From Gammaproteobacteria bacterium (GTDB lineage Bacteria > Pseudomonadota > Gammaproteobacteria > SZUA-229), in NCBI GenBank assembly GCA_029881795.1, contig JAOULX010000002.1, positions 186,001 to 250,000 on the forward strand: a stretch of DNA of 64,000 nt, given 5' to 3'. Positions 1 through 64,000 of this stretch are shown piece after piece (the first letter of the stretch is position 1; each line of letters opens with the position of its first letter). The notes under the pieces are model-generated. The model saw only the letters and a list, made by a program, of their open reading frames with translations. It searched no databases and was not told where the DNA came from. Both the position numbers and the translations under genes were made by a program.

Positions 1-393
1 TACTACGTCAGATGTTTTACCCATTTTAATACGGGTAGCAACATACGCATCTGTAGCTGAGCCTAAAGCATAAGATGAAGTTAATGGCTGTGGGTTTTTA
101 GCTACAAAGATGCTGATAGATTCAGCGTTCTTGATTGAGCTAGAAACAGTTACAGGAACAACAGCACCGTTTTCTGCGATGTCTGGCGCTTTCAGTTTGA
201 TGCTACTGCTAGATGCTGCGTCACCAGAGCCATAAAGCTCAGATAAAGATGCATCGATGCCTTTAGCAGAAAATGCTGATTTAGGCCATGCTGCTAATAC
301 ACTGCGTGGAGCTAAAAGACCTGCACTTGCTGCTACGCCTACGGCGCCAGCTGCTAAAGAGCCTTTAAGCAGGGTTCTACGTTTTGAGTTCAT
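1..393 (-). CDS. soxY: SoxY thiosulfate-oxidation carrier protein, partial (N-terminal 131 residues)
   Basis: SoxY is the periplasmic carrier to which SoxXA attaches thiosulfate sulfur. The frame starts at ATG 393 and runs off the window start. The N-terminus has a twin-arginine-type leader (SKRRTLLKG, then an Ala/Gly/Val hydrophobic stretch and a likely cleavage near VLAA), as expected for a protein exported with its partner. The following part, with LKAPDIAENGAVVPVTV and FVAKNPQPL, matches the SoxY beta-sandwich domain. The sulfur-carrying Gly-Gly-Cys-Gly-Gly C-terminus lies outside the window and was not seen. A GAGGT lies about ten bases upstream of the start. soxX ends 22 bp upstream on the same strand, so the two are probably one operon. 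Confidence 0.9.
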   Translation of the reverse strand, partial: MNSKRRTLLKGSLAAGAVGVAASAGLLAPRSVLAAWPKSAFSAKGIDASLSELYGSGDAASSSSIKLKAPDIAENGAVVPVTVSSSIKNAESISIFVAKNPQPLTSSYALGSATDAYVATRIKMGKTSDVV

Positions 394-415
394 AATGATA
401 ATTACCTCAGTAAAT

Positions 416-787
416 TTATAGTGTGTAGATAAATTCTACGACTTTTTCGATTTCATCTGCTTTAAGAATCTGATGAGGACCGAACGGAGGCATTATTGTG
501 TGCTTGTTTTTAACACGTGCGTCGCTAATTTGGTTCTTCAGGTCTTCTTTCTTAAATCGGGCTTTCATTGCAATTAATGGTGGTCCGATATTACCGGGTA
601 ATTTTCCACCTTTAATGTCATGACATGCCAAGCAATTGCCTTTTTTCTTGCTGAAAGCAATTTCTTTGCCCGCTTCAACTGCGTCTGCATTTTCTGCAAC
701 AGAAACAGCAGGTGTAGCCAAGCTCAGGCAACCGATGAGTACAGCTAGTGATGCTGCAGTATTTACTATTCGCGCCGAGATGCGCAT
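416..787 (-). CDS. soxX: SoxX, monoheme cytochrome c of the SoxAX complex
   Basis: SoxX is the small cytochrome subunit of the SoxAX enzyme that oxidatively couples thiosulfate to SoxY in the periplasm. The 123-residue product has a signal peptide (about residues 1-31, ending in VSVAEN), one heme c site CLACH at residues 52-56, and a distal methionine in TIMPPFG (Met99). The GNIGPPL stretch is typical of the SoxX family. It is the first gene of a minus-strand unit soxX-soxY. The 218 bp upstream (788-1005) hold no gene and must contain the sox promoter. The rest of the operon (soxZ, soxA, soxB) would lie beyond the window. Confidence 0.92.
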   Translation of the reverse strand: MRISARIVNTAASLAVLIGCLSLATPAVSVAENADAVEAGKEIAFSKKKGNCLACHDIKGGKLPGNIGPPLIAMKARFKKEDLKNQISDARVKNKHTIMPPFGPHQILKADEIEKVVEFIYTL

Positions 788-1005
788 AAGCTTCTCCTCA
801 TACTCTTGCGTTGGTTGTGATAGTAGTAACTGATTCTTAAAAATTATTTAATTTCAGTTTTTATTTGACGATACATAGCATACAGAGTGCAAACTATATG
901 GCAAGGAAAAAATGTTATTTTTCCTCATGTTAGGATTAATTAATATAAGCGGTTTCTAATTTTGATCCTTAAGGTTTTCTTAAGGTTTCGATAAATAATA
1001 TCTAT

Positions 1006-2403
1006 TTAGTCAGTTTTGTATTTGTTTTTATAGATTTGCATCTGTGCGCTGAGCCTTTTTAGGCTCTCTGTGTTGTTATCAGGTAGCCGCAGCGCACTGG
1101 TTAGTTGCTGTATGGCTAGCTCATAAAACCCATCGAAGGCATATTGCTCTGCTTTAAGGCTGTAGGCTTTTAACAGGTTGTTTTGTCTTGAGTAAGCCTG
1201 AGCTAATAGGTTATAGGTTTCGCTGTTTTTTTGCTCGGTTAGCTGTTTTTCGAGTATCTGAATACTTTTGCTGTATTTTTTATAGTTTATTAAGGCGCGT
1301 GCAAAAGCATGAGTTACTGGTAGATAGTCGGGATAAATTGCGTTTAATTGTTGGTAAAGCTTGATTGCCTCGGCCTCATCGTTATTTTTATAAAAGGCCT
1401 TTGCGAGTGCTAGCTGATACCAGAGATGCGGCTGCTTTTTATGTAAGTTTTTGAGTGTGTGAATGGCTTGATCGGGTTTATTTAATCGCAGATAGATCAA
1501 TGCTCGTCCATAGGTTTTTTCTGCGCTTTCGCTTTTGCTTTCAAGATAGCCATTGATTAATTCCGCAGGTACCTGGCTATTGGCAACAATCAGCCGCTGT
1601 CGTGCTAATTGGTAGATCAGGCTGTCGTTATTGAATTGAAAAGAGGTTTTGCTCGCGCGATTGGAGGCTTCGGCAATTCGGGCGTTGTTTAAAGGGTGAG
1701 TTCTGAGGTATTCCAGATCGTTTTCGCTGCCATAAAGAGACTGACTTTGCAGTATTTCAAAAAACTCGATCATGCCTTTAGGGTTAAAGTCAGCAGCCGT
1801 CATAATTTGAATACCGACCCGGTCAGCCTCGTATTCATTGCTACGGGTAAAGTTGATTTGCGATTGCATATTGCCGGCAACGCCGCCAAACATCACAGCA
1901 GCTCCTGCCGTCGGATCGGCAGCGCCAATTAAAATGGCTGCGAGAATCGTCGCTAGTGTGGTGATATTGGTGTTTTCGCTGGCTTGATAGGCACGGGTCA
2001 GGTGTTTTTGAGTAACATGAGCAATTTCATGAGCCATGACACTGGCTAGCTGGCTTTCATTATCGGCAGCGAGAATCAGCCCCTTATTAATACCGATAGT
2101 GCCATTGGGGCCGGCAAAGGCATTGATATCGCCTGCATCAATAATAAAAAAATTGAATTCCCGTCCGCGCTCCGGGCTGTTGGCGGCAAGTTTTAAACCC
2201 AGATTGTGAATATAGTCATTCACCAGTTCATCATTGACAAAACGGGCGTGTGCTTTGAGTGCCCTGATAAAAGCTTCTCCTAGCTCTTTTTCGTGTTCGG
2301 GGCTGAGTGTGGTTTGTGACGGGTGACCTAGATCGGGTAGCGGGCTGTCAGCCAGACAGGGAGAAATCAGGCTGAGTAATAACAGGGTTGTCCTTAGTGT
2401 CAT
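1006..2403 (-). CDS. bepA: BepA-type periplasmic M48 metalloprotease with TPR repeats
   Basis: Zinc metalloprotease and chaperone of outer-membrane protein assembly in the BepA/YfgC family. The zinc site HEIAH is at residues 125-129 (counted from the start used here), followed by the third-ligand segment EYEADRVG. The C-terminal half is a run of helical pairs of the TPR type (about residues 260-450). The frame is open to 2445, but ATG 2403 is preferred because it begins directly with a signal peptide (MTLRTTLLLLSLISPCLA). Neither start has a convincing ribosome-binding site, so the start is inferred. Length (465 residues) fits the family. It stands alone, divergent from the rhodanese gene at 2557. 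Confidence 0.85.
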   Translation of the reverse strand: MTLRTTLLLLSLISPCLADSPLPDLGHPSQTTLSPEHEKELGEAFIRALKAHARFVNDELVNDYIHNLGLKLAANSPERGREFNFFIIDAGDINAFAGPNGTIGINKGLILAADNESQLASVMAHEIAHVTQKHLTRAYQASENTNITTLATILAAILIGAADPTAGAAVMFGGVAGNMQSQINFTRSNEYEADRVGIQIMTAADFNPKGMIEFFEILQSQSLYGSENDLEYLRTHPLNNARIAEASNRASKTSFQFNNDSLIYQLARQRLIVANSQVPAELINGYLESKSESAEKTYGRALIYLRLNKPDQAIHTLKNLHKKQPHLWYQLALAKAFYKNNDEAEAIKLYQQLNAIYPDYLPVTHAFARALINYKKYSKSIQILEKQLTEQKNSETYNLLAQAYSRQNNLLKAYSLKAEQYAFDGFYELAIQQLTSALRLPDNNTESLKRLSAQMQIYKNKYKTD

Positions 2404-2556
2404 AAGTAAATAATCGATAATATTTTGTGGATTTGGGTTAATCATACTTAATTTTTATTGGGATTAGGGTGGTATGAATAAAATAAAGTTCCTTTGTTGT
2501 TGTTGATATGTCTATCTATGTTAGAATACTCTAATATTTAAAATAGGAGATGGTAG

Positions 2557-2883
2557 ATGCATTCAATTCAAGAAATCGATGTGGCCGAATTAAAATCTAT
2601 GCAAGAAGCGGGGAAAAGCTTCAGATTGCTGGATGTGCGGAATATTGCTGAAATTCAGCGAGGTTGTATCCGCGGTTGTGAGCCTGTTCCATTGAATATC
2701 CTGCAGGCAAAATTACCTGAATTGAGTAATGATGAAACCTATATATTGTATTGCCATAGCGGTGCGCGTTCTGCACAGGCCACAAGCTTTATGGTGACAC
2801 AGGGCTTTGGGCAAACCTATAACCTAAAAGGTGGTATTTTGGCATGGGCCCAACAGGGTTTCGATATTGCAGCTATGGCTTAA
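2557..2883 (+). CDS. Single-domain rhodanese (GlpE/PspE type)
   Basis: A 108-residue single rhodanese domain without a signal peptide, hence cytoplasmic. The catalytic Cys66 sits in the loop CHSGARS, the six-residue active-site loop of sulfurtransferases that carry a persulfide. LLDVRNIAEIQRGCIRG is the usual N-terminal rhodanese strand and loop. An AGGAGA ribosome site lies upstream of ATG 2557. The next gene on the same strand encodes a DsrE2 protein; in sulfur oxidisers rhodanese, TusA and DsrE2 genes often cluster and pass sulfur along. The 351-bp gap and an intervening hairpin argue against a tight operon here. The sulfur donor is unknown. Confidence 0.85.
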   Translation: MHSIQEIDVAELKSMQEAGKSFRLLDVRNIAEIQRGCIRGCEPVPLNILQAKLPELSNDETYILYCHSGARSAQATSFMVTQGFGQTYNLKGGILAWAQQGFDIAAMA

Positions 2884-3234
2884 GTGGTTAGCTGTTGTTA
2901 AAGCTGTGATGGCTTAATCTGCTCTGATTCTTATCCTTAAATTACAAGCAGCGGCTTTAATTGAATGTTTAAAGCCGCGGTGTTTCTGATTCAACTTAAC
3001 CGTTCTCCAGTCCTCAGACTCCATCGGAATTATTAATTAAGCCTTGTTTTATTGACTGGCATAAATTAGATTTAGCGATCACTAAATCTGCTTAATCATT
3101 AAAAAAATTTATGGTTGGTCATAGATAAGCGCTATAGCTCTAATAATAAAAAGCATTATCTGTTGGTGTGAATAATTAATTTTAAATAAAAGCCTGCATG
3201 GCTTACAAAGATATTGACAAGAGGTGTTTGAGAA
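2884..3234. other. Intergenic gap between rhodanese and dsrE2
   Basis: AT-rich spacer of 351 bp. Apart from the hairpin at 2951-2978 nothing coding was seen; in particular no TusA-like reading frame, which would be the expected third member of a rhodanese-tusA-dsrE2 set. The promoter of the DsrE2 gene probably lies in the AT-rich second half. Confidence 0.6.
2951..2978 (+). terminator. Hairpin downstream of the rhodanese gene
   Basis: Perfect 10-bp inverted repeat GCGGCTTTAA / TTAAAGCCGC with an 8-nt loop, 68 bp past the rhodanese stop. It lacks a clear T-run after the stem, so it may be a weak terminator or a processing hairpin. Confidence 0.45.
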
Positions 3235-3699
3235 ATGAGTAAAAAATTGGCAATTATTGCAACAAAAGGCACGTTGGACTGGGCTTATCCTCCGTTTATT
3301 CTGGCATCAACAGCTTCTGCGCTGGGTTATGAAACAGAAATCTTCTTTACGTTTTATGGCTTAAAGCTGGTTGAAAAAAAGCTGGATTTAAAAGTCTCAT
3401 CACTGGGTAACCCAGGTATGCCAATGCCGATGCCAGTTCCTGTGTTATTGCAGGCATTACCGGGCATGCAAAGCATGATGACCGTGATGATGAAAAAGAA
3501 AATGAAATCAAAAGGCGTTGCGCCTCTGGAAGAGCTGCGTGAACTGTGTCAGGAAGCTGAAGTACGTTTTATTGCCTGCCAGATGACCGTTGATCTGTTT
3601 GAGTTTAATTCATCGAGTTTTGTGGACGGTGTAGAGTTAGGCGGTGCGGCCCTGTTCTTTGAATTTGCCGGTGACTCTGACGTCTGCCTGTTTATTTAA
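3235..3699 (+). CDS. dsrE2: DsrE2-type DsrE/DsrF/DrsH-like sulfur-trafficking protein
   Basis: A 154-residue protein of the DsrE/F/H-like superfamily, nearest in pattern to DsrE2. The N-terminal strand KLAIIATKGTLDWAYPPFIL and ASALGYETEIFFTFYGL are diagnostic. A Met/Pro-rich segment (about residues 59-93, GMPMPMPVPV then MMTVMMKKK) is the membrane-associated insertion that sets DsrE2 apart from soluble DsrE. The conserved Cys115 lies in FIACQMTVDLF, the expected persulfide-carrying position. DsrE2 proteins accept or donate sulfane sulfur with TusA and rhodaneses in sulfur oxidisers. Co-location with soxXY and a rhodanese fits that role, which is inferred rather than shown. A strong terminator follows. 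Confidence 0.85.
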   Translation: MSKKLAIIATKGTLDWAYPPFILASTASALGYETEIFFTFYGLKLVEKKLDLKVSSLGNPGMPMPMPVPVLLQALPGMQSMMTVMMKKKMKSKGVAPLEELRELCQEAEVRFIACQMTVDLFEFNSSSFVDGVELGGAALFFEFAGDSDVCLFI

Positions 3700-3722
3700 A
3701 AACAGCACGACAGTTTCTGATT

Positions 3723-3753
3723 AAAAGCCTGAATTAATTTCAGGCTTTTTTTT
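3723..3753 (+). terminator. Rho-independent terminator after dsrE2
   Basis: AAAAGCCTGAA pairs with TTCAGGCTTTT across a short AT loop and runs into eight T residues, a textbook intrinsic terminator 24 bp after the DsrE2 stop. Confidence 0.9.
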
Positions 3754-4112
3754 GGCAAAAATAAATTTACTATGGCTGATATATGAGAAAAGTAATTTTT
3801 ATATGGGTAAAAAAATAAATATAAAAAAATTAACAAGCTTTGGGTGTTTTGTAATATTTAAAATAATGGCTTAAATCTATATTTAAATTGATAACAATCA
3901 ATAATTTAAGATTATATAGTTATTATTATATTAATTAATAACAATATACGGATATTAATAATAGCGAATTAAAACCGATAAAAACTGATCTTAAACCATT
4001 GATTGACAAAGTGTTTATGCTTTGACATTGTACAGCGATGGTTTAAAGCAGGTATTTATTCCACAAATTATAAAAGCAATAAAAAATTAAAATCATATAT
4101 GAGGGTATATCA
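3754..4112. other. AT-rich promoter region of the fadL-type gene
   Basis: A 359-bp spacer that is very AT-rich over 3780-3980. No gene was seen. The downstream part holds an inverted repeat flanking TTGACA boxes (see the separate entry), so most of it is probably the regulatory region of the outer-membrane protein gene. Confidence 0.6.
3991..4046 (+). promoter_or_regulatory. Inverted repeat enclosing TTGACA boxes upstream of fadL-type gene
   Basis: TTAAACCAT (3991-3999) and ATGGTTTAA (4038-4046) are perfect 9-bp arms enclosing two TTGACA boxes (4003-4008 and 4022-4027) and a smaller CAAAG/CTTTG pair. This could be a promoter within a looped or dimeric operator. No strong -10 box could be assigned (CATTGT at 4026-4031 is poor), so promoter use is unproven. 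Confidence 0.4.
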
Positions 4113-5597
4113 ATGACATTTCAAATTAAACGTTCAGTTCTGGCGGTATCAGTCGCCGCTGCTATCGTGGCACCACTTAGTGCTGTGGCAACCAACGGTA
4201 TGTTACTGGAAGGCTACGGCCCGATTGCAACCGGTATGGGTGGCGCATCGATGGCTTACGATAACGGTGTGGCTGCAGTTATGAATAACCCAGCTACCTT
4301 AGGCATGATGGAAGATGGTGAAGCTCGTCTGGATGTGGCTTTGGGTAATTTAGCGCCGGATATTACAGCAACTCATCCTCTTGCAGGAGATGCCGATTCA
4401 GCTGCGACATCATTTTTTATGCCAGCCGTTGGTTATGCAGTGCGTAATGAGTCTTTAACTTATGGCGTGGGTATGTTTGCACAAGGCGGCATGGGTACAG
4501 AATATGCTTCGGCATCAGCGGTTGATCCGTCAATGGGCGGTACTGGTGATGTCAGCCGTTCAGAAGTGGGTGTAGGCCGATTAGTGGCTCCTATTGTTTA
4601 TAACGTAAATAAAAATCTATCTGTGGGTGGTTCGATTGATTATGTCTTTGGTGGCATGGATCTGATGATGGCGATGCCTGGTGATGCAACAGGTTTTGGT
4701 GATTTTATTGATACAGCAGTTACAGTGGGTGGTTTTAATATTAGTGGTGCACATAATGGTGGTATTGCTTCAGGTTCATTAGTTGATGGCTTAGCTGGTG
4801 CAATGGATGCTGGTGGTATTAGTGGTGTTAATTGGGTGAATTTTAATTTTTCTGATGACAGTGATTATACGGGAGATGCAAAAGGTGCAGGCATTACCGG
4901 TAAAATTGGTATGACCTTTAAGGTTAATAATAACCTGACTGTTGGTGCGACTTACCATGCAAAAACAGCAATGAGTGATTTAGAAACCAGTAACGCGACA
5001 GTCTCGATGAATGTAGATGGCGATGGTGGTTTTTTAACAACAGGTACGCCTGATGGTAACCCTGTGATTGGCCAAACGGTTGATTTAACGGGTAAGTTAT
5101 CAGTTAACGATTTCCAGTTCCCTGCACAGATTGGTTTAGGTATGGCTTATCAGCAGGACAAATGGATGGTTGCGGCGGATGTAAAAATCATTCAGTGGGC
5201 TGATGTAATGGATTCTTTCCGTATGACGTTCACAGCCGATGCGGTTCCAACCAACGGGATGTTTGGTGGTGCATCTATGGATGTTGAAATGTACCAAAAC
5301 TGGGAAGACCAGACGGTTATCCAGATTGGTGGTGCTTATAAAGTCTCATCAGCGACTACATTACGTGCGGGTATTAACAGCTCCAGTAATCCAGTACCGG
5401 ATGCGACAATGAACCATTTGTTCCCAGCTACGATTGAAAACCACTATACACTGGGTGTAGGTCAGGCAATGGGTAAAACATCGAGCATTGATTTCTCATT
5501 AACCATCGCACCGGAAGTTGAAGTGGTGGCAGGTAGTACCGTGACAACAACGCATGCACAGACTAACTGGCAGTTGATGTACTCACAAAAATTCTAA
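4113..5597 (+). CDS. FadL/OmpP1/TodX-family outer-membrane transport protein
   Basis: A 494-residue outer-membrane beta-barrel channel of the family that imports long-chain fatty acids or other hydrophobic compounds. A signal peptide (about residues 1-26, ending SAVA) is followed by TNGMLLEGYGPIATGMGGA and a conserved NNPATLG element, the N-terminal hatch region of FadL proteins. The C-terminus is a run of alternating strands ending in an aromatic residue (MYSQKF), the usual signal for barrel insertion. The substrate cannot be read from sequence; hydrophobic sulfur or hydrocarbon compounds are as possible as fatty acids. Its own AT-rich promoter region and a terminator mark it as a separate unit. 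Confidence 0.88.
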   Translation: MTFQIKRSVLAVSVAAAIVAPLSAVATNGMLLEGYGPIATGMGGASMAYDNGVAAVMNNPATLGMMEDGEARLDVALGNLAPDITATHPLAGDADSAATSFFMPAVGYAVRNESLTYGVGMFAQGGMGTEYASASAVDPSMGGTGDVSRSEVGVGRLVAPIVYNVNKNLSVGGSIDYVFGGMDLMMAMPGDATGFGDFIDTAVTVGGFNISGAHNGGIASGSLVDGLAGAMDAGGISGVNWVNFNFSDDSDYTGDAKGAGITGKIGMTFKVNNNLTVGATYHAKTAMSDLETSNATVSMNVDGDGGFLTTGTPDGNPVIGQTVDLTGKLSVNDFQFPAQIGLGMAYQQDKWMVAADVKIIQWADVMDSFRMTFTADAVPTNGMFGGASMDVEMYQNWEDQTVIQIGGAYKVSSATTLRAGINSSSNPVPDATMNHLFPATIENHYTLGVGQAMGKTSSIDFSLTIAPEVEVVAGSTVTTTHAQTNWQLMYSQKF

Positions 5598-5617
5598 GTT
5601 CAGTTTAGAGTTTTATC

Positions 5618-5652
5618 GCCCGGCGACATGTCCATGTTGCCGGGCTTTTTTC
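5618..5652 (+). terminator. Rho-independent terminator after the fadL-type gene
   Basis: GCCCGGC...GCCGGGC stem, extended internally by ACATG/CATGT, followed by six T residues. It lies between the porin gene and the secreted-protein gene, so the latter depends on read-through or its own promoter. Confidence 0.85.
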
Positions 5653-5674
5653 AGTTTTATCGGAGATACTTTTT

Positions 5675-6613
5675 ATGAGACTTTTTTTCAAAAAAGATTC
5701 TTTTAAATTCCTAATTGCTTTTATAAGTGTCTGTTTAGTGTCGTTGTCATCTGCCAATGCGGCCGATGCTAAATTATATAAACCGTTTGTTATGGCAAAA
5801 ACACCGGCAGGTGATTTTAATGCGGTGGTAGCCAGTACTAAAAGCACCTTAACGAAAGCCGGTTTTAGTATTGTGGGTGATTATTCACCGTATGAAAACG
5901 CACATGTGTTTTCGGTAACGAATAATACCGTTCTTAATATTGTTAAAAATGAAAAAGCCGGTGCTTACGGCGCGGTGCAGCGTGTTTCTGTGAGCCAGGT
6001 AAAAGATAAAGTGCAGGTAGCTTTTACAAACCCTGAATATATGGCTTATGTTTATCGTTTTAACAATAATTTTAAAGCGATTCGTGCCGATCTGATTGCG
6101 GCGCTGGGTTATGAAAAAGACTTTGGTGCAGAGGGGCTGACAGAGAAAAAATTACGCAAATATAATTATGCCTGGGGTATGGAAGAGTTTGATGAGGCGG
6201 ATGAGATTGCTGAATACAGCACTTATCAGCAGGCTATAGAGGCTATTGAAAAAGGCTTTAAGAAAAACAAGGTTGGTGCTTTTAAAGTCTATCGTGTTGA
6301 TGTGCCGGGTAAGAATATGACGGTCTACGGCGTCGGTTTAAAATCGCCCAATATGTTTAATAAGTATCAGGACGATGGTTATATTATGGGTGTGATTGAT
6401 TTTGATAAGGATAAGCACGCGGCGCATCTGCCGTATGAAATGGTAGTGCTTGGTAACAAAATTGAAGCCTTAAACGGTCGCTTCCGGATTGCTATTAATT
6501 TCCCTGATTTGAGTATGGCTGGTGAAAACAGCTTTATGAATATTATGGGCGCACCGGGCGGTATTAAGAAAGCGCTGACAAAGGTTGCTGGTGGTCAGTC
6601 TGACGATTTTTAA
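5675..6613 (+). CDS. Secreted protein of unknown function, possibly DUF302-like
   Basis: A 312-residue product with a clear signal peptide (about residues 1-29, ending SSANAADA) and no other membrane segment. The pattern after it (a helix VVASTKSTLTKAGFSIVGDYSP, then strands ending in VQVAFTNPEYMAYVYR) resembles the DUF302 fold seen also in the protein at 54633, but the match is by eye and weak. The C-terminal half (from about residue 185) looks like a second domain with strands YRVDVPGKNMTVYGVGLKSP and FRIAINFPDLSM. It sits right behind a FadL-type porin and could assist in uptake or binding; this is a guess from position only. A terminator follows. Confidence 0.7.
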   Translation: MRLFFKKDSFKFLIAFISVCLVSLSSANAADAKLYKPFVMAKTPAGDFNAVVASTKSTLTKAGFSIVGDYSPYENAHVFSVTNNTVLNIVKNEKAGAYGAVQRVSVSQVKDKVQVAFTNPEYMAYVYRFNNNFKAIRADLIAALGYEKDFGAEGLTEKKLRKYNYAWGMEEFDEADEIAEYSTYQQAIEAIEKGFKKNKVGAFKVYRVDVPGKNMTVYGVGLKSPNMFNKYQDDGYIMGVIDFDKDKHAAHLPYEMVVLGNKIEALNGRFRIAINFPDLSMAGENSFMNIMGAPGGIKKALTKVAGGQSDDF

Positions 6614-6644
6614 AGCTGATTTTTAAAGCTATTTCGTTGTTCTG

Positions 6645-6673
6645 AAAAAACCCGGTTTAACCGGGTTTTTTTA
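6645..6673 (+). terminator. Rho-independent terminator after the secreted-protein gene
   Basis: AAAAAACCCGGTTTAACCGGGTTTTTT-type palindrome: CCCGGTT/AACCGGG stem with A-run before and seven T residues after. It separates this gene from the ilv operon. Confidence 0.9.
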
Positions 6674-6797
6674 TGGTTGTTGCTGCAGTATATGATTGAT
6701 GATCAGAATCTGGGACGAAATGCCGGTAAATTGTCATCAAAACATTAAAATACCCTCATTTTCTGATTTTTTGCGTGAATTTTAGCCGCATAAGTAT

Positions 6798-6893
6798 TAG
6801 ACTTCTCTGTTCGGCTGTTTTGCAGCTAAAAGTCTATGATTTTTAAGGTTATTCAGCACTTTTTTTGGGTAAAAAGTGAAGACTCTGGAGTCT
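6798..6893 (+). promoter_or_regulatory. Structured leader of the ilvBHC operon
   Basis: Three hairpins lie just before ilvB: TAGACTT (6798-6804) with AAGTCTA (6830-6836), containing an inner GCTG/CAGC pair; CACTTTTT (6857-6864) with AAAAAGTG (6871-6878); and AGACT (6880-6884) with AGTCT (6889-6893). The last holds the GGAG ribosome site (6887-6890). AGACT/AGTCT occurs in four alternating copies, so the first and third hairpins could re-pair with each other. A 19-codon mini-ORF (ATG 6836 to TAA 6895) spans the second and third hairpins. This suggests leader control of ilvB, but no function is proven. Confidence 0.45.
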
Positions 6894-6899
6894 AATTAA

Positions 6900-8597
6900 G
6901 TGGAATTAACGGGTGCAGAAATTCTGGTTCAATGCCTCAAAGAAGAGGGTGTTGAGTATTTGTTCGGGTATCCTGGCGGTGCGGTTTTGCATATTTATGA
7001 CGCCTTGTATAAGCAGGAAGACGTCAAACATATTCTGGTTCGCCATGAACAGGCGGCCACGCATGCGGCCGATGGTTATGCACGCTCTACCGGCAAACCG
7101 GGTGCGGTCCTGGTTACCTCAGGGCCTGGTGCAACCAATGCCGTGACCGGTATTGCCACGGCTTATATGGATTCGATTCCTATGGTGGTTATCACTGGTC
7201 AGGTGCCGACCAGCCTGATAGGTAATGATGCGTTTCAGGAATGTGATTCTATTGGTATTACGCGCCCGATCGTCAAGCATAACTTTCTGGTCAAAGATAT
7301 CAGTGATCTTGCTGAAACGATCAAGAAGGCGTTTTATGTGGCGACGACAGGACGTCCCGGTCCGGTCGTGGTTGATGTGCCCAAAGACGTGACCGGTGCG
7401 ACAGCTAAATACAGCTATCCTAAAGAAATCAAAATGCGTTCCTATAACCCGGTTACCAAAGGTCATATTGGGCAGATTAAAAAAGCCGTTGAGCTGATCT
7501 TGTCGGCCAAAAAGCCAATGATCTATAGCGGTGGCGGTGTGATTTTAGGTGAGGGTAGTGGGCAGCTTATCGAATTTGCCCAATCACTTGGTTATCCTGT
7601 CACCAACACGCTGATGGGGCTGGGTGCTTATCCTGCTACGGACAAACAGTTCGTTGGTATGCTCGGTATGCACGGCACTTATGAAGCCAATATGGGGATG
7701 CATCATTGTGATGTCTTAATTGCTATTGGTGCGCGCTTTGATGACCGGGTGACCGGTAATTTAGAAAAATTTTGCCCGGATGCGAAAATCGTTCATGTTG
7801 ATGTCGATCCTGCGTCGATTGCAAAAACAGTAAAAGTCGATGTGCCCATCGTTGGTGAAGTGGCCGTTGTACTGGACGCACTGATTAAACAGATCGGGCT
7901 ATCTGAAAGCAAAGTCGATACTTCTGCACTGGAGATCTGGTGGCAGCAAATTGATGTTTGGCGCGCCCAGGATTGCCTTAAGTTTGATACTGAGAGCGAT
8001 AAAATCAAGCCACAGGCAGCGATCAAAAAAGTTTACGAGCTGACAAAGGGTGATGCGTACGTCACATCTGACGTCGGTCAGCATCAAATGTGGGCTGCGC
8101 AGTATTATCCATTTGATAAGCCACGTCGCTGGATCAATTCAGGTGGTCTTGGCACCATGGGCTTTGGTTTGCCGGCAGCCATGGGTGTGCAGCTGGCGCA
8201 TCCGGGTCACAGCGTGGTGTGCATTACCGGTGAATCCAGTATACAGATGTGTATTCAGGAACTGGCGACCTGTTTGCAATACGGCTTACCGATTAAAATC
8301 CTGAATTTGAATAACGGATTTATGGGCATGGTGCGTCAGTGGCAGGAGTTTTTCTACGACAAGCGCTATTCGCAGTCGGTAATGAGCGTTCTGCCGGACT
8401 TTGTCGCATTAGTAGAATCCTATGGTCACGTGGGTATTCGGGTTGAAAAACCGGAAGACTTAGATGCCGCACTGGATGCAGCATTTAATCAGCATAAAGA
8501 TCGGCTGGTATTCCTGGATGTGATTACCGATCCCGACGAAAATGTGTATCCAATGGTACCAGCAGGTGCTGGTCTTAATGAAATGGTGTTAGTGTAA
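6900..8597 (+). CDS. ilvB: Acetolactate synthase large subunit
   Basis: Thiamine-diphosphate enzyme that makes 2-acetolactate or 2-aceto-2-hydroxybutyrate, the first common step of valine, leucine and isoleucine synthesis. The 565-residue chain has the N-terminal pyrimidine-binding domain with catalytic Glu50 in VRHEQAATHAADGYAR, the central FAD domain, and the C-terminal ThDP domain with ITGESSIQM...LNLNN. The usual GDG of the Mg-binding motif is GES here; a glutamate at this place is also known in pseudomonad homologues. The start is GTG 6900, set by GGAG nine bases upstream. Two bases separate it from ilvH, and ilvC follows. Also called ilvI by analogy with E. coli. Confidence 0.95.
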   Translation: MELTGAEILVQCLKEEGVEYLFGYPGGAVLHIYDALYKQEDVKHILVRHEQAATHAADGYARSTGKPGAVLVTSGPGATNAVTGIATAYMDSIPMVVITGQVPTSLIGNDAFQECDSIGITRPIVKHNFLVKDISDLAETIKKAFYVATTGRPGPVVVDVPKDVTGATAKYSYPKEIKMRSYNPVTKGHIGQIKKAVELILSAKKPMIYSGGGVILGEGSGQLIEFAQSLGYPVTNTLMGLGAYPATDKQFVGMLGMHGTYEANMGMHHCDVLIAIGARFDDRVTGNLEKFCPDAKIVHVDVDPASIAKTVKVDVPIVGEVAVVLDALIKQIGLSESKVDTSALEIWWQQIDVWRAQDCLKFDTESDKIKPQAAIKKVYELTKGDAYVTSDVGQHQMWAAQYYPFDKPRRWINSGGLGTMGFGLPAAMGVQLAHPGHSVVCITGESSIQMCIQELATCLQYGLPIKILNLNNGFMGMVRQWQEFFYDKRYSQSVMSVLPDFVALVESYGHVGIRVEKPEDLDAALDAAFNQHKDRLVFLDVITDPDENVYPMVPAGAGLNEMVLV

Positions 8598-8599
8598 TC

Positions 8600-9091
8600 A
8601 TGCAGCATATAGTCTCAATATTAATGGAAAATGAATCCGGTGCATTATCCCGGGTTGCCGGTTTATTCTCGGCCCGCGGATATAATATCGAGTCATTAAC
8701 AGTGGCGCCGACGGACGATTCGTCGCTCTCAAGAATGACGCTGGTCACTTCTGGTACGGACGATATCGTTGAGCAGATTCTGAAACAGTTAAACAAATTG
8801 GTCGATGTGATCAAGCTGGTTGACCTGACAGAATCACCTCATATCGAGCGTGAAATGATGCTGATCAAGGTTGAAGCGGTGGGTGAGTCACGGGCTGAAG
8901 TAAAGCGGCTGGTTGATATCTTTCGTGGCAACATTATCGATGTTACTGACACGACTTATACGGTTGAACTGACCGGGCCGGGTGAAAGACTGGATGCGTT
9001 TTTGCAGTCTTTATCCAGCATCAGTATTCATGAAGTGGTGCGCTCAGGAGCAATGGGCATTAGCCGTGGTGAAAAAGTCCTCGGTTTATAA
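8600..9091 (+). CDS. ilvH: Acetolactate synthase small (regulatory) subunit
   Basis: The 163-residue regulatory subunit binds the large subunit and gives valine feedback inhibition. An N-terminal ACT domain is visible (HIVSILMENESGALSRVAGLFSARGYNIESL), followed by the C-terminal domain starting near LIKVEAVGESRAEVKRL. Length is normal for the IlvH/IlvN class. It begins two bases after the ilvB stop, so translation is probably coupled. ilvC lies 63 bp downstream across an AT-rich tandem repeat. Confidence 0.95.
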   Translation: MQHIVSILMENESGALSRVAGLFSARGYNIESLTVAPTDDSSLSRMTLVTSGTDDIVEQILKQLNKLVDVIKLVDLTESPHIEREMMLIKVEAVGESRAEVKRLVDIFRGNIIDVTDTTYTVELTGPGERLDAFLQSLSSISIHEVVRSGAMGISRGEKVLGL

Positions 9092-9095
9092 TCGT

Positions 9096-9122
9096 TTTAT
9101 TTAATTTATTTAATTTATTTAA
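9096..9122 (+). repeat. Three tandem copies of TTTATTTAA between ilvH and ilvC
   Basis: Three perfect 9-bp copies of TTTATTTAA fill most of the ilvH-ilvC spacer, just before the ilvC ribosome site. It is pure A/T and could act as an A/U-rich translation enhancer or an RNase E site, or be simple slippage. Confidence 0.8.
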
Positions 9123-9130
9123 GAATTTAA

Positions 9131-10171
<1,041 letters not shown>

Positions 10172-10195
10172 GCCGACGTTTCAAGTATTTTTGAA

Positions 10196-10221
10196 GAAAG
10201 GGGCCTTTATGGCTCCTTTCT
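10196..10221 (+). terminator. Hairpin terminator after ilvC
   Basis: GAAAGGGGCC pairs with GGCTCCTTTC (9 of 10) around a TTTAT loop, 24 bp after the ilvC stop. The following TTATAT is a poor T-run, so termination may be partial. Confidence 0.6.
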
Positions 10222-10295
10222 TATATGTACTATCCTAAATGCTCAGTAAAGCGTAAAATTTAGACTTAAATTTGTTGCTAACCAGTGCGGACCTT

Positions 10296-11093
10296 ATGGA
10301 ATCAGAACAATTACAAACAAAACGTCGTAAAGGTATCTATTTATTACCTAACTTATTTACCACGGCAGCGTTATTTGGCGGGTTTTATGGCATCGTAGCT
10401 GCCATGAATGGGCGCTTCGAACAGGCCGCAATCGCCATCTTTATCGCCATGATACTGGACGGACTTGATGGCCGCGTTGCGCGACTGACCAATACTCAAA
10501 CTTCATTTGGTGCCGAATACGACAGTCTGGCTGATATGGTGTCGTTTGGTTTGGCCCCGGCTCTGATTATGTACGAATGGTCATTATCATCGATGGCAGC
10601 GTTAGGCTGGCAATGGGGTAAATTAGGCTGGATGGTGGCATTCATCTATACCGCCGCGGCTGCTTTGAGACTGGCGCGCTTTAACACACAAGTTGGAACT
10701 GCAGACAAACGCTTTTTTATGGGCTTACCTAGCCCGGCAGCGGCGGCCTGTGTTGTCGGCTTTGTCTGGGTGAGTGTTGATCAGGGATTTAGCGGTAAAG
10801 AACTGGCTATTCCGGCACTGGTGGTTACCTTATTATCGGGTTTGCTGATGGTAAGTAATTTTCTGTACAGCAGTTTTAAAGAAGTCGACTTCAAACACAA
10901 AGTGCCTTTTGCAGCATTGCTAGTAGCCGTGCTGGCGCTGATGTTCGCATCGTATGATCCGCCAAAAGTTTTATTTGCCGGTTTCATCGCTTATATGCTG
11001 TCAGGACCGGTATTGTCGTTACTGAGAAAAGGCAAACGCCCGGGCAAGGAACCCCTGCCGACAACTGCCGATAGCAAGGACGAGGAGAAATAA
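10296..11093 (+). CDS. pssA: CDP-diacylglycerol-serine O-phosphatidyltransferase (phosphatidylserine synthase)
   Basis: Integral membrane enzyme that makes phosphatidylserine from CDP-diacylglycerol and serine; psd at 62030 would do the next step to phosphatidylethanolamine. The CDP-alcohol phosphotransferase signature is complete: LDGLDGRVARLTNTQTSFG followed by AEYDSLADMVSFG, with the two aspartate pairs. Several hydrophobic helices follow (to about residue 245), then a charged tail (RKGKRPGKEPLP). The frame opens with TTG at 10272, but ATG 10296 gives the normal N-terminus before KRRKGIYLLPNLFT and is used here (265 residues). pssA beside ilvC and leuA is a common gammaproteobacterial order. 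Confidence 0.92.
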   Translation: MESEQLQTKRRKGIYLLPNLFTTAALFGGFYGIVAAMNGRFEQAAIAIFIAMILDGLDGRVARLTNTQTSFGAEYDSLADMVSFGLAPALIMYEWSLSSMAALGWQWGKLGWMVAFIYTAAAALRLARFNTQVGTADKRFFMGLPSPAAAACVVGFVWVSVDQGFSGKELAIPALVVTLLSGLLMVSNFLYSSFKEVDFKHKVPFAALLVAVLALMFASYDPPKVLFAGFIAYMLSGPVLSLLRKGKRPGKEPLPTTADSKDEEK

Positions 11094-11125
11094 ATACGGC
11101 TAGGCAGAAAAAGCCATTAACGGGC

Positions 11126-11154
11126 TTGGCAATAGCTGACTAAGGCGCTATATT
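11126..11154 (+). promoter_or_regulatory. Candidate sigma-70 promoter of leuA
   Basis: TTGGCA (11126-11131) and TATATT (11149-11154) stand 17 bp apart, a near-consensus promoter. Transcription would begin about 11161, almost on the ATG of the leader ORF at 11165, leaving that ORF nearly leaderless. Confidence 0.6.
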
Positions 11155-11164
11155 CATATTACCT

Positions 11165-11278
11165 ATGAAAAACACAATGAAACAACTTGATAATAGCCCC
11201 GTGGTTTCTTGCCGCGCTGTTTCATTGTGCCTGCCTAACGCTGATCTGCTCACTGTTTTATTTCACCTACTGCCGTAA
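11165..11278 (+). CDS. Candidate leuA leader peptide, 37 residues, Leu/Val rich
   Basis: A short open frame from ATG 11165 to TAA 11276-11278 between pssA and leuA. Of 37 residues, eight are leucine and four valine, with the leucines crowded at the C-terminus (LLTVLFHLLP then stop), as in ribosome-stalling leaders of amino-acid operons. It starts a few bases after the predicted transcription start. No ribosome site is visible, so it would have to be read as a nearly leaderless message, which is the main weakness. The stop codon sits in a CTGCC-GTAA-GGCAG hairpin (11270-11283). Attenuation of leu genes by leucine leaders is established in other gammaproteobacteria; its use here is inferred. 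Confidence 0.5.
   Translation: MKNTMKQLDNSPVVSCRAVSLCLPNADLLTVLFHLLP
11173..11229 (+). repeat. Perfect 12-bp inverted repeat inside the leuA leader
   Basis: CACAATGAAACA (11173-11184) and TGTTTCATTGTG (11218-11229) are exact complements with a 33-nt loop. In RNA this is a strong stem near the 5' end of the leuA message, covering the second ATG of the leader ORF. A ribosome on the leader ORF would melt it. Confidence 0.85.
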
Positions 11279-11299
11279 GGCAGATGATGATGTCCTGGC

Positions 11300-11352
11300 G
11301 AGGCTTAACCGTATAAAAACCTGAATTCATAAAGCCTCAACTGAGACTTTAT
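11300..11352 (+). promoter_or_regulatory. Mutually exclusive hairpins of the leuA leader (attenuator-like)
   Basis: The segment 11329-11339 (ATAAAGCCTCA) can pair downstream with TGAGACTTTAT (11342-11352; 11 bp, one mismatch), or its part AAGCCTC (11332-11338) can pair upstream with GAGGCTT (11300-11306; 7 of 7). Only one can form at a time, the usual layout of an attenuator or antiterminator switch. No T-run follows the downstream stem, so if it is a switch it may act on translation or Rho rather than by intrinsic termination. A further CCGAT/ATCGG stem (11371-11386) lies directly before the leuA ribosome site. Confidence 0.5.
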
Positions 11353-11401
11353 AAAACCGTTAGTGATTTTCCGATGCTGAGATCGGTAAATGGAGCAGAA
11401 C

Positions 11402-12949
11402 ATGAGTGCAGATAAGCTGATTATATTTGATACCACCTTGCGTGATGGCGAGCAAAGCCCGGGCGCATCGATGACCAGAGATGAAAAGGTACGGATCGCC
11501 AAAGCGCTGGAAAAAATGAAAGTTGACGTCATCGAAGCGGGCTTCCCGATAGCCAGTCAGGGCGATTTCGAAGCGGTAAAAGCTGTCGCTGATGTGATTA
11601 AAGAGAGTAGTGTCTGTGGTTTGTCGCGTGCCTTACAAAAAGATATTGAGCGTGCTGGCGAAGCCTTAAAAAATGCCGTTAACCCCCGCATACATACGTT
11701 TATTGCGACCTCGCCGATTCATATGCAGCAAAAATTACGGATGGAGCCGGATGCAGTACTGGAGCAGGCTGTGCATGCGGTTAAAATGGCCAAGGGTTTT
11801 ACTGATAATGTTGAATTCTCACCGGAAGATGCCGGGCGTTCTGAGCTTGATTTTTTATGCCGTGTGATTGAAGCGGTGATTGATGCCGGCGCCACCACAA
11901 TCAATATACCGGATACGGTTGGCTATAATGTACCGGAACAATTTGGAGCGCTGATAAAAAACCTGCTTGAAAAAATTCCGAATTCAGATAAAGCCATCTT
12001 CTCGGTGCATTGTCATAATGATCTGGGTTTGGCTGTAGCTAATTCATTGTCGGCAGTACAAAACGGCGCGCGTCAGGTCGAATGTACGATTAACGGATTG
12101 GGTGAGCGTGCCGGTAATGCGTCACTGGAAGAAGTGGTGATGGCGATACGTACCCGGCAGGATATGTTCAGCTGCGATACAGGGCTCGATAGCACGCAAA
12201 TTATGAATTGCTCACGGCTAGTATCGGGTATAACCGGCTTTGCCGTACAGCCTAATAAAGCTATTGTCGGTGCCAATGCTTTTGCGCATGAATCGGGCAT
12301 CCATCAGGACGGAGTACTGAAAAACCGTGAAACCTATGAAATTATGCGGGCTCAGGATGTGGGCTGGAGTGATAACCGTATCGTGCTTGGTAAACACTCG
12401 GGCCGAAATGCATTTCGCAGTTGCCTGAAAGATCTGGATATCGAATTTGATTCAGAAGAAGCATTGAACGAGGCCTTTTCCCGCTTTAAAGAATTGGCCG
12501 ATAAAAAACATGAAATCTACGATGAAGATTTACGCGCGCTGGTCAGTGAAGCCAGCTCTCAACTGGCCGACGAATATTACAAGCTAGTGAGTCTGAAAGT
12601 CTGTTCCGAGACTGGTGAAACGCCGCAGGCAGAGATTGTGGTGTCAGTTGACGGCAAAGAAATGAAATCAACATCAAGCGGCAGCGGCCCGGTTGATGCC
12701 ACCTTTAAAGCCATAGAAAAAATCGCTAACAGCGGTACAAAGCTCAAGTTATATTCGGTTAACAATATAACAACCGGTACCGATTCACAGGGTGAAGTAA
12801 CGGTCAGGCTGAAAATGGACGGGCGCATTATTAACGGCCAAGGTGCAGATACCGATATTGTTATTGCATCGGCTAATGCTTATATCCACGCGTTGAATCT
12901 GCTGCGTAAGCCGGATCTTCGTGAACACCCTCAGCATGTTAATGTCTGA
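11402..12949 (+). CDS. leuA: 2-isopropylmalate synthase
   Basis: Condenses acetyl-CoA with 2-oxoisovalerate, the first committed step of leucine synthesis, using the product of the upstream ilv genes. The N-terminal TIM barrel has [16 protein letters not shown], the [14 protein letters not shown] metal-binding motif (two His) and [14 protein letters not shown]; the C-terminal leucine-binding regulatory domain begins near residue 390. ATG 11402 is chosen over ATG 11390 because GGAG (11392-11395) lies six bases upstream; this gives 515 residues, the usual length of the long form. The next gene overlaps its 3' end by eight bases. Confidence 0.95.
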
Positions 12950-13679
12950 AAACAGTAATCAGCAAAAAAACGGGGCTCCTATGAGCCCCGAATTGCGTCA
13001 GTACTATCTGCAAACAATGGGTATTCAACTCTGGCAGCAGCGCCTGCCGGCAGACGCAGATACTAAACCAATCCAACAGCCGGTGCCTGAAAAGATCGAA
13101 CAGTCTGTCGCCGGACAGGTTGAACCAGAGCTAACTGACTGGATCAGTCTCGACAGTGCGATCCAGTCCTGTGTTGCTTGCGAACTGCATCAGAGCCGAG
13201 TCAGCACAGTGGCAGCAGAAGGTTCTGAGTCAGCACGGCTCATGTTTATTACCACCGCACCGATTTTTGATCCCGCTTCAGAGAGTGCATTGCAGACAAG
13301 TCAGAGTGGTCAGCTATTTAGTAACATGCTTAAAGCAATAGACTTGCAGCGTGATGAGGTTTTTTTAACCGGCCTGGTTAAATGTCAGTTAGCGGATAAC
13401 CGTGAACTGCGAACCACAGAGATTCTTTGTTGTGAACACTTTCTGAGCCAGCAGATCAATTTGCTAAAACCGCAGCTGTTGGTTGCGCTGGGCGAAGTTA
13501 GCGCGCAGCATTTGCTGCTGACAAAAAAATCCATTGATGAATTAAGTACACAAAGTTTCCACTATCAGTCAGTACCACTGATGGTTATGCACAGGCCGGA
13601 AGAGTTACTGAAGCAGCCTGAAAAGAAACGCCAAGCCTGGCATACACTACTGCAGATCAAACACATACTAAATGGCTGA
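12942..13679 (+). CDS. Uracil-DNA glycosylase family 4-like protein with altered active-site motifs
   Basis: A 245-residue protein with the C-terminal core of iron-sulfur family 4/5 uracil-DNA glycosylases. The four cluster cysteines appear kept: CVAC, then VKC, then the Cys of [13 protein letters not shown]. The helix [14 protein letters not shown] and [14 protein letters not shown] also fit. However, the catalytic motif expected as GEAPG with an acidic pair reads [12 protein letters not shown], and the second motif is MHRPEELL. It may be catalytically changed or structural. ATG 12942 overlaps leuA by eight bases, and its end overlaps rimI by eight, so it is translated with both. The first 80 residues are polar and look disordered. 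Confidence 0.75.
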
Positions 13680-14166
13680 TGTTTTGGCAGACAAGGCGAT
13701 TAGTTATCAGCTCAACAAAACCCAGAGTTGTTATCGTTTAATGCGTCTCGATGATGTCAAAAGTGTGTTTGATATCGATCAGGATATCTATCCGTTTCCG
13801 TGGTCGGAAGGCATTTTTGAAGACTGTATTAAAACCGGTCACCTTTGTATTGTGAATGAAGTTGATAGTGAAATTATTGCCTACGGTATCGTCGGAATGA
13901 TTGTTGATGAATCACATATTCTGAATTTGAGTGTTAGCCGTGCTTATCAGGGTAAAGGTTATGGCCGTGAATTGCTGATGTACTTGCTGGAACTGGTAAA
14001 ACGTGGCAATGCGACGCGTGCTCTGCTGGAAGTGCGACAGTCTAATCAGGTTGCGCTGAATCTTTATACCAGTCTGGAATTTGAAAAAATTGGCCTGCGT
14101 AAAGCGTACTATCCGGCAGAAAATGGCCGCGAAGACGCCATTGTTTTGGCTAAACCCATCACTTAA
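13672..14166 (+). CDS. rimI: Ribosomal protein S18-alanine N-acetyltransferase
   Basis: GNAT-fold enzyme that acetylates the N-terminal alanine of ribosomal protein S18. The acetyl-CoA loop is visible as VSRAYQGKGYGRELL (about residues 85-99), preceded by the ILNLSV strand and followed by LLEVRQSNQVALNLYTSLEFEKIGLRKAYY, the characteristic RimI C-terminus. At 164 residues it is slightly longer than E. coli RimI owing to about 15 extra N-terminal residues. ATG 13672 overlaps the UDG-like gene by eight bases, which implies coupled translation, a pairing common in gammaproteobacteria. Confidence 0.9.
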   Translation: MADVLADKAISYQLNKTQSCYRLMRLDDVKSVFDIDQDIYPFPWSEGIFEDCIKTGHLCIVNEVDSEIIAYGIVGMIVDESHILNLSVSRAYQGKGYGRELLMYLLELVKRGNATRALLEVRQSNQVALNLYTSLEFEKIGLRKAYYPAENGREDAIVLAKPIT

Positions 14167-14344
14167 TCTGCACTCGCGCCGGCTTGCTAATATTATCGTT
14201 AATCAGATAACAGCGTTGCTATAGCCTGATACCTTGAGTTGAAAGAATATCCCCGTGTTATGCCAGTTAATTGTATTGAAATATTCAGAGTCTATCGCGC
14301 TTACGCTATAATGCGCGCTCTCGAACTAGAAAATACCAATACCG

Positions 14345-15940
14345 ATGAGTGAATTTCTCGAATCCCTGCAAAAACGCCGTACTTTTGCCATTATTTCCCA
14401 CCCTGATGCGGGTAAAACAACGCTGACAGAAAAGCTCCTGTTATACGGTGGAGCGATTCAGATGGCAGGCACCGTAAAAGGCAGAAAAGCCTCACGTCAC
14501 GCCACCTCAGACTGGATGGAACTGGAAAAACAACGCGGTATATCGGTTACTTCATCGGTCATGCAGTTTCCGTATAAAGACTGCATTATGAACTTACTTG
14601 ATACCCCCGGACATGCCGACTTCTCGGAGGATACTTACCGCACATTAACCGCGGTTGATTCCGCGCTGATGGTCATCGATGCGGCAAAAGGTGTTGAGGA
14701 ACGAACCATTAAATTAATGGAAGTGTGTCGTTTACGCACTACGCCTATCATTACATTTGTCAATAAAATGGACCGCGAAGCACGCGACCCGATCGACATC
14801 CTTGATGAGATTGAAGAAATCTTAAATATTCAGTGCGCGCCTATGACCTGGCCGATTGGCATGGGTAAACAGTTTAAAGGTGTGTTTGATCTGTATAACG
14901 ATTGTGTCTATCTGTTCAGTGCAACCCATGGCGGTAAACTGCTGGCTGGTGATTTAATCCAGGGGCTGGATAACCCGCAACTGGATGAACAGTTGGGGGC
15001 GTCAGTAGCGGCTGATCTTCGTGATGAAATCGATCTGGTTAAAGGCGCAAGCCATGCCTTTGATTTTGACGCGTATCGTGCCGGCGACGTCACGCCAGTC
15101 TACTTTGGTTCAGGTATTAATAATTTTGGTGTGCGTGAATTGTTAGAAGCGATCGATAAATATGCGCCTGCTCCAAAATCACGGTTGACATCAAGCCGTG
15201 AAGTCGCAGCGACAGAAGAAAGCTTCAGCGGTTTCGTGTTTAAAATTCAGGCCAATATGGATCCGGCTCATCGTGACCGTATTGCCTTTATGCGGGTTTG
15301 TTCCGGTGTCTTTAAAAAAGGCATGAAAGCGCATCATGTGCGAATTAAAAAAGACGTGAAATTCAGTGATGCCTTAACATTTATGGCATCTGACCGTGAA
15401 CACGTAGAAGACGCTTACCCTGGCGACATCATAGGCTTGCATAACCACGGTACCATCAGGATCGGCGATACCTTCACCAACGGTGAGCAGCTGGCCTTTA
15501 CTGGTATTCCTAATTTCGCACCGGAACTATTCAGACGTGCGCAGTTAAAAGACCCTTTACGGATGAAAGCGTTGCTTAAAGGTCTGACTCAGTTATGTGA
15601 AGAGGGTGCGACACAGTTATTTAAGCCAATGCATAATAATGACTTAATTCTTGGCGCGGTTGGTGTTCTACAATTTGATGTGGTGGCGTATCGCTTACAA
15701 GATGAATACGGTGTTGAATGCAGCTTCGAGAACGTCAATACCAATACGGCGCGCTGGATTGAATGCGATGATGCAAAAATGATGACGGACTTTAAAAATA
15801 AAAATCAGACGAATTTGGCACTCGATAATGCCGGTGATCTGGTATATCTGGCACCGACCCGGGTGAATTTGCAAATGGCACAAGAACGCTGGCCGGATGT
15901 ACGCTTTGTAGCCACACGTGAGCACGGTATATACGAGTAA
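14345..15940 (+). CDS. prfC: Peptide chain release factor 3
   Basis: GTPase that recycles RF1 and RF2 from the ribosome after termination. The G1 loop is [12 protein letters not shown] (about residues 18-29), the switch I region [13 protein letters not shown]3 is [16 protein letters not shown] and G4 [10 protein letters not shown]. The 531-residue length is normal for RF3, and the C-terminal domain III ends with the typical [20 protein letters not shown]. It is alone, with 178 bp upstream that hold no gene and probably its promoter. Confidence 0.96.
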
Positions 15941-16000
15941 CGGTGTCATGAGTTTATGACCGCTTGTAAGTAAATTCCTACATTGTTGTCGGAATTTTAC
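15941..16000 (+). terminator. Two weak hairpins after prfC
   Basis: CGGTGTCAT/ATGACCG (15941-15962, one bulge) and GTAAATTCC/GGAATTTTAC (15970-16000, one bulge) lie directly after the prfC stop. Neither has a T-run. They may form a bipartite terminator before the response-regulator gene. Confidence 0.35.
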
Positions 16001-16200
16001 CGTGGCTCTATCAGAATATTTCCCCAATCTGTCCGATTTATGCTATAGATAATAGCTCGCGCCTGAATTTTAACAATATTGACAAAGTCTCAGGCAAATA
16101 TTCTAGGATTGATTGCCTAAAATCAGTCAGACAAAAAATAAAGTAATGATGCCCTACCTAAAGGCCTGATGTTGTGGATTGTATATTAAGGTTCCGTTGA

Positions 16201-17289
16201 ATGATTTCTGAAAAAGATATTAAAGATAGCCGGATACTAATCATTGATGATGAGCAGGCTAATGTCACATTAATCGAGAAAATATTAGAGCTCGATGGCT
16301 ACAAAAATTTCACCTCGACAACAGATTCAACGCAAGCCGTCGAATTATTTCAGAAGCTTCAGCCGCATCTGGTTTTGCTGGACCTGAATATGCCGGTATT
16401 TGACGGTTTCGACGTCATGCAACAGATGTCGGCGATTGACAGCGGTGATAACTTCCCTTGTATTCTGGTATTAACTGCGCAGACAGATCGTGAAACCCGT
16501 ATTCGTGCCCTCACCGGAGGCGCCAAAGATTATGTGCATAAACCGTTTGACCGGGTGGAGCTTCTGTCGCGGATAAAAAACCAGCTGGAAGTAAAACGCT
16601 TATATGAAATGGTGCAAAATCAAAACAATCACCTTGAAGAAAAAGTAGCGCTACGCACTCAAGAGCTTCAGGAAACCCGGCTTGAGGTCATCCACCGACT
16701 GGGGCTGGCGGCAGAATACCGGGATAATGAAACCGGACTGCATATTATTCGCATGAGTAAAGTTTCGGCAGCACTTGCCAGCGCGATTGGTCTAAGTGAT
16801 GAGCAGTGTGATTTAATTCTGAACTCGAGTCCGATGCACGATATCGGAAAACTGGGTATACCGGACGCGGTATTGCTAAAGCCCGGCAAATTAAATGCAG
16901 AAGAATGGCAAGTGATGCAGAGCCATACTACTATTGGTGCGCAGATACTTTCCGGTGGCGATACAGAATTGCTGGAACAAGCCCGTCTGATTGCGATTAG
17001 TCATCATGAAAAGTGGGATGGCAGCGGTTACCCGAACGGCCTTAAAGGTGAAGATATTCCGCTGGTAGGGCGCATAGTGGCGCTGGCAGATGTGTTTGAT
17101 GCATTAACATCTGAAAGGCCATATAAAAAAGCCTGGTCGGTACAACAGGCTGTCGATTATATAAAAGAGATGAGTGGCACACAGTTTGACCCTGCGCTGG
17201 TCGATGTCTTTATCAGTATCCTGCCAAAAGTACAGGATATTAGTTCGCGTTACCGGGAGCCCGGCGAATATTTAGAAAAAGTCGTTTAA
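16201..17289 (+). CDS. Response regulator with HD-GYP output domain (cyclic di-GMP phosphodiesterase)
   Basis: A two-domain signalling protein of 362 residues. An N-terminal receiver domain has the acidic pair IIDDEQ, phospho-acceptor Asp61 in LLDLNMPVFDG and the Lys of HKPFD. A short coiled linker (NHLEEKVALRTQELQETRLEV) leads into an HD-GYP domain with HDIGKLGIPD and the hallmark HHEKWDGSGYP, so c-di-GMP hydrolysis is expected. Its kinase partner is not adjacent. Its stop overlaps the stop of the convergent gene at 17286 by four bases. Confidence 0.9.
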   Translation: MISEKDIKDSRILIIDDEQANVTLIEKILELDGYKNFTSTTDSTQAVELFQKLQPHLVLLDLNMPVFDGFDVMQQMSAIDSGDNFPCILVLTAQTDRETRIRALTGGAKDYVHKPFDRVELLSRIKNQLEVKRLYEMVQNQNNHLEEKVALRTQELQETRLEVIHRLGLAAEYRDNETGLHIIRMSKVSAALASAIGLSDEQCDLILNSSPMHDIGKLGIPDAVLLKPGKLNAEEWQVMQSHTTIGAQILSGGDTELLEQARLIAISHHEKWDGSGYPNGLKGEDIPLVGRIVALADVFDALTSERPYKKAWSVQQAVDYIKEMSGTQFDPALVDVFISILPKVQDISSRYREPGEYLEKVV

Positions 17290-17969
17290 AGAAGCTGGTC
17301 CTGGGCCAGCTTTTTCAGTCTGTCAAAATCAGCAGGCGCAACATATTGCAGGATCTCTTTCGCATCCGTGTTATAAGTAATGCTCAGCCCAAGTTGCGGA
17401 TACAGCAGAATGGATGATTTTTCATTCAGTCTGATAGTTTCATCAGCAATTCCAAAGCGTTGTAAAATAATCTCATCATCAAACTGGGCATAGGGTATAT
17501 AGCTGATACTGATGACGGCTGCCTGCATTGCTTCAAGCGCATCTTCTTCATTGAGCTTGTATTTGAAGGCCCCACTGGGAGTCCCTTCTTTTTTTACACT
17601 GTCTTTTATATAGCGTTGCAGCGTTGGGGTATCGACGCCGTATTCAAGAATAATTTTTGCGGTCAGTCCGCTCAGAGATATTGAGCTGATGTAGGCTTCT
17701 AAATTACGTCGGCCATTTTTGTGTTCAAACACAGCTATTTCAGGAAATGACTGCAGTGAGGTCAATGCCTCGCGCATAGTGGTCTGGTTCAGGGTTATCC
17801 CAAAAACCTGAGTCTTGCCAGTTTCTGTTAGGGTGATTTGCCAGGGTAGATTATCCGATGGAATACTCAGTCGTTTTTCATTAATCGAAGTGATCAAGAT
17901 GACAAATGCAAATACCATTAAAAAGAGATAACACTTTTTACATTTCTTGAGGCCAAATTTTTTAATCAT
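17286..17969 (-). CDS. Membrane-anchored protein of unknown function
   Basis: Not recognised. The 227-residue product has a positively charged, Cys-containing N-terminus (KKFGLKKCKKC) and one hydrophobic helix (about residues 13-28), so it is probably anchored in the inner membrane with the rest in the periplasm. That part alternates short strands and helices, without cysteines or an obvious enzyme motif; ITLNQTTMREALTSLQ may be a small alpha-beta domain. It lies 18 bp downstream of the hypothetical gene at 17988 and belongs to the valS-side minus-strand run. The codon pattern is like its neighbours. Confidence 0.75.
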   Translation of the reverse strand: MIKKFGLKKCKKCYLFLMVFAFVILITSINEKRLSIPSDNLPWQITLTETGKTQVFGITLNQTTMREALTSLQSFPEIAVFEHKNGRRNLEAYISSISLSGLTAKIILEYGVDTPTLQRYIKDSVKKEGTPSGAFKYKLNEEDALEAMQAAVISISYIPYAQFDDEIILQRFGIADETIRLNEKSSILLYPQLGLSITYNTDAKEILQYVAPADFDRLKKLAQDQLL

Positions 17970-17987
17970 GTTGTAGCTCTTATAGGT

Positions 17988-18539
17988 TTAGTGGCTATCG
18001 AGTTTTGCCAGTTCGCTAACAATGCCGGTGATCAGGGATTCACCTGACGGGCCCATTTTGGCCATTAGCCGGTCAACATCACGTTCGCCATCAACCAGTG
18101 GCTTAATGATCGCACTTAGCTGAGCCATGTCGCCGCTGGTCTTTGACATCTGTTCGGCCATCTGACTGAGCAGTGTCAGTGTATTAACATCGCCACGTGC
18201 AGCTTGGTGGATCATGCCAGCCAACATCGGTGCCGCCTGACTGGCATCCGCTTTCTGCTCCGGGTCAGGTAAGCTGGCGGGATTTTGTAATCCCTGCAAA
18301 ATCGCAATAATGATCGAAGCATCTTCATCATCAAGGCCTTTATAAAGATTTTCATTGCGATCACCGTCAAGAATTTTTCGTATTGCGTTGACCAGATCAC
18401 CCCAGCCATTTTGCTCGGACAGAAACAGGGCTTTATCGAACTCCGGCCGTAAAGCCGGGTTTTGTGCTGTCTGTACGGCACCGACAATTAACGGTGCATG
18501 GGTTTTTTTAATCTGTTCAAATATATCAGGTGTTGGCAT
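17988..18539 (-). CDS. Conserved-looking cytoplasmic protein of unknown function
   Basis: Not recognised. A 183-residue, all-helical acidic protein with no signal or membrane segment. It has two similar parts: an N-terminal one ending in GLDDEDASIIIAILQGLQNPASL and a C-terminal one of short helices (MLAGMIHQAARGDVNTLTLLSQMAEQM; then LVDGERDVDRLMAKMGPSGE), reminiscent of helical-repeat scaffolds. It starts 25 bp downstream of the valS stop on the same strand and is likely cotranscribed with valS and the gene at 17286. Confidence 0.75.
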   Translation of the reverse strand: MPTPDIFEQIKKTHAPLIVGAVQTAQNPALRPEFDKALFLSEQNGWGDLVNAIRKILDGDRNENLYKGLDDEDASIIIAILQGLQNPASLPDPEQKADASQAAPMLAGMIHQAARGDVNTLTLLSQMAEQMSKTSGDMAQLSAIIKPLVDGERDVDRLMAKMGPSGESLITGIVSELAKLDSH

Positions 18540-18564
18540 AAAATCCTCTGCGCTAATGCGTCAG

Positions 18565-21330
18565 TTAAATGGCTTTAATTTTTTCCAGCTGGGCATTTAA
18601 CTGCGATAAGGCTGTCTGCATCTCTTCAATGCGCTGACGTTCCTTGGCTACCACGGCCTCGGGTGCTTTATCAACAAAACTGGCATTACTCATTTTTGCT
18701 TCACACTTTTCAAGGTTGAGCGAAATTTTTGAAATATCTTTTTGCAGGCGGCTTATTTCAGCATCTTTATCGATCAGGCCGGCCAGCGGAATCAGTATCT
18801 TCATGTCACCGATCAGTGCCATCGCCGATTCCGGTGCATCGTCTGCGTTTAACCATTCAACGGACTCAATTTTTGCCAGAGTGGTGATAAAGTCCTGATT
18901 GTTATTAAACAGCTGGCGGTCGGTCTCGGTATAATTTTGTAATAAAACCGGCAGTGCTTTACCCGGTGCGATATCCATTTCTGAACGGATCCGGCGTACG
19001 CCCATAATAAATGCCTTGACCCATTCAAGCTCAGCTACGGCCTGTTCATCAATACGGTCACGGTCACAGCGCGGGTAGGGCTGTTGCATAATGGTTTCAG
19101 CCTGAATACCTGCCAGTGGTGCCACGCGTTGCCAGAGTTCCTCGGTGATATAAGGAATTAAAGGGTGAGCCAGTCGTAAAATGGTTTCGAGTACCCGTAC
19201 TAAGGTGCGACGTGTACCACGCTTTTCGGCATCGCTGGTGTGCTCTGAATTTAGAACTGGCTTGGATAATTCAAGATACCAGTCGCAATATTCTTCCCAG
19301 ATGAAAGAATAGATTTCATGGCTGGCATGATCAAAGCGATATTTATCAAAATTATCGGCAACTTTTTCTTCAACGGTTTGCAGGCGCGAGATAATCCAGC
19401 GGTCAGCCAGTGAAAGCATAACTTCATCGTTATCGACACCGGTATCTTTATCTTCGGTGTTCATCAGTACATAACGGGTGGCATTCCATAATTTATTGCA
19501 GAAATTACGGTAGCCTTCGATGCGGTTCATATCCATGCGGATATCGCGCCCCTGTGAAGCCATCGCTGCAAAGGTAAAGCGCAATGCATCGGTGCCGAAA
19601 GCGGGAATACCATCGGGGAAATGTTTGCGAGTGGACTTTTCGATTTTAGCGGCCATTTTGGGCTGCATTAAACCACCGGTGCGTTTGGCGACCAGTGCTT
19701 CCAGTTCAATACCATCAATCAGATCGATTGGATCTAGTACATTGCCTTTCGATTTTGACATCTTTTGGCCTTCGGCATCACGCACCAGACCGTGAATGTA
19801 AATTTCTTTAAACGGTACTTCGCCAATAAATTTAATGCCCATCATGACCATCCGGGCGACCCAGAAGAAAATGATATCAAAGCCGGTAACCAGAACGCTG
19901 GTCGGGTAGAATGTTTTTAAGCGTTCGGTGTTTTCTGGCCAGCCTAAGGTAGAGAAGGGCCAGAGCGCTGATGAGAACCAGGTGTCCAGTACATCTTCGT
20001 CTTGTCGCAATTCTAAATCTGCGCTTAGGTTATATTTCTCGCGGACTGCAGATTCACTGTCGGCAACATACACTTTTCCATCGTTGTCGTACCAGGCCGG
20101 GATTCGGTGCCCCCACCAGATTTGTCGTGAGATGCACCAGTCCTGAATGTTGTTCATCCATTCGTAATAGGTTTTGTCCCAGTTGCCGGGTACAAATTTA
20201 ATATCACCGTTTTTTACCGCATCTATTGCCGGTTTGGCTAATGACTCTACCGCGACATACCACTGATCCGTCAGATACGGTTCAACCACAGAGCCACTGC
20301 GGTCACCACGCGGAACCATTAATTTATGGTCTTTTACCGCTTCCAGTAAGCCGGCGGCATCGAGATCGGCAAGTATTTGTTTTCGTGCAACATAACGATC
20401 CATGCCGCGATATTGTTCAGGCGCTTCATCATTAATGCAGGCATTTACTGTCAGAATATTGATCATCGGCAGATCGTGACGCTTACCCATTTCGTAGTCA
20501 TTAAAGTCATGTGCCGGTGTGATCTTTACACAGCCGGTACCAAATTCCATGTCCACGTAATCATCAGCAATAACCGGAATCAGGCGCTCAGTTAACGGCA
20601 GTTTTATCGACTGGCCGATTAAATTTTTATAACGCTCATCTTCCGGGTGAACAGCAACAGCGGTATCACCGAGCATAGTTTCCGGTCGGGTAGTGGCAAC
20701 CACTAAATGACCGGAGCCATCGGCTAATGGGTAACGCATATGCCAGAGGTGGCCGTTTTCTTCTTCGGATATGACCTCAAGGTCAGAAACTGCTGTGTGC
20801 AGTACCGGGTCCCAGTTCACCAATCGCTTACCACGATAGATGATGCCTTCATCATAAAGCTGAGTGAACACTTTTTGTACGGCATGAGATAAGCCGTCAT
20901 CCATGGTAAAGCGTTCATTTTCCCAATCTACCGAGGCCCCCATGCGGCGTAATTGACGGGTAATGTGGCCGCCAGATTCCTGTTTCCAGTCCCAGATGCG
21001 CTCGATGAACTTTTCACGGCCTAAATCGTGACGGGTTTTATCTTCTGCTTCAAGCTGGCGTTCAACAACCATCTGAGTGGCAATGCCGGCATGATCGGTA
21101 CCGGGTTGCCAGAGGGTTTTTTCGCCTTTCATGCGGTGATAACGGGTCAGCGCATCCATGATGGTATCCTGAAAGGCATGTCCCATATGCAATGTGCCAG
21201 TTACATTGGGCGGCGGTATCATGATGCAATATGCACCTTCAGCAGAGTCTGATGGGGAAAAATATCCTTTACTTTCCCAGTTTTCGTACCATTTTTGTTC
21301 AATAGATTGAGGATTGTAGGTTTTATCCAT
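18565..21330 (-). CDS. valS: Valine-tRNA ligase
   Basis: Class I aminoacyl-tRNA synthetase that charges tRNA-Val and edits mischarged threonine. The 921-residue chain carries the HIGH signature as HMGH (residues 48-51, in [14 protein letters not shown]), the editing domain with [13 protein letters not shown], and [12 protein letters not shown] as the second ATP-binding signature. The C-terminal coiled-coil arm is visible ([19 protein letters not shown] to the end). It is the central gene of a minus-strand run holC / small gene / valS / two hypotheticals, a typical gammaproteobacterial order. Confidence 0.98.
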
Positions 21331-21444
21331 GGATTTTAAATCTCGATTCTCTGTAACTGGCGATGAAGGGCGTTATTATAACGGAAACTGACGGTCTGAT
21401 CAGTTATGGTGCCGGGGATTTTCTTTATATTGTGTTAAAGGATG

Positions 21445-21657
21445 TTACTTATTAATTAATGCGGACAGGATTTGATGCTGTAACTGACGTTTTATTGCGG
21501 GCAGGGCAGCATCAATCGCATGCTCAATTTTTTGGTTAAGAACTTCCTCGTCATTATTTAGCAGGTGTATTTTGTCATCAGGCAGCTGATGCAGACCGGC
21601 TTTTTCTGCATCGCCGGCTTCAATAATATCGCTTAGCAGAGGAATCGTTTGAGTCAT
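21445..21657 (-). CDS. Small acidic protein between holC and valS
   Basis: Not recognised. A 70-residue soluble protein whose ATG overlaps the holC stop by four bases (ATGA), so it is translated with holC. The sequence is helical, with DAEKAGLHQLPDDKIHLL then a longer amphipathic helix (NQKIEHAIDAALPAIKRQLQHQILSALI). Similar small frames occur between holC and valS in related genomes as far as I recall, which supports it being real. Confidence 0.6.
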   Translation of the reverse strand: MTQTIPLLSDIIEAGDAEKAGLHQLPDDKIHLLNNDEEVLNQKIEHAIDAALPAIKRQLQHQILSALINK

Positions 21658-22121
21658 TTAGAGGGCCCCAGTTCGTGGTAATTGAGTTCAGAGTTATTTT
21701 GCTGACACAGTGTTTTATAGCGTTTGTATCGTTCCCGCCCGGGTCTTAAGCAGTCATCAGCCTGGTGTAATATTTCGGCCACTCGCCGGTTATTTTCTAC
21801 GTCGACCGGCATCTGATCGGTGAGGTTGATAAATAAATCAAAGCCGTTACCCGGATCGGCCTCTTCACCAATTAAAACCGGGTGCTGGCTGCAAAATTCA
21901 TCGGTTTTCAGGCCGTGTGGAAGAAAGCCGGTTTGCTCAAGTGACCATAGCATATTGTCCAGCTGTTGAGATTCTGCCTGGCTTTTAGAAAACAGGTAAA
22001 CAGAGTTATTCAACGACCAGGCTTTATGTGTCAGCTTGCAGGCAAAATCAAGTCTGGCTTGATTGTCATTGCCGGCGATCATATAAAAGTCAACGCGATT
22101 AATTGTTAGCGCTCTCTTCAA
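21654..22121 (-). CDS. holC: DNA polymerase III subunit chi
   Basis: Chi subunit of the clamp-loader complex, which bridges the polymerase to SSB-coated DNA with psi. The 155-residue product shows the chi pattern: VDFYMIAGNDNQARLDFACKLTHKAW at the start, then VYLFSKSQAESQQLDNMLWS, and NRRVAEILHQADDCLRPGRERYKRYK towards the C-terminus. Its start lies inside the 3' end of pepA (23-bp overlap), so the two are cotranscribed, as in many gammaproteobacteria. Confidence 0.9.
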   Translation of the reverse strand: MKRALTINRVDFYMIAGNDNQARLDFACKLTHKAWSLNNSVYLFSKSQAESQQLDNMLWSLEQTGFLPHGLKTDEFCSQHPVLIGEEADPGNGFDLFINLTDQMPVDVENNRRVAEILHQADDCLRPGRERYKRYKTLCQQNNSELNYHELGPSK

Positions 22122-23607
22122 TCCGGTTCAGGATATATTGCATTAATAAGGGTACCGGGCGACCAGTAGAGCCTTTATTAGCGCCGCCCTTCCAGGCCAC
22201 ACCGGCAATGTCGAGATGAGCCCAGTTATATTTTTTAGTGAATTGAGCCAGAAACACCGCAGCGGTAATACTACCGGCTTCGCGACCACCGATATTAGCA
22301 AGGTCGGCAAAATTACTTTTTAATTGCTGTTTATATTCCGGCCAAGTCGGCATATGCCAGCAACGGTCACCGCTGTATTTTCCGGCATTTAATAAATCGT
22401 TAATTAACGGGTTATGGTTACCAAATAGCCCGGCCGGATGACCGCCCAGTGCAATCACACAGGCACCGGTCAGTGTTGCAATATCAATTACCACATCCGG
22501 ATTAAATTTCTGACTATAGGTTAAGGCGTCACACAGTATCAGTCGACCTTCGGCATCGGTATTGAGTATTTCAATCGTAGTGCCTGACATACTGGTGACG
22601 ATGTCACCGGGTTTAGTAGCCAGACCATCAGGCATGTTTTCAGTTGCGGGAACAATCGCAACGACATTGATGGGCAGTTGCAGTTCTGCAATCGCGCTCA
22701 TGGCACCGAATACACCGGCTGCACCGCACATATCGTATTTCATTTCATCCATGGCGGCGCCGGGTTTTAAACTGATGCCGCCGGAATCAAACGTCACGCC
22801 TTTACCGACAAAGACAACCGGTTTTTCAGCCGCTGAGGCTGCGCCTGAATATTTCATGGTGATTAGCTTGGCACTTTCACGGCTGCCTCGGCTGACAGAC
22901 AGCAGTGCGCCCATCTCCAGCTTTTCCATATCACTTTCTTCTAATATCTCAACCTCAAAGTTGCGGTATGTTTTTCCCAGTGAGCGCGCCTGCTCGGCAA
23001 GATAGCTTGGGGTGCAGATATTACCGGGCATATTGGCCAGGTCTTTACTGAGTTTAATCCCTGAGATAATCGCGCTGCTCTGACGTACCGCTAATTCACC
23101 GATAGGTAAATCGCGTCGGCTGCTGACACTGAAGACTACTTTACGTAACGGTCGTCGGGTATTTTGTTTGTCCGATTTTAATTGGTCAAAGCGGTATAGC
23201 TGTTCTTCAATCGCTTCAATGGACTGTCTTATTTTCCAGTCGATATCACGGTTTTTTACATGTAATTCAGTGAGGCATGAAAAGGCTTCCGTAGCACCTC
23301 GCTGATCCAGTATTCTGGCCATTTGTGCATTGATCTTTCTGAAATTATTAACGTCCAGCTCTTTTTCTTTGCCACAGCCCAGTAATAGTATGCGATCGCA
23401 CAATGTATTCGGCACATTATGTAACAGCAGGTCCTGATCAAGCAGGCCTTCCAATTCTCCGCGTCTGATCAGGTTTGAGATTAAGCCATCGCTGGCATCA
23501 TCCAGAATCTGAGCGGAGGGTGATAGCTTTCGTGAATCAAAGACGCCGACAACAATGCAAGACATACGTTGTTTTTCAGGGCTGCCACTTTTGACTGAAA
23601 ATTCCAT
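22099..23607 (-). CDS. pepA: Leucyl aminopeptidase (cytosol aminopeptidase PepA)
   Basis: M17-family dizinc aminopeptidase; in E. coli PepA also binds DNA at Xer recombination sites. The 502-residue chain begins MEFSVKSGSPEKQR, nearly as in E. coli. The active-site region is intact: VFVGKGVTFDSGGISLKPG with the metal Lys and Asp, MKYDMCGAAGV, and NTDAEGRLILCDAL with the signature Asp-Ala-Glu-Gly-Arg. The C-terminal WAHLDIAGVAWKGG is also typical. It is first in the minus-strand run pepA-holC-valS and divergent from lptF. Confidence 0.97.
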   Translation of the reverse strand: MEFSVKSGSPEKQRMSCIVVGVFDSRKLSPSAQILDDASDGLISNLIRRGELEGLLDQDLLLHNVPNTLCDRILLLGCGKEKELDVNNFRKINAQMARILDQRGATEAFSCLTELHVKNRDIDWKIRQSIEAIEEQLYRFDQLKSDKQNTRRPLRKVVFSVSSRRDLPIGELAVRQSSAIISGIKLSKDLANMPGNICTPSYLAEQARSLGKTYRNFEVEILEESDMEKLEMGALLSVSRGSRESAKLITMKYSGAASAAEKPVVFVGKGVTFDSGGISLKPGAAMDEMKYDMCGAAGVFGAMSAIAELQLPINVVAIVPATENMPDGLATKPGDIVTSMSGTTIEILNTDAEGRLILCDALTYSQKFNPDVVIDIATLTGACVIALGGHPAGLFGNHNPLINDLLNAGKYSGDRCWHMPTWPEYKQQLKSNFADLANIGGREAGSITAAVFLAQFTKKYNWAHLDIAGVAWKGGANKGSTGRPVPLLMQYILNRIEESANN

Positions 23608-23942
23608 TACTGTTCCTATTTAAGATCTGTATTTGATAAATAAAAGTGTTTTCAGGGTGGAAAAAAATAAAATGAGCTAATACTCGTTATTTGGATAATT
23701 ATTTACTGACCAGTTAAAGTTTATCTATTGGCCAGCATTTACTTATATAATGACCGCATACGATGAAATGACGGTTCTATAAATGTCACGGATAACAGTT
23801 GCATTACACTATATTTCAGATTTTATCAGATAAAAACAGTTTTTATTTACCAAATTGTTAAATTTTAATAAATATTTAACTCATTACTGACATTTATCTA
23901 ATAAATTCAGTCTGCTAGGTTAAGAGTTTGTAAAATGAAGTC
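23608..23942. other. Divergent promoter region of pepA and lptF
   Basis: A 335-bp AT-rich spacer with no gene. TATAAT at 23746-23751 is a good -10 box towards lptF, but no strong -35 box is placed for it. The palindrome-like TTTTATCAGATAAAA (23821-23835) stands in the lptF-proximal half and shares 14 bases with a site before the histone-like gene (26857-26870). Confidence 0.5.
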
Positions 23943-25037
23943 ATGCTAAAACAAACAATAATTGATCGTTATATTGGAAAGGAGATTCTTTTTTCCTGGT
24001 TTGCTGTGTTTATAGTATTAACCATGATTATTAGTGGTAGCACGCTGGGTAATCTGTTTTCTCAGGCAGCAGACGGCAGTCTGCCTAATAATGTGGTCTT
24101 GACCTTACTGTTTAATGCCACGCTGCGCTTTAGTGTGCAATTGATACCCATCAGTTTGTTTATCGGCGCGCTGTTTGCTTTTGGACGGCTTTATAAAGAT
24201 TCAGAAATGGTCTCACTGTTTGCCTGTGGTGTTACTTATAAGGCCCTCTACAAACCTCTTTTTATACTGGCGGTGCCGATGGCTCTGGTGGCGGCTCTTG
24301 CAAATTTCATGATGGTGCCGGCGCTAAAGCATGAATATTATGCGCTGGAAGCTGCGGTTGCCGACAATGTTGATATTACCGGTGTGACAGCGGGTCGTTT
24401 TACGGCTTCAAAAGGAGACAATCCGAGCATATTTTTTATTGAAAGCAAGGATAAGCATGGAAAAATGCGGCAGACCTTTTTACATCAGTCTGATCAGTCA
24501 AAACGCAGTTCGATAGAAACTTCTGCAGTCGCTTCCTATTATCTGGATGATAATGGTCGCCGCTTTATGTTGTTTGAAGACGGCTTGCGCTATGAAGGTG
24601 AACCCGGTGATGGTGATTATCAGGCGATTGAATATAAAAAACACGGTGTTTATATCGAAGATAATGAGTCGGTCAGGGTGCGTACCAAGCGCGATGAAAT
24701 TCCAACAGCCGTACTTTGGGCATCGGATAAAGTCAGCCACAGGGCTGAGCTGCAATGGCGTATGGCGATCCCTGTTGTGATTCTTATTCTGGCATTTATA
24801 ACCGTCCCTTTTAGTCATACTTCGCCACGCAAAGGACGTTTTACAAAAATGGGGCCTGCCATCATTGTCTATATTATTTATTCCAATTTATTGATTGTTG
24901 CGCTGAGCTGGATGGAAAAAGGAAAAACACCGGCTTGGCTGGGCTTATGGTGGGTGCATCTGCTTTTTATTGTGCTGGGACTGGTGTTATTAATGAAGCA
25001 GACCCGTTTTCATAAAAGGTTTTTAAACGCATCATGA
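23943..25037 (+). CDS. lptF: LPS export ABC transporter permease LptF
   Basis: Inner-membrane permease of the LptBFG complex that extracts lipopolysaccharide. The 364-residue chain has three N-terminal membrane helices (about residues 15-120), a periplasmic beta-jellyroll (about 130-265) and three C-terminal helices. DRYIGKEILFSWFAVFIVLTMI and LIPISLFIGALFAFGRLYKDSEM are family hallmarks. lptG starts inside its stop (ATGA). The ATPase LptB is not in the window. Confidence 0.95.
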   Translation: MLKQTIIDRYIGKEILFSWFAVFIVLTMIISGSTLGNLFSQAADGSLPNNVVLTLLFNATLRFSVQLIPISLFIGALFAFGRLYKDSEMVSLFACGVTYKALYKPLFILAVPMALVAALANFMMVPALKHEYYALEAAVADNVDITGVTAGRFTASKGDNPSIFFIESKDKHGKMRQTFLHQSDQSKRSSIETSAVASYYLDDNGRRFMLFEDGLRYEGEPGDGDYQAIEYKKHGVYIEDNESVRVRTKRDEIPTAVLWASDKVSHRAELQWRMAIPVVILILAFITVPFSHTSPRKGRFTKMGPAIIVYIIYSNLLIVALSWMEKGKTPAWLGLWWVHLLFIVLGLVLLMKQTRFHKRFLNAS

Positions 25038-26098
25038 AAACACTGGATCTCTATATCTATAAAACAGTTGTTAGCAGTACATTATTAGTGCTGGCTATTC
25101 TGGGTGCGTTGTTTGCTTTCATGGAATTCGTTTCTGAGATTAATCTCATTGGCATGAACGATTACAGTCTGATTAATGCACTGGTCTTTGTTGGCCTGAC
25201 CCTGCCTAAGACGCTGTATGAGTTATTTCCAACGGCTACTTTGATTGGCGGCTTGTTAGGCTTAGGGGCGCTGGCAGGTAACAGTGAACTCATCGTGATG
25301 CGCGCGGCAGGTATCTCAATCGGCCGGATCGCACGTTCAGTTTTACAATCTGGTCTGGTGTTAACGGTGCTGGTGGCAGCATTTGGCGAATTTTTGGTTG
25401 CGCCGGCCAAGCAAAAAGCAGAGTCGATAAAAACACGCTCATTGCATAAGAATATATCGCTGGGTAAAACTAACGGTCTTTGGGTAAAGGAAGGTAATTA
25501 TTACCTCAATGTCAAAAAAATATACCCAGATAACAGGATGGCTGACATAGAGATTTATGAGCTGGATGATCAGAAACGGCTCAAATCCATCACCAAAGCA
25601 AAATCAGGTATCTATAAAAATAAAGAATGGCGACTCAGCCAGATAAAACGCAGTATGTTCGAAGAAAACGGAGTTAGCAGTATCAATATACCCTCTGAAA
25701 CATGGGATCATTTATTTAATCCTGACTTGTTTGAAGTGGTGGCGGTAAACCCAGGCGATATGACGGCCTATGATTTATACAAATACAGTGATTACCTTGA
25801 AAATAACCAGCTTGATGCGAGTCATTATCGTCTGGCGTTCTGGCTTAAGGTAATAACCCCTTTATCGACGCTGGTCATGTTATTGATCGCATTACCCTTT
25901 GTGTTTGGTTCGTTGCGTAGTGGCAGCGCCGGACAGCGTGTATTAATCGGTATTCTGATCGGTGTTGGTTACTTTATTGTCGGTAAAATCATGAACCACA
26001 TTGGCCAGGTTTATGGATTGCACCCGTTATTAAGTGCAACTTTACCAATGCTCGTTGTGTTCATATATGGCTTATTTGCATTCTCAAGAATTCGCTGA
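25034..26098 (+). CDS. lptG: LPS export ABC transporter permease LptG
   Basis: Partner permease of LptF; together they form the transmembrane dimer driven by LptB. The 354-residue chain has the same plan: helices in the first 115 residues with LPKTLYELFPTATLIGGLLGLG, a periplasmic jellyroll, and three helices at the C-terminus with PFVFGSLRSGSAGQRVLIGILIG. The four-base overlap with lptF implies coupled translation. Its stop lies eight bases from the convergent RDD gene. Confidence 0.95.
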   Translation: MKTLDLYIYKTVVSSTLLVLAILGALFAFMEFVSEINLIGMNDYSLINALVFVGLTLPKTLYELFPTATLIGGLLGLGALAGNSELIVMRAAGISIGRIARSVLQSGLVLTVLVAAFGEFLVAPAKQKAESIKTRSLHKNISLGKTNGLWVKEGNYYLNVKKIYPDNRMADIEIYELDDQKRLKSITKAKSGIYKNKEWRLSQIKRSMFEENGVSSINIPSETWDHLFNPDLFEVVAVNPGDMTAYDLYKYSDYLENNQLDASHYRLAFWLKVITPLSTLVMLLIALPFVFGSLRSGSAGQRVLIGILIGVGYFIVGKIMNHIGQVYGLHPLLSATLPMLVVFIYGLFAFSRIR

Positions 26099-26106
26099 GG
26101 AGAAAC

Positions 26107-26532
26107 TCAGTTATTATCAATCAGTATCGTATTTGATAAAATATCATGCAATGTAGATTTTTTTTCGTTGAAAATAGACCAGAAAAAGCCAAGACCAAAC
26201 AATAATAGTGAAAAAATAGCGCAGCAGAAGCGGATGAAAGCCTGTTTCCAGCTAACTTTTTTATTATCAGTGCTAATTAATTGTAAACGCCACGTTTTCA
26301 TCCCTAATGTTTGCCCTCCGTGTGTCCAAAACCACGCATAAAAAACAAAACTGATCAGAAACCAGTAAATAACAAGAAAAGGAAAAAGCGGGTGCCCGTT
26401 TGTAATGGCTTCTCCAGCGTTAAGAGGTAGTGTTAAGGCTGTTGCGATGAATAAAATCGCGATTAATAACAAACCATCGTAGCCAATAACAATCAGACGT
26501 TTAAAAAGAGAGGCGGGTTTAGAATTATTCAT
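26107..26532 (-). CDS. RDD-family membrane protein
   Basis: A 141-residue membrane protein with an RDD domain: SLFKRLIVIGYDGLLLIAILFIA holds the first conserved Arg and Asp before the first helix, a second helix follows (FLVIYWFLISFVFYAWFWTHG), then GQTLGMKTWRLQLI and a third helix. Family members are poorly characterised transport-like proteins. ATG 26532 is preferred to 26577 because the family begins shortly before the first Arg. It is convergent with lptG. Confidence 0.85.
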   Translation of the reverse strand: MNNSKPASLFKRLIVIGYDGLLLIAILFIATALTLPLNAGEAITNGHPLFPFLVIYWFLISFVFYAWFWTHGGQTLGMKTWRLQLISTDNKKVSWKQAFIRFCCAIFSLLLFGLGFFWSIFNEKKSTLHDILSNTILIDNN

Positions 26533-26851
26533 TAAGTTTTGAATCCTGGAGAGAGAAAGTAGTCTAATTAAATGCATAAAAACTGTCTGAAAGACCGTTG
26601 TTATGCAGGTTCTGTTGAATCATTGTAAATCATACCTGATTCAGTTCAAAAGTCGAACAGCGATTCATTTGCCAGTTGTTTTTGCCACACAGAGTATTAA
26701 ACAGAGCCTTATTGCTAATATGTTTTTTTAAAAAAGCTGCTCTAGCGTTGTTTTTTACGGAAAAAAATTATTAACTGAGCGGAAAAATTAAAAATCGAAG
26801 AAATGATATGAAAAACGACTTTTTATTTTGCATTTTCGACATGAAAAGTTG

Positions 26852-26875
26852 TTTCATTTATCAGATAAAATGAAA
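26852..26875. repeat. Inverted repeat upstream of the histone-like gene
   Basis: TTTCATTT and AAATGAAA are perfect 8-bp arms around ATCAGATA. The centre TTTATCAGATAAAA recurs upstream of lptF (23822-23835). Candidate operator; no known regulator was recognised. Confidence 0.5.
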
Positions 26876-26993
26876 TTAAACATCGCTTAATCCCCTAACA
26901 TCAATATATTTTCTTTTTGAAGCAAAAATTGTAATGAATTCTAATTTTTTTACATTTTTATTGTAAATAAATACAAAAAAAGTCAATAAAAAT

Positions 26994-27021
26994 TTGTAAA
27001 ACTGAATTTACGAATTATAAT
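26994..27021 (+). promoter_or_regulatory. Candidate sigma-70 promoter of the histone-like gene
   Basis: TTGTAA (26994-26999) and a perfect TATAAT (27016-27021) with 16 bp between. Transcription would begin about 27028, which excludes the ATG at 27024 and supports ATG 27054 as the start. Confidence 0.65.
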
Positions 27022-27053
27022 CCATGAATCAACACACAAAAGAGGCCCTAACA

Positions 27054-27590
27054 ATGGCAAAAGCAAAGAAGAAACCAGCAAAGAAAAAAGTAGCTGCTAA
27101 GAAAAAAGTCGCTGCAAAGAAAAAAGTAGTAGCTAAAAAGAAAGTAGCTGCAAAGAAAAAACCAGCTGCAAACAAATCAGCAGCCGCCGCTAAGAAAAAA
27201 GCAGCCGCCGCAGCAAAGAAAAAGGCAGCCGCAGCTAAGAAAAAGTCAGCAGCAGCCGCTAAGAAAAAAGCAGCAGCCGCTAAGAAAAAAGCAGATGCCG
27301 CTAAAAAGAAAGTAGCCGCAGAGAAGAAAAAAGCAGCAGCCGCTAAAGCAGCAGCCGCTAAAGCAGCCGCTAAAGCCCAGATGGATGCACTTAAAGCAGA
27401 CGTTAAAGCCGCTAAAGATCAGGTTGCAGCAATGAAGAAGCGTGAAGCAGCACTGATTAAACTGTCATCTGAAAAAGATGCAGCTGCAGCTAAGTTCATG
27501 GAAAACTGGATGAAGTCTGCAATGGCAAAAATGGAAAAATCTATGGCCCCAAAAAAGGGCAAAAAGCGTCGTAAAGCTAAAAAGAAGTAA
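27054..27590 (+). CDS. Histone H1-like Lys/Ala-rich DNA-binding protein
   Basis: A 178-residue protein, two thirds of which are imperfect repeats of lysine triplets and alanines (AKKKPAKKKVAAKKK, then AAAAKKKAAAAKKK). It resembles eukaryotic H1 tails and bacterial AlgP/HctB-type proteins, which bind DNA or RNA non-specifically. The C-terminal third is different, with a helical segment (MDALKADVKAAKDQVAAMKKREAALIKL), then KFMENWMKSAMAKMEKSMAP and a basic tail KKGKKRRKAKKK. ATG 27054 is chosen for AGAGG eight bases upstream and for the promoter position. The repeat makes length variation between strains likely. A strong terminator follows. Confidence 0.85.
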   Translation: MAKAKKKPAKKKVAAKKKVAAKKKVVAKKKVAAKKKPAANKSAAAAKKKAAAAAKKKAAAAKKKSAAAAKKKAAAAKKKADAAKKKVAAEKKKAAAAKAAAAKAAAKAQMDALKADVKAAKDQVAAMKKREAALIKLSSEKDAAAAKFMENWMKSAMAKMEKSMAPKKGKKRRKAKKK

Positions 27591-27620
27591 TTAGCCTGAC
27601 GTTTTTAGTTTTTTCAGTAA

Positions 27621-27650
27621 AAAAAAGCCCGGTTAAACCGGGCTTTTTTT
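27621..27650. terminator. Bidirectional intrinsic terminator between the histone-like gene and moeA
   Basis: AAAGCCCGGTT/AACCGGGCTTT stem flanked by an A-run before and seven T residues after, so it can stop transcripts from both convergent genes. Confidence 0.92.
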
Positions 27651-27678
27651 ATTGCAGTGATATTTGTTTTACGAATGA

Positions 27679-28935
27679 TTAAATAATACCGTTAAATGCC
27701 AGTACTTCTACTGTTTCGCCTGCCGCTACATTCCCCGAGTTCTGAGGAATTACAATAAAACAGTTGGCAAGGCTCATAGATGTCAGAATATGTGAACCCT
27801 GTAAACCAGTTGTTTCAACCGTTAATACCCCATCTGTTGTTTGTTTCAAAATTCCGCGTTGAAAATCGGTTCTTCCCGGTGCTTTATTTAGCGGATTTAA
27901 ACATCTGGCCTGCAGACTCAGGTGGTTGTTGTCATCTAAGCCTTTTAATCGTGTAATCGCGAGTTGTACAAATAGATAACAAGTTGCCATGACAGAAACA
28001 GGGTTACCCGGTAAACCAAAGTATGGTGTATTGTTAATCATGCCAAAGGCCAGTGGTTTACCCGGCTTCATAGCAATTTTCCAGAAATTAACCTGACCGA
28101 TTTCCTGCAGAATTTCTGACACATAATCGGCTTCACCGACAGAAGCACCACCTGATGTTAGTATCATGTCGGCTTCACTGGCGGCCTTTTCCAGTGTTTC
28201 TCTGATCAGAGTCTTATCATCGGCAATGACACCGAGATCGAGTATATCTACATCCAGTTTTGTCAGCATACCGAACAGGGTATAACGGTTACTGTCATAA
28301 ATATCGCCCGGACCCAGTGTTTCGCCGAGACTTTTAAGCTCATCGCCGGTAGAGAAGAAAGCGACTTTAGGTTTACGGTAAGTCGTGACTTCACTGATAC
28401 CGATGGAAGAAAGCAGCCCCAAATCGGCCGGTGTAATCTGTCTGCCGGCTTTCAAAACGGTGGTATTTTTTGCGATGTCTTCACCGGGGTGGCGTACGTT
28501 CTGAGCTTTTTCATGCTGCTTATTGATTTGAATGATGTTTTCAGTGCGCAGGGTATCTTCTTGCATGATTACTGTGTCGCAATCATCAGGCATCATGGCA
28601 CCGGTCATGATACGAACGCATTCGGTTACCGAGACTTTTCCGTGGAAAGGGTTACCTGCAAAAGAGCTGCCGATGACAGTCAGCTGCAGAGGCGGTGCTG
28701 ATGTCAAAAATTCGCTGTTGATGGCATATCCATCCATCGCAGAATTTCTGTGTGGTGGTACATTAATTGATGAAACAACATTCTCAGCCAGTGTCCGGCC
28801 TAGCGCGTCACGTATTGCCAGTGTCTGTCGGGTTTTTAAAGGTTCGATTGCCTGTTTTATCTGTTGCAGTGTCTTTTCAACCGTCAGTAAAGCATGCTGT
28901 GGATCATTTTTGAAACAATCGTTGTTATTAGTCAT
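27679..28935 (-). CDS. moeA: Molybdopterin molybdotransferase
   Basis: Inserts molybdate into adenylated molybdopterin to make the molybdenum cofactor. The 418-residue chain has RDALGRTLAENVVSSINVPPHRNSAMDGYA, then VRIMTGAMMPDDCDTVIMQED, FFSTGDELKSLGE, and TSGGASVGEADYV near the middle, all family hallmarks. It is last in mobA-mobB-moeA, overlapping mobB by eight bases. Molybdoenzymes fit a respiratory sulfur oxidiser. Confidence 0.96.
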   Translation of the reverse strand: MTNNNDCFKNDPQHALLTVEKTLQQIKQAIEPLKTRQTLAIRDALGRTLAENVVSSINVPPHRNSAMDGYAINSEFLTSAPPLQLTVIGSSFAGNPFHGKVSVTECVRIMTGAMMPDDCDTVIMQEDTLRTENIIQINKQHEKAQNVRHPGEDIAKNTTVLKAGRQITPADLGLLSSIGISEVTTYRKPKVAFFSTGDELKSLGETLGPGDIYDSNRYTLFGMLTKLDVDILDLGVIADDKTLIRETLEKAASEADMILTSGGASVGEADYVSEILQEIGQVNFWKIAMKPGKPLAFGMINNTPYFGLPGNPVSVMATCYLFVQLAITRLKGLDDNNHLSLQARCLNPLNKAPGRTDFQRGILKQTTDGVLTVETTGLQGSHILTSMSLANCFIVIPQNSGNVAAGETVEVLAFNGII

Positions 28936-29518
28936 TTGGGTTTTCCGTAGAAACAGGGTGGTTACAGTAGTTAAGGATAAAACGTTTCAGGCTGTTAAGG
29001 TCATTGATATTGATAAGCGGTTTTCTTGTTGTAAGGCAGTCAGTTAGTTGCTTGGCTTCAAGGTCAGAAACAATTGCTAAGGTGCTTTGCTTGTTCATAA
29101 TCCGGCAAACATCTTGATCAAGGTTCTGATAGCGGCCTTTGATGGCATGGCGAAACAGAAACAGTTTATCGAAATCCAGATCTTTATAGCCTTCGACCAG
29201 AATCAGGTCAACCTGGTCGGGATTGATTAAGTTCAGTAATTCACTGATGTGGGTTGCAGCGGGTTGCGGTTTTTCTATCACTAATGCAATGCGTTTGTCC
29301 GATGCAAGAATAACGGGTGATGCACCAGCCTGACGCATTGCATAACTGTCTTTACCCGGTTTATCGATATCAATATCGTGATGAGTATGCTTTATCACGG
29401 CCACCCGCAAACCCGATTGGGCTAACAGAGGTATTAGCTGTGTGATTAACTGTGTTTTCCCGGTGCCACTAAAAGCAGCAATGCCTAACACCGGTTTGGG
29501 GTAATCAGGAACTGACAT
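28928..29518 (-). CDS. mobB: Molybdopterin-guanine dinucleotide biosynthesis adaptor protein MobB
   Basis: P-loop protein that assists MobA in making the bis-MGD cofactor. The Walker A is AFSGTGKTQLITQL (about residues 15-28), followed by VAVIKHTHHDIDIDKPGKDSYAMRQAGA, which is characteristic. LILVEGYKDLDF is the second conserved block. The 196-residue length is slightly more than E. coli MobB. It starts one base after the mobA stop. Confidence 0.93.
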   Translation of the reverse strand: MSVPDYPKPVLGIAAFSGTGKTQLITQLIPLLAQSGLRVAVIKHTHHDIDIDKPGKDSYAMRQAGASPVILASDKRIALVIEKPQPAATHISELLNLINPDQVDLILVEGYKDLDFDKLFLFRHAIKGRYQNLDQDVCRIMNKQSTLAIVSDLEAKQLTDCLTTRKPLININDLNSLKRFILNYCNHPVSTENPND

Positions 29519-29519
29519 A

Positions 29520-30101
29520 TTAAAGCATATCTTCCGGCTGATTAAAGTTTTTGAAGGCTTCTGGCTGATCTGAAAAATCAGCGATCACTGGCTTATGTTC
29601 CATAACGAATTGCAGTACTTTATTGTGGTTGTTGGCTAGTGCCAGTTTGAGTTCAGCTAAAAGACTGGTTTTATACAGGCCAAATAAAGGCTGATCTCTT
29701 GTGCCATCGTTAGCAATGGCAATACTGGCGTTGTCGGATGCATTTATCGCTCTGGCTAAACGACGAAACAGATCTGCCGGTGGCGTCGGACAGTCGCAGG
29801 GTACAATCAGTAAATAACCGGCATCGTTGCAGTATTGCATAGCAGTCATAATACCGGATAGCGGACCCTTGAAACCACTTACTGAGTCTGCGATCAGGGG
29901 ATAGTTTAATGACTGATATTGTTCATGGTGTTGATTTGCATTAATAACGATGCGATCAAGCTGCATTTCGATAGCTTCGGTGACATGTTGAATCAGGGCT
30001 TTGTTACGCCATAACAACAATCCTTTATCGCTGTTCATCATACGGCGTCCGCGTCCGCCAGCCAGAATCAGTGCTATGGTATTGTTTTTGTCTGCTGTCA
30101 T
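29520..30101 (-). CDS. mobA: Molybdenum cofactor guanylyltransferase
   Basis: Transfers GMP to molybdenum cofactor. The nucleotide-binding start ILAGGRGRRMMNSDKGLLLWRNKALIQHV matches the GGxGxRMGGxDK pattern, with MMNSDKG replacing the usual glycines. Further blocks are VINANQHHEQY, PLIADSVSGFKGPLSGI and LIVPCDCPTPPADLF. Length 193 is normal. First of the three-gene mob-moe run; a divergent promoter region of about 100 bp separates it from xerD. Confidence 0.93.
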   Translation of the reverse strand: MTADKNNTIALILAGGRGRRMMNSDKGLLLWRNKALIQHVTEAIEMQLDRIVINANQHHEQYQSLNYPLIADSVSGFKGPLSGIMTAMQYCNDAGYLLIVPCDCPTPPADLFRRLARAINASDNASIAIANDGTRDQPLFGLYKTSLLAELKLALANNHNKVLQFVMEHKPVIADFSDQPEAFKNFNQPEDML

Positions 30102-30199
30102 GGTATGAGCGGGCTATTAAACAGATGAATATTCTATCATTTATCAGCCACGGATTAATTACGATTTTAAAACAGCGGTGAAGCCGTTAAGATTACGCC

Positions 30200-31120
30200 A
30201 TGTCAAAACTCGATAAACTCGTTATCGCCGAACAAGCTGTGATCGAACAGTTTCTTGATGCATTGTGGATGGAAGCTGGTTTAAGCAAAAATACCCTAGA
30301 TGCTTATCGTAATGATCTGGCCGGCTTTGCATTGTGGTTGCAAAGCTACGGGCGTAGCTTGTTACAGGCTGCTAATATCGAAATTCAGGATTTTTTATAT
30401 GCCGAGTTTAAAAGTGGCAAAAAAGGTCGCAGCGCGGCACGTCTGGTCTCCAGCTTAAAACGATTCTATCAATATCAGCGCCGTGAAGGCCGGATTAGTG
30501 AAGATCCCAGTGCACTCATCGATATGCCAAAGCTGGATAAACCGCTGCCAAAAGTGATTAGTGAACAGCAGGTAAATGATTTACTAGCAGCTCCGGATAA
30601 TAATCAGGCCTTAGGTTTGCGTGATATTGCCATGCTGGAAACACTCTACGCTACCGGTTTACGAGTCAGCGAGCTGGTCAATTTACAAAGCTCACAGATG
30701 AGTCTGGATCCGGGAGTCGTGCGTATTACCGGCAAAGGTGATAAGGAACGACTGGTACCGCTAGGTGAGGCTGCTATTGATGCAGTGCGCGACTATCTTG
30801 AGCAGGCTAGGCCCGAATTAATGCAAGGTCATGGCCAAGTTAATGCGGTCTTCGTAACGCGTCGTGGTGCCGCGATGACCCGGCAGGCCTTCTGGTATTT
30901 AATTAAGCGCTATGCAAAATTAGTAGGCATTGATGAGAACATCATGTCACCCCATACCTTGCGTCATGCGTTTGCCAGCCACCTGTTAAATCACGGTGCC
31001 GATTTACGTGTTGTGCAGATGTTATTGGGTCATAGCGATATATCAACCACACAAATTTACACCCATATTGCAGACCAGCGGCTTAAAAATCTGTATCATG
31101 CTCATCATCCCAGAGCATAA
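30200..31120 (+). CDS. xerD: Site-specific tyrosine recombinase XerD
   Basis: Acts with XerC at dif to resolve chromosome dimers. The 306-residue chain has the N-terminal SAM-like DNA-binding domain (residues 10-105) and the catalytic domain with ATGLRVSELVNL (first Arg), HTLRHAFASHLLNHGADLR (His, Arg) and LGHSDISTTQIYTHIADQRL with the nucleophilic Tyr. No att sites or mobile neighbours are present, so it is the chromosomal XerD, not an integrase of an island. dsbC follows, the conserved order xerD-dsbC. Confidence 0.95.
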   Translation: MSKLDKLVIAEQAVIEQFLDALWMEAGLSKNTLDAYRNDLAGFALWLQSYGRSLLQAANIEIQDFLYAEFKSGKKGRSAARLVSSLKRFYQYQRREGRISEDPSALIDMPKLDKPLPKVISEQQVNDLLAAPDNNQALGLRDIAMLETLYATGLRVSELVNLQSSQMSLDPGVVRITGKGDKERLVPLGEAAIDAVRDYLEQARPELMQGHGQVNAVFVTRRGAAMTRQAFWYLIKRYAKLVGIDENIMSPHTLRHAFASHLLNHGADLRVVQMLLGHSDISTTQIYTHIADQRLKNLYHAHHPRA

Positions 31121-31198
31121 ACAAGGGCAGAAAGGGCTATGAACTCTATAGTCAGTCACTTGTCCAACAGTCAACTTAATGATGTAAGCAGAGAGATA

Positions 31199-31912
31199 AT
31201 GAAAAACACCGTGAAAGCCTTATTAGTATCCGTATTAATGTTGTTCAGTGTGGCGATTCAGGCAGCTGAAGATCAACATGCGGCCCTGAAAAAGATGATT
31301 TCAAAAACCTTTCCGGGTGTTGAGGTCAGCGCCTTTAAAGAATCGGTCATTCCCAATGTTCTCGAATTTAATATGGGCGCGCAGGTACTGTATGTGACCA
31401 AAGATGGGCGTCATCTGTTTCAGGGCAATATTTATGACCTGGTGAGCCAGAAAAACATCACTGAAGAATCAGAAAAAATGGCCAGAAAAGCAACTCTGGA
31501 CGAATTTGGTGAGAAAAATACCCTAGTATATAAAGCCAAAAAGCAAAAGCACTTTATAACCGTATTCACGGATATTGACTGTCCGTATTGCCGCAAATTG
31601 CATGATGAAGTTGAGCAGTATTTAGATCAGAATATCAGTGTGCGTTATATGTTTCTGCCATTCAAAGGTCAAAAAAGTTTAGAAAAATCAGTCAGTGTCT
31701 GGTGCGCAAAGAACCCGCAGCAAGCCATGACTGAGGCCAAAAAAGGTAAACAGATTACGTCGGCAAGCTGTGATAACCCGATTCAAAAACATATGCAGCT
31801 GGGGCGTGAATTTGGAATCCGTGGTACCCCTGCTATCGTACTCGATAGCGGTGAGATGGTACCTGGCTACCGCCCGGCAAAAGATGTGATTAAGATGTTG
31901 AATGCAAAATAA
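31199..31912 (+). CDS. dsbC: Thiol:disulfide interchange protein DsbC
   Basis: Periplasmic disulfide isomerase. A signal peptide (MKNTVKALLVSVLMLFSVAIQA) starts at ATG 31199, which has GAGAG upstream and is preferred over 31139. The N-terminal dimerisation domain (to about residue 90) is followed by the thioredoxin fold with active site DCPYCRKLHDE; E. coli has CGYC, here CPYC. A second cysteine pair (WCAKN, ASCDN) and FGIRGTPAIV with the cis-proline are also present. The usual third gene recJ is absent. Confidence 0.93.
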   Translation: MKNTVKALLVSVLMLFSVAIQAAEDQHAALKKMISKTFPGVEVSAFKESVIPNVLEFNMGAQVLYVTKDGRHLFQGNIYDLVSQKNITEESEKMARKATLDEFGEKNTLVYKAKKQKHFITVFTDIDCPYCRKLHDEVEQYLDQNISVRYMFLPFKGQKSLEKSVSVWCAKNPQQAMTEAKKGKQITSASCDNPIQKHMQLGREFGIRGTPAIVLDSGEMVPGYRPAKDVIKMLNAK

Positions 31913-31919
31913 GTTCGTG

Positions 31920-31943
31920 GACGGGAAAGGAGTCCCGTTTTTT
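31920..31943. terminator. Intrinsic terminator after dsbC
   Basis: ACGGGA and TCCCGT with an AAGGAG loop, then a run of six T residues. It lies between dsbC and the convergent helicase gene. Confidence 0.85.
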
Positions 31944-31988
31944 ATCTAAAACCTTAGTTTTTTGCGACTGTAACACCGCTTGCGCTTA

Positions 31989-34900
31989 TTACATCGCAAG
32001 CAATGTATGGCAGTGTGTAAATAACAGTAGCGGCTTTATGATATGTTTAGGCCATATTTTTTGCAGGCCTTGCTGATAAAAATGCATTTGCTGCTGATAG
32101 GTTTCTGCTACAGCACTGAGGTTGTCCTGATTAATATTCTGATGCGTTTTGTAGTCGATCAGATAAACCGTATCATCCAACAGAACTACTCTGTCAATGA
32201 CACCATGAATATCTTTGTTACCGGCTTTGTAGTGAATCGGTAATTCATTAAAGGCTTTCTGGAAGTTTTCCCGCTTAAATAAATAATCAAATGTCGGTTC
32301 CGTGACAACAGCACGGGCTTCATCTAAACAGGCGCTGTATTCATCATGTGGCAGAATATCGCCAGATTCAATTTTTAACTGTAACAGTATTTGCTGATCA
32401 CTGAGCGCGACTGATCCGCTTAACAATTCTAATGCGCGGTGGATCATGGTGCCGCGGGTCATGCTGTCATCATCGCGCGATGCTAAAGCAGCTGTATCGT
32501 TATCAGACTGACTGGGGGTGACGGTTTCAGTTTCTTGTTTGTCAAAAACCGGCTCAGACAGTGCTGCTGCAACCGTATATTCAATTTCTTCTGACGGCGT
32601 AACAAGCAGATCAGTCTGTGTCGAGGAGAACGAAATTTCGCCGCTGTTATAACACAGACTTTGCTCGCTGAGATCAGCATTGCACAGCTGTTGCATGCCC
32701 GCCTCAATTAAATGGTACCAGCTTTGAGTGGCGTTTTTTGTTGGCCGATTAGGTGCACTGGCACTGATAAATAAAAACTGTTTGGCACGGGTCAGGGCTA
32801 CGTATAACAAATTTAATGTTTCCCTGTTCTGAAAGCTGGCGGCTTTATCAACGTATTTTCGACTGACACTGTCCCAGCCGGTTTTAACCCCCATCAGATG
32901 AAAAGCATCAGGTCGCTCGCTGCTGGTGGGCCAGTCGACCATGGTTTTGTGAGCCAGCTTAGGACTGCTTTGGCTGGCGCTGTCGGCTAGAAACACAACC
33001 GGTGCTTCAAGTCCTTTGGATGCGTGAATGGTCATAATAGTCACGCGCGCCATGCCACTGCTGGCCGAGGCTTCGTCTGGCGCTTCGGTATCGAGCTTTT
33101 TTAAACTGCGCAGCTGATAAAGAAAATGCGTAACACTGGGGTAGCGACCACTGTCGAGATCAAGTGCCAGATCAAAAAACCGTAACAAATTTGCCTTCAC
33201 TTGTGGTCGTGCGGATTCGATAACAGCAGCCTGATAGCGATTTAATAAATTACTGTCATAAAAAATAATATCGAGTAAATCATGTACCGGCAGCAGATCG
33301 GTTTTGCTGCGCCATTTTTCTATTAACTGTGCCGCCCGGCACAGCGGATGATCCGCCGGCAGTGTGCGCGCTATGTAGTGCAGTTTTTTAAACCAGCGGC
33401 GATGCTCGGTTATAGCCGACAAATTTAATAAATCTTCATCGCTGGCACTGAAAATAGGCGATTTAAGTACCTGTGCCAGCGCAATGTCATTATGTGGTGA
33501 GACTAAAACCTCGAGCAGCATTTCAAGGTCGTTAATTTCAAGACAGTTGAGCAGGGTATAGCGGCTGGCCGACGTAAATGGAATCTGGTGTTTACGCAGT
33601 ATCTGTTCAAGCTCGCTGACATGGGTGCGATTTTTCAGCAGAATATAAATATCATCATATTGCAGTGCTTGCTCTGCCCCGTCTTTATTAATGAGCAGGC
33701 CGTTACTAACCATTTCATTGATCTTACTGGCAATCCATTCTGCTTCGTTAAGGTATTGCAGGCTTTCGGTGCTGGCACGGGCATCGGTTAACGGGTTACG
33801 GAAAGCAACTGTTTCTGGCAGCTGATCTTTATCGGCGGCAGGAAAAATAGTTTTCAATACGATTTGCCCGGGCAAATCGGCTTTGTGAGTATCATGCTGT
33901 GGAAAGTCACAGAGTAAATCACCGTGCTCAGGCTTAAACACGGCGTTTACCAAATCTATCACCGCAGGCGACGAGCGCCATGATTTATTCAGTGGCCACT
34001 GGCTGGCACCAATTTGCTGATGCAACCAGTTTGAAACATAAGCCTGTAAGTCTGGATTAGCACGTCTGAAACCATAAATGGACTGCTTTTCGTCGCCGAC
34101 AATGAATATTGAACGCAGTCTTTCGGGGTCGCCAGCGGCCAGTTCCTGCAGCAACGGTTTAAGCAGATACCATTGGGTCGGGTTGGTATCCTGAAATTCA
34201 TCGATTAATAAATGATTAATGCGCTGGTCAAGTTTGTACTGCACCCATTCGGCATTATCTGAATGCGTTAATAACTGGTAAGTGCGCCATTCCAGATCGG
34301 TAAAATCAAGTTTGTGAAGCTGCGATTTTAGTTGCTGAAAAATTTCCAGCAGACGATTACCGGTTTTAAACCAGGCAATATTGCGCTGATGCGTTAGCTT
34401 GCGTGCGAACAGGTCTTTGACCTCAAGCAACTGCTCGGCAATTTCATGGTGTAGCCGAAGGTACTCATCTGAACCATCGGGGCCTAATATTTTTTCACTT
34501 TTCTTAGTGCTTTTTCTCGCCAGCGGTGAATCGCTCTGGGTTAAAAAGGCCGGCAGTAGCAAGTTAAAGGCATGCTCTGGGCTTTCGGTTTGTTGTAATG
34601 CCAGGGCAATCGTTTCAGCATGCAGCATTTGTTTGTCGGTGGCGATTTGCATGTGCAGTTCACGAAAACGACTGAGCTTGTCAGGAAAACCACGGGCAAA
34701 TAAAGCAGTGGCTGGTTCAGCGCTGGTATCGATTGCTAAAATATCAGCCAGATCAGTAATAGCAAAATCAACCGGATTACTTTCTGTTTCAGTATAGGCC
34801 CACCAGTCACTGCGGTGATGAATAAATGATTTAAGTGCGGTCTGTGTGCTGTGAATAGACTGACAGTGTTCGAGCAAAATCCCCAGCTGATCGGCCAGTG

Positions 34901-35390
34901 GCCCGTCGGGCTCTAGCGTGGCCTCACTATAAAGCTGTTGAATCGACTGCTCGATCAGCAATTCGGTGCTTTCGACCAGTTCAAAGTCTGGCGCCAGATT
35001 GGCTTCAACCGGAAAGCGCGAAAGAATATCCTGACAAAATGAGTGAAAGGTCATGGTGCGCACAGGAAAATCATGGAACAGACACTGTTCGTAAAGCTGG
35101 CGGGCTTTGCTGATGCTTGCAGGCTGGCTGTCTTCGCCCAACTCTGTTAGCAGTGTGATCAGTGTTTTATCATCGGCCAGTGCCATTTCTCGCAGGCGTT
35201 CTGTCAGGCGAGCCTGCATTTCACCGGCAGCTTTGCGGGTGAAGGTCAGCGCCAGAATACTGGCTGGCTCAGCACCGTGCAGCAATAGTCTGACCATGCG
35301 GCTGACCAGCAGCCAGGTTTTACCACTGCCGGCAGAAGCCGTTACAGTAGCGCTAATATAAGGTGATGCGGCTTCTAAACTCATCTGCAT
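31989..35390 (-). CDS. AddA-type UvrD helicase-nuclease (double-strand break repair)
   Basis: A 1133-residue ATP-dependent helicase-nuclease. Walker A is SASAGSGKTWLLVSRMV (about residues 17-33). Further superfamily 1 motifs are FTRKAAGEMQARLTERL, LLIDEFQDTNPTQW, GDEKQSIYGFRRANPDL and TIMTIHASKGLEAPVVFLAD, with NLLYVALTRAKQ near 880. The C-terminus is a RecB-type nuclease: HGVIDRVVLLDDTVYLIDYKTH. This is the AddA architecture, working with AddB in double-strand break repair, but no addB is adjacent on either side: the upstream side is the parE promoter region. E. coli-type RecB would be expected beside recC or recD, also absent. AddB may lie elsewhere or be lost. Confidence 0.85.
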   Translation of the reverse strand: MQMSLEAASPYISATVTASAGSGKTWLLVSRMVRLLLHGAEPASILALTFTRKAAGEMQARLTERLREMALADDKTLITLLTELGEDSQPASISKARQLYEQCLFHDFPVRTMTFHSFCQDILSRFPVEANLAPDFELVESTELLIEQSIQQLYSEATLEPDGPLADQLGILLEHCQSIHSTQTALKSFIHHRSDWWAYTETESNPVDFAITDLADILAIDTSAEPATALFARGFPDKLSRFRELHMQIATDKQMLHAETIALALQQTESPEHAFNLLLPAFLTQSDSPLARKSTKKSEKILGPDGSDEYLRLHHEIAEQLLEVKDLFARKLTHQRNIAWFKTGNRLLEIFQQLKSQLHKLDFTDLEWRTYQLLTHSDNAEWVQYKLDQRINHLLIDEFQDTNPTQWYLLKPLLQELAAGDPERLRSIFIVGDEKQSIYGFRRANPDLQAYVSNWLHQQIGASQWPLNKSWRSSPAVIDLVNAVFKPEHGDLLCDFPQHDTHKADLPGQIVLKTIFPAADKDQLPETVAFRNPLTDARASTESLQYLNEAEWIASKINEMVSNGLLINKDGAEQALQYDDIYILLKNRTHVSELEQILRKHQIPFTSASRYTLLNCLEINDLEMLLEVLVSPHNDIALAQVLKSPIFSASDEDLLNLSAITEHRRWFKKLHYIARTLPADHPLCRAAQLIEKWRSKTDLLPVHDLLDIIFYDSNLLNRYQAAVIESARPQVKANLLRFFDLALDLDSGRYPSVTHFLYQLRSLKKLDTEAPDEASASSGMARVTIMTIHASKGLEAPVVFLADSASQSSPKLAHKTMVDWPTSSERPDAFHLMGVKTGWDSVSRKYVDKAASFQNRETLNLLYVALTRAKQFLFISASAPNRPTKNATQSWYHLIEAGMQQLCNADLSEQSLCYNSGEISFSSTQTDLLVTPSEEIEYTVAAALSEPVFDKQETETVTPSQSDNDTAALASRDDDSMTRGTMIHRALELLSGSVALSDQQILLQLKIESGDILPHDEYSACLDEARAVVTEPTFDYLFKRENFQKAFNELPIHYKAGNKDIHGVIDRVVLLDDTVYLIDYKTHQNINQDNLSAVAETYQQQMHFYQQGLQKIWPKHIIKPLLLFTHCHTLLAM

Positions 35391-35556
35391 AGCATAAAGA
35401 CAGATAGCAAATGAGTAAACCGGGATTTAGTCGGATATAAAGTCGTCTGGCGAAAAACAGCTTGGCACTATAAACTGTCGCGGGTATATTGCATGCAGTT
35501 CATCCCGGATGATCGTTTTCATCTTTCGGCTAACTTTACAAATTCGGTAATAATAA

Positions 35557-37440
35557 ATGAGTGATTATGATGCTTCCTCGATAGAGGTGCTATCAGGACT
35601 GGACCCGGTTAAAAAACGACCGGGCATGTACACAGATACAACCCGCCCTAATCATCTGGCACAGGAAGTGATTGATAATAGTGTCGATGAAGCCGTAGCC
35701 GGCCATGCCTCACGTATTCAGGTAACAGTTTTCAAAGACGGCTCGCTGGAGGTTCAGGACGACGGCCGTGGTATGCCGGTGGATATTCATCCGGAAGAAG
35801 GCATTAGCGGAGTCGAGCTTATCCTCACTCGATTACACGCCGGTGGTAAGTTCTCAAATAAAAACTACCAGTTTTCCGGTGGATTACACGGCGTTGGCAT
35901 CTCGGTGGTTAATGCCTTATCCAAAAAAGTTGAAATCGAAATCAAACGAGGCGGTATTGTCTCTGCGATCAGTTTTGCCAATGGCGATAAAGCCTCTGAA
36001 CTGGCTGAAGTCGGCACTGTCGGCAAAAAGAACACCGGCACGTGCTTACGCTTCTGGCCGGATGCCGGTTATTTTGATTCCGCTAAATTCTCAATTCGTC
36101 AGTTAAAGCATGTGTTGCGTGCCAAAGCGGTATTATGCCCCGGCTTAACCGTTGATTTTCTCGATGAGGCCAGCGGCGAAACCGAAAGCTGGTATTACGA
36201 AACCGGGCTTGAGGATTATCTGGCGCAAGCCCTGACCGATCGGGAATGTTTACCGGCAGAGCCATTTACCGGGGTCTTCAGCAGCGAACACGAAGCGGTT
36301 GAATGGGCCTTGCTGTGGTTGCCGGAAGGTGGTGAAGGAGTTACCGAAAGTTATGTAAATTTAATTCCGACCGCACAGGGTGGTACTCATGTAAACGGAC
36401 TGCGCAGTGGATTAACAGATGCCGTGCGAGAGTTTTGTGAATTTCGTAATCTGGTACCTCGCGGTGTTAAAATCAGCCCAGAAGATGTCTGGGACAAAGT
36501 CAGTTACGTGTTATCCATCAAACACGAAGACCCGCAGTTTTCAGGCCAGACTAAAGAGCGCCTGTCATCACGCGAGTGCGCGCCGTTTGTCTCCGGTGTG
36601 GTCAAAGATGCCTTCAGCTTATGGTTAAATCAGCACACAGAAGATGCTGAGCGTATTGCTATGCTGGCTATCGAGAGCGCACAGAGTCGGCAGAAAGCCG
36701 GTAAAAAAGTGGCGCGTAAAAAAGTGTCAGCCGGCCCAGCATTGCCGGGCAAGTTAGCCGATTGCAGTTCAACTGATCTGGCGCGGGCTGAATTGTTTCT
36801 GGTGGAGGGGGATTCTGCGGGTGGCTCTGCCAAGCAGGCACGTGACAGAACTTTTCAGGCGATCATGCCGCTGCGCGGAAAAATACTCAATACCTGGGAG
36901 GTCGAGGCCGATCAGGTACTGGCTTCTCAGGAAGTTCATGATATTTCGGTGGCGCTGGGTGTCGAGCCTGGTTCGACGGATATTAAAGACCTGCGTTACG
37001 GCAAAGTCTGTATTCTGGCTGACGCCGACTCCGACGGTTATCACATTGCTACGTTATTATGCGCTTTATTCCTACGACATTTTAGAACACTGGTTGAAGA
37101 AGGCCATATTTATGTAGCGATGCCACCATTATTTCGTGTTGATGTGGGCAAGGAAGTATTTTATGCACTTGATGAGGCCGAAAAGCAGGGTGTGCTGGAT
37201 CGCATTGATGCAGAAAAAATGAAAGGCAAGGTTCAGGTTACGCGCTTTAAAGGTCTGGGTGAAATGAACCCGATGCAGTTGCGTGAGACATCGATCGCAC
37301 CGGATACCAGACGACTGGTGCAGTTACAGATACAGCCCGGAGATAATACCAACGAGCTGATGGATATGCTGCTGGCAAAAAAACGCGCAGCAGATCGCAA
37401 GAGCTGGCTCGAATCAAGCGGTAATCTGGCAGAAATTTAA
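35557..37440 (+). CDS. parE: DNA topoisomerase IV subunit B
   Basis: ATPase subunit of topoisomerase IV, which decatenates daughter chromosomes. The 627-residue chain has the GHKL ATP site (EVIDNSVDEAVAGHA, QDDGRGMP, GGLHGVGISVVNALS), the transducer domain, and the TOPRIM domain with LVEGDSAGGSAKQARDRTFQAIMPLRGKILN and DADSDGYHI. Quinolone-region residues look wild type. parC follows after 67 bp; the promoter lies in the 166-bp divergent region shared with the AddA-type gene. Confidence 0.96.
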   Translation: MSDYDASSIEVLSGLDPVKKRPGMYTDTTRPNHLAQEVIDNSVDEAVAGHASRIQVTVFKDGSLEVQDDGRGMPVDIHPEEGISGVELILTRLHAGGKFSNKNYQFSGGLHGVGISVVNALSKKVEIEIKRGGIVSAISFANGDKASELAEVGTVGKKNTGTCLRFWPDAGYFDSAKFSIRQLKHVLRAKAVLCPGLTVDFLDEASGETESWYYETGLEDYLAQALTDRECLPAEPFTGVFSSEHEAVEWALLWLPEGGEGVTESYVNLIPTAQGGTHVNGLRSGLTDAVREFCEFRNLVPRGVKISPEDVWDKVSYVLSIKHEDPQFSGQTKERLSSRECAPFVSGVVKDAFSLWLNQHTEDAERIAMLAIESAQSRQKAGKKVARKKVSAGPALPGKLADCSSTDLARAELFLVEGDSAGGSAKQARDRTFQAIMPLRGKILNTWEVEADQVLASQEVHDISVALGVEPGSTDIKDLRYGKVCILADADSDGYHIATLLCALFLRHFRTLVEEGHIYVAMPPLFRVDVGKEVFYALDEAEKQGVLDRIDAEKMKGKVQVTRFKGLGEMNPMQLRETSIAPDTRRLVQLQIQPGDNTNELMDMLLAKKRAADRKSWLESSGNLAEI

Positions 37441-37507
37441 TTTGCGGTTGTCCCGAAATTTTAAACAGATATCACTCTAAACAAAAAGCATATAAGACAA
37501 GTTCAAT

Positions 37508-39766
37508 ATGACAACAGAAAATGAAATGAATTACGATGGCGTAGAGCAGCAACCATTAGCCAGCTTCGCAGAAAAAGCCTACCTTGATTATTCAATGTAC
37601 GTGATTCTTGATCGCGCATTACCGTTTGTTGGTGACGGTTTAAAGCCGGTTCAACGGCGGATTATTTTTGCGATGTCTGAACTGGGATTAAAAGCCACTG
37701 CCAAACATAAAAAATCTGCACGTACGGTCGGTGACGTGCTTGGTAAATTTCATCCACACGGTGATTCGGCATGCTATGAAGCCATGGTGTTAATGGCGCA
37801 GCCGTTTTCGTACCGTTATCCGCTGGTTGATGGGCAGGGTAACTGGGGTTCACCGGATGATCCGAAATCATTTGCCGCGATGCGTTATACCGAATCGCGT
37901 TTGTCTCCTTATGCACAGGTGATGCTGGATGAAGTCGGCCAGGGCACGGTGGACTGGGTGCCTAATTTTGATGGCACACTTGAAGAACCGAAATCATTAC
38001 CGGCTCGTCTGCCCAATGTCTTGCTGAATGGTGGTATGGGTATCGCCGTGGGCATGGCAACCGATATACCGCCGCATAATTTACGTGAACTGGCGACCGC
38101 TTGTATCCGTTTACTGGAAAACAGTCGCACCAGTATTGATGAACTGTGTGAACATGTTAAAGGCCCGGATTATCCAACCGATGCTGAGATTATTACGCCG
38201 GCTGCTGAAATTCGTGCGATGTACGAAAAAGGTCATGGCAGCATACGGATGCGTGCCGTGTATGAAAAAGAAAGCGGGGATATAGTTATTACCGCGCTGC
38301 CGCATCAAGTTTCTGGCAATAAAATACTGGAACAGATTGCACAACAAATGGTGGCGAAAAAGCTGCCGATGGTGGAAGACCTGCGTGATGAATCGGATCA
38401 CGAGCATCCCACTCGTCTGGTCATCGTGCCGCGATCGAACCGGATCGATACCGAGCAGCTGATGGCGCACTTGTTTGCCACCACAGATCTGGAGCGTACC
38501 TACCGCGTTAACATGAACGTGATCGGCATTGATGGTCGTCCCGGTGTTAAAAATCTTAAAAGCATGCTGCAGGAATGGCTGACCTACAGAAAAGCCACGG
38601 TAACACGGCGACTGCAGTGGCGTCTGGAAAAAGTTAATAAGCGTCTGCATATTTTAGATGCCATGCTCATTGCGTTTCTGAATATTGATGAAGTGATTGC
38701 CATTATTCGTGAAAACGACAAACCCAAACCGGTGTTAATGAAACGATTTGGTATAAGTGATATTCAGGCTGAGGCGATTCTTGATCTGAAATTACGCAAC
38801 CTTGCCAGACTTGAAGAAATGAAAATCAAGGGAGAGCAGGATGAGCTGGCAAAAGAACGTGATTCATTAGAAAAAACATTGTCCTCAGATAGCCGTATGA
38901 AAACGCTGATCAAAAAAGAAATCATGGCTGACGCAAAAGAATACGGCGATAAACGTCGCTCGCCGATAGTGGCACGCGATGCCGCGCAGGCACTTGATGA
39001 GTCGGCACTGATACCAAGCGAAGCAGTGACTATCGTGGTATCTGAAAAAGGCTGGGTGCGCGCAGCTAAAGGGCATGACATCGATCCGGTCACGCTCAGT
39101 TATAAAGCGGGCGATGGCTATTTGTCATCGGCCACCGGAAAATCCAATCAGCAGGCTATCTTCCTCGACTCGACTGGCCGAACCTATATGCTGGCAGCGC
39201 ATTCGCTGCCATCAGCCAGAGGCCAGGGTGAGCCATTAACCGGACGCTTTAGTCCACCGGCTGGGGCGACTTTTGTTGCGGTAATTATGGGCGATAATAA
39301 AGACGAATACCTGTTAGCCAGCAGTTTTGGTTATGGTTTTGTTAACACCATCGAGGATATGCAAACTCGCAATAAAGCCGGTAAGGTTGTATTAAAACCT
39401 GCCGCTGGTGCTCGCGTATTAGCACCTGTGGCAGTGCGTAATATTGATGAGGACTGGATAGTAGCCGTTTCATCAGAAGGTTATATGTTGGTAACACCAT
39501 TAGTCGAGTTACCAAAAATGGCGCGAGGAAAAGGTAATAAGATTATCAATATTCCATCGGCCAAATTAAAAGATGGCAGTGAAGATGTGGTTGCTATTGA
39601 TCTGTTGCAGGATGGTGAAAAGGTGACGCTTGATACCGGTAAGAAAACAAAATTGTTAAGCGCAGCCGAGGTCGATGAATTTGCCGGTGAGCGCGGTAAA
39701 CGCGGCCTGAAACTGCCAAGGCTGTATCAGAAAATTGAATCGCTTGAAGTGCATAAAAAGTCCTGA
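37508..39766 (+). CDS. parC: DNA topoisomerase IV subunit A
   Basis: DNA-cleaving subunit of topoisomerase IV. The catalytic Tyr lies in [14 protein letters not shown]. The quinolone-determining stretch [13 protein letters not shown] keeps Ser and Glu as in susceptible E. coli ParC. The 752-residue length and short C-terminal beta-pinwheel (about residues 500-745, with repeated blocks such as [15 protein letters not shown]) distinguish it from GyrA. It follows parE in the same unit and ends before a long hairpin. Confidence 0.96.
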
Positions 39767-40108
39767 GTCTTTTTACTGGCGATAATACGCAGAGTTATTA
39801 TCCCGGCTGGAGATAATAATCTCTGCTGCTAATAATTAAACTGAAATCAGCAGAATGTTATGGCTTATATGGCTATGAAGGCTTATAAAGACATGCCTGA
39901 GTTGTATTGAACAGGCAGAAAATTGCCAGAGGATGGATCTGCTAGTATAGTTAGATCAATGCCAGATGCTAGGCAATAGCGTTCGCAGTAAACAGAAACG
40001 CATATAATAATTTTTTGTATTTTTTGCCCGTTAGATTTTGATAGCGCTATTATGAGAAAAGGATGAATCAAATGCGGCTTGTGGATCAATTTAGTTTCGG
40101 GGTGATTT
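39767..40108. other. Spacer between parC and the Cache-sensor gene
   Basis: A 342-bp spacer whose first part holds the hairpin at 39789-39826. The remainder has no gene and no confident promoter motif. GGGGTGA (40099-40105) is the ribosome site of the next gene. Confidence 0.5.
39789..39826 (+). terminator. Long hairpin after parC
   Basis: GCAGAGTTATTATC (39789-39802) pairs with GATAATAATCTCTGC (39812-39826), 14 bp with one bulged T and a 9-nt loop. No T-run follows, so it is a weak terminator or an RNA-processing or stability hairpin. Confidence 0.55.
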
Positions 40109-41443
40109 GTGCAGCTTAACAATACTACTTTTAGTAAAGTCCTGTTAGTAATCGTGTTATTTTTGATAACGACTTTTGCTATCGCGATTCTTGGTCTGCA
40201 GGATATAGAAAGCCGGGTCAGAAAAGATACAGCTAATGCTCTTAATGTGGTAGTTGAAACAACGCATGAAACACATATTATCTGGATAAAGGATAATAAG
40301 AGCAGTGTGGAATTTACTGCAAAAAATCCTCTAATGGTGTCGCTGGTCAAGCAGCTGCTTGATGAAGGCATGTCAGCCAAAGAGCCACGAGCTAACTCTG
40401 CACTGAAAAATCTCAGACATTATTTTATTACCTCGCATAATACATTAAATCACGTCGGCTTTTTTATTATCACTAAAGATAATATTAATGCCGCTTCAAT
40501 GCGCGATGGAAGTCTGGGGCGTAAAAATTTAATTACACGCCATTACCCTGAATTATTAGAGAAAGCTTTTAGTGGCGAGACGGTATTTGTGCCTCCCATT
40601 GAATCTGATGTGGTTTTTGATGATGGTTCGGTAAGAAATAGGCCGACGATGTTTTTTGTCACACCGATAATGGATAAGGCCGGGGTAAGAGCTCTTTTTG
40701 CGCTTCAGATCTTACCTAATCGTAGTTTTACCCGAATAACTCAGGCAGGAAGAATCGGTAAAACGGGCGAAACCTATGTGTTTAATAAGTCAGGCTTTAT
40801 GCTTACAAACAGTCGATTTGTATCTGATTTGCACCGAATAGGCCTGATTACAAAGGAACAGGATGCGATTTTAAATATCCGGGTTAGCGACCCTGGTGCC
40901 AATATGCTAAATGGTTTTAAGCCGGTTTTATCACCGTCTGATCAGGCTCTTACCGTAATGGCCGAAAGTGCCGTTTCCGGTAAGTCAGGTGTTAACGTTA
41001 GCGGCTATCGCGATTACCGGGGCCAGACAGTGTTTGGTGCATGGTTATGGAATGAAGAATTAGGTTTTGGAGTGACAACAGAAATCGATGAAAAAGAAGC
41101 GCTAAGAAGTTATGAGCTCACGAAAAATACCGTACAGTATATTGTACTGATAATGCTTTCTCTTTCTGTGCTATTGGCTCTTGTTATTTACTGGATTGAG
41201 CAAAAAGCCAGTAAAAACCTTAAATCAGCCTATAACGAGTTAGAGCACAAGACTACCGAGTTAAAAGCATTGCAGGGTGTCGTTCCGATATGTAGTTATT
41301 GTAAACACATACGTAACGACGAGGGATCCTGGGATTTGCTTGAACAATATTTTTCTGATCATCTTGATGCTAAATTTACACACGGTATCTGCCCTTCTTG
41401 TCTTGCTAAACAAAAAGAAAAAATTCAAGCAGAGAATGATTAA
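40109..41443 (+). CDS. Membrane Cache-domain sensor with C-terminal cysteine motif and no recognised output domain
   Basis: A 444-residue protein with an N-terminal membrane helix (about residues 10-30), a periplasmic double-Cache sensor region (about 40-330; FIITKDNINAASMRDG and RIGKTGETYVFNKSGFMLTN are typical), and a second helix (about 345-367). A short coiled segment (ASKNLKSAYNELEHKTTELKAL) leads to a C-terminal pattern CSYCKHIRNDEGSW, HLDAKFTHGICPSCLAK. That four-cysteine tail is often found at the end of bacterial sensor kinases and GGDEF proteins, where it may bind metal. Here it follows the sensor directly, with no kinase, cyclase or chemotaxis domain. Start GTG 40109 is set by GGGGTGA upstream. 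Confidence 0.75.
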   Translation: MQLNNTTFSKVLLVIVLFLITTFAIAILGLQDIESRVRKDTANALNVVVETTHETHIIWIKDNKSSVEFTAKNPLMVSLVKQLLDEGMSAKEPRANSALKNLRHYFITSHNTLNHVGFFIITKDNINAASMRDGSLGRKNLITRHYPELLEKAFSGETVFVPPIESDVVFDDGSVRNRPTMFFVTPIMDKAGVRALFALQILPNRSFTRITQAGRIGKTGETYVFNKSGFMLTNSRFVSDLHRIGLITKEQDAILNIRVSDPGANMLNGFKPVLSPSDQALTVMAESAVSGKSGVNVSGYRDYRGQTVFGAWLWNEELGFGVTTEIDEKEALRSYELTKNTVQYIVLIMLSLSVLLALVIYWIEQKASKNLKSAYNELEHKTTELKALQGVVPICSYCKHIRNDEGSWDLLEQYFSDHLDAKFTHGICPSCLAKQKEKIQAEND

Positions 41444-41563
41444 ACTGCGTATCCAGTTTAATCATTTTCATTAAAAAAAGTTATTCACGCACACAGTTAC
41501 TTAAACGGCTTGCTAATACGTCAATCAACAGGCTATAAATCAATTGCCTGCGGGTTTCGACTT

Positions 41564-41761
41564 TTATGTCAGATAAGCAATGATGGCGGCAAGTAGTAAT
41601 AAAAACAGCGTCAGGCCCTGCATGCCAATGCGTGCAAGCATAAACTGTTCGCTGTGTTCATTGTCGTAATCTCCACCATGAGCCATTGAAGACAGTCCCA
41701 TACCCAGTGAGATGACTGTTGCCAGCAGTGCCAGTACGATGATGCTGTTAAGAATAGTCAT
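41564..41761 (-). CDS. HIG1-like twin-transmembrane protein
   Basis: A 65-residue protein with two membrane helices (residues 4-28 and 44-64) and a short loop (GGDYDNEHSEQFMLARIGMQG). The pattern VISLGMGLSSMAHG ... ARIGMQGLTLFLL is that of the HIG1 family of small proteins tied to cytochrome oxidase assembly in bacteria and mitochondria. Its excellent AGGAGGT ribosome site (41768-41774) supports it being real. It is divergent from the cytochrome b561 gene and may serve the same respiratory branch. Confidence 0.75.
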   Translation of the reverse strand: MTILNSIIVLALLATVISLGMGLSSMAHGGDYDNEHSEQFMLARIGMQGLTLFLLLLAAIIAYLT

Positions 41762-42082
41762 GATAATAACCTCCTTTTTATATAGTGATAGTTAAGACAC
41801 AAAGCACGACGGGATTTTTTGATCTTAAACAAATTATTGTAATAGAAATGTAAAAACTCTCTTTCTGATAATAAATTTTTATTATTTTGATAAACCATGT
41901 CTAAGACATGCGCCATTGATGAGGTTTCACTATCGAGTAAGTTTGATACTGTAACTAAATAGTTGAGTCGTAATGATCGCTTCACTGTCAGAATGTAATC
42001 TGCGTAGAGGGGATTTTTTCAGCCTGAATTCAGTTTCAGCTGATAGATTAATGACAAATATGACTGTTACTGGAGAGGCGTT
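41762..42082. other. Divergent regulatory region, HIG1-like gene and cytochrome b561 cluster
   Basis: A 321-bp AT-rich spacer. It holds the palindrome CATGTCTAAGACATG (41896-41910), a perfect 7-bp inverted repeat around one A, as a candidate operator. A TATATAA box precedes the HIG1-like ribosome site on the minus strand. A 75-codon frame on the minus strand (41758-41985) is judged spurious. Confidence 0.55.
41896..41910. promoter_or_regulatory. Palindrome in the HIG1/cytochrome b561 divergent region
   Basis: CATGTCTAAGACATG has exact 7-bp arms. It is placed between the two promoters and could be a site for the regulator encoded at 43970 or another factor; this is inference. Confidence 0.35.
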
Positions 42083-42664
42083 ATGCAAAATAAGCTGGCA
42101 TTAATTAAAGTCTGGGATCCGCTAGTAAGGCTATTTCACTGGACGCTGGTGCTGGCATTTTTTATCGCCTACATCACAGAAGAAGATTTTCTAACGATTC
42201 ATAGCTATGCCGGTTACATTGTAACGGTCTTGATAGCGTTTCGTGTCGTCTGGGGATTTATTGGCTCAAGCCATGCGCGCTTTACGGATTTTATCTATTC
42301 ACTTGCTGAAATCAGGCAGTTTCTTAAAAACACATTACAGTTAAAAGCGAAACGTTATCTCGGGCATAATCCTGCTGGCGGAGCCATGGTTATTATTATG
42401 CTTGTCAGTTTGATAATAACCTGTGTCAGTGGTTTTGTTGTTTATGGTATTGAAGATCAGGCCGGTCCACTGGCAGCCTGGTTATCTGAAGCCGGTAGAG
42501 GCTGGGGTAAACTGTTTGAAGAGCTACACGAGTTATTTGCTAATTTTACTCTGCTGCTGGTGATTATCCATGTCGCCGGTGTCATTGTTGAAAGTCTGAT
42601 TCACAAAGAAAACCTGATCAAGTCAATGATCAATGGCATGAAGCGCACAGACAGTGAAAAATAG
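42083..42664 (+). CDS. Cytochrome b561-family membrane protein
   Basis: A 193-residue membrane diheme cytochrome b of the bacterial b561 type. The start KVWDPLVRLFHWTLVLAFF is typical, with four membrane helices and heme-ligand histidines in RLFHW, IHSYAGY, FEELHELF and LLVIIHVAG. It would pass electrons between quinol and periplasmic cytochromes. Next come the SHP-type and diheme cytochrome c genes, its likely partners. SD GGAGAGG precedes ATG 42083. Confidence 0.88.
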   Translation: MQNKLALIKVWDPLVRLFHWTLVLAFFIAYITEEDFLTIHSYAGYIVTVLIAFRVVWGFIGSSHARFTDFIYSLAEIRQFLKNTLQLKAKRYLGHNPAGGAMVIIMLVSLIITCVSGFVVYGIEDQAGPLAAWLSEAGRGWGKLFEELHELFANFTLLLVIIHVAGVIVESLIHKENLIKSMINGMKRTDSEK

Positions 42665-42681
42665 CTGCTGGAGTAAATGAA

Positions 42682-43086
42682 ATGAAATCAATGCTTTTTA
42701 TCAGCACTCTGCTGGTGCTTTCTGCTAACACAGCGGTATCTGCTGGCGAGGCAGTCAATAACCTGATCAATGAGTATCAGACTGCCGCCGCAGTTAAAGC
42801 AGATGCGGCTGAAGGAACAAGGCTTTGGCGACAGCTGTTTTCAGCTAAGCCACCCTATACAAAGCGCAGCTGTCAGTCATGCCATGGGACGAACTTGTTG
42901 CTGCCAGGACGACATGTACGTAGCCAGAAAATGATTAAAGCAATGGCTCCGTCAGTTAATACAAATAGATTGACGGACACAAAAAAAATAACAAAGTGGT
43001 TAAAAAGAAACTGTAAATGGACACTCGGTCGAGAATGCACGGTTATTGAAAAAGTTAATCTGCTTGCTTTTCTAAGACAGCAGTAA
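42682..43086 (+). CDS. DUF1924 / SHP-type monoheme cytochrome c
   Basis: A 134-residue periplasmic cytochrome with a signal peptide (about residues 1-20, ending VSAGE) and one CQSCH heme site. The following KMIKAMAPSVNTNRLTDTKKITKWLKRNCKWTLGREC block is that of DUF1924 proteins, which include SHP, the high-spin cytochrome of Rhodobacter sphaeroides that binds small ligands. The asparagine in SVNTNRL may be the loose heme ligand of SHP, an inference. The second cysteine pair (NCKW, REC) fits a disulfide. 17 bp separate it from the b561 gene. Confidence 0.85.
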   Translation: MKSMLFISTLLVLSANTAVSAGEAVNNLINEYQTAAAVKADAAEGTRLWRQLFSAKPPYTKRSCQSCHGTNLLLPGRHVRSQKMIKAMAPSVNTNRLTDTKKITKWLKRNCKWTLGRECTVIEKVNLLAFLRQQ

Positions 43087-43103
43087 TGACGAGGTAATTC
43101 ATA

Positions 43104-43655
43104 ATGATCATAAAAGCATTTATTATGATGTTTGCAGGGGGGCTTGTTACACTGTTGACAATTCCTGTTGTTTTCAGTGATGAGGACAGGCATGAGCTAA
43201 GACAGCGTTCATTGGGCGTTGCGGCAGTCACATCAAAGACATATACAAATGAATGTAGCAGTTGCCATATGCTCTATCCACCGGGTTTGCTGCCGGCCAG
43301 ATCATGGCAAAAACTGATGTCCAGTCTAGACACTCATTTTGATGATAATGCCGAGCTTGACAGCAATGACGCCACAGTTATTTCTGCATTTTTGATGAAT
43401 AACAGTGCCGATAAATCGACTTACCGGCGTTCTCGTAAAATAATGCGTTCACTAAATGCCAGTGATTCACCGCTCAGAATCAGTGAATTGTCGTATATTA
43501 AGCGTGAACATGACGAGATACCTGACAAGATGATTCGATATAACAAAAAGGTAGTTAGTCTGAGCCACTGCAATGCCTGCCATGCTGACGCTGAAAAGGG
43601 TATATTTGATGAGCATCGTATTAACATCCCCGGTTACGGTCACTGGGATGACTGA
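43104..43655 (+). CDS. Diheme cytochrome c (DHC type)
   Basis: A 183-residue periplasmic cytochrome with an N-terminal hydrophobic segment (about residues 4-24) and two heme c sites, CSSCH and CNACH. NECSSCHMLYPPGLLPARSWQKLM is the characteristic first-heme block, and the tail ends with PGYGHWDD. In other proteobacteria DHC, SHP and cytochrome b are encoded together and exchange electrons. The order b561-SHP-DHC here matches that set. Confidence 0.85.
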   Translation: MIIKAFIMMFAGGLVTLLTIPVVFSDEDRHELRQRSLGVAAVTSKTYTNECSSCHMLYPPGLLPARSWQKLMSSLDTHFDDNAELDSNDATVISAFLMNNSADKSTYRRSRKIMRSLNASDSPLRISELSYIKREHDEIPDKMIRYNKKVVSLSHCNACHADAEKGIFDEHRINIPGYGHWDD

Positions 43656-43682
43656 TGCGATTTTGTTTATAATTGGGTAGAT

Positions 43683-43973
43683 ATGATAAAGCTTTTTTTC
43701 AGTCTTTTGTTAACGCTATACATCAGCATGGCTTGCGCCGGGGATCATGATGAGGCTAGGCGATTGTTCGAGAATGGCGATATTCTGCCGCTGGAAACAT
43801 TACTCAGCAAGCTTCGTGAAACTCATCGGGGTAGGGTGCTTGAAGTCGAATTAGAAACAGAGCAGGGTATAAATATTTACGAAATTGAACTGCTCACAGC
43901 CGATGGTCAGGTGCTTGAGGTTAAGGCAGATGCCTCCAGTGGAAAAATTCTGTCTGTTGAAAAAGAGTATTGA
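43683..43973 (+). CDS. PepSY-domain periplasmic protein
   Basis: A 96-residue protein with a signal peptide (about residues 1-18) and one PepSY-like domain: LLSKLRETHRGRVLEVELETEQGINIYEIELLTADGQVLEVKADASSGKIL as the usual strand-turn-strand pattern. The Met-ended start ATG 43683 is followed directly by the signal. Its 3' end overlaps the response-regulator start. Such proteins often accompany OmpR/QseB-type two-component systems. Confidence 0.85.
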   Translation: MIKLFFSLLLTLYISMACAGDHDEARRLFENGDILPLETLLSKLRETHRGRVLEVELETEQGINIYEIELLTADGQVLEVKADASSGKILSVEKEY

Positions 43974-44644
43974 GTTTGCGCTTGTTACTGATAGAAGATG
44001 ATAAGGCGTTGATTGCGAGTCTTGGTAAATCGCTGAAGTCAGCCGGTTATGCCGTTGATGTGGCAGAAAATGGTGTTGATGCCGAATTCCTAGGCAATGA
44101 AAATTTATATGACATTGCCTTGTTGGATCTTGGCTTGCCACAGCGCAGTGGGCTTGATGTTTTAACAAACTGGCGGCAGGCACAAAATAATTTGCCTGTT
44201 ATCGTATTAACTGGAAGAGATACCTGGCAGGAACGGGTTGACGGTTTTAAAGCCGGTGCAGATGATTACATTGGTAAACCGTTTCACATTGAAGAATTAT
44301 TGGCGCGTATCAATGCTCTGTTACACCGGAGTCATCAGTTACCCGGCGGCACGATTGCTAACTGTGGCCTGATACTGAATGAACAGCAACAAACAGTGAC
44401 GACAAAGCAGGGGCAATGTCATGCGCTTACCGGTACTGAGTTTCGCTTATTAAGGTATTTCCTATTGCATCCGAGGCAGATACTTTCGAAATCAACACTT
44501 ACTGAACATATATATAATTTCGACTCAGATAAAGACAGTAATGTTATTGAGGCTTATATAGCAAGGCTGAGACGATTACTTGGTAAACAGCAAATAGAAA
44601 CACGTCGTGGGCAGGGCTATATCTTTACCGGGTCTGAACAATGA
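43970..44644 (+). CDS. OmpR/QseB-type response regulator
   Basis: A 224-residue transcription factor. The receiver domain has the acidic pair EDD, phospho-acceptor Asp53 in LLDLGLP, the conserved Thr in VLTGRD and the Lys of GKPFH. The winged-helix domain (from about residue 128) contains GTEFRLLRYFLLHPRQILSKSTLTEHIYNFD and VIEAYIARLRRLLGKQQIETRRGQGYIF. The start is taken as TTG 43970, overlapping the PepSY stop; TTG 43976 is an alternative. Its kinase follows with an ATGA overlap. Confidence 0.9.
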   Translation: MSLRLLLIEDDKALIASLGKSLKSAGYAVDVAENGVDAEFLGNENLYDIALLDLGLPQRSGLDVLTNWRQAQNNLPVIVLTGRDTWQERVDGFKAGADDYIGKPFHIEELLARINALLHRSHQLPGGTIANCGLILNEQQQTVTTKQGQCHALTGTEFRLLRYFLLHPRQILSKSTLTEHIYNFDSDKDSNVIEAYIARLRRLLGKQQIETRRGQGYIFTGSEQ

Positions 44645-45969
44645 TGTCACTGCAGAACAGGCTAGCCAGTGGTTTGTTTCTCAGTCTGCTACTGGTATTT
44701 TTATTACTCTGGATAATTGTCAGTGACAATATACAGGAGCTGGCAGAGCAGTATATTGCAGGCCGGCTAGAACATGATATTGAGATTCTGCTTGTCGCAG
44801 TTTCTTTCGATAAAGATAATCTGCAACTGGATGACAAATATATTAATCCGGTCTACAAGCGTCCATATTCAGGCCATTATTTTCTGATACAAAATAAAAC
44901 TAATAGCGTGCGTTCGCGCTCGCTATGGGATCAGACGCTGAGCGTACCTGGGCAGTTAAAAAACAGTCACCATATTACTCATCAAACAGGCCCGCAACAA
45001 CAGTCACTGCTTGTGCGTAGCGGCCTGTTTGTGAAACAGGGGCGGCATCTTGTTATCAGTGTAGCTGAAGACCTGACCCCTGTCTCAAAGGCGATTGAAC
45101 ACTTCAAAAACAAATTTTTACTGTTTTCAATCGTTATTCTCGGCGGATTATTACTGCTGCAGGTTGTTGTTTTAAAAACCGGCTTACTCCCGCTGAAAAC
45201 AATACGCCGGGAGCTTGCTGAAATGGAGCAGGGGGATATTAAGCAGTTGTCATCTGATGTTCCCGATGAACTGCAGGCATTTGTGCATGAGATTAATCAG
45301 CTTTCGCGGACAATGAATAAACGCTTAAAGCGATCCCGGGACTCGCTCAGCGATCTCTCGCATGCGATTAAAAAACCGCTAACTGTTTTGCAGCAATTTG
45401 CTGATCAGCAAACGGCATTGCAGGAAAAATCAAAAGAGCTATTACAGGATCAGATTCAGCGGATTCATAATGTTACCGATCACATACTTAAACGCGCACG
45501 CGTTGCCGGCAAATCGAAAACAAATAAACGCTTTGGTATTAATCAGGATATTAAGATTTTATTAAAAACCATGGCCGCAATGTATCCACAAAAAAATATC
45601 ATGGTCGAGATTGATATGCCTGATAACTTGCAGGTGGATATTGACCGCGAAGACATGCTCGAGTTGACCGGTAACCTGCTGGACAATGCCTGGAAATGGG
45701 CACGTAGCAAAGTGATTATCAGCGCTAAACAAGAGCAGTTTCTTTCGCTGACTATCGAAGACGATGGCAGCGCTGTTAATGTTGAATCTGTCAGTGAGCG
45801 GCTGAATCGGGGTGTCAGACTCGATGAATCAGTCAGTGGCTATGGTTTTGGGCTGGCTATTTCGTCCGATATTGTGCAGGATTATGAAGGCAGTATAAAG
45901 TTCAGTCGTTCAGAAACGCTCGGTGGGTTCAGGGTTGTGATCACGCTGCCTGTCAGACAGCAGGCCTGA
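44641..45969 (+). CDS. Sensor histidine kinase (PhoQ/QseC-like)
   Basis: A 442-residue membrane kinase with helices at about residues 10-30 and 150-175 and a periplasmic sensor between. The HAMP-like linker is followed by the H-box SDLSHAIKKPLTVLQQ, where Ala replaces the usual Glu/Gln after His-X, a form also seen in PhoQ (His-Asp/Glu swap not present). The N-box is GNLLDNAWKWARS, typical of PhoQ-like kinases, and the G-box is GYGFGLAIS. It pairs with the regulator at 43970 and likely senses envelope or redox state. Confidence 0.88.
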   Translation: MMSLQNRLASGLFLSLLLVFLLLWIIVSDNIQELAEQYIAGRLEHDIEILLVAVSFDKDNLQLDDKYINPVYKRPYSGHYFLIQNKTNSVRSRSLWDQTLSVPGQLKNSHHITHQTGPQQQSLLVRSGLFVKQGRHLVISVAEDLTPVSKAIEHFKNKFLLFSIVILGGLLLLQVVVLKTGLLPLKTIRRELAEMEQGDIKQLSSDVPDELQAFVHEINQLSRTMNKRLKRSRDSLSDLSHAIKKPLTVLQQFADQQTALQEKSKELLQDQIQRIHNVTDHILKRARVAGKSKTNKRFGINQDIKILLKTMAAMYPQKNIMVEIDMPDNLQVDIDREDMLELTGNLLDNAWKWARSKVIISAKQEQFLSLTIEDDGSAVNVESVSERLNRGVRLDESVSGYGFGLAISSDIVQDYEGSIKFSRSETLGGFRVVITLPVRQQA

Positions 45970-46115
45970 AATAACTAAAAACAGAAGTTATCAGCAGCAG
46001 ACAGCAGTAAAGATAATACCCAGTTTGTTATCACCGCTCAGCGGTTCTGTTAAAATCTTGCTAACGCGGCCGCAGGTCATTGTCTGCGTTACTATTTTAA
46101 GAAAGGGAGTCTCTT

Positions 46116-46352
46116 ATGAAAACAATGAGTTGCAAACAGCTAGGCGGTGCATGCGATAAGATGTTTCATGCCAATACCTTTGATGAAATTGCAGAGCTTA
46201 GCCAGATTCACGGTATGGAAATGTTTCAAAAGCAGGATAAAGACCACCTTGAAGCAATGAATAAAATACAGCAGCTGATGAAAAATCCTGATGTTATGCT
46301 GGAATGGTTCGAGAGCAAGAGAAAAGAATTTGAAGCATTGCCTGATGATTAG
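46116..46352 (+). CDS. DUF1059-like small protein
   Basis: A 78-residue protein with the DUF1059 start MKTMSCKQLGGACDKMFHANTFDEI and a charged helical C-terminus (LEWFESKRKEFEALPDD). The two cysteines (Cys6, Cys13) are kept. AAAGGGAG precedes the ATG. It follows the histidine kinase by 146 bp and may be part of the same cluster. Function is unknown in the family. Confidence 0.75.
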   Translation: MKTMSCKQLGGACDKMFHANTFDEIAELSQIHGMEMFQKQDKDHLEAMNKIQQLMKNPDVMLEWFESKRKEFEALPDD

Positions 46353-46766
46353 CTATCTGCTACTTCAGTGCTGTCTTGCCTGCAAAACAGAAGGTCTCTG
46401 TTTAATAAATGACGAGAAGTCTATAAAGAAACTATCTTGCTCATTACAATGCACCGGTTTATCCACTGTTAGCGGCTTTTTTTAATCTTCGGTTGTGTCG
46501 CCGCTTAGCTCTGGCCGCTAAGCTTTATCTTAATATGATCTGATCGGTGTTTATATTAGGCGCGGCCCTGACTACGTCGTCGTTTTTGCTAAATAATCGA
46601 GCAAACCCCAAGCTAACTTTCATAATATTTTATTGCGATACCCCTGTTTTGAGTGGTGGTTGTATGCTGGTGTCTGTATTAAGCTGAGTGTGATGCTGCG
46701 GCTTAGTTGAATTCGTGTTGTCACTAATAAGTAATATATTTTTTTCTAAAATTGGGGAGATTAAAG
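46353..46766. other. Spacer with hairpins between DUF1059 and the lipoprotein gene
   Basis: No gene is supported in these 414 bp. GCTTAGC (46503-46509) and GCTAAGC (46517-46523) form a 7-bp hairpin followed by TTTATCTTAA, a likely terminator. TTAGCGGC (46468-46475) can pair instead with GCCGCTAA (46515-46522), giving an alternative fold. GGGGAG (46754-46759) is the ribosome site of the next gene. Confidence 0.45.
46503..46528 (+). terminator. Hairpin with weak T-run
   Basis: GCTTAGC/GCTAAGC perfect stem with a 7-nt loop, then TTTATC. Probably terminates the DUF1059 transcript. Confidence 0.5.
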
Positions 46767-47375
46767 ATGATAAAAATAGTAACGGGCTTGCTTTTTTTGA
46801 CACTGCTGGGGTGTGCGAACGACCCTAATAACCCGTCATCAAATAACATAACGCTGACAACTGTTTCTGGCAGCAGCACCATTCTGAACGGAGTGTACCA
46901 GTCGGCTTGTTATCTGGATGGGAACTTTAACAACTACAGTACCGTTACAATTACAGTCAACGGAGACAGTGTGGACTTTCATAAAACCTTACATTCGTCT
47001 CAGGACTGCAGTACTGCAAGCCAGTTTTTTGAAGGCAATATAACAGGAACCGTGAGCGCTGATCCGGACATTGCAATTACTGGCTGGGTTACATCTGCCG
47101 GAATAGCATCAACAGCGCCAATGGCCGGTGATAATTCAGGCGCGTTGTCTGACACTACGCAGGTTACACCAGTCGTCTCTACAGTCACCAGTGTCAGTCA
47201 AAGTTATACTGATTTTAATGGCAGTTTGGTAGCGGGTGTAAGCCATCGCTTCTTCTTTGTGGTCGATGACAGCGGCCCACTGATCAAGCTCTACAGTGAT
47301 TATGACTATCACGGTTATATGATAAGCAATGGTAGTCATTCGGCAGTCTCTGACTACGCCATTGTGCAGCAATAA
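46767..47375 (+). CDS. Lipoprotein of unknown function
   Basis: A 202-residue product with a lipobox LTLLGCAN after a short hydrophobic helix, so it is a lipid-anchored envelope protein. The mature part is Ser/Thr/Asn-rich and beta-type, without recognised motifs; two cysteines (SACYLD, QDCST) could form a disulfide. ATG 46767 is preferred because GGGGAG lies seven bases upstream. It stands alone between spacers and ends before a long hairpin, which suggests an accessory gene. Confidence 0.75.
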   Translation: MIKIVTGLLFLTLLGCANDPNNPSSNNITLTTVSGSSTILNGVYQSACYLDGNFNNYSTVTITVNGDSVDFHKTLHSSQDCSTASQFFEGNITGTVSADPDIAITGWVTSAGIASTAPMAGDNSGALSDTTQVTPVVSTVTSVSQSYTDFNGSLVAGVSHRFFFVVDDSGPLIKLYSDYDYHGYMISNGSHSAVSDYAIVQQ

Positions 47376-47383
47376 TAGCTCGC

Positions 47384-47421
47384 AGATTTAACGGCAATAA
47401 CAGGCTTTTGCCGTTAAATCT
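47384..47421. terminator. Perfect 14-bp hairpin after the lipoprotein gene
   Basis: AGATTTAACGGCAA (47384-47397) and TTGCCGTTAAATCT (47408-47421) are exact complements with a 10-nt loop. It lies nine bases past the stop and has no T-run, so it may act as an mRNA 3' stabiliser or a weak terminator. Confidence 0.7.
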
Positions 47422-48082
47422 TAAAGACCAGACAGAAGCGTTTTATAAACATCATTTTTAGTGCGCTTAGCAAAAATTCACCTTGTCAGCGCATTTACTG
47501 TTTAGGCTTTATTTTACAAAGCCGCTTATTACCCCGGTTGAAGAGTCAGCCAGATGTAGTGGTGCGGTCTTGGCAACGCGTTAGTACTGAATGCGGGCTT
47601 TGCCTTTAGCGCGTTGGAAACCCCATGGTTGCTGATAAGCCGGTATGAATACAACATATTCTATTGTGTCTTATCAGTCCTGTAATCAATCCAGCTTATA
47701 AAATGCTTAAATTCCTTAGTTATTTTTGCTTAAAATACATCGCCTATTAATGGCAACAGGCTTGGCGTTTTATAGTCATTTCATAAGCCTAGAATTACCC
47801 AAAACAGGGACTAAATGCTTGCTGCTTATTAGGAAACCGAGCTTCAAGTAGTCTCGCCTGATTGTCAGAATATACTGTGCTGGCTGCTTGCCCGGCGCTG
47901 AGTTACGTCGTATGAGGCGCCACAGTGGGCGCGCGATGAGGTCTTAATATTATTAATTTTGGATATTTCCAAATCTTTCAGGTGTTGCTAAGTGGCTGAT
48001 TTTAAAGATAAATAGTTTTCATTATGTCTATATAATGGGCTATTAAAATCAAAACTACACTATTGAGTTTACTTTTTGTATA

Positions 48083-48109
48083 AGTGTAACTACACTACAC
48101 AGTGTAGTT
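48083..48109. promoter_or_regulatory. Palindromic TetR operator
   Basis: AACTACACT (48088-48096), four bases, then AGTGTAGTT (48101-48109) form a perfect palindrome 38 bp before the TetR start. An overlapping AGTGTA-AC-TACACT (48083-48096) adds a second site. A further half-site AACTACACT lies at 48053-48061, beside TATAAT (48031-48036). This is the layout of an autoregulated TetR promoter. Confidence 0.7.
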
Positions 48110-48146
48110 TATCTTTGATTGTATTTTCTGTGAGAACATCAAGAAT

Positions 48147-48743
48147 ATGAGTAAAAGTGATAAGAAACATGCTGCTATTATTTCTGCTGCAAAAGTGGCC
48201 TTTAAGGATCAGGGGGTTAAAGCGAGCAGTATGGATAAAATCGCTGAAATGGCTGGCGTTTCTAAACGCACGGTGTATAACCACTTTGCAACCAAAGAAG
48301 CGTTAGTGTTACATATTTTATCGACATATTCAGCCAGTGCGGCAATCGATGCAAAGCTGATCTACTCGAGCAATACTTCGCTTGATAAGCAGTTAATCGC
48401 CCTGCTTGAAACTGAAATTAACATCCTCGGTGATCAGGACTATCTCGATATGATCAGAGTAGCGTTTGGTCATTTTTACTGTCACCCTGATGAATTAAAG
48501 GATGCGATCGAAAAGTTTGATCGCGATGAAACTGCTCTGCATGTCTGGTTAAAAGCAGCGGTAGATGATCAGAAACTAAAGCCAATGGATATTGATTTTG
48601 CCGTTACTCAGCTTCTTAATCTTGTGAAAGGGAGTTGTTTCTGGTCGCAGTGGTTAAAGATCAATCCTGTTTTAAACCAACAACAGAAACATTTTCTTGC
48701 GCAGGAATCTGCTGCTATGTTTCTGAGTCGTTATCAAATTTAA
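48147..48743 (+). CDS. TetR/AcrR-family transcriptional regulator
   Basis: A 198-residue regulator with the N-terminal helix-turn-helix MDKIAEMAGVSKRTVYNHFATKEALVLHIL (about residues 29-58). The C-terminal ligand domain is helical, with NLVKGSCFWSQWLK near the end, as in the AefR-like class. A palindromic operator lies just upstream, so autoregulation is likely. The LpxR-type gene begins 30 bp downstream and is probably controlled with it. Confidence 0.9.
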   Translation: MSKSDKKHAAIISAAKVAFKDQGVKASSMDKIAEMAGVSKRTVYNHFATKEALVLHILSTYSASAAIDAKLIYSSNTSLDKQLIALLETEINILGDQDYLDMIRVAFGHFYCHPDELKDAIEKFDRDETALHVWLKAAVDDQKLKPMDIDFAVTQLLNLVKGSCFWSQWLKINPVLNQQQKHFLAQESAAMFLSRYQI

Positions 48744-48773
48744 TCCCCTTCTTTTTAGCAGCTACTGGAACTA

Positions 48774-49760
48774 ATGATGAAAAATCTGTTGTTGGTAATT
48801 AGCATTCTGTTAATTTTTTTTAATGTAAAACATGCGCAGTCTAAAACAGACTGGGTATCCTTTACTGTTGATAATGATATTTTTCTGAAATCAGATAGTG
48901 GTTATACCAATGGTTTTTCTCTAACCTGGTATGATCTTAACGAGGGATATTACAAGACAACGCCAAATGCTATTGTGGCGCCGTTATTATGGAGTGTTTC
49001 GCTGTCGAATTACAGTAAGGTGTATGAGGCAAATACCCTGGCTCAAATTATGATGACGCCTGAAGATATATCACAAACCAGCCCGCCAACAAATGATATG
49101 CCGTATTCCGGGCTGCTTGTTTATAACTATGCCTATGTTGCGAGTAATTCACGATATGCAGACCTTATCAGTACCGCGATTGGTGTGGTAGGTTCTGCGT
49201 CGGGTGCAGACAGTTCACAGTCGCTGGTGCATAATGTCACACATAGTGAACAGCCCAATGGCTGGGATACTCAGTTGAATAATGAGCTGGTTTTTATGTT
49301 TATTCGTGGCCGTGTCTGGAGAAACTGGGTCTCGTCAAACCGGCGCATGGATTTTTTAACACATGCAGAAATAAAGCTGGGCACTATCATGACGGTGGTT
49401 AACAGTTCGTTTATGTTTCGTTTTGGCAAAGGGCTTGGTGCGACTTATACAACGCCTTTGTTAAATGCCACACGAATAACCAATCCTGTATCTATTGAGC
49501 GGGGATGGTTTGCCTATGCAGGTGTGAATGCGGCTTATGTCTTCCATCAGATTTTTACTGATGGAAATACCTTCACCGAAAGTCACTCCGTCGACTATAA
49601 GCACGAAGAAATTGGTATCACAGCTGGCTTGGCGTATTCGTGGCATGATGTTTCGATAACCTTTTCTCTTAATGACTTTAATGTGCTGGCAAGTCAGGGT
49701 GACACGGCACTGAATGATGCCACAAGTTATGGCTCAGTGACCCTAGCGTGGAAGTATTAG
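48774..49760 (+). CDS. lpxR: LpxR-family lipid A deacylase
   Basis: A 328-residue outer-membrane barrel with a signal peptide (about residues 1-23). WVSFTVDNDIFLKSDSGYTNGFSLTW holds the conserved Asn, Asp and Thr of LpxR active sites, and VTHSEQPNGWDTQLNNEL has the His block. LpxR removes the 3'-acyl groups from lipid A in Salmonella. The C-terminus SYGSVTLAWKY ends in an aromatic residue. Downstream of a TetR gene with an operator; regulated remodelling of lipid A is a fair guess. Confidence 0.85.
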   Translation: MMKNLLLVISILLIFFNVKHAQSKTDWVSFTVDNDIFLKSDSGYTNGFSLTWYDLNEGYYKTTPNAIVAPLLWSVSLSNYSKVYEANTLAQIMMTPEDISQTSPPTNDMPYSGLLVYNYAYVASNSRYADLISTAIGVVGSASGADSSQSLVHNVTHSEQPNGWDTQLNNELVFMFIRGRVWRNWVSSNRRMDFLTHAEIKLGTIMTVVNSSFMFRFGKGLGATYTTPLLNATRITNPVSIERGWFAYAGVNAAYVFHQIFTDGNTFTESHSVDYKHEEIGITAGLAYSWHDVSITFSLNDFNVLASQGDTALNDATSYGSVTLAWKY

Positions 49761-49906
49761 CTATATTTTTCTACAGCATGGAAGCATTATCAGCTGTGAC
49801 GGATTACGCCGGGCTATTCAAAAGTCTGGCATCTGCAGCAAAGGTTTTTATAATCTAGCCTCACCAGATAATCCGAAATATCACCTAAACAGCTGAGGTA
49901 TTTATC

Positions 49907-49934
49907 ATCAGCGTTTATTAGCATAAATGCTGAT
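49907..49934. repeat. Stem-loop between the LpxR-type gene and the exported-protein gene
   Basis: ATCAGCGTTTAT (49907-49918) pairs with ATAAATGCTGAT (49923-49934), 11 of 12 with one G-T pair, 4-nt loop. No T-run follows. It is the only notable signal in the 269-bp spacer 49761-50029. Confidence 0.6.
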
Positions 49935-50029
49935 AACTTCAGGCGCATTAAAACCGGATTGCAAAGAATATGCGCTGATTTCTGCTGACCTGTAGTTGAA
50001 TGCTTATCTGAATCTTGCAGCAAGATGCC

Positions 50030-50724
50030 ATGAAAAAAGTAACGTATTATTAACTGCATTGCTCGTACTTTCACCATTCGCTGTATTTGCTGCAGATCCG
50101 GTTTTTACCTTTGCACCGCCTCCGGTTTCCTACGATGCCGGAAAAGGAACGCAGCGATTTACCTATGTCTCTGCCGACTTTGGCAGCGATACACTGACCG
50201 GACTGGGTACTGTTGTAACCACAAAAGAAGATGCCAGTAACTCTTGGGCTGATGCTAAAGACACGCCATTATCGGCTATGTTTCTGGCATCAGATTCACT
50301 GGAGATGGCCGTTCTTGAGGCTGGTTGGAAAAGTGAATACCATCTGGATAATATTGATCTGGCTTTTTATCACAGCATTAACACCGGCTTTAACTTTTTA
50401 AATATCGATCTCGGTATGCCGAATTCTTATAGCCATACTTGGGTCTTTCCACTGATTCTGACAGCAGGTGTACAAACCAAGATTGCGCTGTCGGGTAATA
50501 CCATAATTACGCCTTATGCTTACGCATTAATGAATGCCTCGAGTACCAGTAATGAGACTGATATGGGCGATTTAAATCCTGCTGTTTCAACCACGGATAG
50601 TTTTACCTCTACCGGTATTGTCTATGGCCTTGATATATTCCTGGATGGGGTGTCGTTGTCAGCAATGATTACCGACAGCGAAAACGATATGCTGATGATA
50701 TCTGTGGGCTTTCCTACCGAATAA
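50030..50724 (+). pseudogene. Exported protein of unknown function, natural start apparently one A out of frame
   Basis: The in-frame reading has no ATG near the signal peptide; the open frame begins only with TTG at 49996. ATG 50030 is followed by six A residues (50033-50038) and is out of frame, ending at TATTATTAA after eight codons. With seven A residues it would read MKKSNVLLTALLVLSPFAVFA, a perfect signal peptide continuing into the downstream frame. The mature protein (about 218 residues) is beta-rich with repeated GF/FxS strands, suggesting an outer-membrane barrel or beta-sandwich. A sequencing error, a phase-variable tract or true decay are all possible. Not recognised by family. 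Confidence 0.6.
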
Positions 50725-50751
50725 ATCTGCAGGCTCAAATAGTCGGTTTAG

Positions 50752-50780
50752 CGTCCCCTTCAGTATCTGCCGAGGGGGCG
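50752..50780. terminator. Hairpin between convergent genes
   Basis: CGTCCCCT (50752-50759) and AGGGGGCG (50773-50780) pair with one G-T. It lies between the exported-protein gene and the convergent ArsR-rhodanese gene. No T-run. Confidence 0.45.
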
Positions 50781-50808
50781 TCAATCGATAGGACAGACTG
50801 AAATACTG

Positions 50809-51474
50809 TCAGGGGATCTGCTGATACGGCAATCCCGCCAGTTTCCATTCCGGAAAACCGTCTTCTAACCGATGGGCTTTTAAGCCTTTTTCTCTTAGCT
50901 TGGCAACAGCATCAAAAGCTAAAATACAGTGCGGTCCACGGCAATAAGCGACGATATCATGTTCACTATCGAACTGTTCTAGATGTGACTCAAGCTCACT
51001 CAGAGGGATATTGACTGCGCCGGGTACATGACCGGCGGCGTATTCTTCGGCCGGGCGCACATCGAGTACCGTCACCAGACCTTGTTTCACGCGCTGCAGT
51101 AATTCTTCACGCGGTATCGGCTCCAGTTCGTCTTTAACCGTGAGGTAGGTGTTAACCAGTTTATCCACCTCGGCGATATGACGTTCGGCAACACCGCGCA
51201 CGGTGTCTAACAGCTGTATCACATCATCACCGCTGAGCCGGTAAAACACCTTCAGGCCTTGCTTGCGGGAACTTACAAGCCCGGCCTGTCTCAAATGTTG
51301 AAGGTGTTGAGAGGTATTGGCCACACTTAAACCGGAAACTTTGGATAAGTCATCGACACTGCGCTCTCCCTGGGCAATGAATTCCAGCAGTTCCAGTCGG
51401 TTGGCATGGCTCAGGGCTTTGCCAACACGGGCAAACTGACTGAACAGGTCTTGTTTGAAATGTGAGCTTGACAT
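50809..51474 (-). CDS. ArsR-family regulator fused to a rhodanese domain
   Basis: A 221-residue two-domain protein. The N-terminal winged helix (about residues 10-95) has ALSHANRLELLEFIAQGERSVDDLSKVSGLSVANTSQHLQHLRQAGLV, the ArsR pattern. The C-terminal rhodanese (about 115-215) has DVRPAEEYAAGHVPGAVNIPL and the active loop CRGPHC, with two cysteines. A fusion of this kind probably senses persulfide or another oxidised sulfur species on the rhodanese cysteine. It faces the sterol-desaturase gene over a 111-bp region with two inverted repeats and is the likely local regulator. Confidence 0.88.
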   Translation of the reverse strand: MSSSHFKQDLFSQFARVGKALSHANRLELLEFIAQGERSVDDLSKVSGLSVANTSQHLQHLRQAGLVSSRKQGLKVFYRLSGDDVIQLLDTVRGVAERHIAEVDKLVNTYLTVKDELEPIPREELLQRVKQGLVTVLDVRPAEEYAAGHVPGAVNIPLSELESHLEQFDSEHDIVAYCRGPHCILAFDAVAKLREKGLKAHRLEDGFPEWKLAGLPYQQIP

Positions 51475-51500
51475 CAGTTAAATTTCCACTATTCTACCAA

Positions 51501-51546
51501 TCAAGTAATTAATTGAATATAAGATCGCTATCATTTGATTATAGCG
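51501..51546. promoter_or_regulatory. Two inverted repeats in the ArsR-rhodanese / desaturase divergent region
   Basis: TCAAGTAATTAATTGA (51501-51516) is an imperfect palindrome, and CGCTAT (51526-51531) with ATAGCG (51541-51546) is a perfect 6-bp repeat spaced by nine. Both lie between the divergent starts (51474 and 51586) and are candidate operators of the ArsR-rhodanese protein. Confidence 0.5.
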
Positions 51547-51585
51547 CTCAGAACCGAACTGACAAGAGTAATTTGAGGCAACAGC

Positions 51586-52455
51586 ATGTCGATTGATGAA
51601 TTAGTAATGAATTATGAGAAAGAAATTCGTATGGCTTTCTTTTTTGGCATGTTGGCTATTATTGGCCTTTGGGAAATCGTTGCGCCAAAACGGGCCTTAA
51701 CCGTGTCAAAGACAGTACGCTGGCTGAATAATCTGGGGCTGGTATTCTTTAATAGTTTCATCATACGTCTTGTCTTGCCGATGGCGGCGGTAGGTGTTGC
51801 TACGATTGCTCAGCAAAATAGCTGGGGTCTGCTCAATAATATTGAGATGCCGGTCTGGTTAGCGGCGCTGCTGGCCATTGTGATTATGGATCTGGTGATC
51901 TACATCCAGCACGTTATGGTACATGCCATTCCGCTGTTATGGCGTTTGCACCGGGTGCATCATGCCGACCCGGATTATGATGTGACGACAGGTGCACGTT
52001 TTCACACCCTTGAAATTATTCTTTCGATGGGCATCAAGTTCGCTACGATTGTATTGCTGGGGCCGGCAGTGTTTGCCGTGGTGATATTCGAAGTGATTCT
52101 AAATGCCACCGCAATGTTTAATCACGGCAATATTCGTTTGCCTGCTGCGCTCGATAAAGTGCTGCGGCTGTTTCTGGTGACACCTGATATGCATCGTGTG
52201 CATCACTCAATCGAAGATGATGAAACCAATAGTAACTTCGGCTTCAGTCTGCCGTGGTGGGATCGATTGTTTGGAACCTATCGTGAGCAGCCGCGGGCAG
52301 GCCATCAAGCGATGACGATCGGTATTCGTTCATACCGTTCGGCAAAAGATGTGTCATGGATTAGCGGCATGTTGACATTGCCTTTTAAAGGCAAGATCAG
52401 TGACTACGCGATTAATCGTCGAAGCTGGAATGATAGCCAGAAAACCGATAACTAA
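51586..52455 (+). CDS. Sterol desaturase / fatty acid hydroxylase superfamily membrane protein
   Basis: A 289-residue membrane protein with helices at about residues 17-35, 48-75 and 85-115 and the histidine cluster of di-iron hydroxylases: HVMVH, HRVHHAD, FNHGN and HRVHHS. WWDRLFGTYREQP is a further family mark. Substrate is not predictable; members act on sterols, fatty acids, carotenoids or alkylglycerols. It follows a divergent ArsR-rhodanese regulator and precedes a VTT-rhodanese gene, so lipid or sulfur stress is a possible link. Confidence 0.88.
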   Translation: MSIDELVMNYEKEIRMAFFFGMLAIIGLWEIVAPKRALTVSKTVRWLNNLGLVFFNSFIIRLVLPMAAVGVATIAQQNSWGLLNNIEMPVWLAALLAIVIMDLVIYIQHVMVHAIPLLWRLHRVHHADPDYDVTTGARFHTLEIILSMGIKFATIVLLGPAVFAVVIFEVILNATAMFNHGNIRLPAALDKVLRLFLVTPDMHRVHHSIEDDETNSNFGFSLPWWDRLFGTYREQPRAGHQAMTIGIRSYRSAKDVSWISGMLTLPFKGKISDYAINRRSWNDSQKTDN

Positions 52456-52566
52456 AGAATCACTCGCGCAAAAGTGGTGTGCCATTTTCAGTCATCGGAA
52501 ATGGCATGTTAATTTTTTCAAACAAGCCATGGCTTGTTTGATCAGTAATATGAAGATATAAAAAAA

Positions 52567-53529
52567 ATGAACAAAACCTTTATACGACTTGTTGTTTTTC
52601 TGGTCTTAGCATCCGGCATTGCACTGGCACTTTTTTACCGTGAATCACTTGATGTGGTGGTGCTGGAAACCTGGATTAATGATGCCGGTTTTGCCGGGCC
52701 TTTGGTATTTATGTTGCTGTATATTGCAGGCACGGTTTTGTTTTTTCCAGGCTCAGTGTTAACGCTGGCCGGCGGCGCGTTATTTGGCCCTGTCATGGGG
52801 ACTTTTTATAACCTGACGGCTGCGACCATCGGCGCGATGATTTCATTTATCGCCGCACGTTATCTGGCGCATGACTGGGTTGAGAAAAAAACTGCTGGCC
52901 GGCTCAAATCAATTAAACAGGGGGTAGAGGCAGAAGGCTGGAAATTTGTGGCGTTTGTTCGGCTGGTGCCGTTATTTCCTTTTAATTTGCTGAACTATGC
53001 GCTGGGGCTGAGCAACATCAAACTGCTGCATTATTCAGTGACCAGTTATCTTTGCATGTTACCCGGAGCGATTGCTTATACTTATATGGGGTATGTGGGG
53101 CGTGAAGCTCTGGCAGGTGATGAGGCGCTGATTCAGAAAATTATGATAGCAGTGGCTTTACTGGCAGTGGTCAGTTTTTTACCAGGTCTTATCGCAAAAC
53201 TGCGTAGCATCCCGATGCTCAGTGTTGATGAGCTTAAACAAAAACTGGATGGCGCTGAAGATATGTTATTACTTGATGTACGTTCGGCTAATGAATTTAT
53301 TTCAGAGCAGGGCCATATATTAGGTGCGCAATTAATGCCACTGGAAGAACTGGCAACAAATCTTTCGACGTTTGATGATTATCGGAATAAACAGGTGCTG
53401 CTCATTTGTCGTACCGACCGCCGTTCTGCAAAGGCGGCCAGACTGCTAATGCACAATGGTTTTACTGATGTCCGGGTAGTGAGGCAGGGCATGACCGACT
53501 GGAACAAAAAATCCTACCCGGTTAGTTAA
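52567..53529 (+). CDS. TVP38/TMEM64 (VTT-domain) membrane protein fused to rhodanese
   Basis: A 320-residue fusion. The N-terminal part is a DedA-like VTT membrane domain with FPGSVLTLAGGALFGPVMGTFYNLTAATIGAMISF and FVRLVPLFPFNLLNYALGLS (about residues 55-150), and several helices to about 215. The C-terminal rhodanese (about 225-318) has LLLDVRSANEFISEQGHILGA and the loop CRTDRRSAK with one cysteine. Same strand as the desaturase gene, 111 bp downstream. Such fusions recur in proteobacteria, with no proven role; persulfide handling at the membrane is possible. Confidence 0.88.
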   Translation: MNKTFIRLVVFLVLASGIALALFYRESLDVVVLETWINDAGFAGPLVFMLLYIAGTVLFFPGSVLTLAGGALFGPVMGTFYNLTAATIGAMISFIAARYLAHDWVEKKTAGRLKSIKQGVEAEGWKFVAFVRLVPLFPFNLLNYALGLSNIKLLHYSVTSYLCMLPGAIAYTYMGYVGREALAGDEALIQKIMIAVALLAVVSFLPGLIAKLRSIPMLSVDELKQKLDGAEDMLLLDVRSANEFISEQGHILGAQLMPLEELATNLSTFDDYRNKQVLLICRTDRRSAKAARLLMHNGFTDVRVVRQGMTDWNKKSYPVS

Positions 53530-53675
53530 CCAAGTCAGGTAATATTGTTTAAATACAGCGCTCAACCCGGCAGGTATTAGCGGCGTTTTTAGAGCTAACA
53601 GAATATCGATCAGAGCTTGAAATGCCGATAATCAAACTCCATTATTGTCAGGTGTTTAATCTGAGATATGAATGT

Positions 53676-54560
53676 ATGAAACGAATTGCCTACTTTTTGC
53701 TAACCAATATAGCGATTATGCTGGTTTTGGGCCTGGTGCTACAACTGCTGGGTGTTGAGTCTGTGCTGCAGAACAATGGTTCTGATCTTAATCTGCAAGC
53801 GCTGCTGATTTTCTCTGCAGTATTTGGTATGGGTGGCTCGCTGATCTCTTTAATGATGTCAAAATGGACGGCAAAGCGTATGAGTGGCGCTGAAGTCATC
53901 TCGCAGCCACGTAATAGCACTGAAAAGTGGTTATTAAGCACGGTGCAGCGCTTATCTGACAAAGCGGGTATTGGTATGCCTGAGGTGGCAGTGTTCCCGG
54001 CCAATGAAATCAATGCCTTTGCAACAGGTATGAGTCGAAATAATGCACTGGTGGCCGTTAGCAGTGGCTTATTGAGTCAAATGAGCGAGGCCGAGGCCGA
54101 AGCGGTGATCGGTCATGAAATTGCTCACGTGGCTAATGGCGATATGGTGACTTTGACCTTAATACAGGGCGTGGTAAACACTTTCGTGATTTTCTTTTCC
54201 CGTATTGTTGGTTTCTTGGTTGACCGGGTACTGATGAAGAATGAGCGCGGTCATGGTGTGGGTTATTATCTGGCATCGTTTGTTGCGCAGATTGTATTCG
54301 GTATACTGGCCAGCGGTATTGTCATGTATTTTTCACGCTTGCGTGAGTTCAGAGCAGATGAAGGCGGTGCCGAGCTGGCCGGAAGACGTCAAATGATTTC
54401 GGCACTTGAGAAGCTCAGGTCAAATTCCGGTGCCAGTGAGTTACCCGATCAGATGGTCGCTTTTGGTATTTCTGGCGGAGCCAGAAGTAGTCTGCAGAAA
54501 TTCTTTATGAGTCACCCGCCGTTAGAGGATCGAATTCGGGCATTGAAAGCCAGAGGCTAA
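53676..54560 (+). CDS. htpX: Protease HtpX
   Basis: Inner-membrane zinc metalloprotease that degrades misfolded membrane proteins. Two N-terminal helices (about residues 5-25, 38-58), the zinc site GHEIAHVANGD (about residues 143-148), two central helices and the third ligand in EFRADEGGAELAG. ATG 53676 gives 294 residues, one more than E. coli, and is preferred to the frame opening at 53622. A strong terminator follows, and the convergent DUF302 gene. Confidence 0.95.
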   Translation: MKRIAYFLLTNIAIMLVLGLVLQLLGVESVLQNNGSDLNLQALLIFSAVFGMGGSLISLMMSKWTAKRMSGAEVISQPRNSTEKWLLSTVQRLSDKAGIGMPEVAVFPANEINAFATGMSRNNALVAVSSGLLSQMSEAEAEAVIGHEIAHVANGDMVTLTLIQGVVNTFVIFFSRIVGFLVDRVLMKNERGHGVGYYLASFVAQIVFGILASGIVMYFSRLREFRADEGGAELAGRRQMISALEKLRSNSGASELPDQMVAFGISGGARSSLQKFFMSHPPLEDRIRALKARG

Positions 54561-54580
54561 ATAGCTAACCGGCGCAAACT

Positions 54581-54610
54581 AAAAACGCCATTCATTGAAT
54601 GGCGTTTTTT
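54581..54610. terminator. Bidirectional intrinsic terminator after htpX
   Basis: AAAAACGCCATTCA / TTGAATGGCGTTTTTT with A- and T-runs on the two sides, so it serves htpX and the convergent DUF302 gene. Confidence 0.92.
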
Positions 54611-54632
54611 ATGCAATAAGGAGTAACGCGGC

Positions 54633-55097
54633 TTACTGATTACCGGTTGCAACATTGCTCAGTTTGTTTAAAGCAGCGGACATTTTTTCTAAGGTTTTTG
54701 CCCGGTTCTCGATATGATGACGTTTTGCAATATACGCCGGATCGTTGTAACTGAGAAAAACATCACCGTTTTGATCTTTCCAGGCCAGAGCTTTTAGTGG
54801 CAGATCGATACCCGAGGTCTGATTCGAGGTGAACATATGGCTGCCAATTTTCGGGTTGCCGAAGATCAGTAACTCAGTCGGCCTGAGGTCGACATTCACC
54901 GACTTGGCTTTTGCATCGTGTTTCCAGCGCAATGCGACCGTGATGCCTTTCTTTTTCAGTACGTTTTCAAGCCGGTCGAGTGTTTCGCTTACCGAATATT
55001 TGCTTTTTTTAGTAATTAAACCGTCATCGTGCTCGGCTATGGCGGTAAAAGGTGAAAGCAGGCAGAGCATAGCGCTAATGAAGAAAATTTTTTTCAT
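54633..55097 (-). CDS. DUF302-domain exported protein
   Basis: A 154-residue product with a signal peptide (about residues 1-20, ending AIAEH) and a DUF302 domain: SVSETLDRLENVLKKKGITVALRWKHDA, RPTELLIFGNPKIGSHM and VFLSYNDPAYIAKRHHI are all typical. Function of the family is unclear; links to heavy metals or sulfur oxidation have been proposed. It stands alone, divergent from nothing and convergent with htpX. Confidence 0.88.
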   Translation of the reverse strand: MKKIFFISAMLCLLSPFTAIAEHDDGLITKKSKYSVSETLDRLENVLKKKGITVALRWKHDAKAKSVNVDLRPTELLIFGNPKIGSHMFTSNQTSGIDLPLKALAWKDQNGDVFLSYNDPAYIAKRHHIENRAKTLEKMSAALNKLSNVATGNQ

Positions 55098-55180
55098 TTC
55101 AATTCCTTATGTTGTGGCTAAGATCCTTTGTATGACAAAGGTTGGAATCGAAAGTTTACCTGTGTTTTCTTAAGGGAGTA

Positions 55181-57268
55181 TTAACCGGCCATTTCAGTGA
55201 AGTCGTAATCCAACTCCTGCATTGGCTCCTGCAGGAAGTTACCCTGTATGAAATTGACGCCCATGCCCCATAATACCGACAGGCTGCTGGCATCATGAAT
55301 ACACTGGGCAATGGTGAGTTTATCCATTTTAGTCGCTGTCTCGGTAATGTTTTTAACGGTTTCCTGATTCTGTGTATTGCTGGAAAGATTTTCCATGAAA
55401 GAGCTTTCAATTTTCAGGTAATCAACCGGGATGTGTTTTAATAATTGGAACGGATTTAGGCCAGTGCCGAAGTCATCCAGTGCAAAACTGCAATCCAGCG
55501 CGGCGAGTCCTTCGGCCAGTGCCTTGGTTTGTTTCAGGTTGGTTACCGCTGTGGATTCTTTTATTTCAAAAATAATCGAGTTTTTATTGATATTGGCAGC
55601 CTGTATTTTTTCTTCAAGCCAGGGTAGAAATTTATCATCGCGCAACGATGTTTCACTCAGTTTAATAAAAAACTTGGTATTTTTACCGGCTTTTTTCTGT
55701 AATAACAGAGTATTGACTGCATTACTGATAACCCAGCGGTCTATCGCTGTCATCAGGCCACTGCGTTCAGCGGCCGGGATAAACTCATCCGGTAGCACCA
55801 GATCGCCATTCTGATTTTTCATTCTGACATAGACTTCATAGCGTTCTTCAGTATCACCATGCAGACTGATGACCGGCTGATAATAAAGCACAAACATATT
55901 TTCTTTTAGCGCAGTCATTAATGAGCTGGAAACTTTCGAATCAATTTCCTTCTGTGTCAGTTCACCTGCTTTAGGTACATAGACAGAAATATTGTTGGGA
56001 CCTTGTTTTTGTGATTCTTCGGCGGCTTTTTCTGCCCGCAGCAAAATCTCACTGGAATCAGGTGGCTCTTGTTCTATCAGGCTGATGCCGATGGTGCAGG
56101 TTGTTTTAGCAGAAACCCCGTTAATAGTGGTAGTAAACTGTTGTATTTCGTCTCTGATACTGGCCGCATATTTTTCAGACTCTTTTGCGTCGGAGTCAGT
56201 ATGGATAATGGTAAAGTCATGGCCGTGGAAACGCGATAAAATATCATTGTCTTGACATATTTTTTGCAGCCGCTCGGCAACATCGATCAGTAACTGGTCA
56301 CTGCCAATGACCCCCAGTTTTTCTTTGACATCATGGAAACCGTCGAGACTGAGATAAAATAAAGCGGACTCAGTTTTGTCTTTTTTACATATGGCAATGG
56401 TTTTTTCCAGCGAGTCGAGAAAATACTGGCGGTTATAAAGACCTGTGACCTGATCTCTCTGACTCAGCATGTTAATTTGTTTTTCCAGTTCTTTCTGGTC
56501 GATTTCATTGCGGATAATGATCTGTATGCAGGGCTCACCTTCGATAGAAGCTGGTGAGAACTCTATCTTGCCTTTAAATTCTGTTGAGTCAGGGTTTTTT
56601 AAATTACATTCCAGATTGGCGATACCGCTTTCATTGCTGTAATTGCGCAGAAATTTTTTGAAATTGTTCTGGTCCTCACGGCCTACCATATCGAGAATCG
56701 GCGTGCCTTCAAGGTCTTCGCTTTCTTCAAAACCGAACAGTTCAAGATAGGACTGATTTGAATAAATATGCATGCCTTCGTGGATGTAGGCGATTGCATC
56801 ACGTGAGCTGTCTAACAGCGAGGCACAGCGTTTTTCGCTTTCAATATAAGCTGTTTCAAGTTGAAACAGTCTTCTGTTATTGGTCAGTTGTTTTAATTCA
56901 CGGTTCAGTACATTTTTAAGGTGGGCTTCATTTTTCATGTCAATCAGGTCATTAGCGCCCTGTGACATGGCTAGGTTGATATCATTATTCTGGCCTTCAC
57001 GGGCCGAAGCAAGCACTGAGGTGCGGCCTAGTAGATCATGATCTGTGAGTATTTTGATGACAGCAGGCAAATCGATCAGCTCCATGCCATTACTGTATAT
57101 GAGTAAGTCTGGGGTGGTTTTAAGCAGGGCAGCTTCCAGGTCTTCATCGTCTTCAACACGCACGGAATGAGCTGCTGAGCCCAGGCCACGTATTATGCTG
57201 ACCAGTTTTTCTTCATTATTGAAAGAATCGTCAATGACTATCAGGCTGACCGATTTTTCTTTACTCAC
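55181..57268 (-). CDS. fimX: FimX homologue: REC-PAS-GGDEF-EAL protein with degenerate catalytic motifs
   Basis: A 695-residue protein with the order and length of Pseudomonas FimX (REC-like, PAS, GGDEF, EAL). The receiver-like part begins SLIVIDDSFNNEEKLVSIIRGLG. The PAS region holds SSRDAIAYIHEGMHIYSNQSYLELFGFE. The GGDEF site reads RFHGHDFTI instead of GGDEF, so cyclase activity is unlikely. The EAL domain has EVYVRM, IKLSE for INLS, and AQCIHD where AEGVE is expected, though LDDFGTG and LKIESSF remain. FimX binds c-di-GMP and promotes type IV pilus assembly; the same is inferred here. A PilZ protein lies directly upstream. Confidence 0.88.
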   Translation of the reverse strand: MSKEKSVSLIVIDDSFNNEEKLVSIIRGLGSAAHSVRVEDDEDLEAALLKTTPDLLIYSNGMELIDLPAVIKILTDHDLLGRTSVLASAREGQNNDINLAMSQGANDLIDMKNEAHLKNVLNRELKQLTNNRRLFQLETAYIESEKRCASLLDSSRDAIAYIHEGMHIYSNQSYLELFGFEESEDLEGTPILDMVGREDQNNFKKFLRNYSNESGIANLECNLKNPDSTEFKGKIEFSPASIEGEPCIQIIIRNEIDQKELEKQINMLSQRDQVTGLYNRQYFLDSLEKTIAICKKDKTESALFYLSLDGFHDVKEKLGVIGSDQLLIDVAERLQKICQDNDILSRFHGHDFTIIHTDSDAKESEKYAASIRDEIQQFTTTINGVSAKTTCTIGISLIEQEPPDSSEILLRAEKAAEESQKQGPNNISVYVPKAGELTQKEIDSKVSSSLMTALKENMFVLYYQPVISLHGDTEERYEVYVRMKNQNGDLVLPDEFIPAAERSGLMTAIDRWVISNAVNTLLLQKKAGKNTKFFIKLSETSLRDDKFLPWLEEKIQAANINKNSIIFEIKESTAVTNLKQTKALAEGLAALDCSFALDDFGTGLNPFQLLKHIPVDYLKIESSFMENLSSNTQNQETVKNITETATKMDKLTIAQCIHDASSLSVLWGMGVNFIQGNFLQEPMQELDYDFTEMAG

Positions 57269-57345
57269 AAACTACTCCATCATCCATATATTGCAGGCTT
57301 ATTCTAATATGTAAACTTGATTAGCGGTAGAGCTATTAGACAGAC

Positions 57346-59205
57346 TTATAAAGAAGACCAGATCGAATCAAAGTCATTGTCTTCATCAGGGTTGGCCGAT
57401 GGTTTAGCCGTCGGGGACAATCCGGTTGTGTCAGACAATGGTCGTTTAGCAGGCTTTTTCTCATTTTCCGCGACCTGACTGAACTGAAACTGGGTAAAAG
57501 AGCCAGTATGCTCAGCGACTTTGGTCAGTTTTATATCGATTGTACGATCATAGACATAGGCCTTCAGGCATGAGCCGATTTTAAAAGCATGTGCCGGTAA
57601 CAACAAGGTAGTCGGCTGCTTGATGGGTTTAATACCCGGTAGCATCAGGCATTCAAACGGGTCTTCGTATTCTTTACCGCTGCGATGAATGGTGGCGGTA
57701 ATGACTTTGGGAGACAGCACCTGTACACCAATATCAAGACCGTTGCCCTGAGTGTATTGCATCCAGCGAATAATGCCGGCACGCCATTGGTAGCTGTGAT
57801 CGGGTTCTTTTTCACGGATACCAATCAGTTCGCCGACCTGCGCTTTGGAAGTGGTATCTGAGTTCCAGTGCAAGGAATAACCACCGGCTGAGACATTTAT
57901 GACTTCCCAGTATAAATCATCAGCTTCTTTATGCAGGCTATAGCTTTGTTTTTCACGGGCTTTGAGTTCACCGATAAATGTATCGGTCAATACGTTGCCA
58001 GACGCTACCATGTCCCAGGCGTTAGGCAGGTTTCTCATGGTTGCGTTGAGATTCGGATGGGTAATCAGCGACGGGTCGTAATTATCGGCCCGGTCATAAT
58101 CAAAGTCCGAGTCGATGGATTGCAGAGAAAATGAGCTGTCAGCCGGCAGTTCAGAGACCTCTGCCGGGTGCAGTTCTTCATAAATAGAAGTGTAGATTGA
58201 GTGCAGCCCGATTGAAGCGGCAATATTCCCCTGTTTATTACTGCGAGAAAAACGTCGTTTGGCACAGATGCTCCATGAATTGGCCAGGGTGCGTAATGTC
58301 TCTTGAGTCAGACCGTCAGTGGTGGAAACGGTATCGTAACCTTTATTTTTTTCCGCTGAAAGTTGCATCACTTGCTTCACCAGCAGAGTGGTGTCGATAG
58401 CGATCACATTGGGTTTGTTCTGATGCTCAATGGTGTTGATACAGGCTGGTGGCATATCGACTTTGACCTGAATCGAAAAACAGCGTTCCTGCTCATTGGC
58501 AACAGGTACCGAGGTAAAGTGTACCAGCTGGTTCCATTCATCCAGTTGTTTGAAGACGCGTTCTGTTTCGCTGTGTCGCAGTGCATGGGGGCGTGACAAG
58601 GAAAATAACACCAACTGTTTATAGGCATGTTCAATAGTGATATTTTTTTTATCGAGATGTTCGGCCTTAACGATTTTTTTCTGCCAGTCTTTGCTGCAAA
58701 TGAACTGGTAAATATGGTTAACATCCCACCAGCTGCCTCGGGGAACATCGGCGTAGATCTGGCTGGCTCTAAGAACCAGTTCAGAAGTGATGCTAATACA
58801 GCGGTATGCTGCCAGAATAATACTTTTATCATCGAGCTTGGCGATGCCATTGGCAACTTCAAAAATCATGATTTTATAACCGTGACTTATTTCACGTAAT
58901 AAAGCCTGGTTCAGGTTAATGATCTTTAAACTTTTATCCGGCAGTGGCAGGCTTCTGTTGATAAAATGTTTGTGTAAATGCTCGAGGATGAGCTGAATCG
59001 GCTGATGGAATAATTCCATATTTGCAATTCGATATTTGGGTGGCATGTCCTGACGATTAAGATCGACCAGTGCATTATATATCTGTCGCGTCATATCGCC
59101 CATGCTGGCCCGTGGAAGCTGGGATAGCCATTTCTTGACCTTGCGCGGGTGATTAGGGAAAGCCCCTTTCACAGGTGCGGTCTGATTGGGAATATGAAGT
59201 TTCAT
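57346..59205 (-). CDS. PilZ-domain protein with long helical N-terminus
   Basis: A 619-residue soluble protein. The N-terminal 380 residues are helical and poorly characterised. The C-terminal part has a PilZ-type core: VINVSAGGYSLHW (about residues 430-442) is the NxSxxG motif and GELKAREKQSYSL precedes it, in place of the RxxxR loop. The tail (from about 590) is acidic and polar (NPDEDNDFDSIWSSL). PilZ domains bind c-di-GMP. Encoded 77 bp upstream of the FimX homologue on the same strand, so a joint pilus or surface function is a reasonable inference. Confidence 0.75.
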   Translation of the reverse strand: MKLHIPNQTAPVKGAFPNHPRKVKKWLSQLPRASMGDMTRQIYNALVDLNRQDMPPKYRIANMELFHQPIQLILEHLHKHFINRSLPLPDKSLKIINLNQALLREISHGYKIMIFEVANGIAKLDDKSIILAAYRCISITSELVLRASQIYADVPRGSWWDVNHIYQFICSKDWQKKIVKAEHLDKKNITIEHAYKQLVLFSLSRPHALRHSETERVFKQLDEWNQLVHFTSVPVANEQERCFSIQVKVDMPPACINTIEHQNKPNVIAIDTTLLVKQVMQLSAEKNKGYDTVSTTDGLTQETLRTLANSWSICAKRRFSRSNKQGNIAASIGLHSIYTSIYEELHPAEVSELPADSSFSLQSIDSDFDYDRADNYDPSLITHPNLNATMRNLPNAWDMVASGNVLTDTFIGELKAREKQSYSLHKEADDLYWEVINVSAGGYSLHWNSDTTSKAQVGELIGIREKEPDHSYQWRAGIIRWMQYTQGNGLDIGVQVLSPKVITATIHRSGKEYEDPFECLMLPGIKPIKQPTTLLLPAHAFKIGSCLKAYVYDRTIDIKLTKVAEHTGSFTQFQFSQVAENEKKPAKRPLSDTTGLSPTAKPSANPDEDNDFDSIWSSL

Positions 59206-59359
59206 TTCGCCGGTGTATCCATCTGTTTATTAAGCGCTTTCTGGTTATCAGTTAACCACAAAGCTTTCCATCACTAATATTCGTTAATGATTATTATTTA
59301 AGTTATATATTGTAATAACAATAGATGACGATTTATGTTATCTCTTTTTCACACTATTA

Positions 59360-60334
59360 TTACAAAATGCTTGTTTTAGACTGTTCACCAGCTATTTCTC
59401 TGACCAGTTTTGGTACCAGGTAACCGGGCAAATAATCACGAATCGTGTTTATTAACTCGATTGCGTCAGATTCTTTTACAGAAAAATGCGCTGCCCCCTG
59501 AACAGGATCTAATAAGTGCAAATAATACGGTAAAATACCAAATTCATACAGCTTTTCGCTTAACTCGATAAGAGTTTCGCTTTTATTGTTGATATTAAAC
59601 AACAGCACAGATTGATTTAATAACTGGATACTGGTGTTTTTTAAACGTTTGAATACAGCCTGATTGCTGTTGTTTAATTCATCCGGATGATTGATATGGG
59701 TCACCAGTGAAACCTGAAAACGACTGTTCTGTAGTAATGCGATTAAACGCTGGTTAATTCGTGATGGCATAACACTGGGCATGCGGCTGTGAATACGAAG
59801 CCGTTTAATATGAGAAATGTTTGTCAGCTGCTCGAGTAAATAATCGAGTTTGTCATCAGAAATCATTAACGGGTCACCGCCACTGAGAATGATTTCTGAT
59901 ATTTCTCGATGTGCTGTTAAGTAATGCAAAGCCGGTTCCCAGTTTTCCTGATTTATTTGCGCTTCGCTGTAGGGAAAGTGCCGGCGAAAGCAATAGCGGC
60001 AATGAATCGCGCAAGCACCGGTAACAATAAACAAGGCTCGGCTGCGGTATTTATGAATTAAGCCGGGGCTTGCCATCGCTGCCAGATCACCGACCGGGTC
60101 TGTCTGGTAACCATCGACTGGTGTTAACTCACTGGCATGAGGTAATACCTGAGCCAGCAGCGGATCGGCAGGCTTGTTGTGTGATGAAAGAAAATCAGCC
60201 GGGATTTTGATTTTAAATTGCTGACTGGCTTCAGGGGAAAATACTGCCCTTAGGTTTTCATCGGCGGTCTGACTGATCAGTTGTTCAACGGAAGTGATGC
60301 TGTTTGCCAGTTGAGGTTGCCACGAGCTGCTCAT
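59360..60334 (-). CDS. epmB: EF-P beta-lysylation protein EpmB (lysine 2,3-aminomutase family)
   Basis: Radical SAM enzyme that makes (R)-beta-lysine for EF-P modification. The 324-residue chain has the cluster motif GACAIHCRYCFRRHFPY with Cys108, Cys112 and Cys115 (CxxxCxxC). EIILSGGDPLMISDDKLDYLL is the next conserved block, with RLRIHSRMPSVMPSRI and the PLP-lysine region near YYLHLLDPVQGAAHF. It is divergent from efp, and epmA lies two genes on. The full modification set is present. Confidence 0.93.
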   Translation of the reverse strand: MSSSWQPQLANSITSVEQLISQTADENLRAVFSPEASQQFKIKIPADFLSSHNKPADPLLAQVLPHASELTPVDGYQTDPVGDLAAMASPGLIHKYRSRALFIVTGACAIHCRYCFRRHFPYSEAQINQENWEPALHYLTAHREISEIILSGGDPLMISDDKLDYLLEQLTNISHIKRLRIHSRMPSVMPSRINQRLIALLQNSRFQVSLVTHINHPDELNNSNQAVFKRLKNTSIQLLNQSVLLFNINNKSETLIELSEKLYEFGILPYYLHLLDPVQGAAHFSVKESDAIELINTIRDYLPGYLVPKLVREIAGEQSKTSIL

Positions 60335-60441
60335 TGAAATCCATGGTGGTTGTAAAAAAGCCGTTATTATAAAGCCTTGTGAGTGTATTAATGCGGGCTT
60401 TTTCGGTATTATTGCCGCTTGATTTAATCAAGGTGAGATTT

Positions 60442-61011
60442 ATGGCGAGTTACAGCACAAGCGAATTTAAAAACGGTTTGAAATTGATACTGGATGGTAA
60501 CCCCTGTTCAATTACAGAAAATATTCTGGTAAAGCCGGGTAAAGGCCAGGCGTTTAACCGCGTCAAAATGAAAAATCTGAAAACCGGTCGCACCATTGAA
60601 AAAACTTACAAATCGGGCGAGTCTGTTGAAGCGGCAGATGTGATCGATATTGCTGTTGAATTTTTGTACAGCGATGGTGAGCTGTGGCATTTTATGGATC
60701 CGGCAACATTTGAGCAATACGCGGCAACTGAAGCGGCGATGAGTGATTGTGCCAGCTGGGTTAAAGGTCAGGAGCCTTGCACCATGACCTTATGGAATGG
60801 TGAACCACTGCTGGTGACGCCGCCTAATTTTGTCGAACTGACCATTACCGAAACCGACCCAGGTCTGAAAGGTGATACCGCTCAGGGCGGAAATAAACCG
60901 GCGACTTTAGAAACTGGCGCGGTGGTAAAAGTCCCTTTATTTATTGAAATCGGTGAAGTTCTGAAAATTGATACACGTTCAGGTGAATACGTTTCGCGGG
61001 TTAAAGAGTAA
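60442..61011 (+). CDS. efp: Elongation factor P
   Basis: Three-domain translation factor that relieves stalling at polyproline. The modified Lys34 lies in [13 protein letters not shown], with the Pro-Gly-Lys-Gly loop typical of the EpmA-dependent class. ATG 60442 is set by AAGGTGAG upstream; the frame opening at 60379 is ignored. Length 189 fits. epmB is divergent, and epmA follows after 16 bp. Confidence 0.97.
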
Positions 61012-61027
61012 GCGGCAGTGATGAACG

Positions 61028-62008
61028 ATGAGTGTGGATAGCTGGCACGCAGTTGCTGATCTTGAAAGCATGACACACCGGGCCCGGATGCTGCAAAGTA
61101 TCCGGGCTTTTTTTGCTGCCGCTGAGGTGCTTGAAGTGGAGACACCGGCATTGTCGGCAGCAGCGGTGACAGATCTTCAGATCGAGAGTTTCAGTACCCG
61201 GATGGGACAGCAGTCGCTGTATCTACAGACCTCACCTGAATACCCGATGAAGCGCTTACTGGCATCGGGATTTCCCTCTATTTATCAGATATGTAAAGTC
61301 TACCGGCGCGAAGAGCAGGGGCCTCATCACAACCCTGAATTCAGTCTGCTGGAATGGTACCGGCTGGGCTTTGACTATCGCCAGCTGATGGTCGAGGTGG
61401 TGTCGTTACTGCAGCAACTGTCACAGCGGTTCTCAAATTCGGCAACGGCTGAAATGACTGCTGTCGAACTCAGTTATCAACAGGCCTTTTTACAGACCAT
61501 CGGCCTCGATCCGTTGAATACCACGGTAGAACAGTGCCGACAGCTCTGCCAGCAACAGCAGATTGAGATACCACAGGGTATGTCCACGCATCAGCTCGAT
61601 GAATGGCTGGACTGGCTATTAACTCAAGCTGTTGCACCGGCTTTTGAAAAAGACCGCTTCACACTGCTCTACGATTACCCGGCTTCGCAATGTGCTCTGG
61701 CAAAAATCAGTGATGATGGGTTGCGGGCACAACGCTTTGAGGTGTTTTACGGTGAACTGGAACTGGCGAATGGCTTTACTGAGCTGACCGATGCTGCAGA
61801 ACAGCGTCGGCGATTTGAGGCAGATAATCAGCAACGACAGCAGGCAGGTTTGAGTGCGATGCCGATTGATCAGCGTTTTTTGGCGGCTTTGCAGGCCGGC
61901 TTACCCGAATCAGCCGGTGTGGCGATTGGCCTAGACCGGCTGCAGATGGTGTTATGCGACAAAGCGAGTATCAGCGAGGTGCTGGCATTCCCGTTTAGCC
62001 GTGCTTAA
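61028..62008 (+). CDS. epmA: EF-P-lysine ligase EpmA (GenX/PoxA)
   Basis: A paralogue of lysyl-tRNA synthetase without the anticodon domain, which joins (R)-beta-lysine to Lys34 of EF-P. The 326-residue chain has YRREEQGPHHNPEFSLLEWYR as motif 2 and GVAIGLDRLQMVLCDKASISEVLAFPFSRA as motif 3 and C-terminus. It starts 16 bp after efp, so the two are cotranscribed. Confidence 0.95.
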   Translation: MSVDSWHAVADLESMTHRARMLQSIRAFFAAAEVLEVETPALSAAAVTDLQIESFSTRMGQQSLYLQTSPEYPMKRLLASGFPSIYQICKVYRREEQGPHHNPEFSLLEWYRLGFDYRQLMVEVVSLLQQLSQRFSNSATAEMTAVELSYQQAFLQTIGLDPLNTTVEQCRQLCQQQQIEIPQGMSTHQLDEWLDWLLTQAVAPAFEKDRFTLLYDYPASQCALAKISDDGLRAQRFEVFYGELELANGFTELTDAAEQRRRFEADNQQRQQAGLSAMPIDQRFLAALQAGLPESAGVAIGLDRLQMVLCDKASISEVLAFPFSRA

Positions 62009-62029
62009 TGGTATCCGGCTGCTGATGAT

Positions 62030-62878
62030 TTATTCAAAGGTGGCCAGAGCCTGTCCCATCTGAGTGACCTCGCCGGGTTTGATACTGTCGTCAAAACTCA
62101 CATTATCACCCATTAATAAAATCACTGTGGAACCGAGATTAAAGCGGCCCATTTCTGCGCCTTTTTTCAGGCTGATTTTGACATCCTGATAACGACGGTG
62201 TTTGACCGACCAGCCACTGGGTGGGGTTTCACAGCCACCCCAGACGGTATCGATAGCAGAGACGTTAATAGCACCGACCAGTATCATGATCATCGGGCCG
62301 GCAGCGGTATTAAATTTACAGACCACGCGTTCATTACGAGCAAACAGGCGGGGTACATTTTCCACGGTCCACGGCGCCACGCTAAACAGCCGTCCGGGCA
62401 CATAAACCGTGTCGGTTAATTCACCAGCCAATGGCATATGAATGCGGTGATAATCGGTTGGTGACAGATAGATCGTGCTGAACATACCATTTTCAAATGG
62501 CTCTGCCAGTTCTTTGATGCCGCCCACTAATTCCAGTAATGAATAATCCTGACCTTTAGCCTGAAAGAGTCGGCCACTTTCAATCGCTTGGGCCTGACTG
62601 ACTTTGCCATCAACCGGACACAGCAGGGTGTTTTTACCGCGTGCGTGTGGCCGTGCAGAAGGCTCAAGAGCGCGGGTAAAAAAATCGTTCAGAGATGTGT
62701 ATTCATAAGGATCTTTAATGACTGCCAGATCAAGATCAACCGGGTGCAGATAGCGATAAAGATCAATAAAACGGTTTTTGACCGGTGCCCAGGTGATATG
62801 GGCTAGGTAATAAGATAGCCAGGAAATAAAATGGTGCGGTATTAAATAAAACAGCAGGGTTTTGGTTTTTACATTCAT
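62030..62878 (-). CDS. psd: Phosphatidylserine decarboxylase proenzyme
   Basis: Makes phosphatidylethanolamine from the product of pssA. The self-cleavage motif LGST occurs in RFNLGSTVILLMGDN near the C-terminus; the serine becomes the pyruvoyl group. Other blocks are SLNDFFTRALEPSARP, LLCPVDGKVSQ and YLSPTDYHRIHMP with the active His. ATG 62878 gives 282 residues, the normal length, and begins before the N-terminal helix FYLIPHHFISWLSYYLA; the frame opening at 62977 is ignored. Confidence 0.95.
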   Translation of the reverse strand: MNVKTKTLLFYLIPHHFISWLSYYLAHITWAPVKNRFIDLYRYLHPVDLDLAVIKDPYEYTSLNDFFTRALEPSARPHARGKNTLLCPVDGKVSQAQAIESGRLFQAKGQDYSLLELVGGIKELAEPFENGMFSTIYLSPTDYHRIHMPLAGELTDTVYVPGRLFSVAPWTVENVPRLFARNERVVCKFNTAAGPMIMILVGAINVSAIDTVWGGCETPPSGWSVKHRRYQDVKISLKKGAEMGRFNLGSTVILLMGDNVSFDDSIKPGEVTQMGQALATFE

Positions 62879-62903
62879 AATATTATCAGTTAAAGGTAAG
62901 CGA

Positions 62904-63365
62904 TTAATGGTGATGATGGTGCTCATGGTTTTGTGCAGAATTTTTAACCGCTGCACTAAACGTTTGCTGACTGCCATCAGAGAGATGCAGACTCAGTGTA
63001 ACGTTGTCACCACTTTTCAGCTTTCTGCCGGGTTTGAACATCATTAAATGATAACTGCCGTGTTTCAGCGTTAACATTTGATTGGCCTGCACAATTAAAG
63101 ATTTCTGCGGTATCATGCGCGCCACTCCGTCGACTTCTTTACTCAGGTGGATTTCGATGCGAGCATAATCGGGGCTGCTGAAAGAGCTGATTTCAATGGC
63201 CTTGTCAGAACTGTTATGGAAGCTGGCAAAACCGGCATGAACGCGACTGACCGGCGGCATTTCTGGAACCCAGGCATCGTGAATCATCAGAGAACCGGCT
63301 GCATAGCTGTTGCTGCTGACAAGGTTTATGAAAACCATCAGCAAGCAGATGATGCTTAGACGCAT
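62904..63365 (-). CDS. Periplasmic copper chaperone PCu(A)C
   Basis: A 153-residue periplasmic copper(I) chaperone for cytochrome oxidase maturation. A signal peptide (about residues 1-23) begins at ATG 63365, which has AAGG upstream. The copper ligands His and Met are seen in IEIHLSKEV, RMIPQ and HGSYHLMMF. The C-terminal tail ends in NHEHHHHH, a metal-binding extension. It is divergent from prmB and lies 25 bp from psd on the same strand. Confidence 0.9.
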   Translation of the reverse strand: MRLSIICLLMVFINLVSSNSYAAGSLMIHDAWVPEMPPVSRVHAGFASFHNSSDKAIEISSFSSPDYARIEIHLSKEVDGVARMIPQKSLIVQANQMLTLKHGSYHLMMFKPGRKLKSGDNVTLSLHLSDGSQQTFSAAVKNSAQNHEHHHHH

Positions 63366-63466
63366 AGGAATACCTTCGATTATGCCAAAATTGGCGGCTA
63401 TTATAGGTGGCCGGGGCAGTGAGTGAAAGCGTAAATTTTTGATATGACTATATTGGAGCAAGCTGA

Positions 63467-64000
63467 GTGTCTGATCTAAAAGCAACAAGAGCGTTTGATG
63501 TGTCGGCTGTGGCGGCAGAGTTAGTGAGCATTCGTGATCTGGTTCGCTGGGGCGTCAGCTACTTCAATCAGGCCGAACTTTATTACGGCCACGGCATGGC
63601 TAATGCACTTGATGAAGCGGTGTTTATCGCCTTGTCGTGTCTGAATTTGCCGCAAAATATCAGTGAGAGTTATTTCGATTCACGCCTCATGCAGACTGAA
63701 CGCGAGGTTATTTTGAGGCTGTATCAGCGCCGTATTGAAGAGCGCACACCGGCGGCTTACCTGACCCATGAAGCCTGGTTTGCCGGTTTAAAGTTTTATG
63801 TCGATGAAAATGTGCTGGTACCGCGTTCGCCGATTGCTGAATTAATTGAAAACCGTTTTCAACCCTGGATTGATCCCGAACAGGTTGAGCATGTGCTGGA
63901 TCTTTGCACCGGCAGTGGCTGTATTGGTATTGCCTGCGCCTATGCTTTTGACTGGGCGCAAGTTGATCTGGCAGATATTTCAACGGAAGCGCTCGAAGTA
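63467..64000 (+). CDS. prmB: Ribosomal protein L3 glutamine methyltransferase PrmB, partial
   Basis: SAM-dependent methyltransferase that methylates ribosomal protein L3. The frame starts at GTG 63467, with GGAG at 63455-63458, and runs off the window end after 178 residues. Seen are the N-terminal helical domain ([22 protein letters not shown]), the typical [37 protein letters not shown], and the SAM motif [18 protein letters not shown]. The NPPY active site lies beyond the window. A cut by the window edge, not a truncation. Confidence 0.93.

Follow-up and report, generated by a model that had tools for sequence, protein, structure and literature searches.

Regulators of the ArsR family that sense reactive sulfur, among them SqrR, BigR, HlyU and SoxR-sHdrR, carry a cysteine pair in helices alpha2 and alpha5, according to the available excerpts of their descriptions (PMC10509353, PMC7315123, PMC10451225, PMC9995734). 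The locus analyzed here lies in a 64,000-nucleotide stretch of a gammaproteobacterial contig (the window) and shares with these systems, as excerpted, the ArsR winged helix, a dithiol, sulfur genes as neighbors at some loci, and intergenic inverted repeats. It differs, however, in that its cysteine pair resides in a fused rhodanese domain, the winged helix being without such a pair, and in its cargo: a membrane enzyme of the PF04116 fatty-acid-hydroxylase superfamily (hereafter FAH) and a fusion of a VTT domain to a rhodanese (VTT-rhodanese).

The cargo, too, can be set beside described proteins. FAH has the PF04116 superfamily in common with the OlsE-type ornithine-lipid hydroxylases, but falls far below the OlsE cut-off. 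For DedA/VTT proteins of COG0398, the excerpted survey gives disulfide oxidoreductases as the commonest fusion partners and notes DedA-rhodanese fusions for COG0586 (PMC10127716); by comparison, our protein has the VTT domain in common, but joins a rhodanese to a COG0398-like VTT part and is encoded next to FAH. In relatives of our locus, FAH or the FAH-VTT pair adjoins genes for the TIGR04282 and TIGR04283 glycosyltransferases and for ArsS (a radical-SAM enzyme) and ArsM, the enzymes of cyanobacterial arsenosugar biosynthesis, whose descriptions, as excerpted, name neither a PF04116 enzyme nor a rhodanese-type regulator (PMC8552651, PMC12159101). Among the literature matches listed, neither titles nor abstract openings described an ArsR-rhodanese switch or this trio of genes, and none assigned a PF04116 enzyme to the synthesis of arsenosugars.

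The divergent locus and its rhodanese-fused regulator

The open reading frames for the regulator (50809-51474, minus strand, 221 aa), FAH (51586-52455, plus strand, 289 aa) and VTT-rhodanese (52567-53529, plus strand, 320 aa) lie exactly where the initial annotation had placed them, and Pfam matches bear out all three of its assignments; profile searches identified HtpX and a DUF302 protein downstream of the trio. FAH matches PF04116 FA_hydroxylase (6.2e-29, 101.5 bits, cut-off 31) and conserves ten histidines (His109, 113, 122, 125, 126, 140, 180, 203, 206 and 207, each present in 95% or more of 75 aligned rows), features by which it is predicted to be a di-iron oxygenase. Its sole NCBIfam match is OlsE (NF052566), at 92 bits against a cut-off of 475, a score too low to call it an ornithine-lipid hydroxylase of that type. 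Searching solved structures brought up JukB alone, at E values expected by chance (0.82 and 0.57), and the predicted structure of FAH is too poor for use (mean pLDDT 46.9). VTT-rhodanese matches VTT_dom (2.1e-26) and Rhodanese (8.5e-17), and its loop cysteine, Cys281 (CRTDRRS), is of the catalytic type and invariant in 18 rows; its structure prediction is likewise poor (mean pLDDT 64.2), with only the rhodanese part good. The VTT part is COG0398-like by sequence pattern, and by this pattern alone (PGSVLTLAGG, with no acidic residue) we set aside a role as a COG0586 UndP flippase.

The regulator combines HTH_5 (6.9e-11, 42.3 bits, cut-off 22) with a C-terminal Rhodanese domain (9.9e-18) and belongs to the ArsR/SmtB winged-helix family (NF033788, 79.3 bits against a cut-off of 55); near-full-length orthologues are present in 21 of 40 genomes, the window's own included. 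Its rhodanese loop, CRGPHC (50929-50946, minus strand), contains Cys177 and Cys182, the sole invariant cysteines in an alignment of 19 of the 21 regulator loci (L014 and L020 were excluded). A two-cysteine loop of the form CRGP[HYF]C occurs at all 132 regulator loci and, because these include repeated sequences, was recounted in distinct regulators, where it was found in 117 of 117, each with a loop cysteine of the catalytic type. By contrast, the cysteine pair of the SqrR/BigR type is absent: the winged helix of the window's regulator has no cysteine at all, none is invariant in this domain across the 19 aligned rows, and the first 100 aligned residues contain no cysteine at 82 of the 132 loci, one at 48 and two at 2. 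The best match among solved structures is a 'possible ArsR-family' protein (PDB 2kko/3gw2; E 2.3e-25, profile positions 5-101), alike in its winged helix but a 108-residue chain without the rhodanese part. The chain corresponds to the N-terminus of a larger ArsR-rhodanese protein of mycobacteria and is not known to have a role in sulfur or arsenic metabolism.

Both inverted repeats that the initial annotation noted between 51475 and 51585 are present, but conservation extends only to the one at 51498-51519, a palindrome (CAATCAAGTAATTAATTGAATA in the window; consensus TATTCAA-N8-TTGAATA) that we consider the candidate operator. The repeat at 51523-51549, which overlaps the -10-like box of the regulator gene, was dropped as an operator because relatives do not keep it. 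The core TCAA-N8-TTGA occurs in 114 of 131 regulator upstream regions and, when distinct regulators are counted, precedes 99 of 116, with about one expected in either case, but is absent before 12 of the 20 distinct regulators of less than 63% identity. FAH is preceded by a sigma70-like promoter (TTGACA-16-TATTCT, 51468-51495, plus strand, 10 of 12 consensus matches) whose TTGACAT is invariant in 16 aligned sequences, the window among them, and the operator core is phased to it: in 61 of 73 cases the core begins 33 nt downstream of the first base of the -35 box. The regulator's promoter (TTGTCA-16-TATAAT, 51538-51565, minus strand, 11 of 12) is a consensus match only. Scanning the window's own genome gave no convincing further regulon: there were four exact operator matches (two in the backward control) and 21 sites with up to two mismatches (13 in the control), and of the three additional exact sites, two fall within open reading frames and one lies where an open reading frame begins, on another contig (C16).

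Linkage and sulfur company of the trio

In a neighborhood search, the three genes recurred together far beyond chance: FAH lies divergently beside the regulator at 72 of 80 named loci, VTT then follows at 57, and both are present at 54. These loci are the best 80 of 502 relatives, and thus close relatives; a single MAG supplied both L056 and L095, and some loci probably duplicate genomes of our other sets. The isolate Thiohalophilus thiocyanatoxydans DSM 16326 (L097) is among the carriers of the trio. A lack of linkage elsewhere, the first of the refuting observations named in the initial annotation, was looked for and is not what relatives display. Similarly, 274 genomes of the class hold 87 regulator places, with FAH within 600 bp in at least 48, VTT within 2.5 kb in at least 43 and both in at least 40, and at least 44 of 46 VTT-rhodanese places adjoin an FAH gene; these numbers, counted over the stronger of the rows listed (123 for FAH and 72 for VTT), are lower bounds. 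Rows with VTT only number 26, one of which ends at a contig edge (G268), and FAH-VTT pairs without any rhodanese also occur.

SoxB is present in 42 of 45 genomes with VTT-rhodanese versus 73 of 229 without, and in 62 of 78 genomes with the regulator versus 53 of 196 without. At 21 of 81 loci, the strand that encodes FAH also carries a DsrE-type cluster, and neighbors at some loci include DsrE, TauE-like and SQR-like proteins, cysteine desulfurase and multihaem cytochrome, with several neighbor names (SQR-like, RND efflux) being by-eye readings or weak matches. Among 17 fetched regulator loci without FAH, five have a sulfur gene nearby (DsrE in L166 and L179, TauE in L170 and L177, Sulf_transp in L173) and 12 have no recognized one. 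This company, uneven across loci, hints at sulfane sulfur, and the regulator is a likely candidate for a sulfane-sulfur-responsive repressor.

Arsenosugar genes around FAH

The trio is a widely conserved unit of sulfur-oxidizing bacteria and seems to tie sulfur sensing to the synthesis of arsenic-containing sugars or lipids, a link that we did not see described. We read it, with a probability of roughly 0.4, as the regulatory and membrane arm of an arsenosugar or arsenolipid module gated by sulfur, of which FAH would be an unrecognized oxygenase. FAH occurs in 115 of 138 genomes with ArsS versus 20 of 136 without (odds ratio 29, p 3e-32); the odds ratio is 51 in SoxB-positive and 19 in SoxB-negative genomes, and 39 with one genome per family, the only way in which kinship was handled in these tests. 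ArsS is absent from 20 of 135 genomes with FAH, and FAH from 23 of 138 with ArsS; VTT-rhodanese has no association with ArsS within genomes that have both FAH and SoxB (p 0.65). At least 30 genomes have FAH and ArsS no more than 15 kb apart, and in every one of them the two genes share a strand. Among the fetched loci, which were partly hand-chosen, some for prior ArsS linkage, so that counts are not those of a sample, FAH is flanked by a TIGR04283 and a TIGR04282 gene in L211, L212, L245, L247 and L254 and adjoins ArsS or ArsM in L208-L210, L250 and L252. Arsenosugar genes are linked to the regulator and FAH together in L205, L213 and L214: in L205, from the window's family, the regulator faces FAH, VTT-rhodanese, ArsS, a glycosyltransferase and ArsM, and in L213 it faces FAH, ArsS, ArsM and two glycosyltransferases. 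The generic membrane lipid modification that the initial annotation had assigned to the switch is not upheld as it was put, since FAH tracks ArsS and in a number of loci lies inside arsenosugar clusters.

In a FastTree phylogeny, the FAH rows of the trio, those linked to arsenosugar genes and the unlinked ones fall together, apart from most of the distant paralogues. The smallest IQ-TREE clade with those 59 rows, a group defined post hoc after the FastTree tree, also includes two paralogues (SH-aLRT 76), and a single clade of the 59 is not rejected by an AU test (p 0.68).

It is also conceivable, if somewhat unlikely, that the trio forms a sulfane-sulfur-responsive lipid module without arsenic, in which FAH serves as hydroxylase for the head group of an ordinary lipid (compare OlsE and ornithine lipids), VTT moves this lipid, and the arsenosugar link reflects a common lifestyle or a common lipid substrate. 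OlsE being the only NCBIfam match of FAH fits this, as does the window's genome, where no ArsS, ArsM or glycosyltransferase gene is linked to the trio and ArsS (C10) and a glycosyltransferase (C12) lie on other contigs; a search around that ArsS revealed no operator core. The arsenic-free reading also accords with the lack of a recognized arsenosugar gene beside FAH in 13 of 20 loci (L235-L254) and in 9 of 9 others (L187-L194 and L200), or 22 of 29 together. However, the positions of FAH between the glycosyltransferase genes and beside ArsS or ArsM argue against it, as does an odds ratio of FAH with SoxB of 2.6, compared to 29 with ArsS.

That the regulator instead senses trivalent (methyl)arsenicals through its CRGPHC dithiol, like arsenic-responsive ArsR proteins, with the rhodanese as mere scaffold, strikes us as improbable. 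Its ArsR membership, the conservation of the loop cysteines as a pair and the ArsS and ArsM genes downstream in relatives agree with such sensing, and in L197 the strand of the regulator continues with a gene read by eye as ArsR-like and with an arsenite methyltransferase that scores above its cut-off; but the same two cysteines occur beside sulfur genes without a recognized arsenic gene (L166, L173, L177 and L179), the SoxB association is strong, and the gene run holds a second rhodanese. Least probable is a plain sulfide or persulfide detoxification unit with FAH and VTT as passengers, for which the sulfur-gene and cytochrome neighbors speak at some loci, but against which stand FAH as the most constant partner and the FAH-VTT pairs that lack rhodanese.

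A proposed sulfur-gated mechanism

If the trio does serve a sulfur-gated arsenosugar or arsenolipid module, a dimer of the regulator would bind the palindrome, which is predicted to straddle the FAH transcript start and to lie just inside the regulator's own transcript; from this placement, we propose that FAH-VTT-rhodanese and the regulator itself are repressed. In relatives, the genes beyond these (ArsS, glycosyltransferases, ArsM and DsrE) may be repressed as well. Sulfane sulfur would load Cys177 of the rhodanese loop and then bridge or move to Cys182, whereupon the DNA would be released. As a di-iron oxygenase of the membrane, FAH would then modify a lipid intermediate or an arsenosugar intermediate linked to a lipid. 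The VTT domain would carry the lipid across the inner membrane, and the rhodanese fused to it, together with DsrE at loci that have one, might pass persulfide sulfur to or from the pathway.

Such a repressor, with its sensing dithiol in a fused sulfurtransferase, would be of a design unlike that of the known sulfur-sensing ArsR proteins, and the pairing in the trio would suggest how sulfur oxidizers couple arsenic chemistry with sulfide exposure. We know of no identified enzyme that converts arsenosugars to arsenolipids, and FAH, a conserved membrane oxygenase within arsenosugar clusters, offers a concrete, deletable candidate for this step. The fuller version, which we hold to be unlikely in its entirety, would make FAH an unrecognized membrane di-iron oxygenase of bacterial arsenosugar (phospho)lipid synthesis, place it under a new rhodanese-dithiol sulfane-sulfur switch in sulfur oxidizers, and have VTT-rhodanese, with or without DsrE, move and thiolate or dethiolate the arsenolipid; if true, sulfur and arsenic metabolism would be wired together. 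DsrE is fused onto VTT-rhodanese in L195, and an oxidoreductase adjoins VTT in some loci and is fused to it in L246.

Linkage of the three genes

The ArsR-rhodanese regulator (50809-51474, minus strand), the fatty-acid-hydroxylase-superfamily membrane enzyme FAH (51586-52455, plus strand) and the VTT-rhodanese fusion (52567-53529, plus strand) lie exactly where the initial annotation had placed them, as verified by an ORF check, and Pfam bore out the domains assigned to them (ArsR winged helix and rhodanese; PF04116; VTT and rhodanese). It is nearly certain that they form one unit: the trio proved to be linked elsewhere, with FAH and VTT both near the regulator in 54 of 80 named loci. A divergent FAH lies within 600 bp in 72 of these loci and VTT within 4 kb in 57, and 6 of the 23 VTT misses and 2 of the 8 FAH misses have less than 1.3 kb of sequence remaining. 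Similarly, a near-full-length regulator occurs in 21 of 40 genomes (the window's own counted), with FAH divergently adjacent in 20 and VTT found in 20; locus L029 has no FAH beside the regulator, and L012 stops at a contig edge. Among 274 genomes of the class, 78 contain 87 regulator places (FAH within 600 bp in 48, VTT within 2.5 kb in 43, both in 40), and VTT-rhodanese occupies 46 places, 44 of them adjoining FAH and 39 near the regulator. FAH-VTT pairs lacking the rhodanese also occur (9 of 26 VTT-only rows, one of the 26 truncated by a contig end).

Nearly all of the regulator's best 80 named relatives are from MAGs; their records are labelled gammaproteobacterial or, less precisely, proteobacterial, and include Thiohalobacter, Thiogranum, Chromatiales and the isolate Thiohalophilus thiocyanatoxydans. 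The window's genome (2.9 Mb in 27 contigs) has SoxB; HtpX and a DUF302 protein follow the trio. Unlike many relatives, in which the FAH and VTT genes overlap or almost touch, the window has a terminator-like hairpin and T run between them (52475-52511). Another nearby outer-membrane lipid modifier, an LpxR-like gene, follows a TetR-type regulator at 48147-49760. Two regulator copies elsewhere carry in-frame stops, four in G076:C119:4207-4857 and one in G287:C479 (L163).

Candidate operator and sensor

The divergent region (median 121 bp) contains a palindrome, TATTCAA-N8-TTGAATA, that we hold with high confidence to be a candidate operator (51498-51519 in the window). Two inverted repeats had been claimed for this region; in alignment with relatives this one is conserved and the second is not. 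Its core, TCAA-N8-TTGA, lies upstream of 114 of 131 regulators, where Markov shuffles predict about one, and after removal of repeats it precedes 99 of 116 distinct regulators (0.95 expected); split by identity, the counts are 91 of 96 for the closer regulators (63% upwards) and 8 of 20 for the more distant ones. TTGAC[AT] precedes the core in 73 of the 76 named loci having it, and in 61 of these the distance is 33 nt; given a spacer of 16-17 nt, the palindrome then coincides with the predicted start of transcription, a classical site for a repressor. It also lies a short way into the predicted transcript of the regulator itself.

According to PMC10509353, the hallmark of known reactive-sulfur-sensing ArsR regulators is a pair of cysteines, placed in helices alpha2 and alpha5; PMC9995734, PMC7315123 and PMC10451225 also cover the SqrR, BigR and SoxR sensors. 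The regulator here differs from SqrR and BigR in missing this defining pair: the window protein's winged helix has zero cysteines, and no winged-helix cysteine is invariant among 19 aligned relatives. The constant pair is instead that of the rhodanese loop, CRGP[HYF]C, which all 117 of the 117 distinct regulators share, even at identities as low as 42%. The regulator may operate as SqrR and BigR do, its dithiol relocated to the fused rhodanese, and we infer that sulfane sulfur or persulfide is likely its signal. Across L161-L180 and other loci, the loop is usually CRGPHC where a close relative has FAH and usually CRGPYC where the regulator lacks it, with exceptions such as L141 (Y with FAH) and L163 (H without).

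FAH and the arsenosugar genes

FAH occurs in 115 of 138 genomes with the arsenosugar radical-SAM enzyme ArsS versus 20 of 136 without (274 genomes; odds ratio 29, p 3e-32); on the other side, 20 of 135 FAH-positive genomes lack ArsS and 23 of 138 ArsS-positive genomes lack FAH. For SoxB, which is similarly frequent, the odds ratios are 2.6 (FAH) and 3.0 (ArsS). The FAH-ArsS odds ratio is 51 within SoxB-positive and 19 within SoxB-negative genomes, and 39 with one genome per family (n=158, p 5e-21). Thirty genomes have FAH within 15 kb of ArsS, on the same strand in 30/30, where a rough estimate (30 kb in 3 Mb) predicts about one, and an ArsS neighbour cluster appears in 10 of 81 loci. Within FAH-positive, SoxB-positive genomes, VTT-rhodanese shows no association with ArsS (p 0.65); from this null, the rhodanese parts seem to follow sulfur oxidation and FAH the arsenosugar genes.

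Shared gene runs are of several kinds. In L205, from the window's own family, the regulator faces FAH, VTT-rhodanese, ArsS, a fusion of the glycosyltransferases TIGR04283 and TIGR04282, and an arsenite methyltransferase scoring over its cut-off; in L213 it faces FAH, ArsS, an ArsM-like gene and both glycosyltransferases. FAH is flanked by TIGR04283 and TIGR04282 genes in L211, L212, L245, L247 and L254. After FAH, L209 has ArsS and both glycosyltransferases, L208 and L210 have ArsS plus an ArsM-like gene, and L250 and L252 have an ArsM-like gene. Family scans placed the ArsS genes over cut-off, and likewise the glycosyltransferases of L209, L212, L245 and L247, whereas L208 and L212 have ArsM-like proteins that score under their cut-offs; assignments in L211, L250, L252 and L254 rest on BLAST. 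As described in PMC8552651 and PMC12159101, ArsS and ArsM perform the first arsenosugar synthesis steps, the radical SAM enzyme adenosylating arsenic. Against an arsenosugar link, ArsS and a glycosyltransferase in the window's genome lie on contigs other than the trio's, and the operator core is absent from 18 kb around its ArsS; 22 of 29 FAH loci away from the trio (L187-L194, L200, L235-L254) show no adjacent recognised arsenosugar gene. On balance we lean slightly towards an arsenosugar or arsenolipid role for FAH.

Adjoining ArsS in L246 (6929-9082, minus strand) is a VTT fused to a pyridine-nucleotide-disulfide oxidoreductase domain, and in L076, L080, L081 and L092 (FAH, no VTT) downstream genes judged by eye resemble a heavy-metal RND efflux set.

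Sulfur company and proposed working

The regulator tracks SoxB across the 274 class genomes (SoxB in 62/78 genomes with the regulator versus 53/196 without), as does VTT-rhodanese (42/45 versus 73/229), whose Cys281 is invariant in 18 aligned rows. Neighbour clustering, with clusters named from one scanned representative each (TauE via a similar L177 protein), yielded a DsrE-type cluster in 21 of 81 loci and a TauE-like one in 10. DsrE, TauE or Sulf_transp genes are nearby in 5 of the 17 fetched regulator loci without FAH, and no recognised sulfur gene is nearby in the other 12. Beside the regulator in L195 (3559-5451, plus strand), VTT, rhodanese and DsrE domains follow consecutively in a single reading frame, likely a triple fusion.

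We propose that, when sulfane sulfur is absent, the repressor would shut off FAH and VTT-rhodanese, and that sulfane sulfur loaded onto its rhodanese loop would open them. FAH would then oxygenate a lipid or lipid-linked arsenosugar and VTT would move the lipid product across the membrane, while the rhodanese of the fusion might pass sulfur on, together with DsrE in loci that have it (in L195 the two are fused). Our certainty declines from the unit to the operator, the sulfur signal, the arsenosugar or arsenolipid role of FAH and, last, the substrate and sulfur transfer.

Of the 81 clustered loci, 13 encode a c554-like multihaem cytochrome (PF13435) downstream of the trio region, and a MerA-like disulfide oxidoreductase motif occurs in 12 of 80 named loci; in L099, L103 and L108, the cytochrome gene precedes the oxidoreductase.
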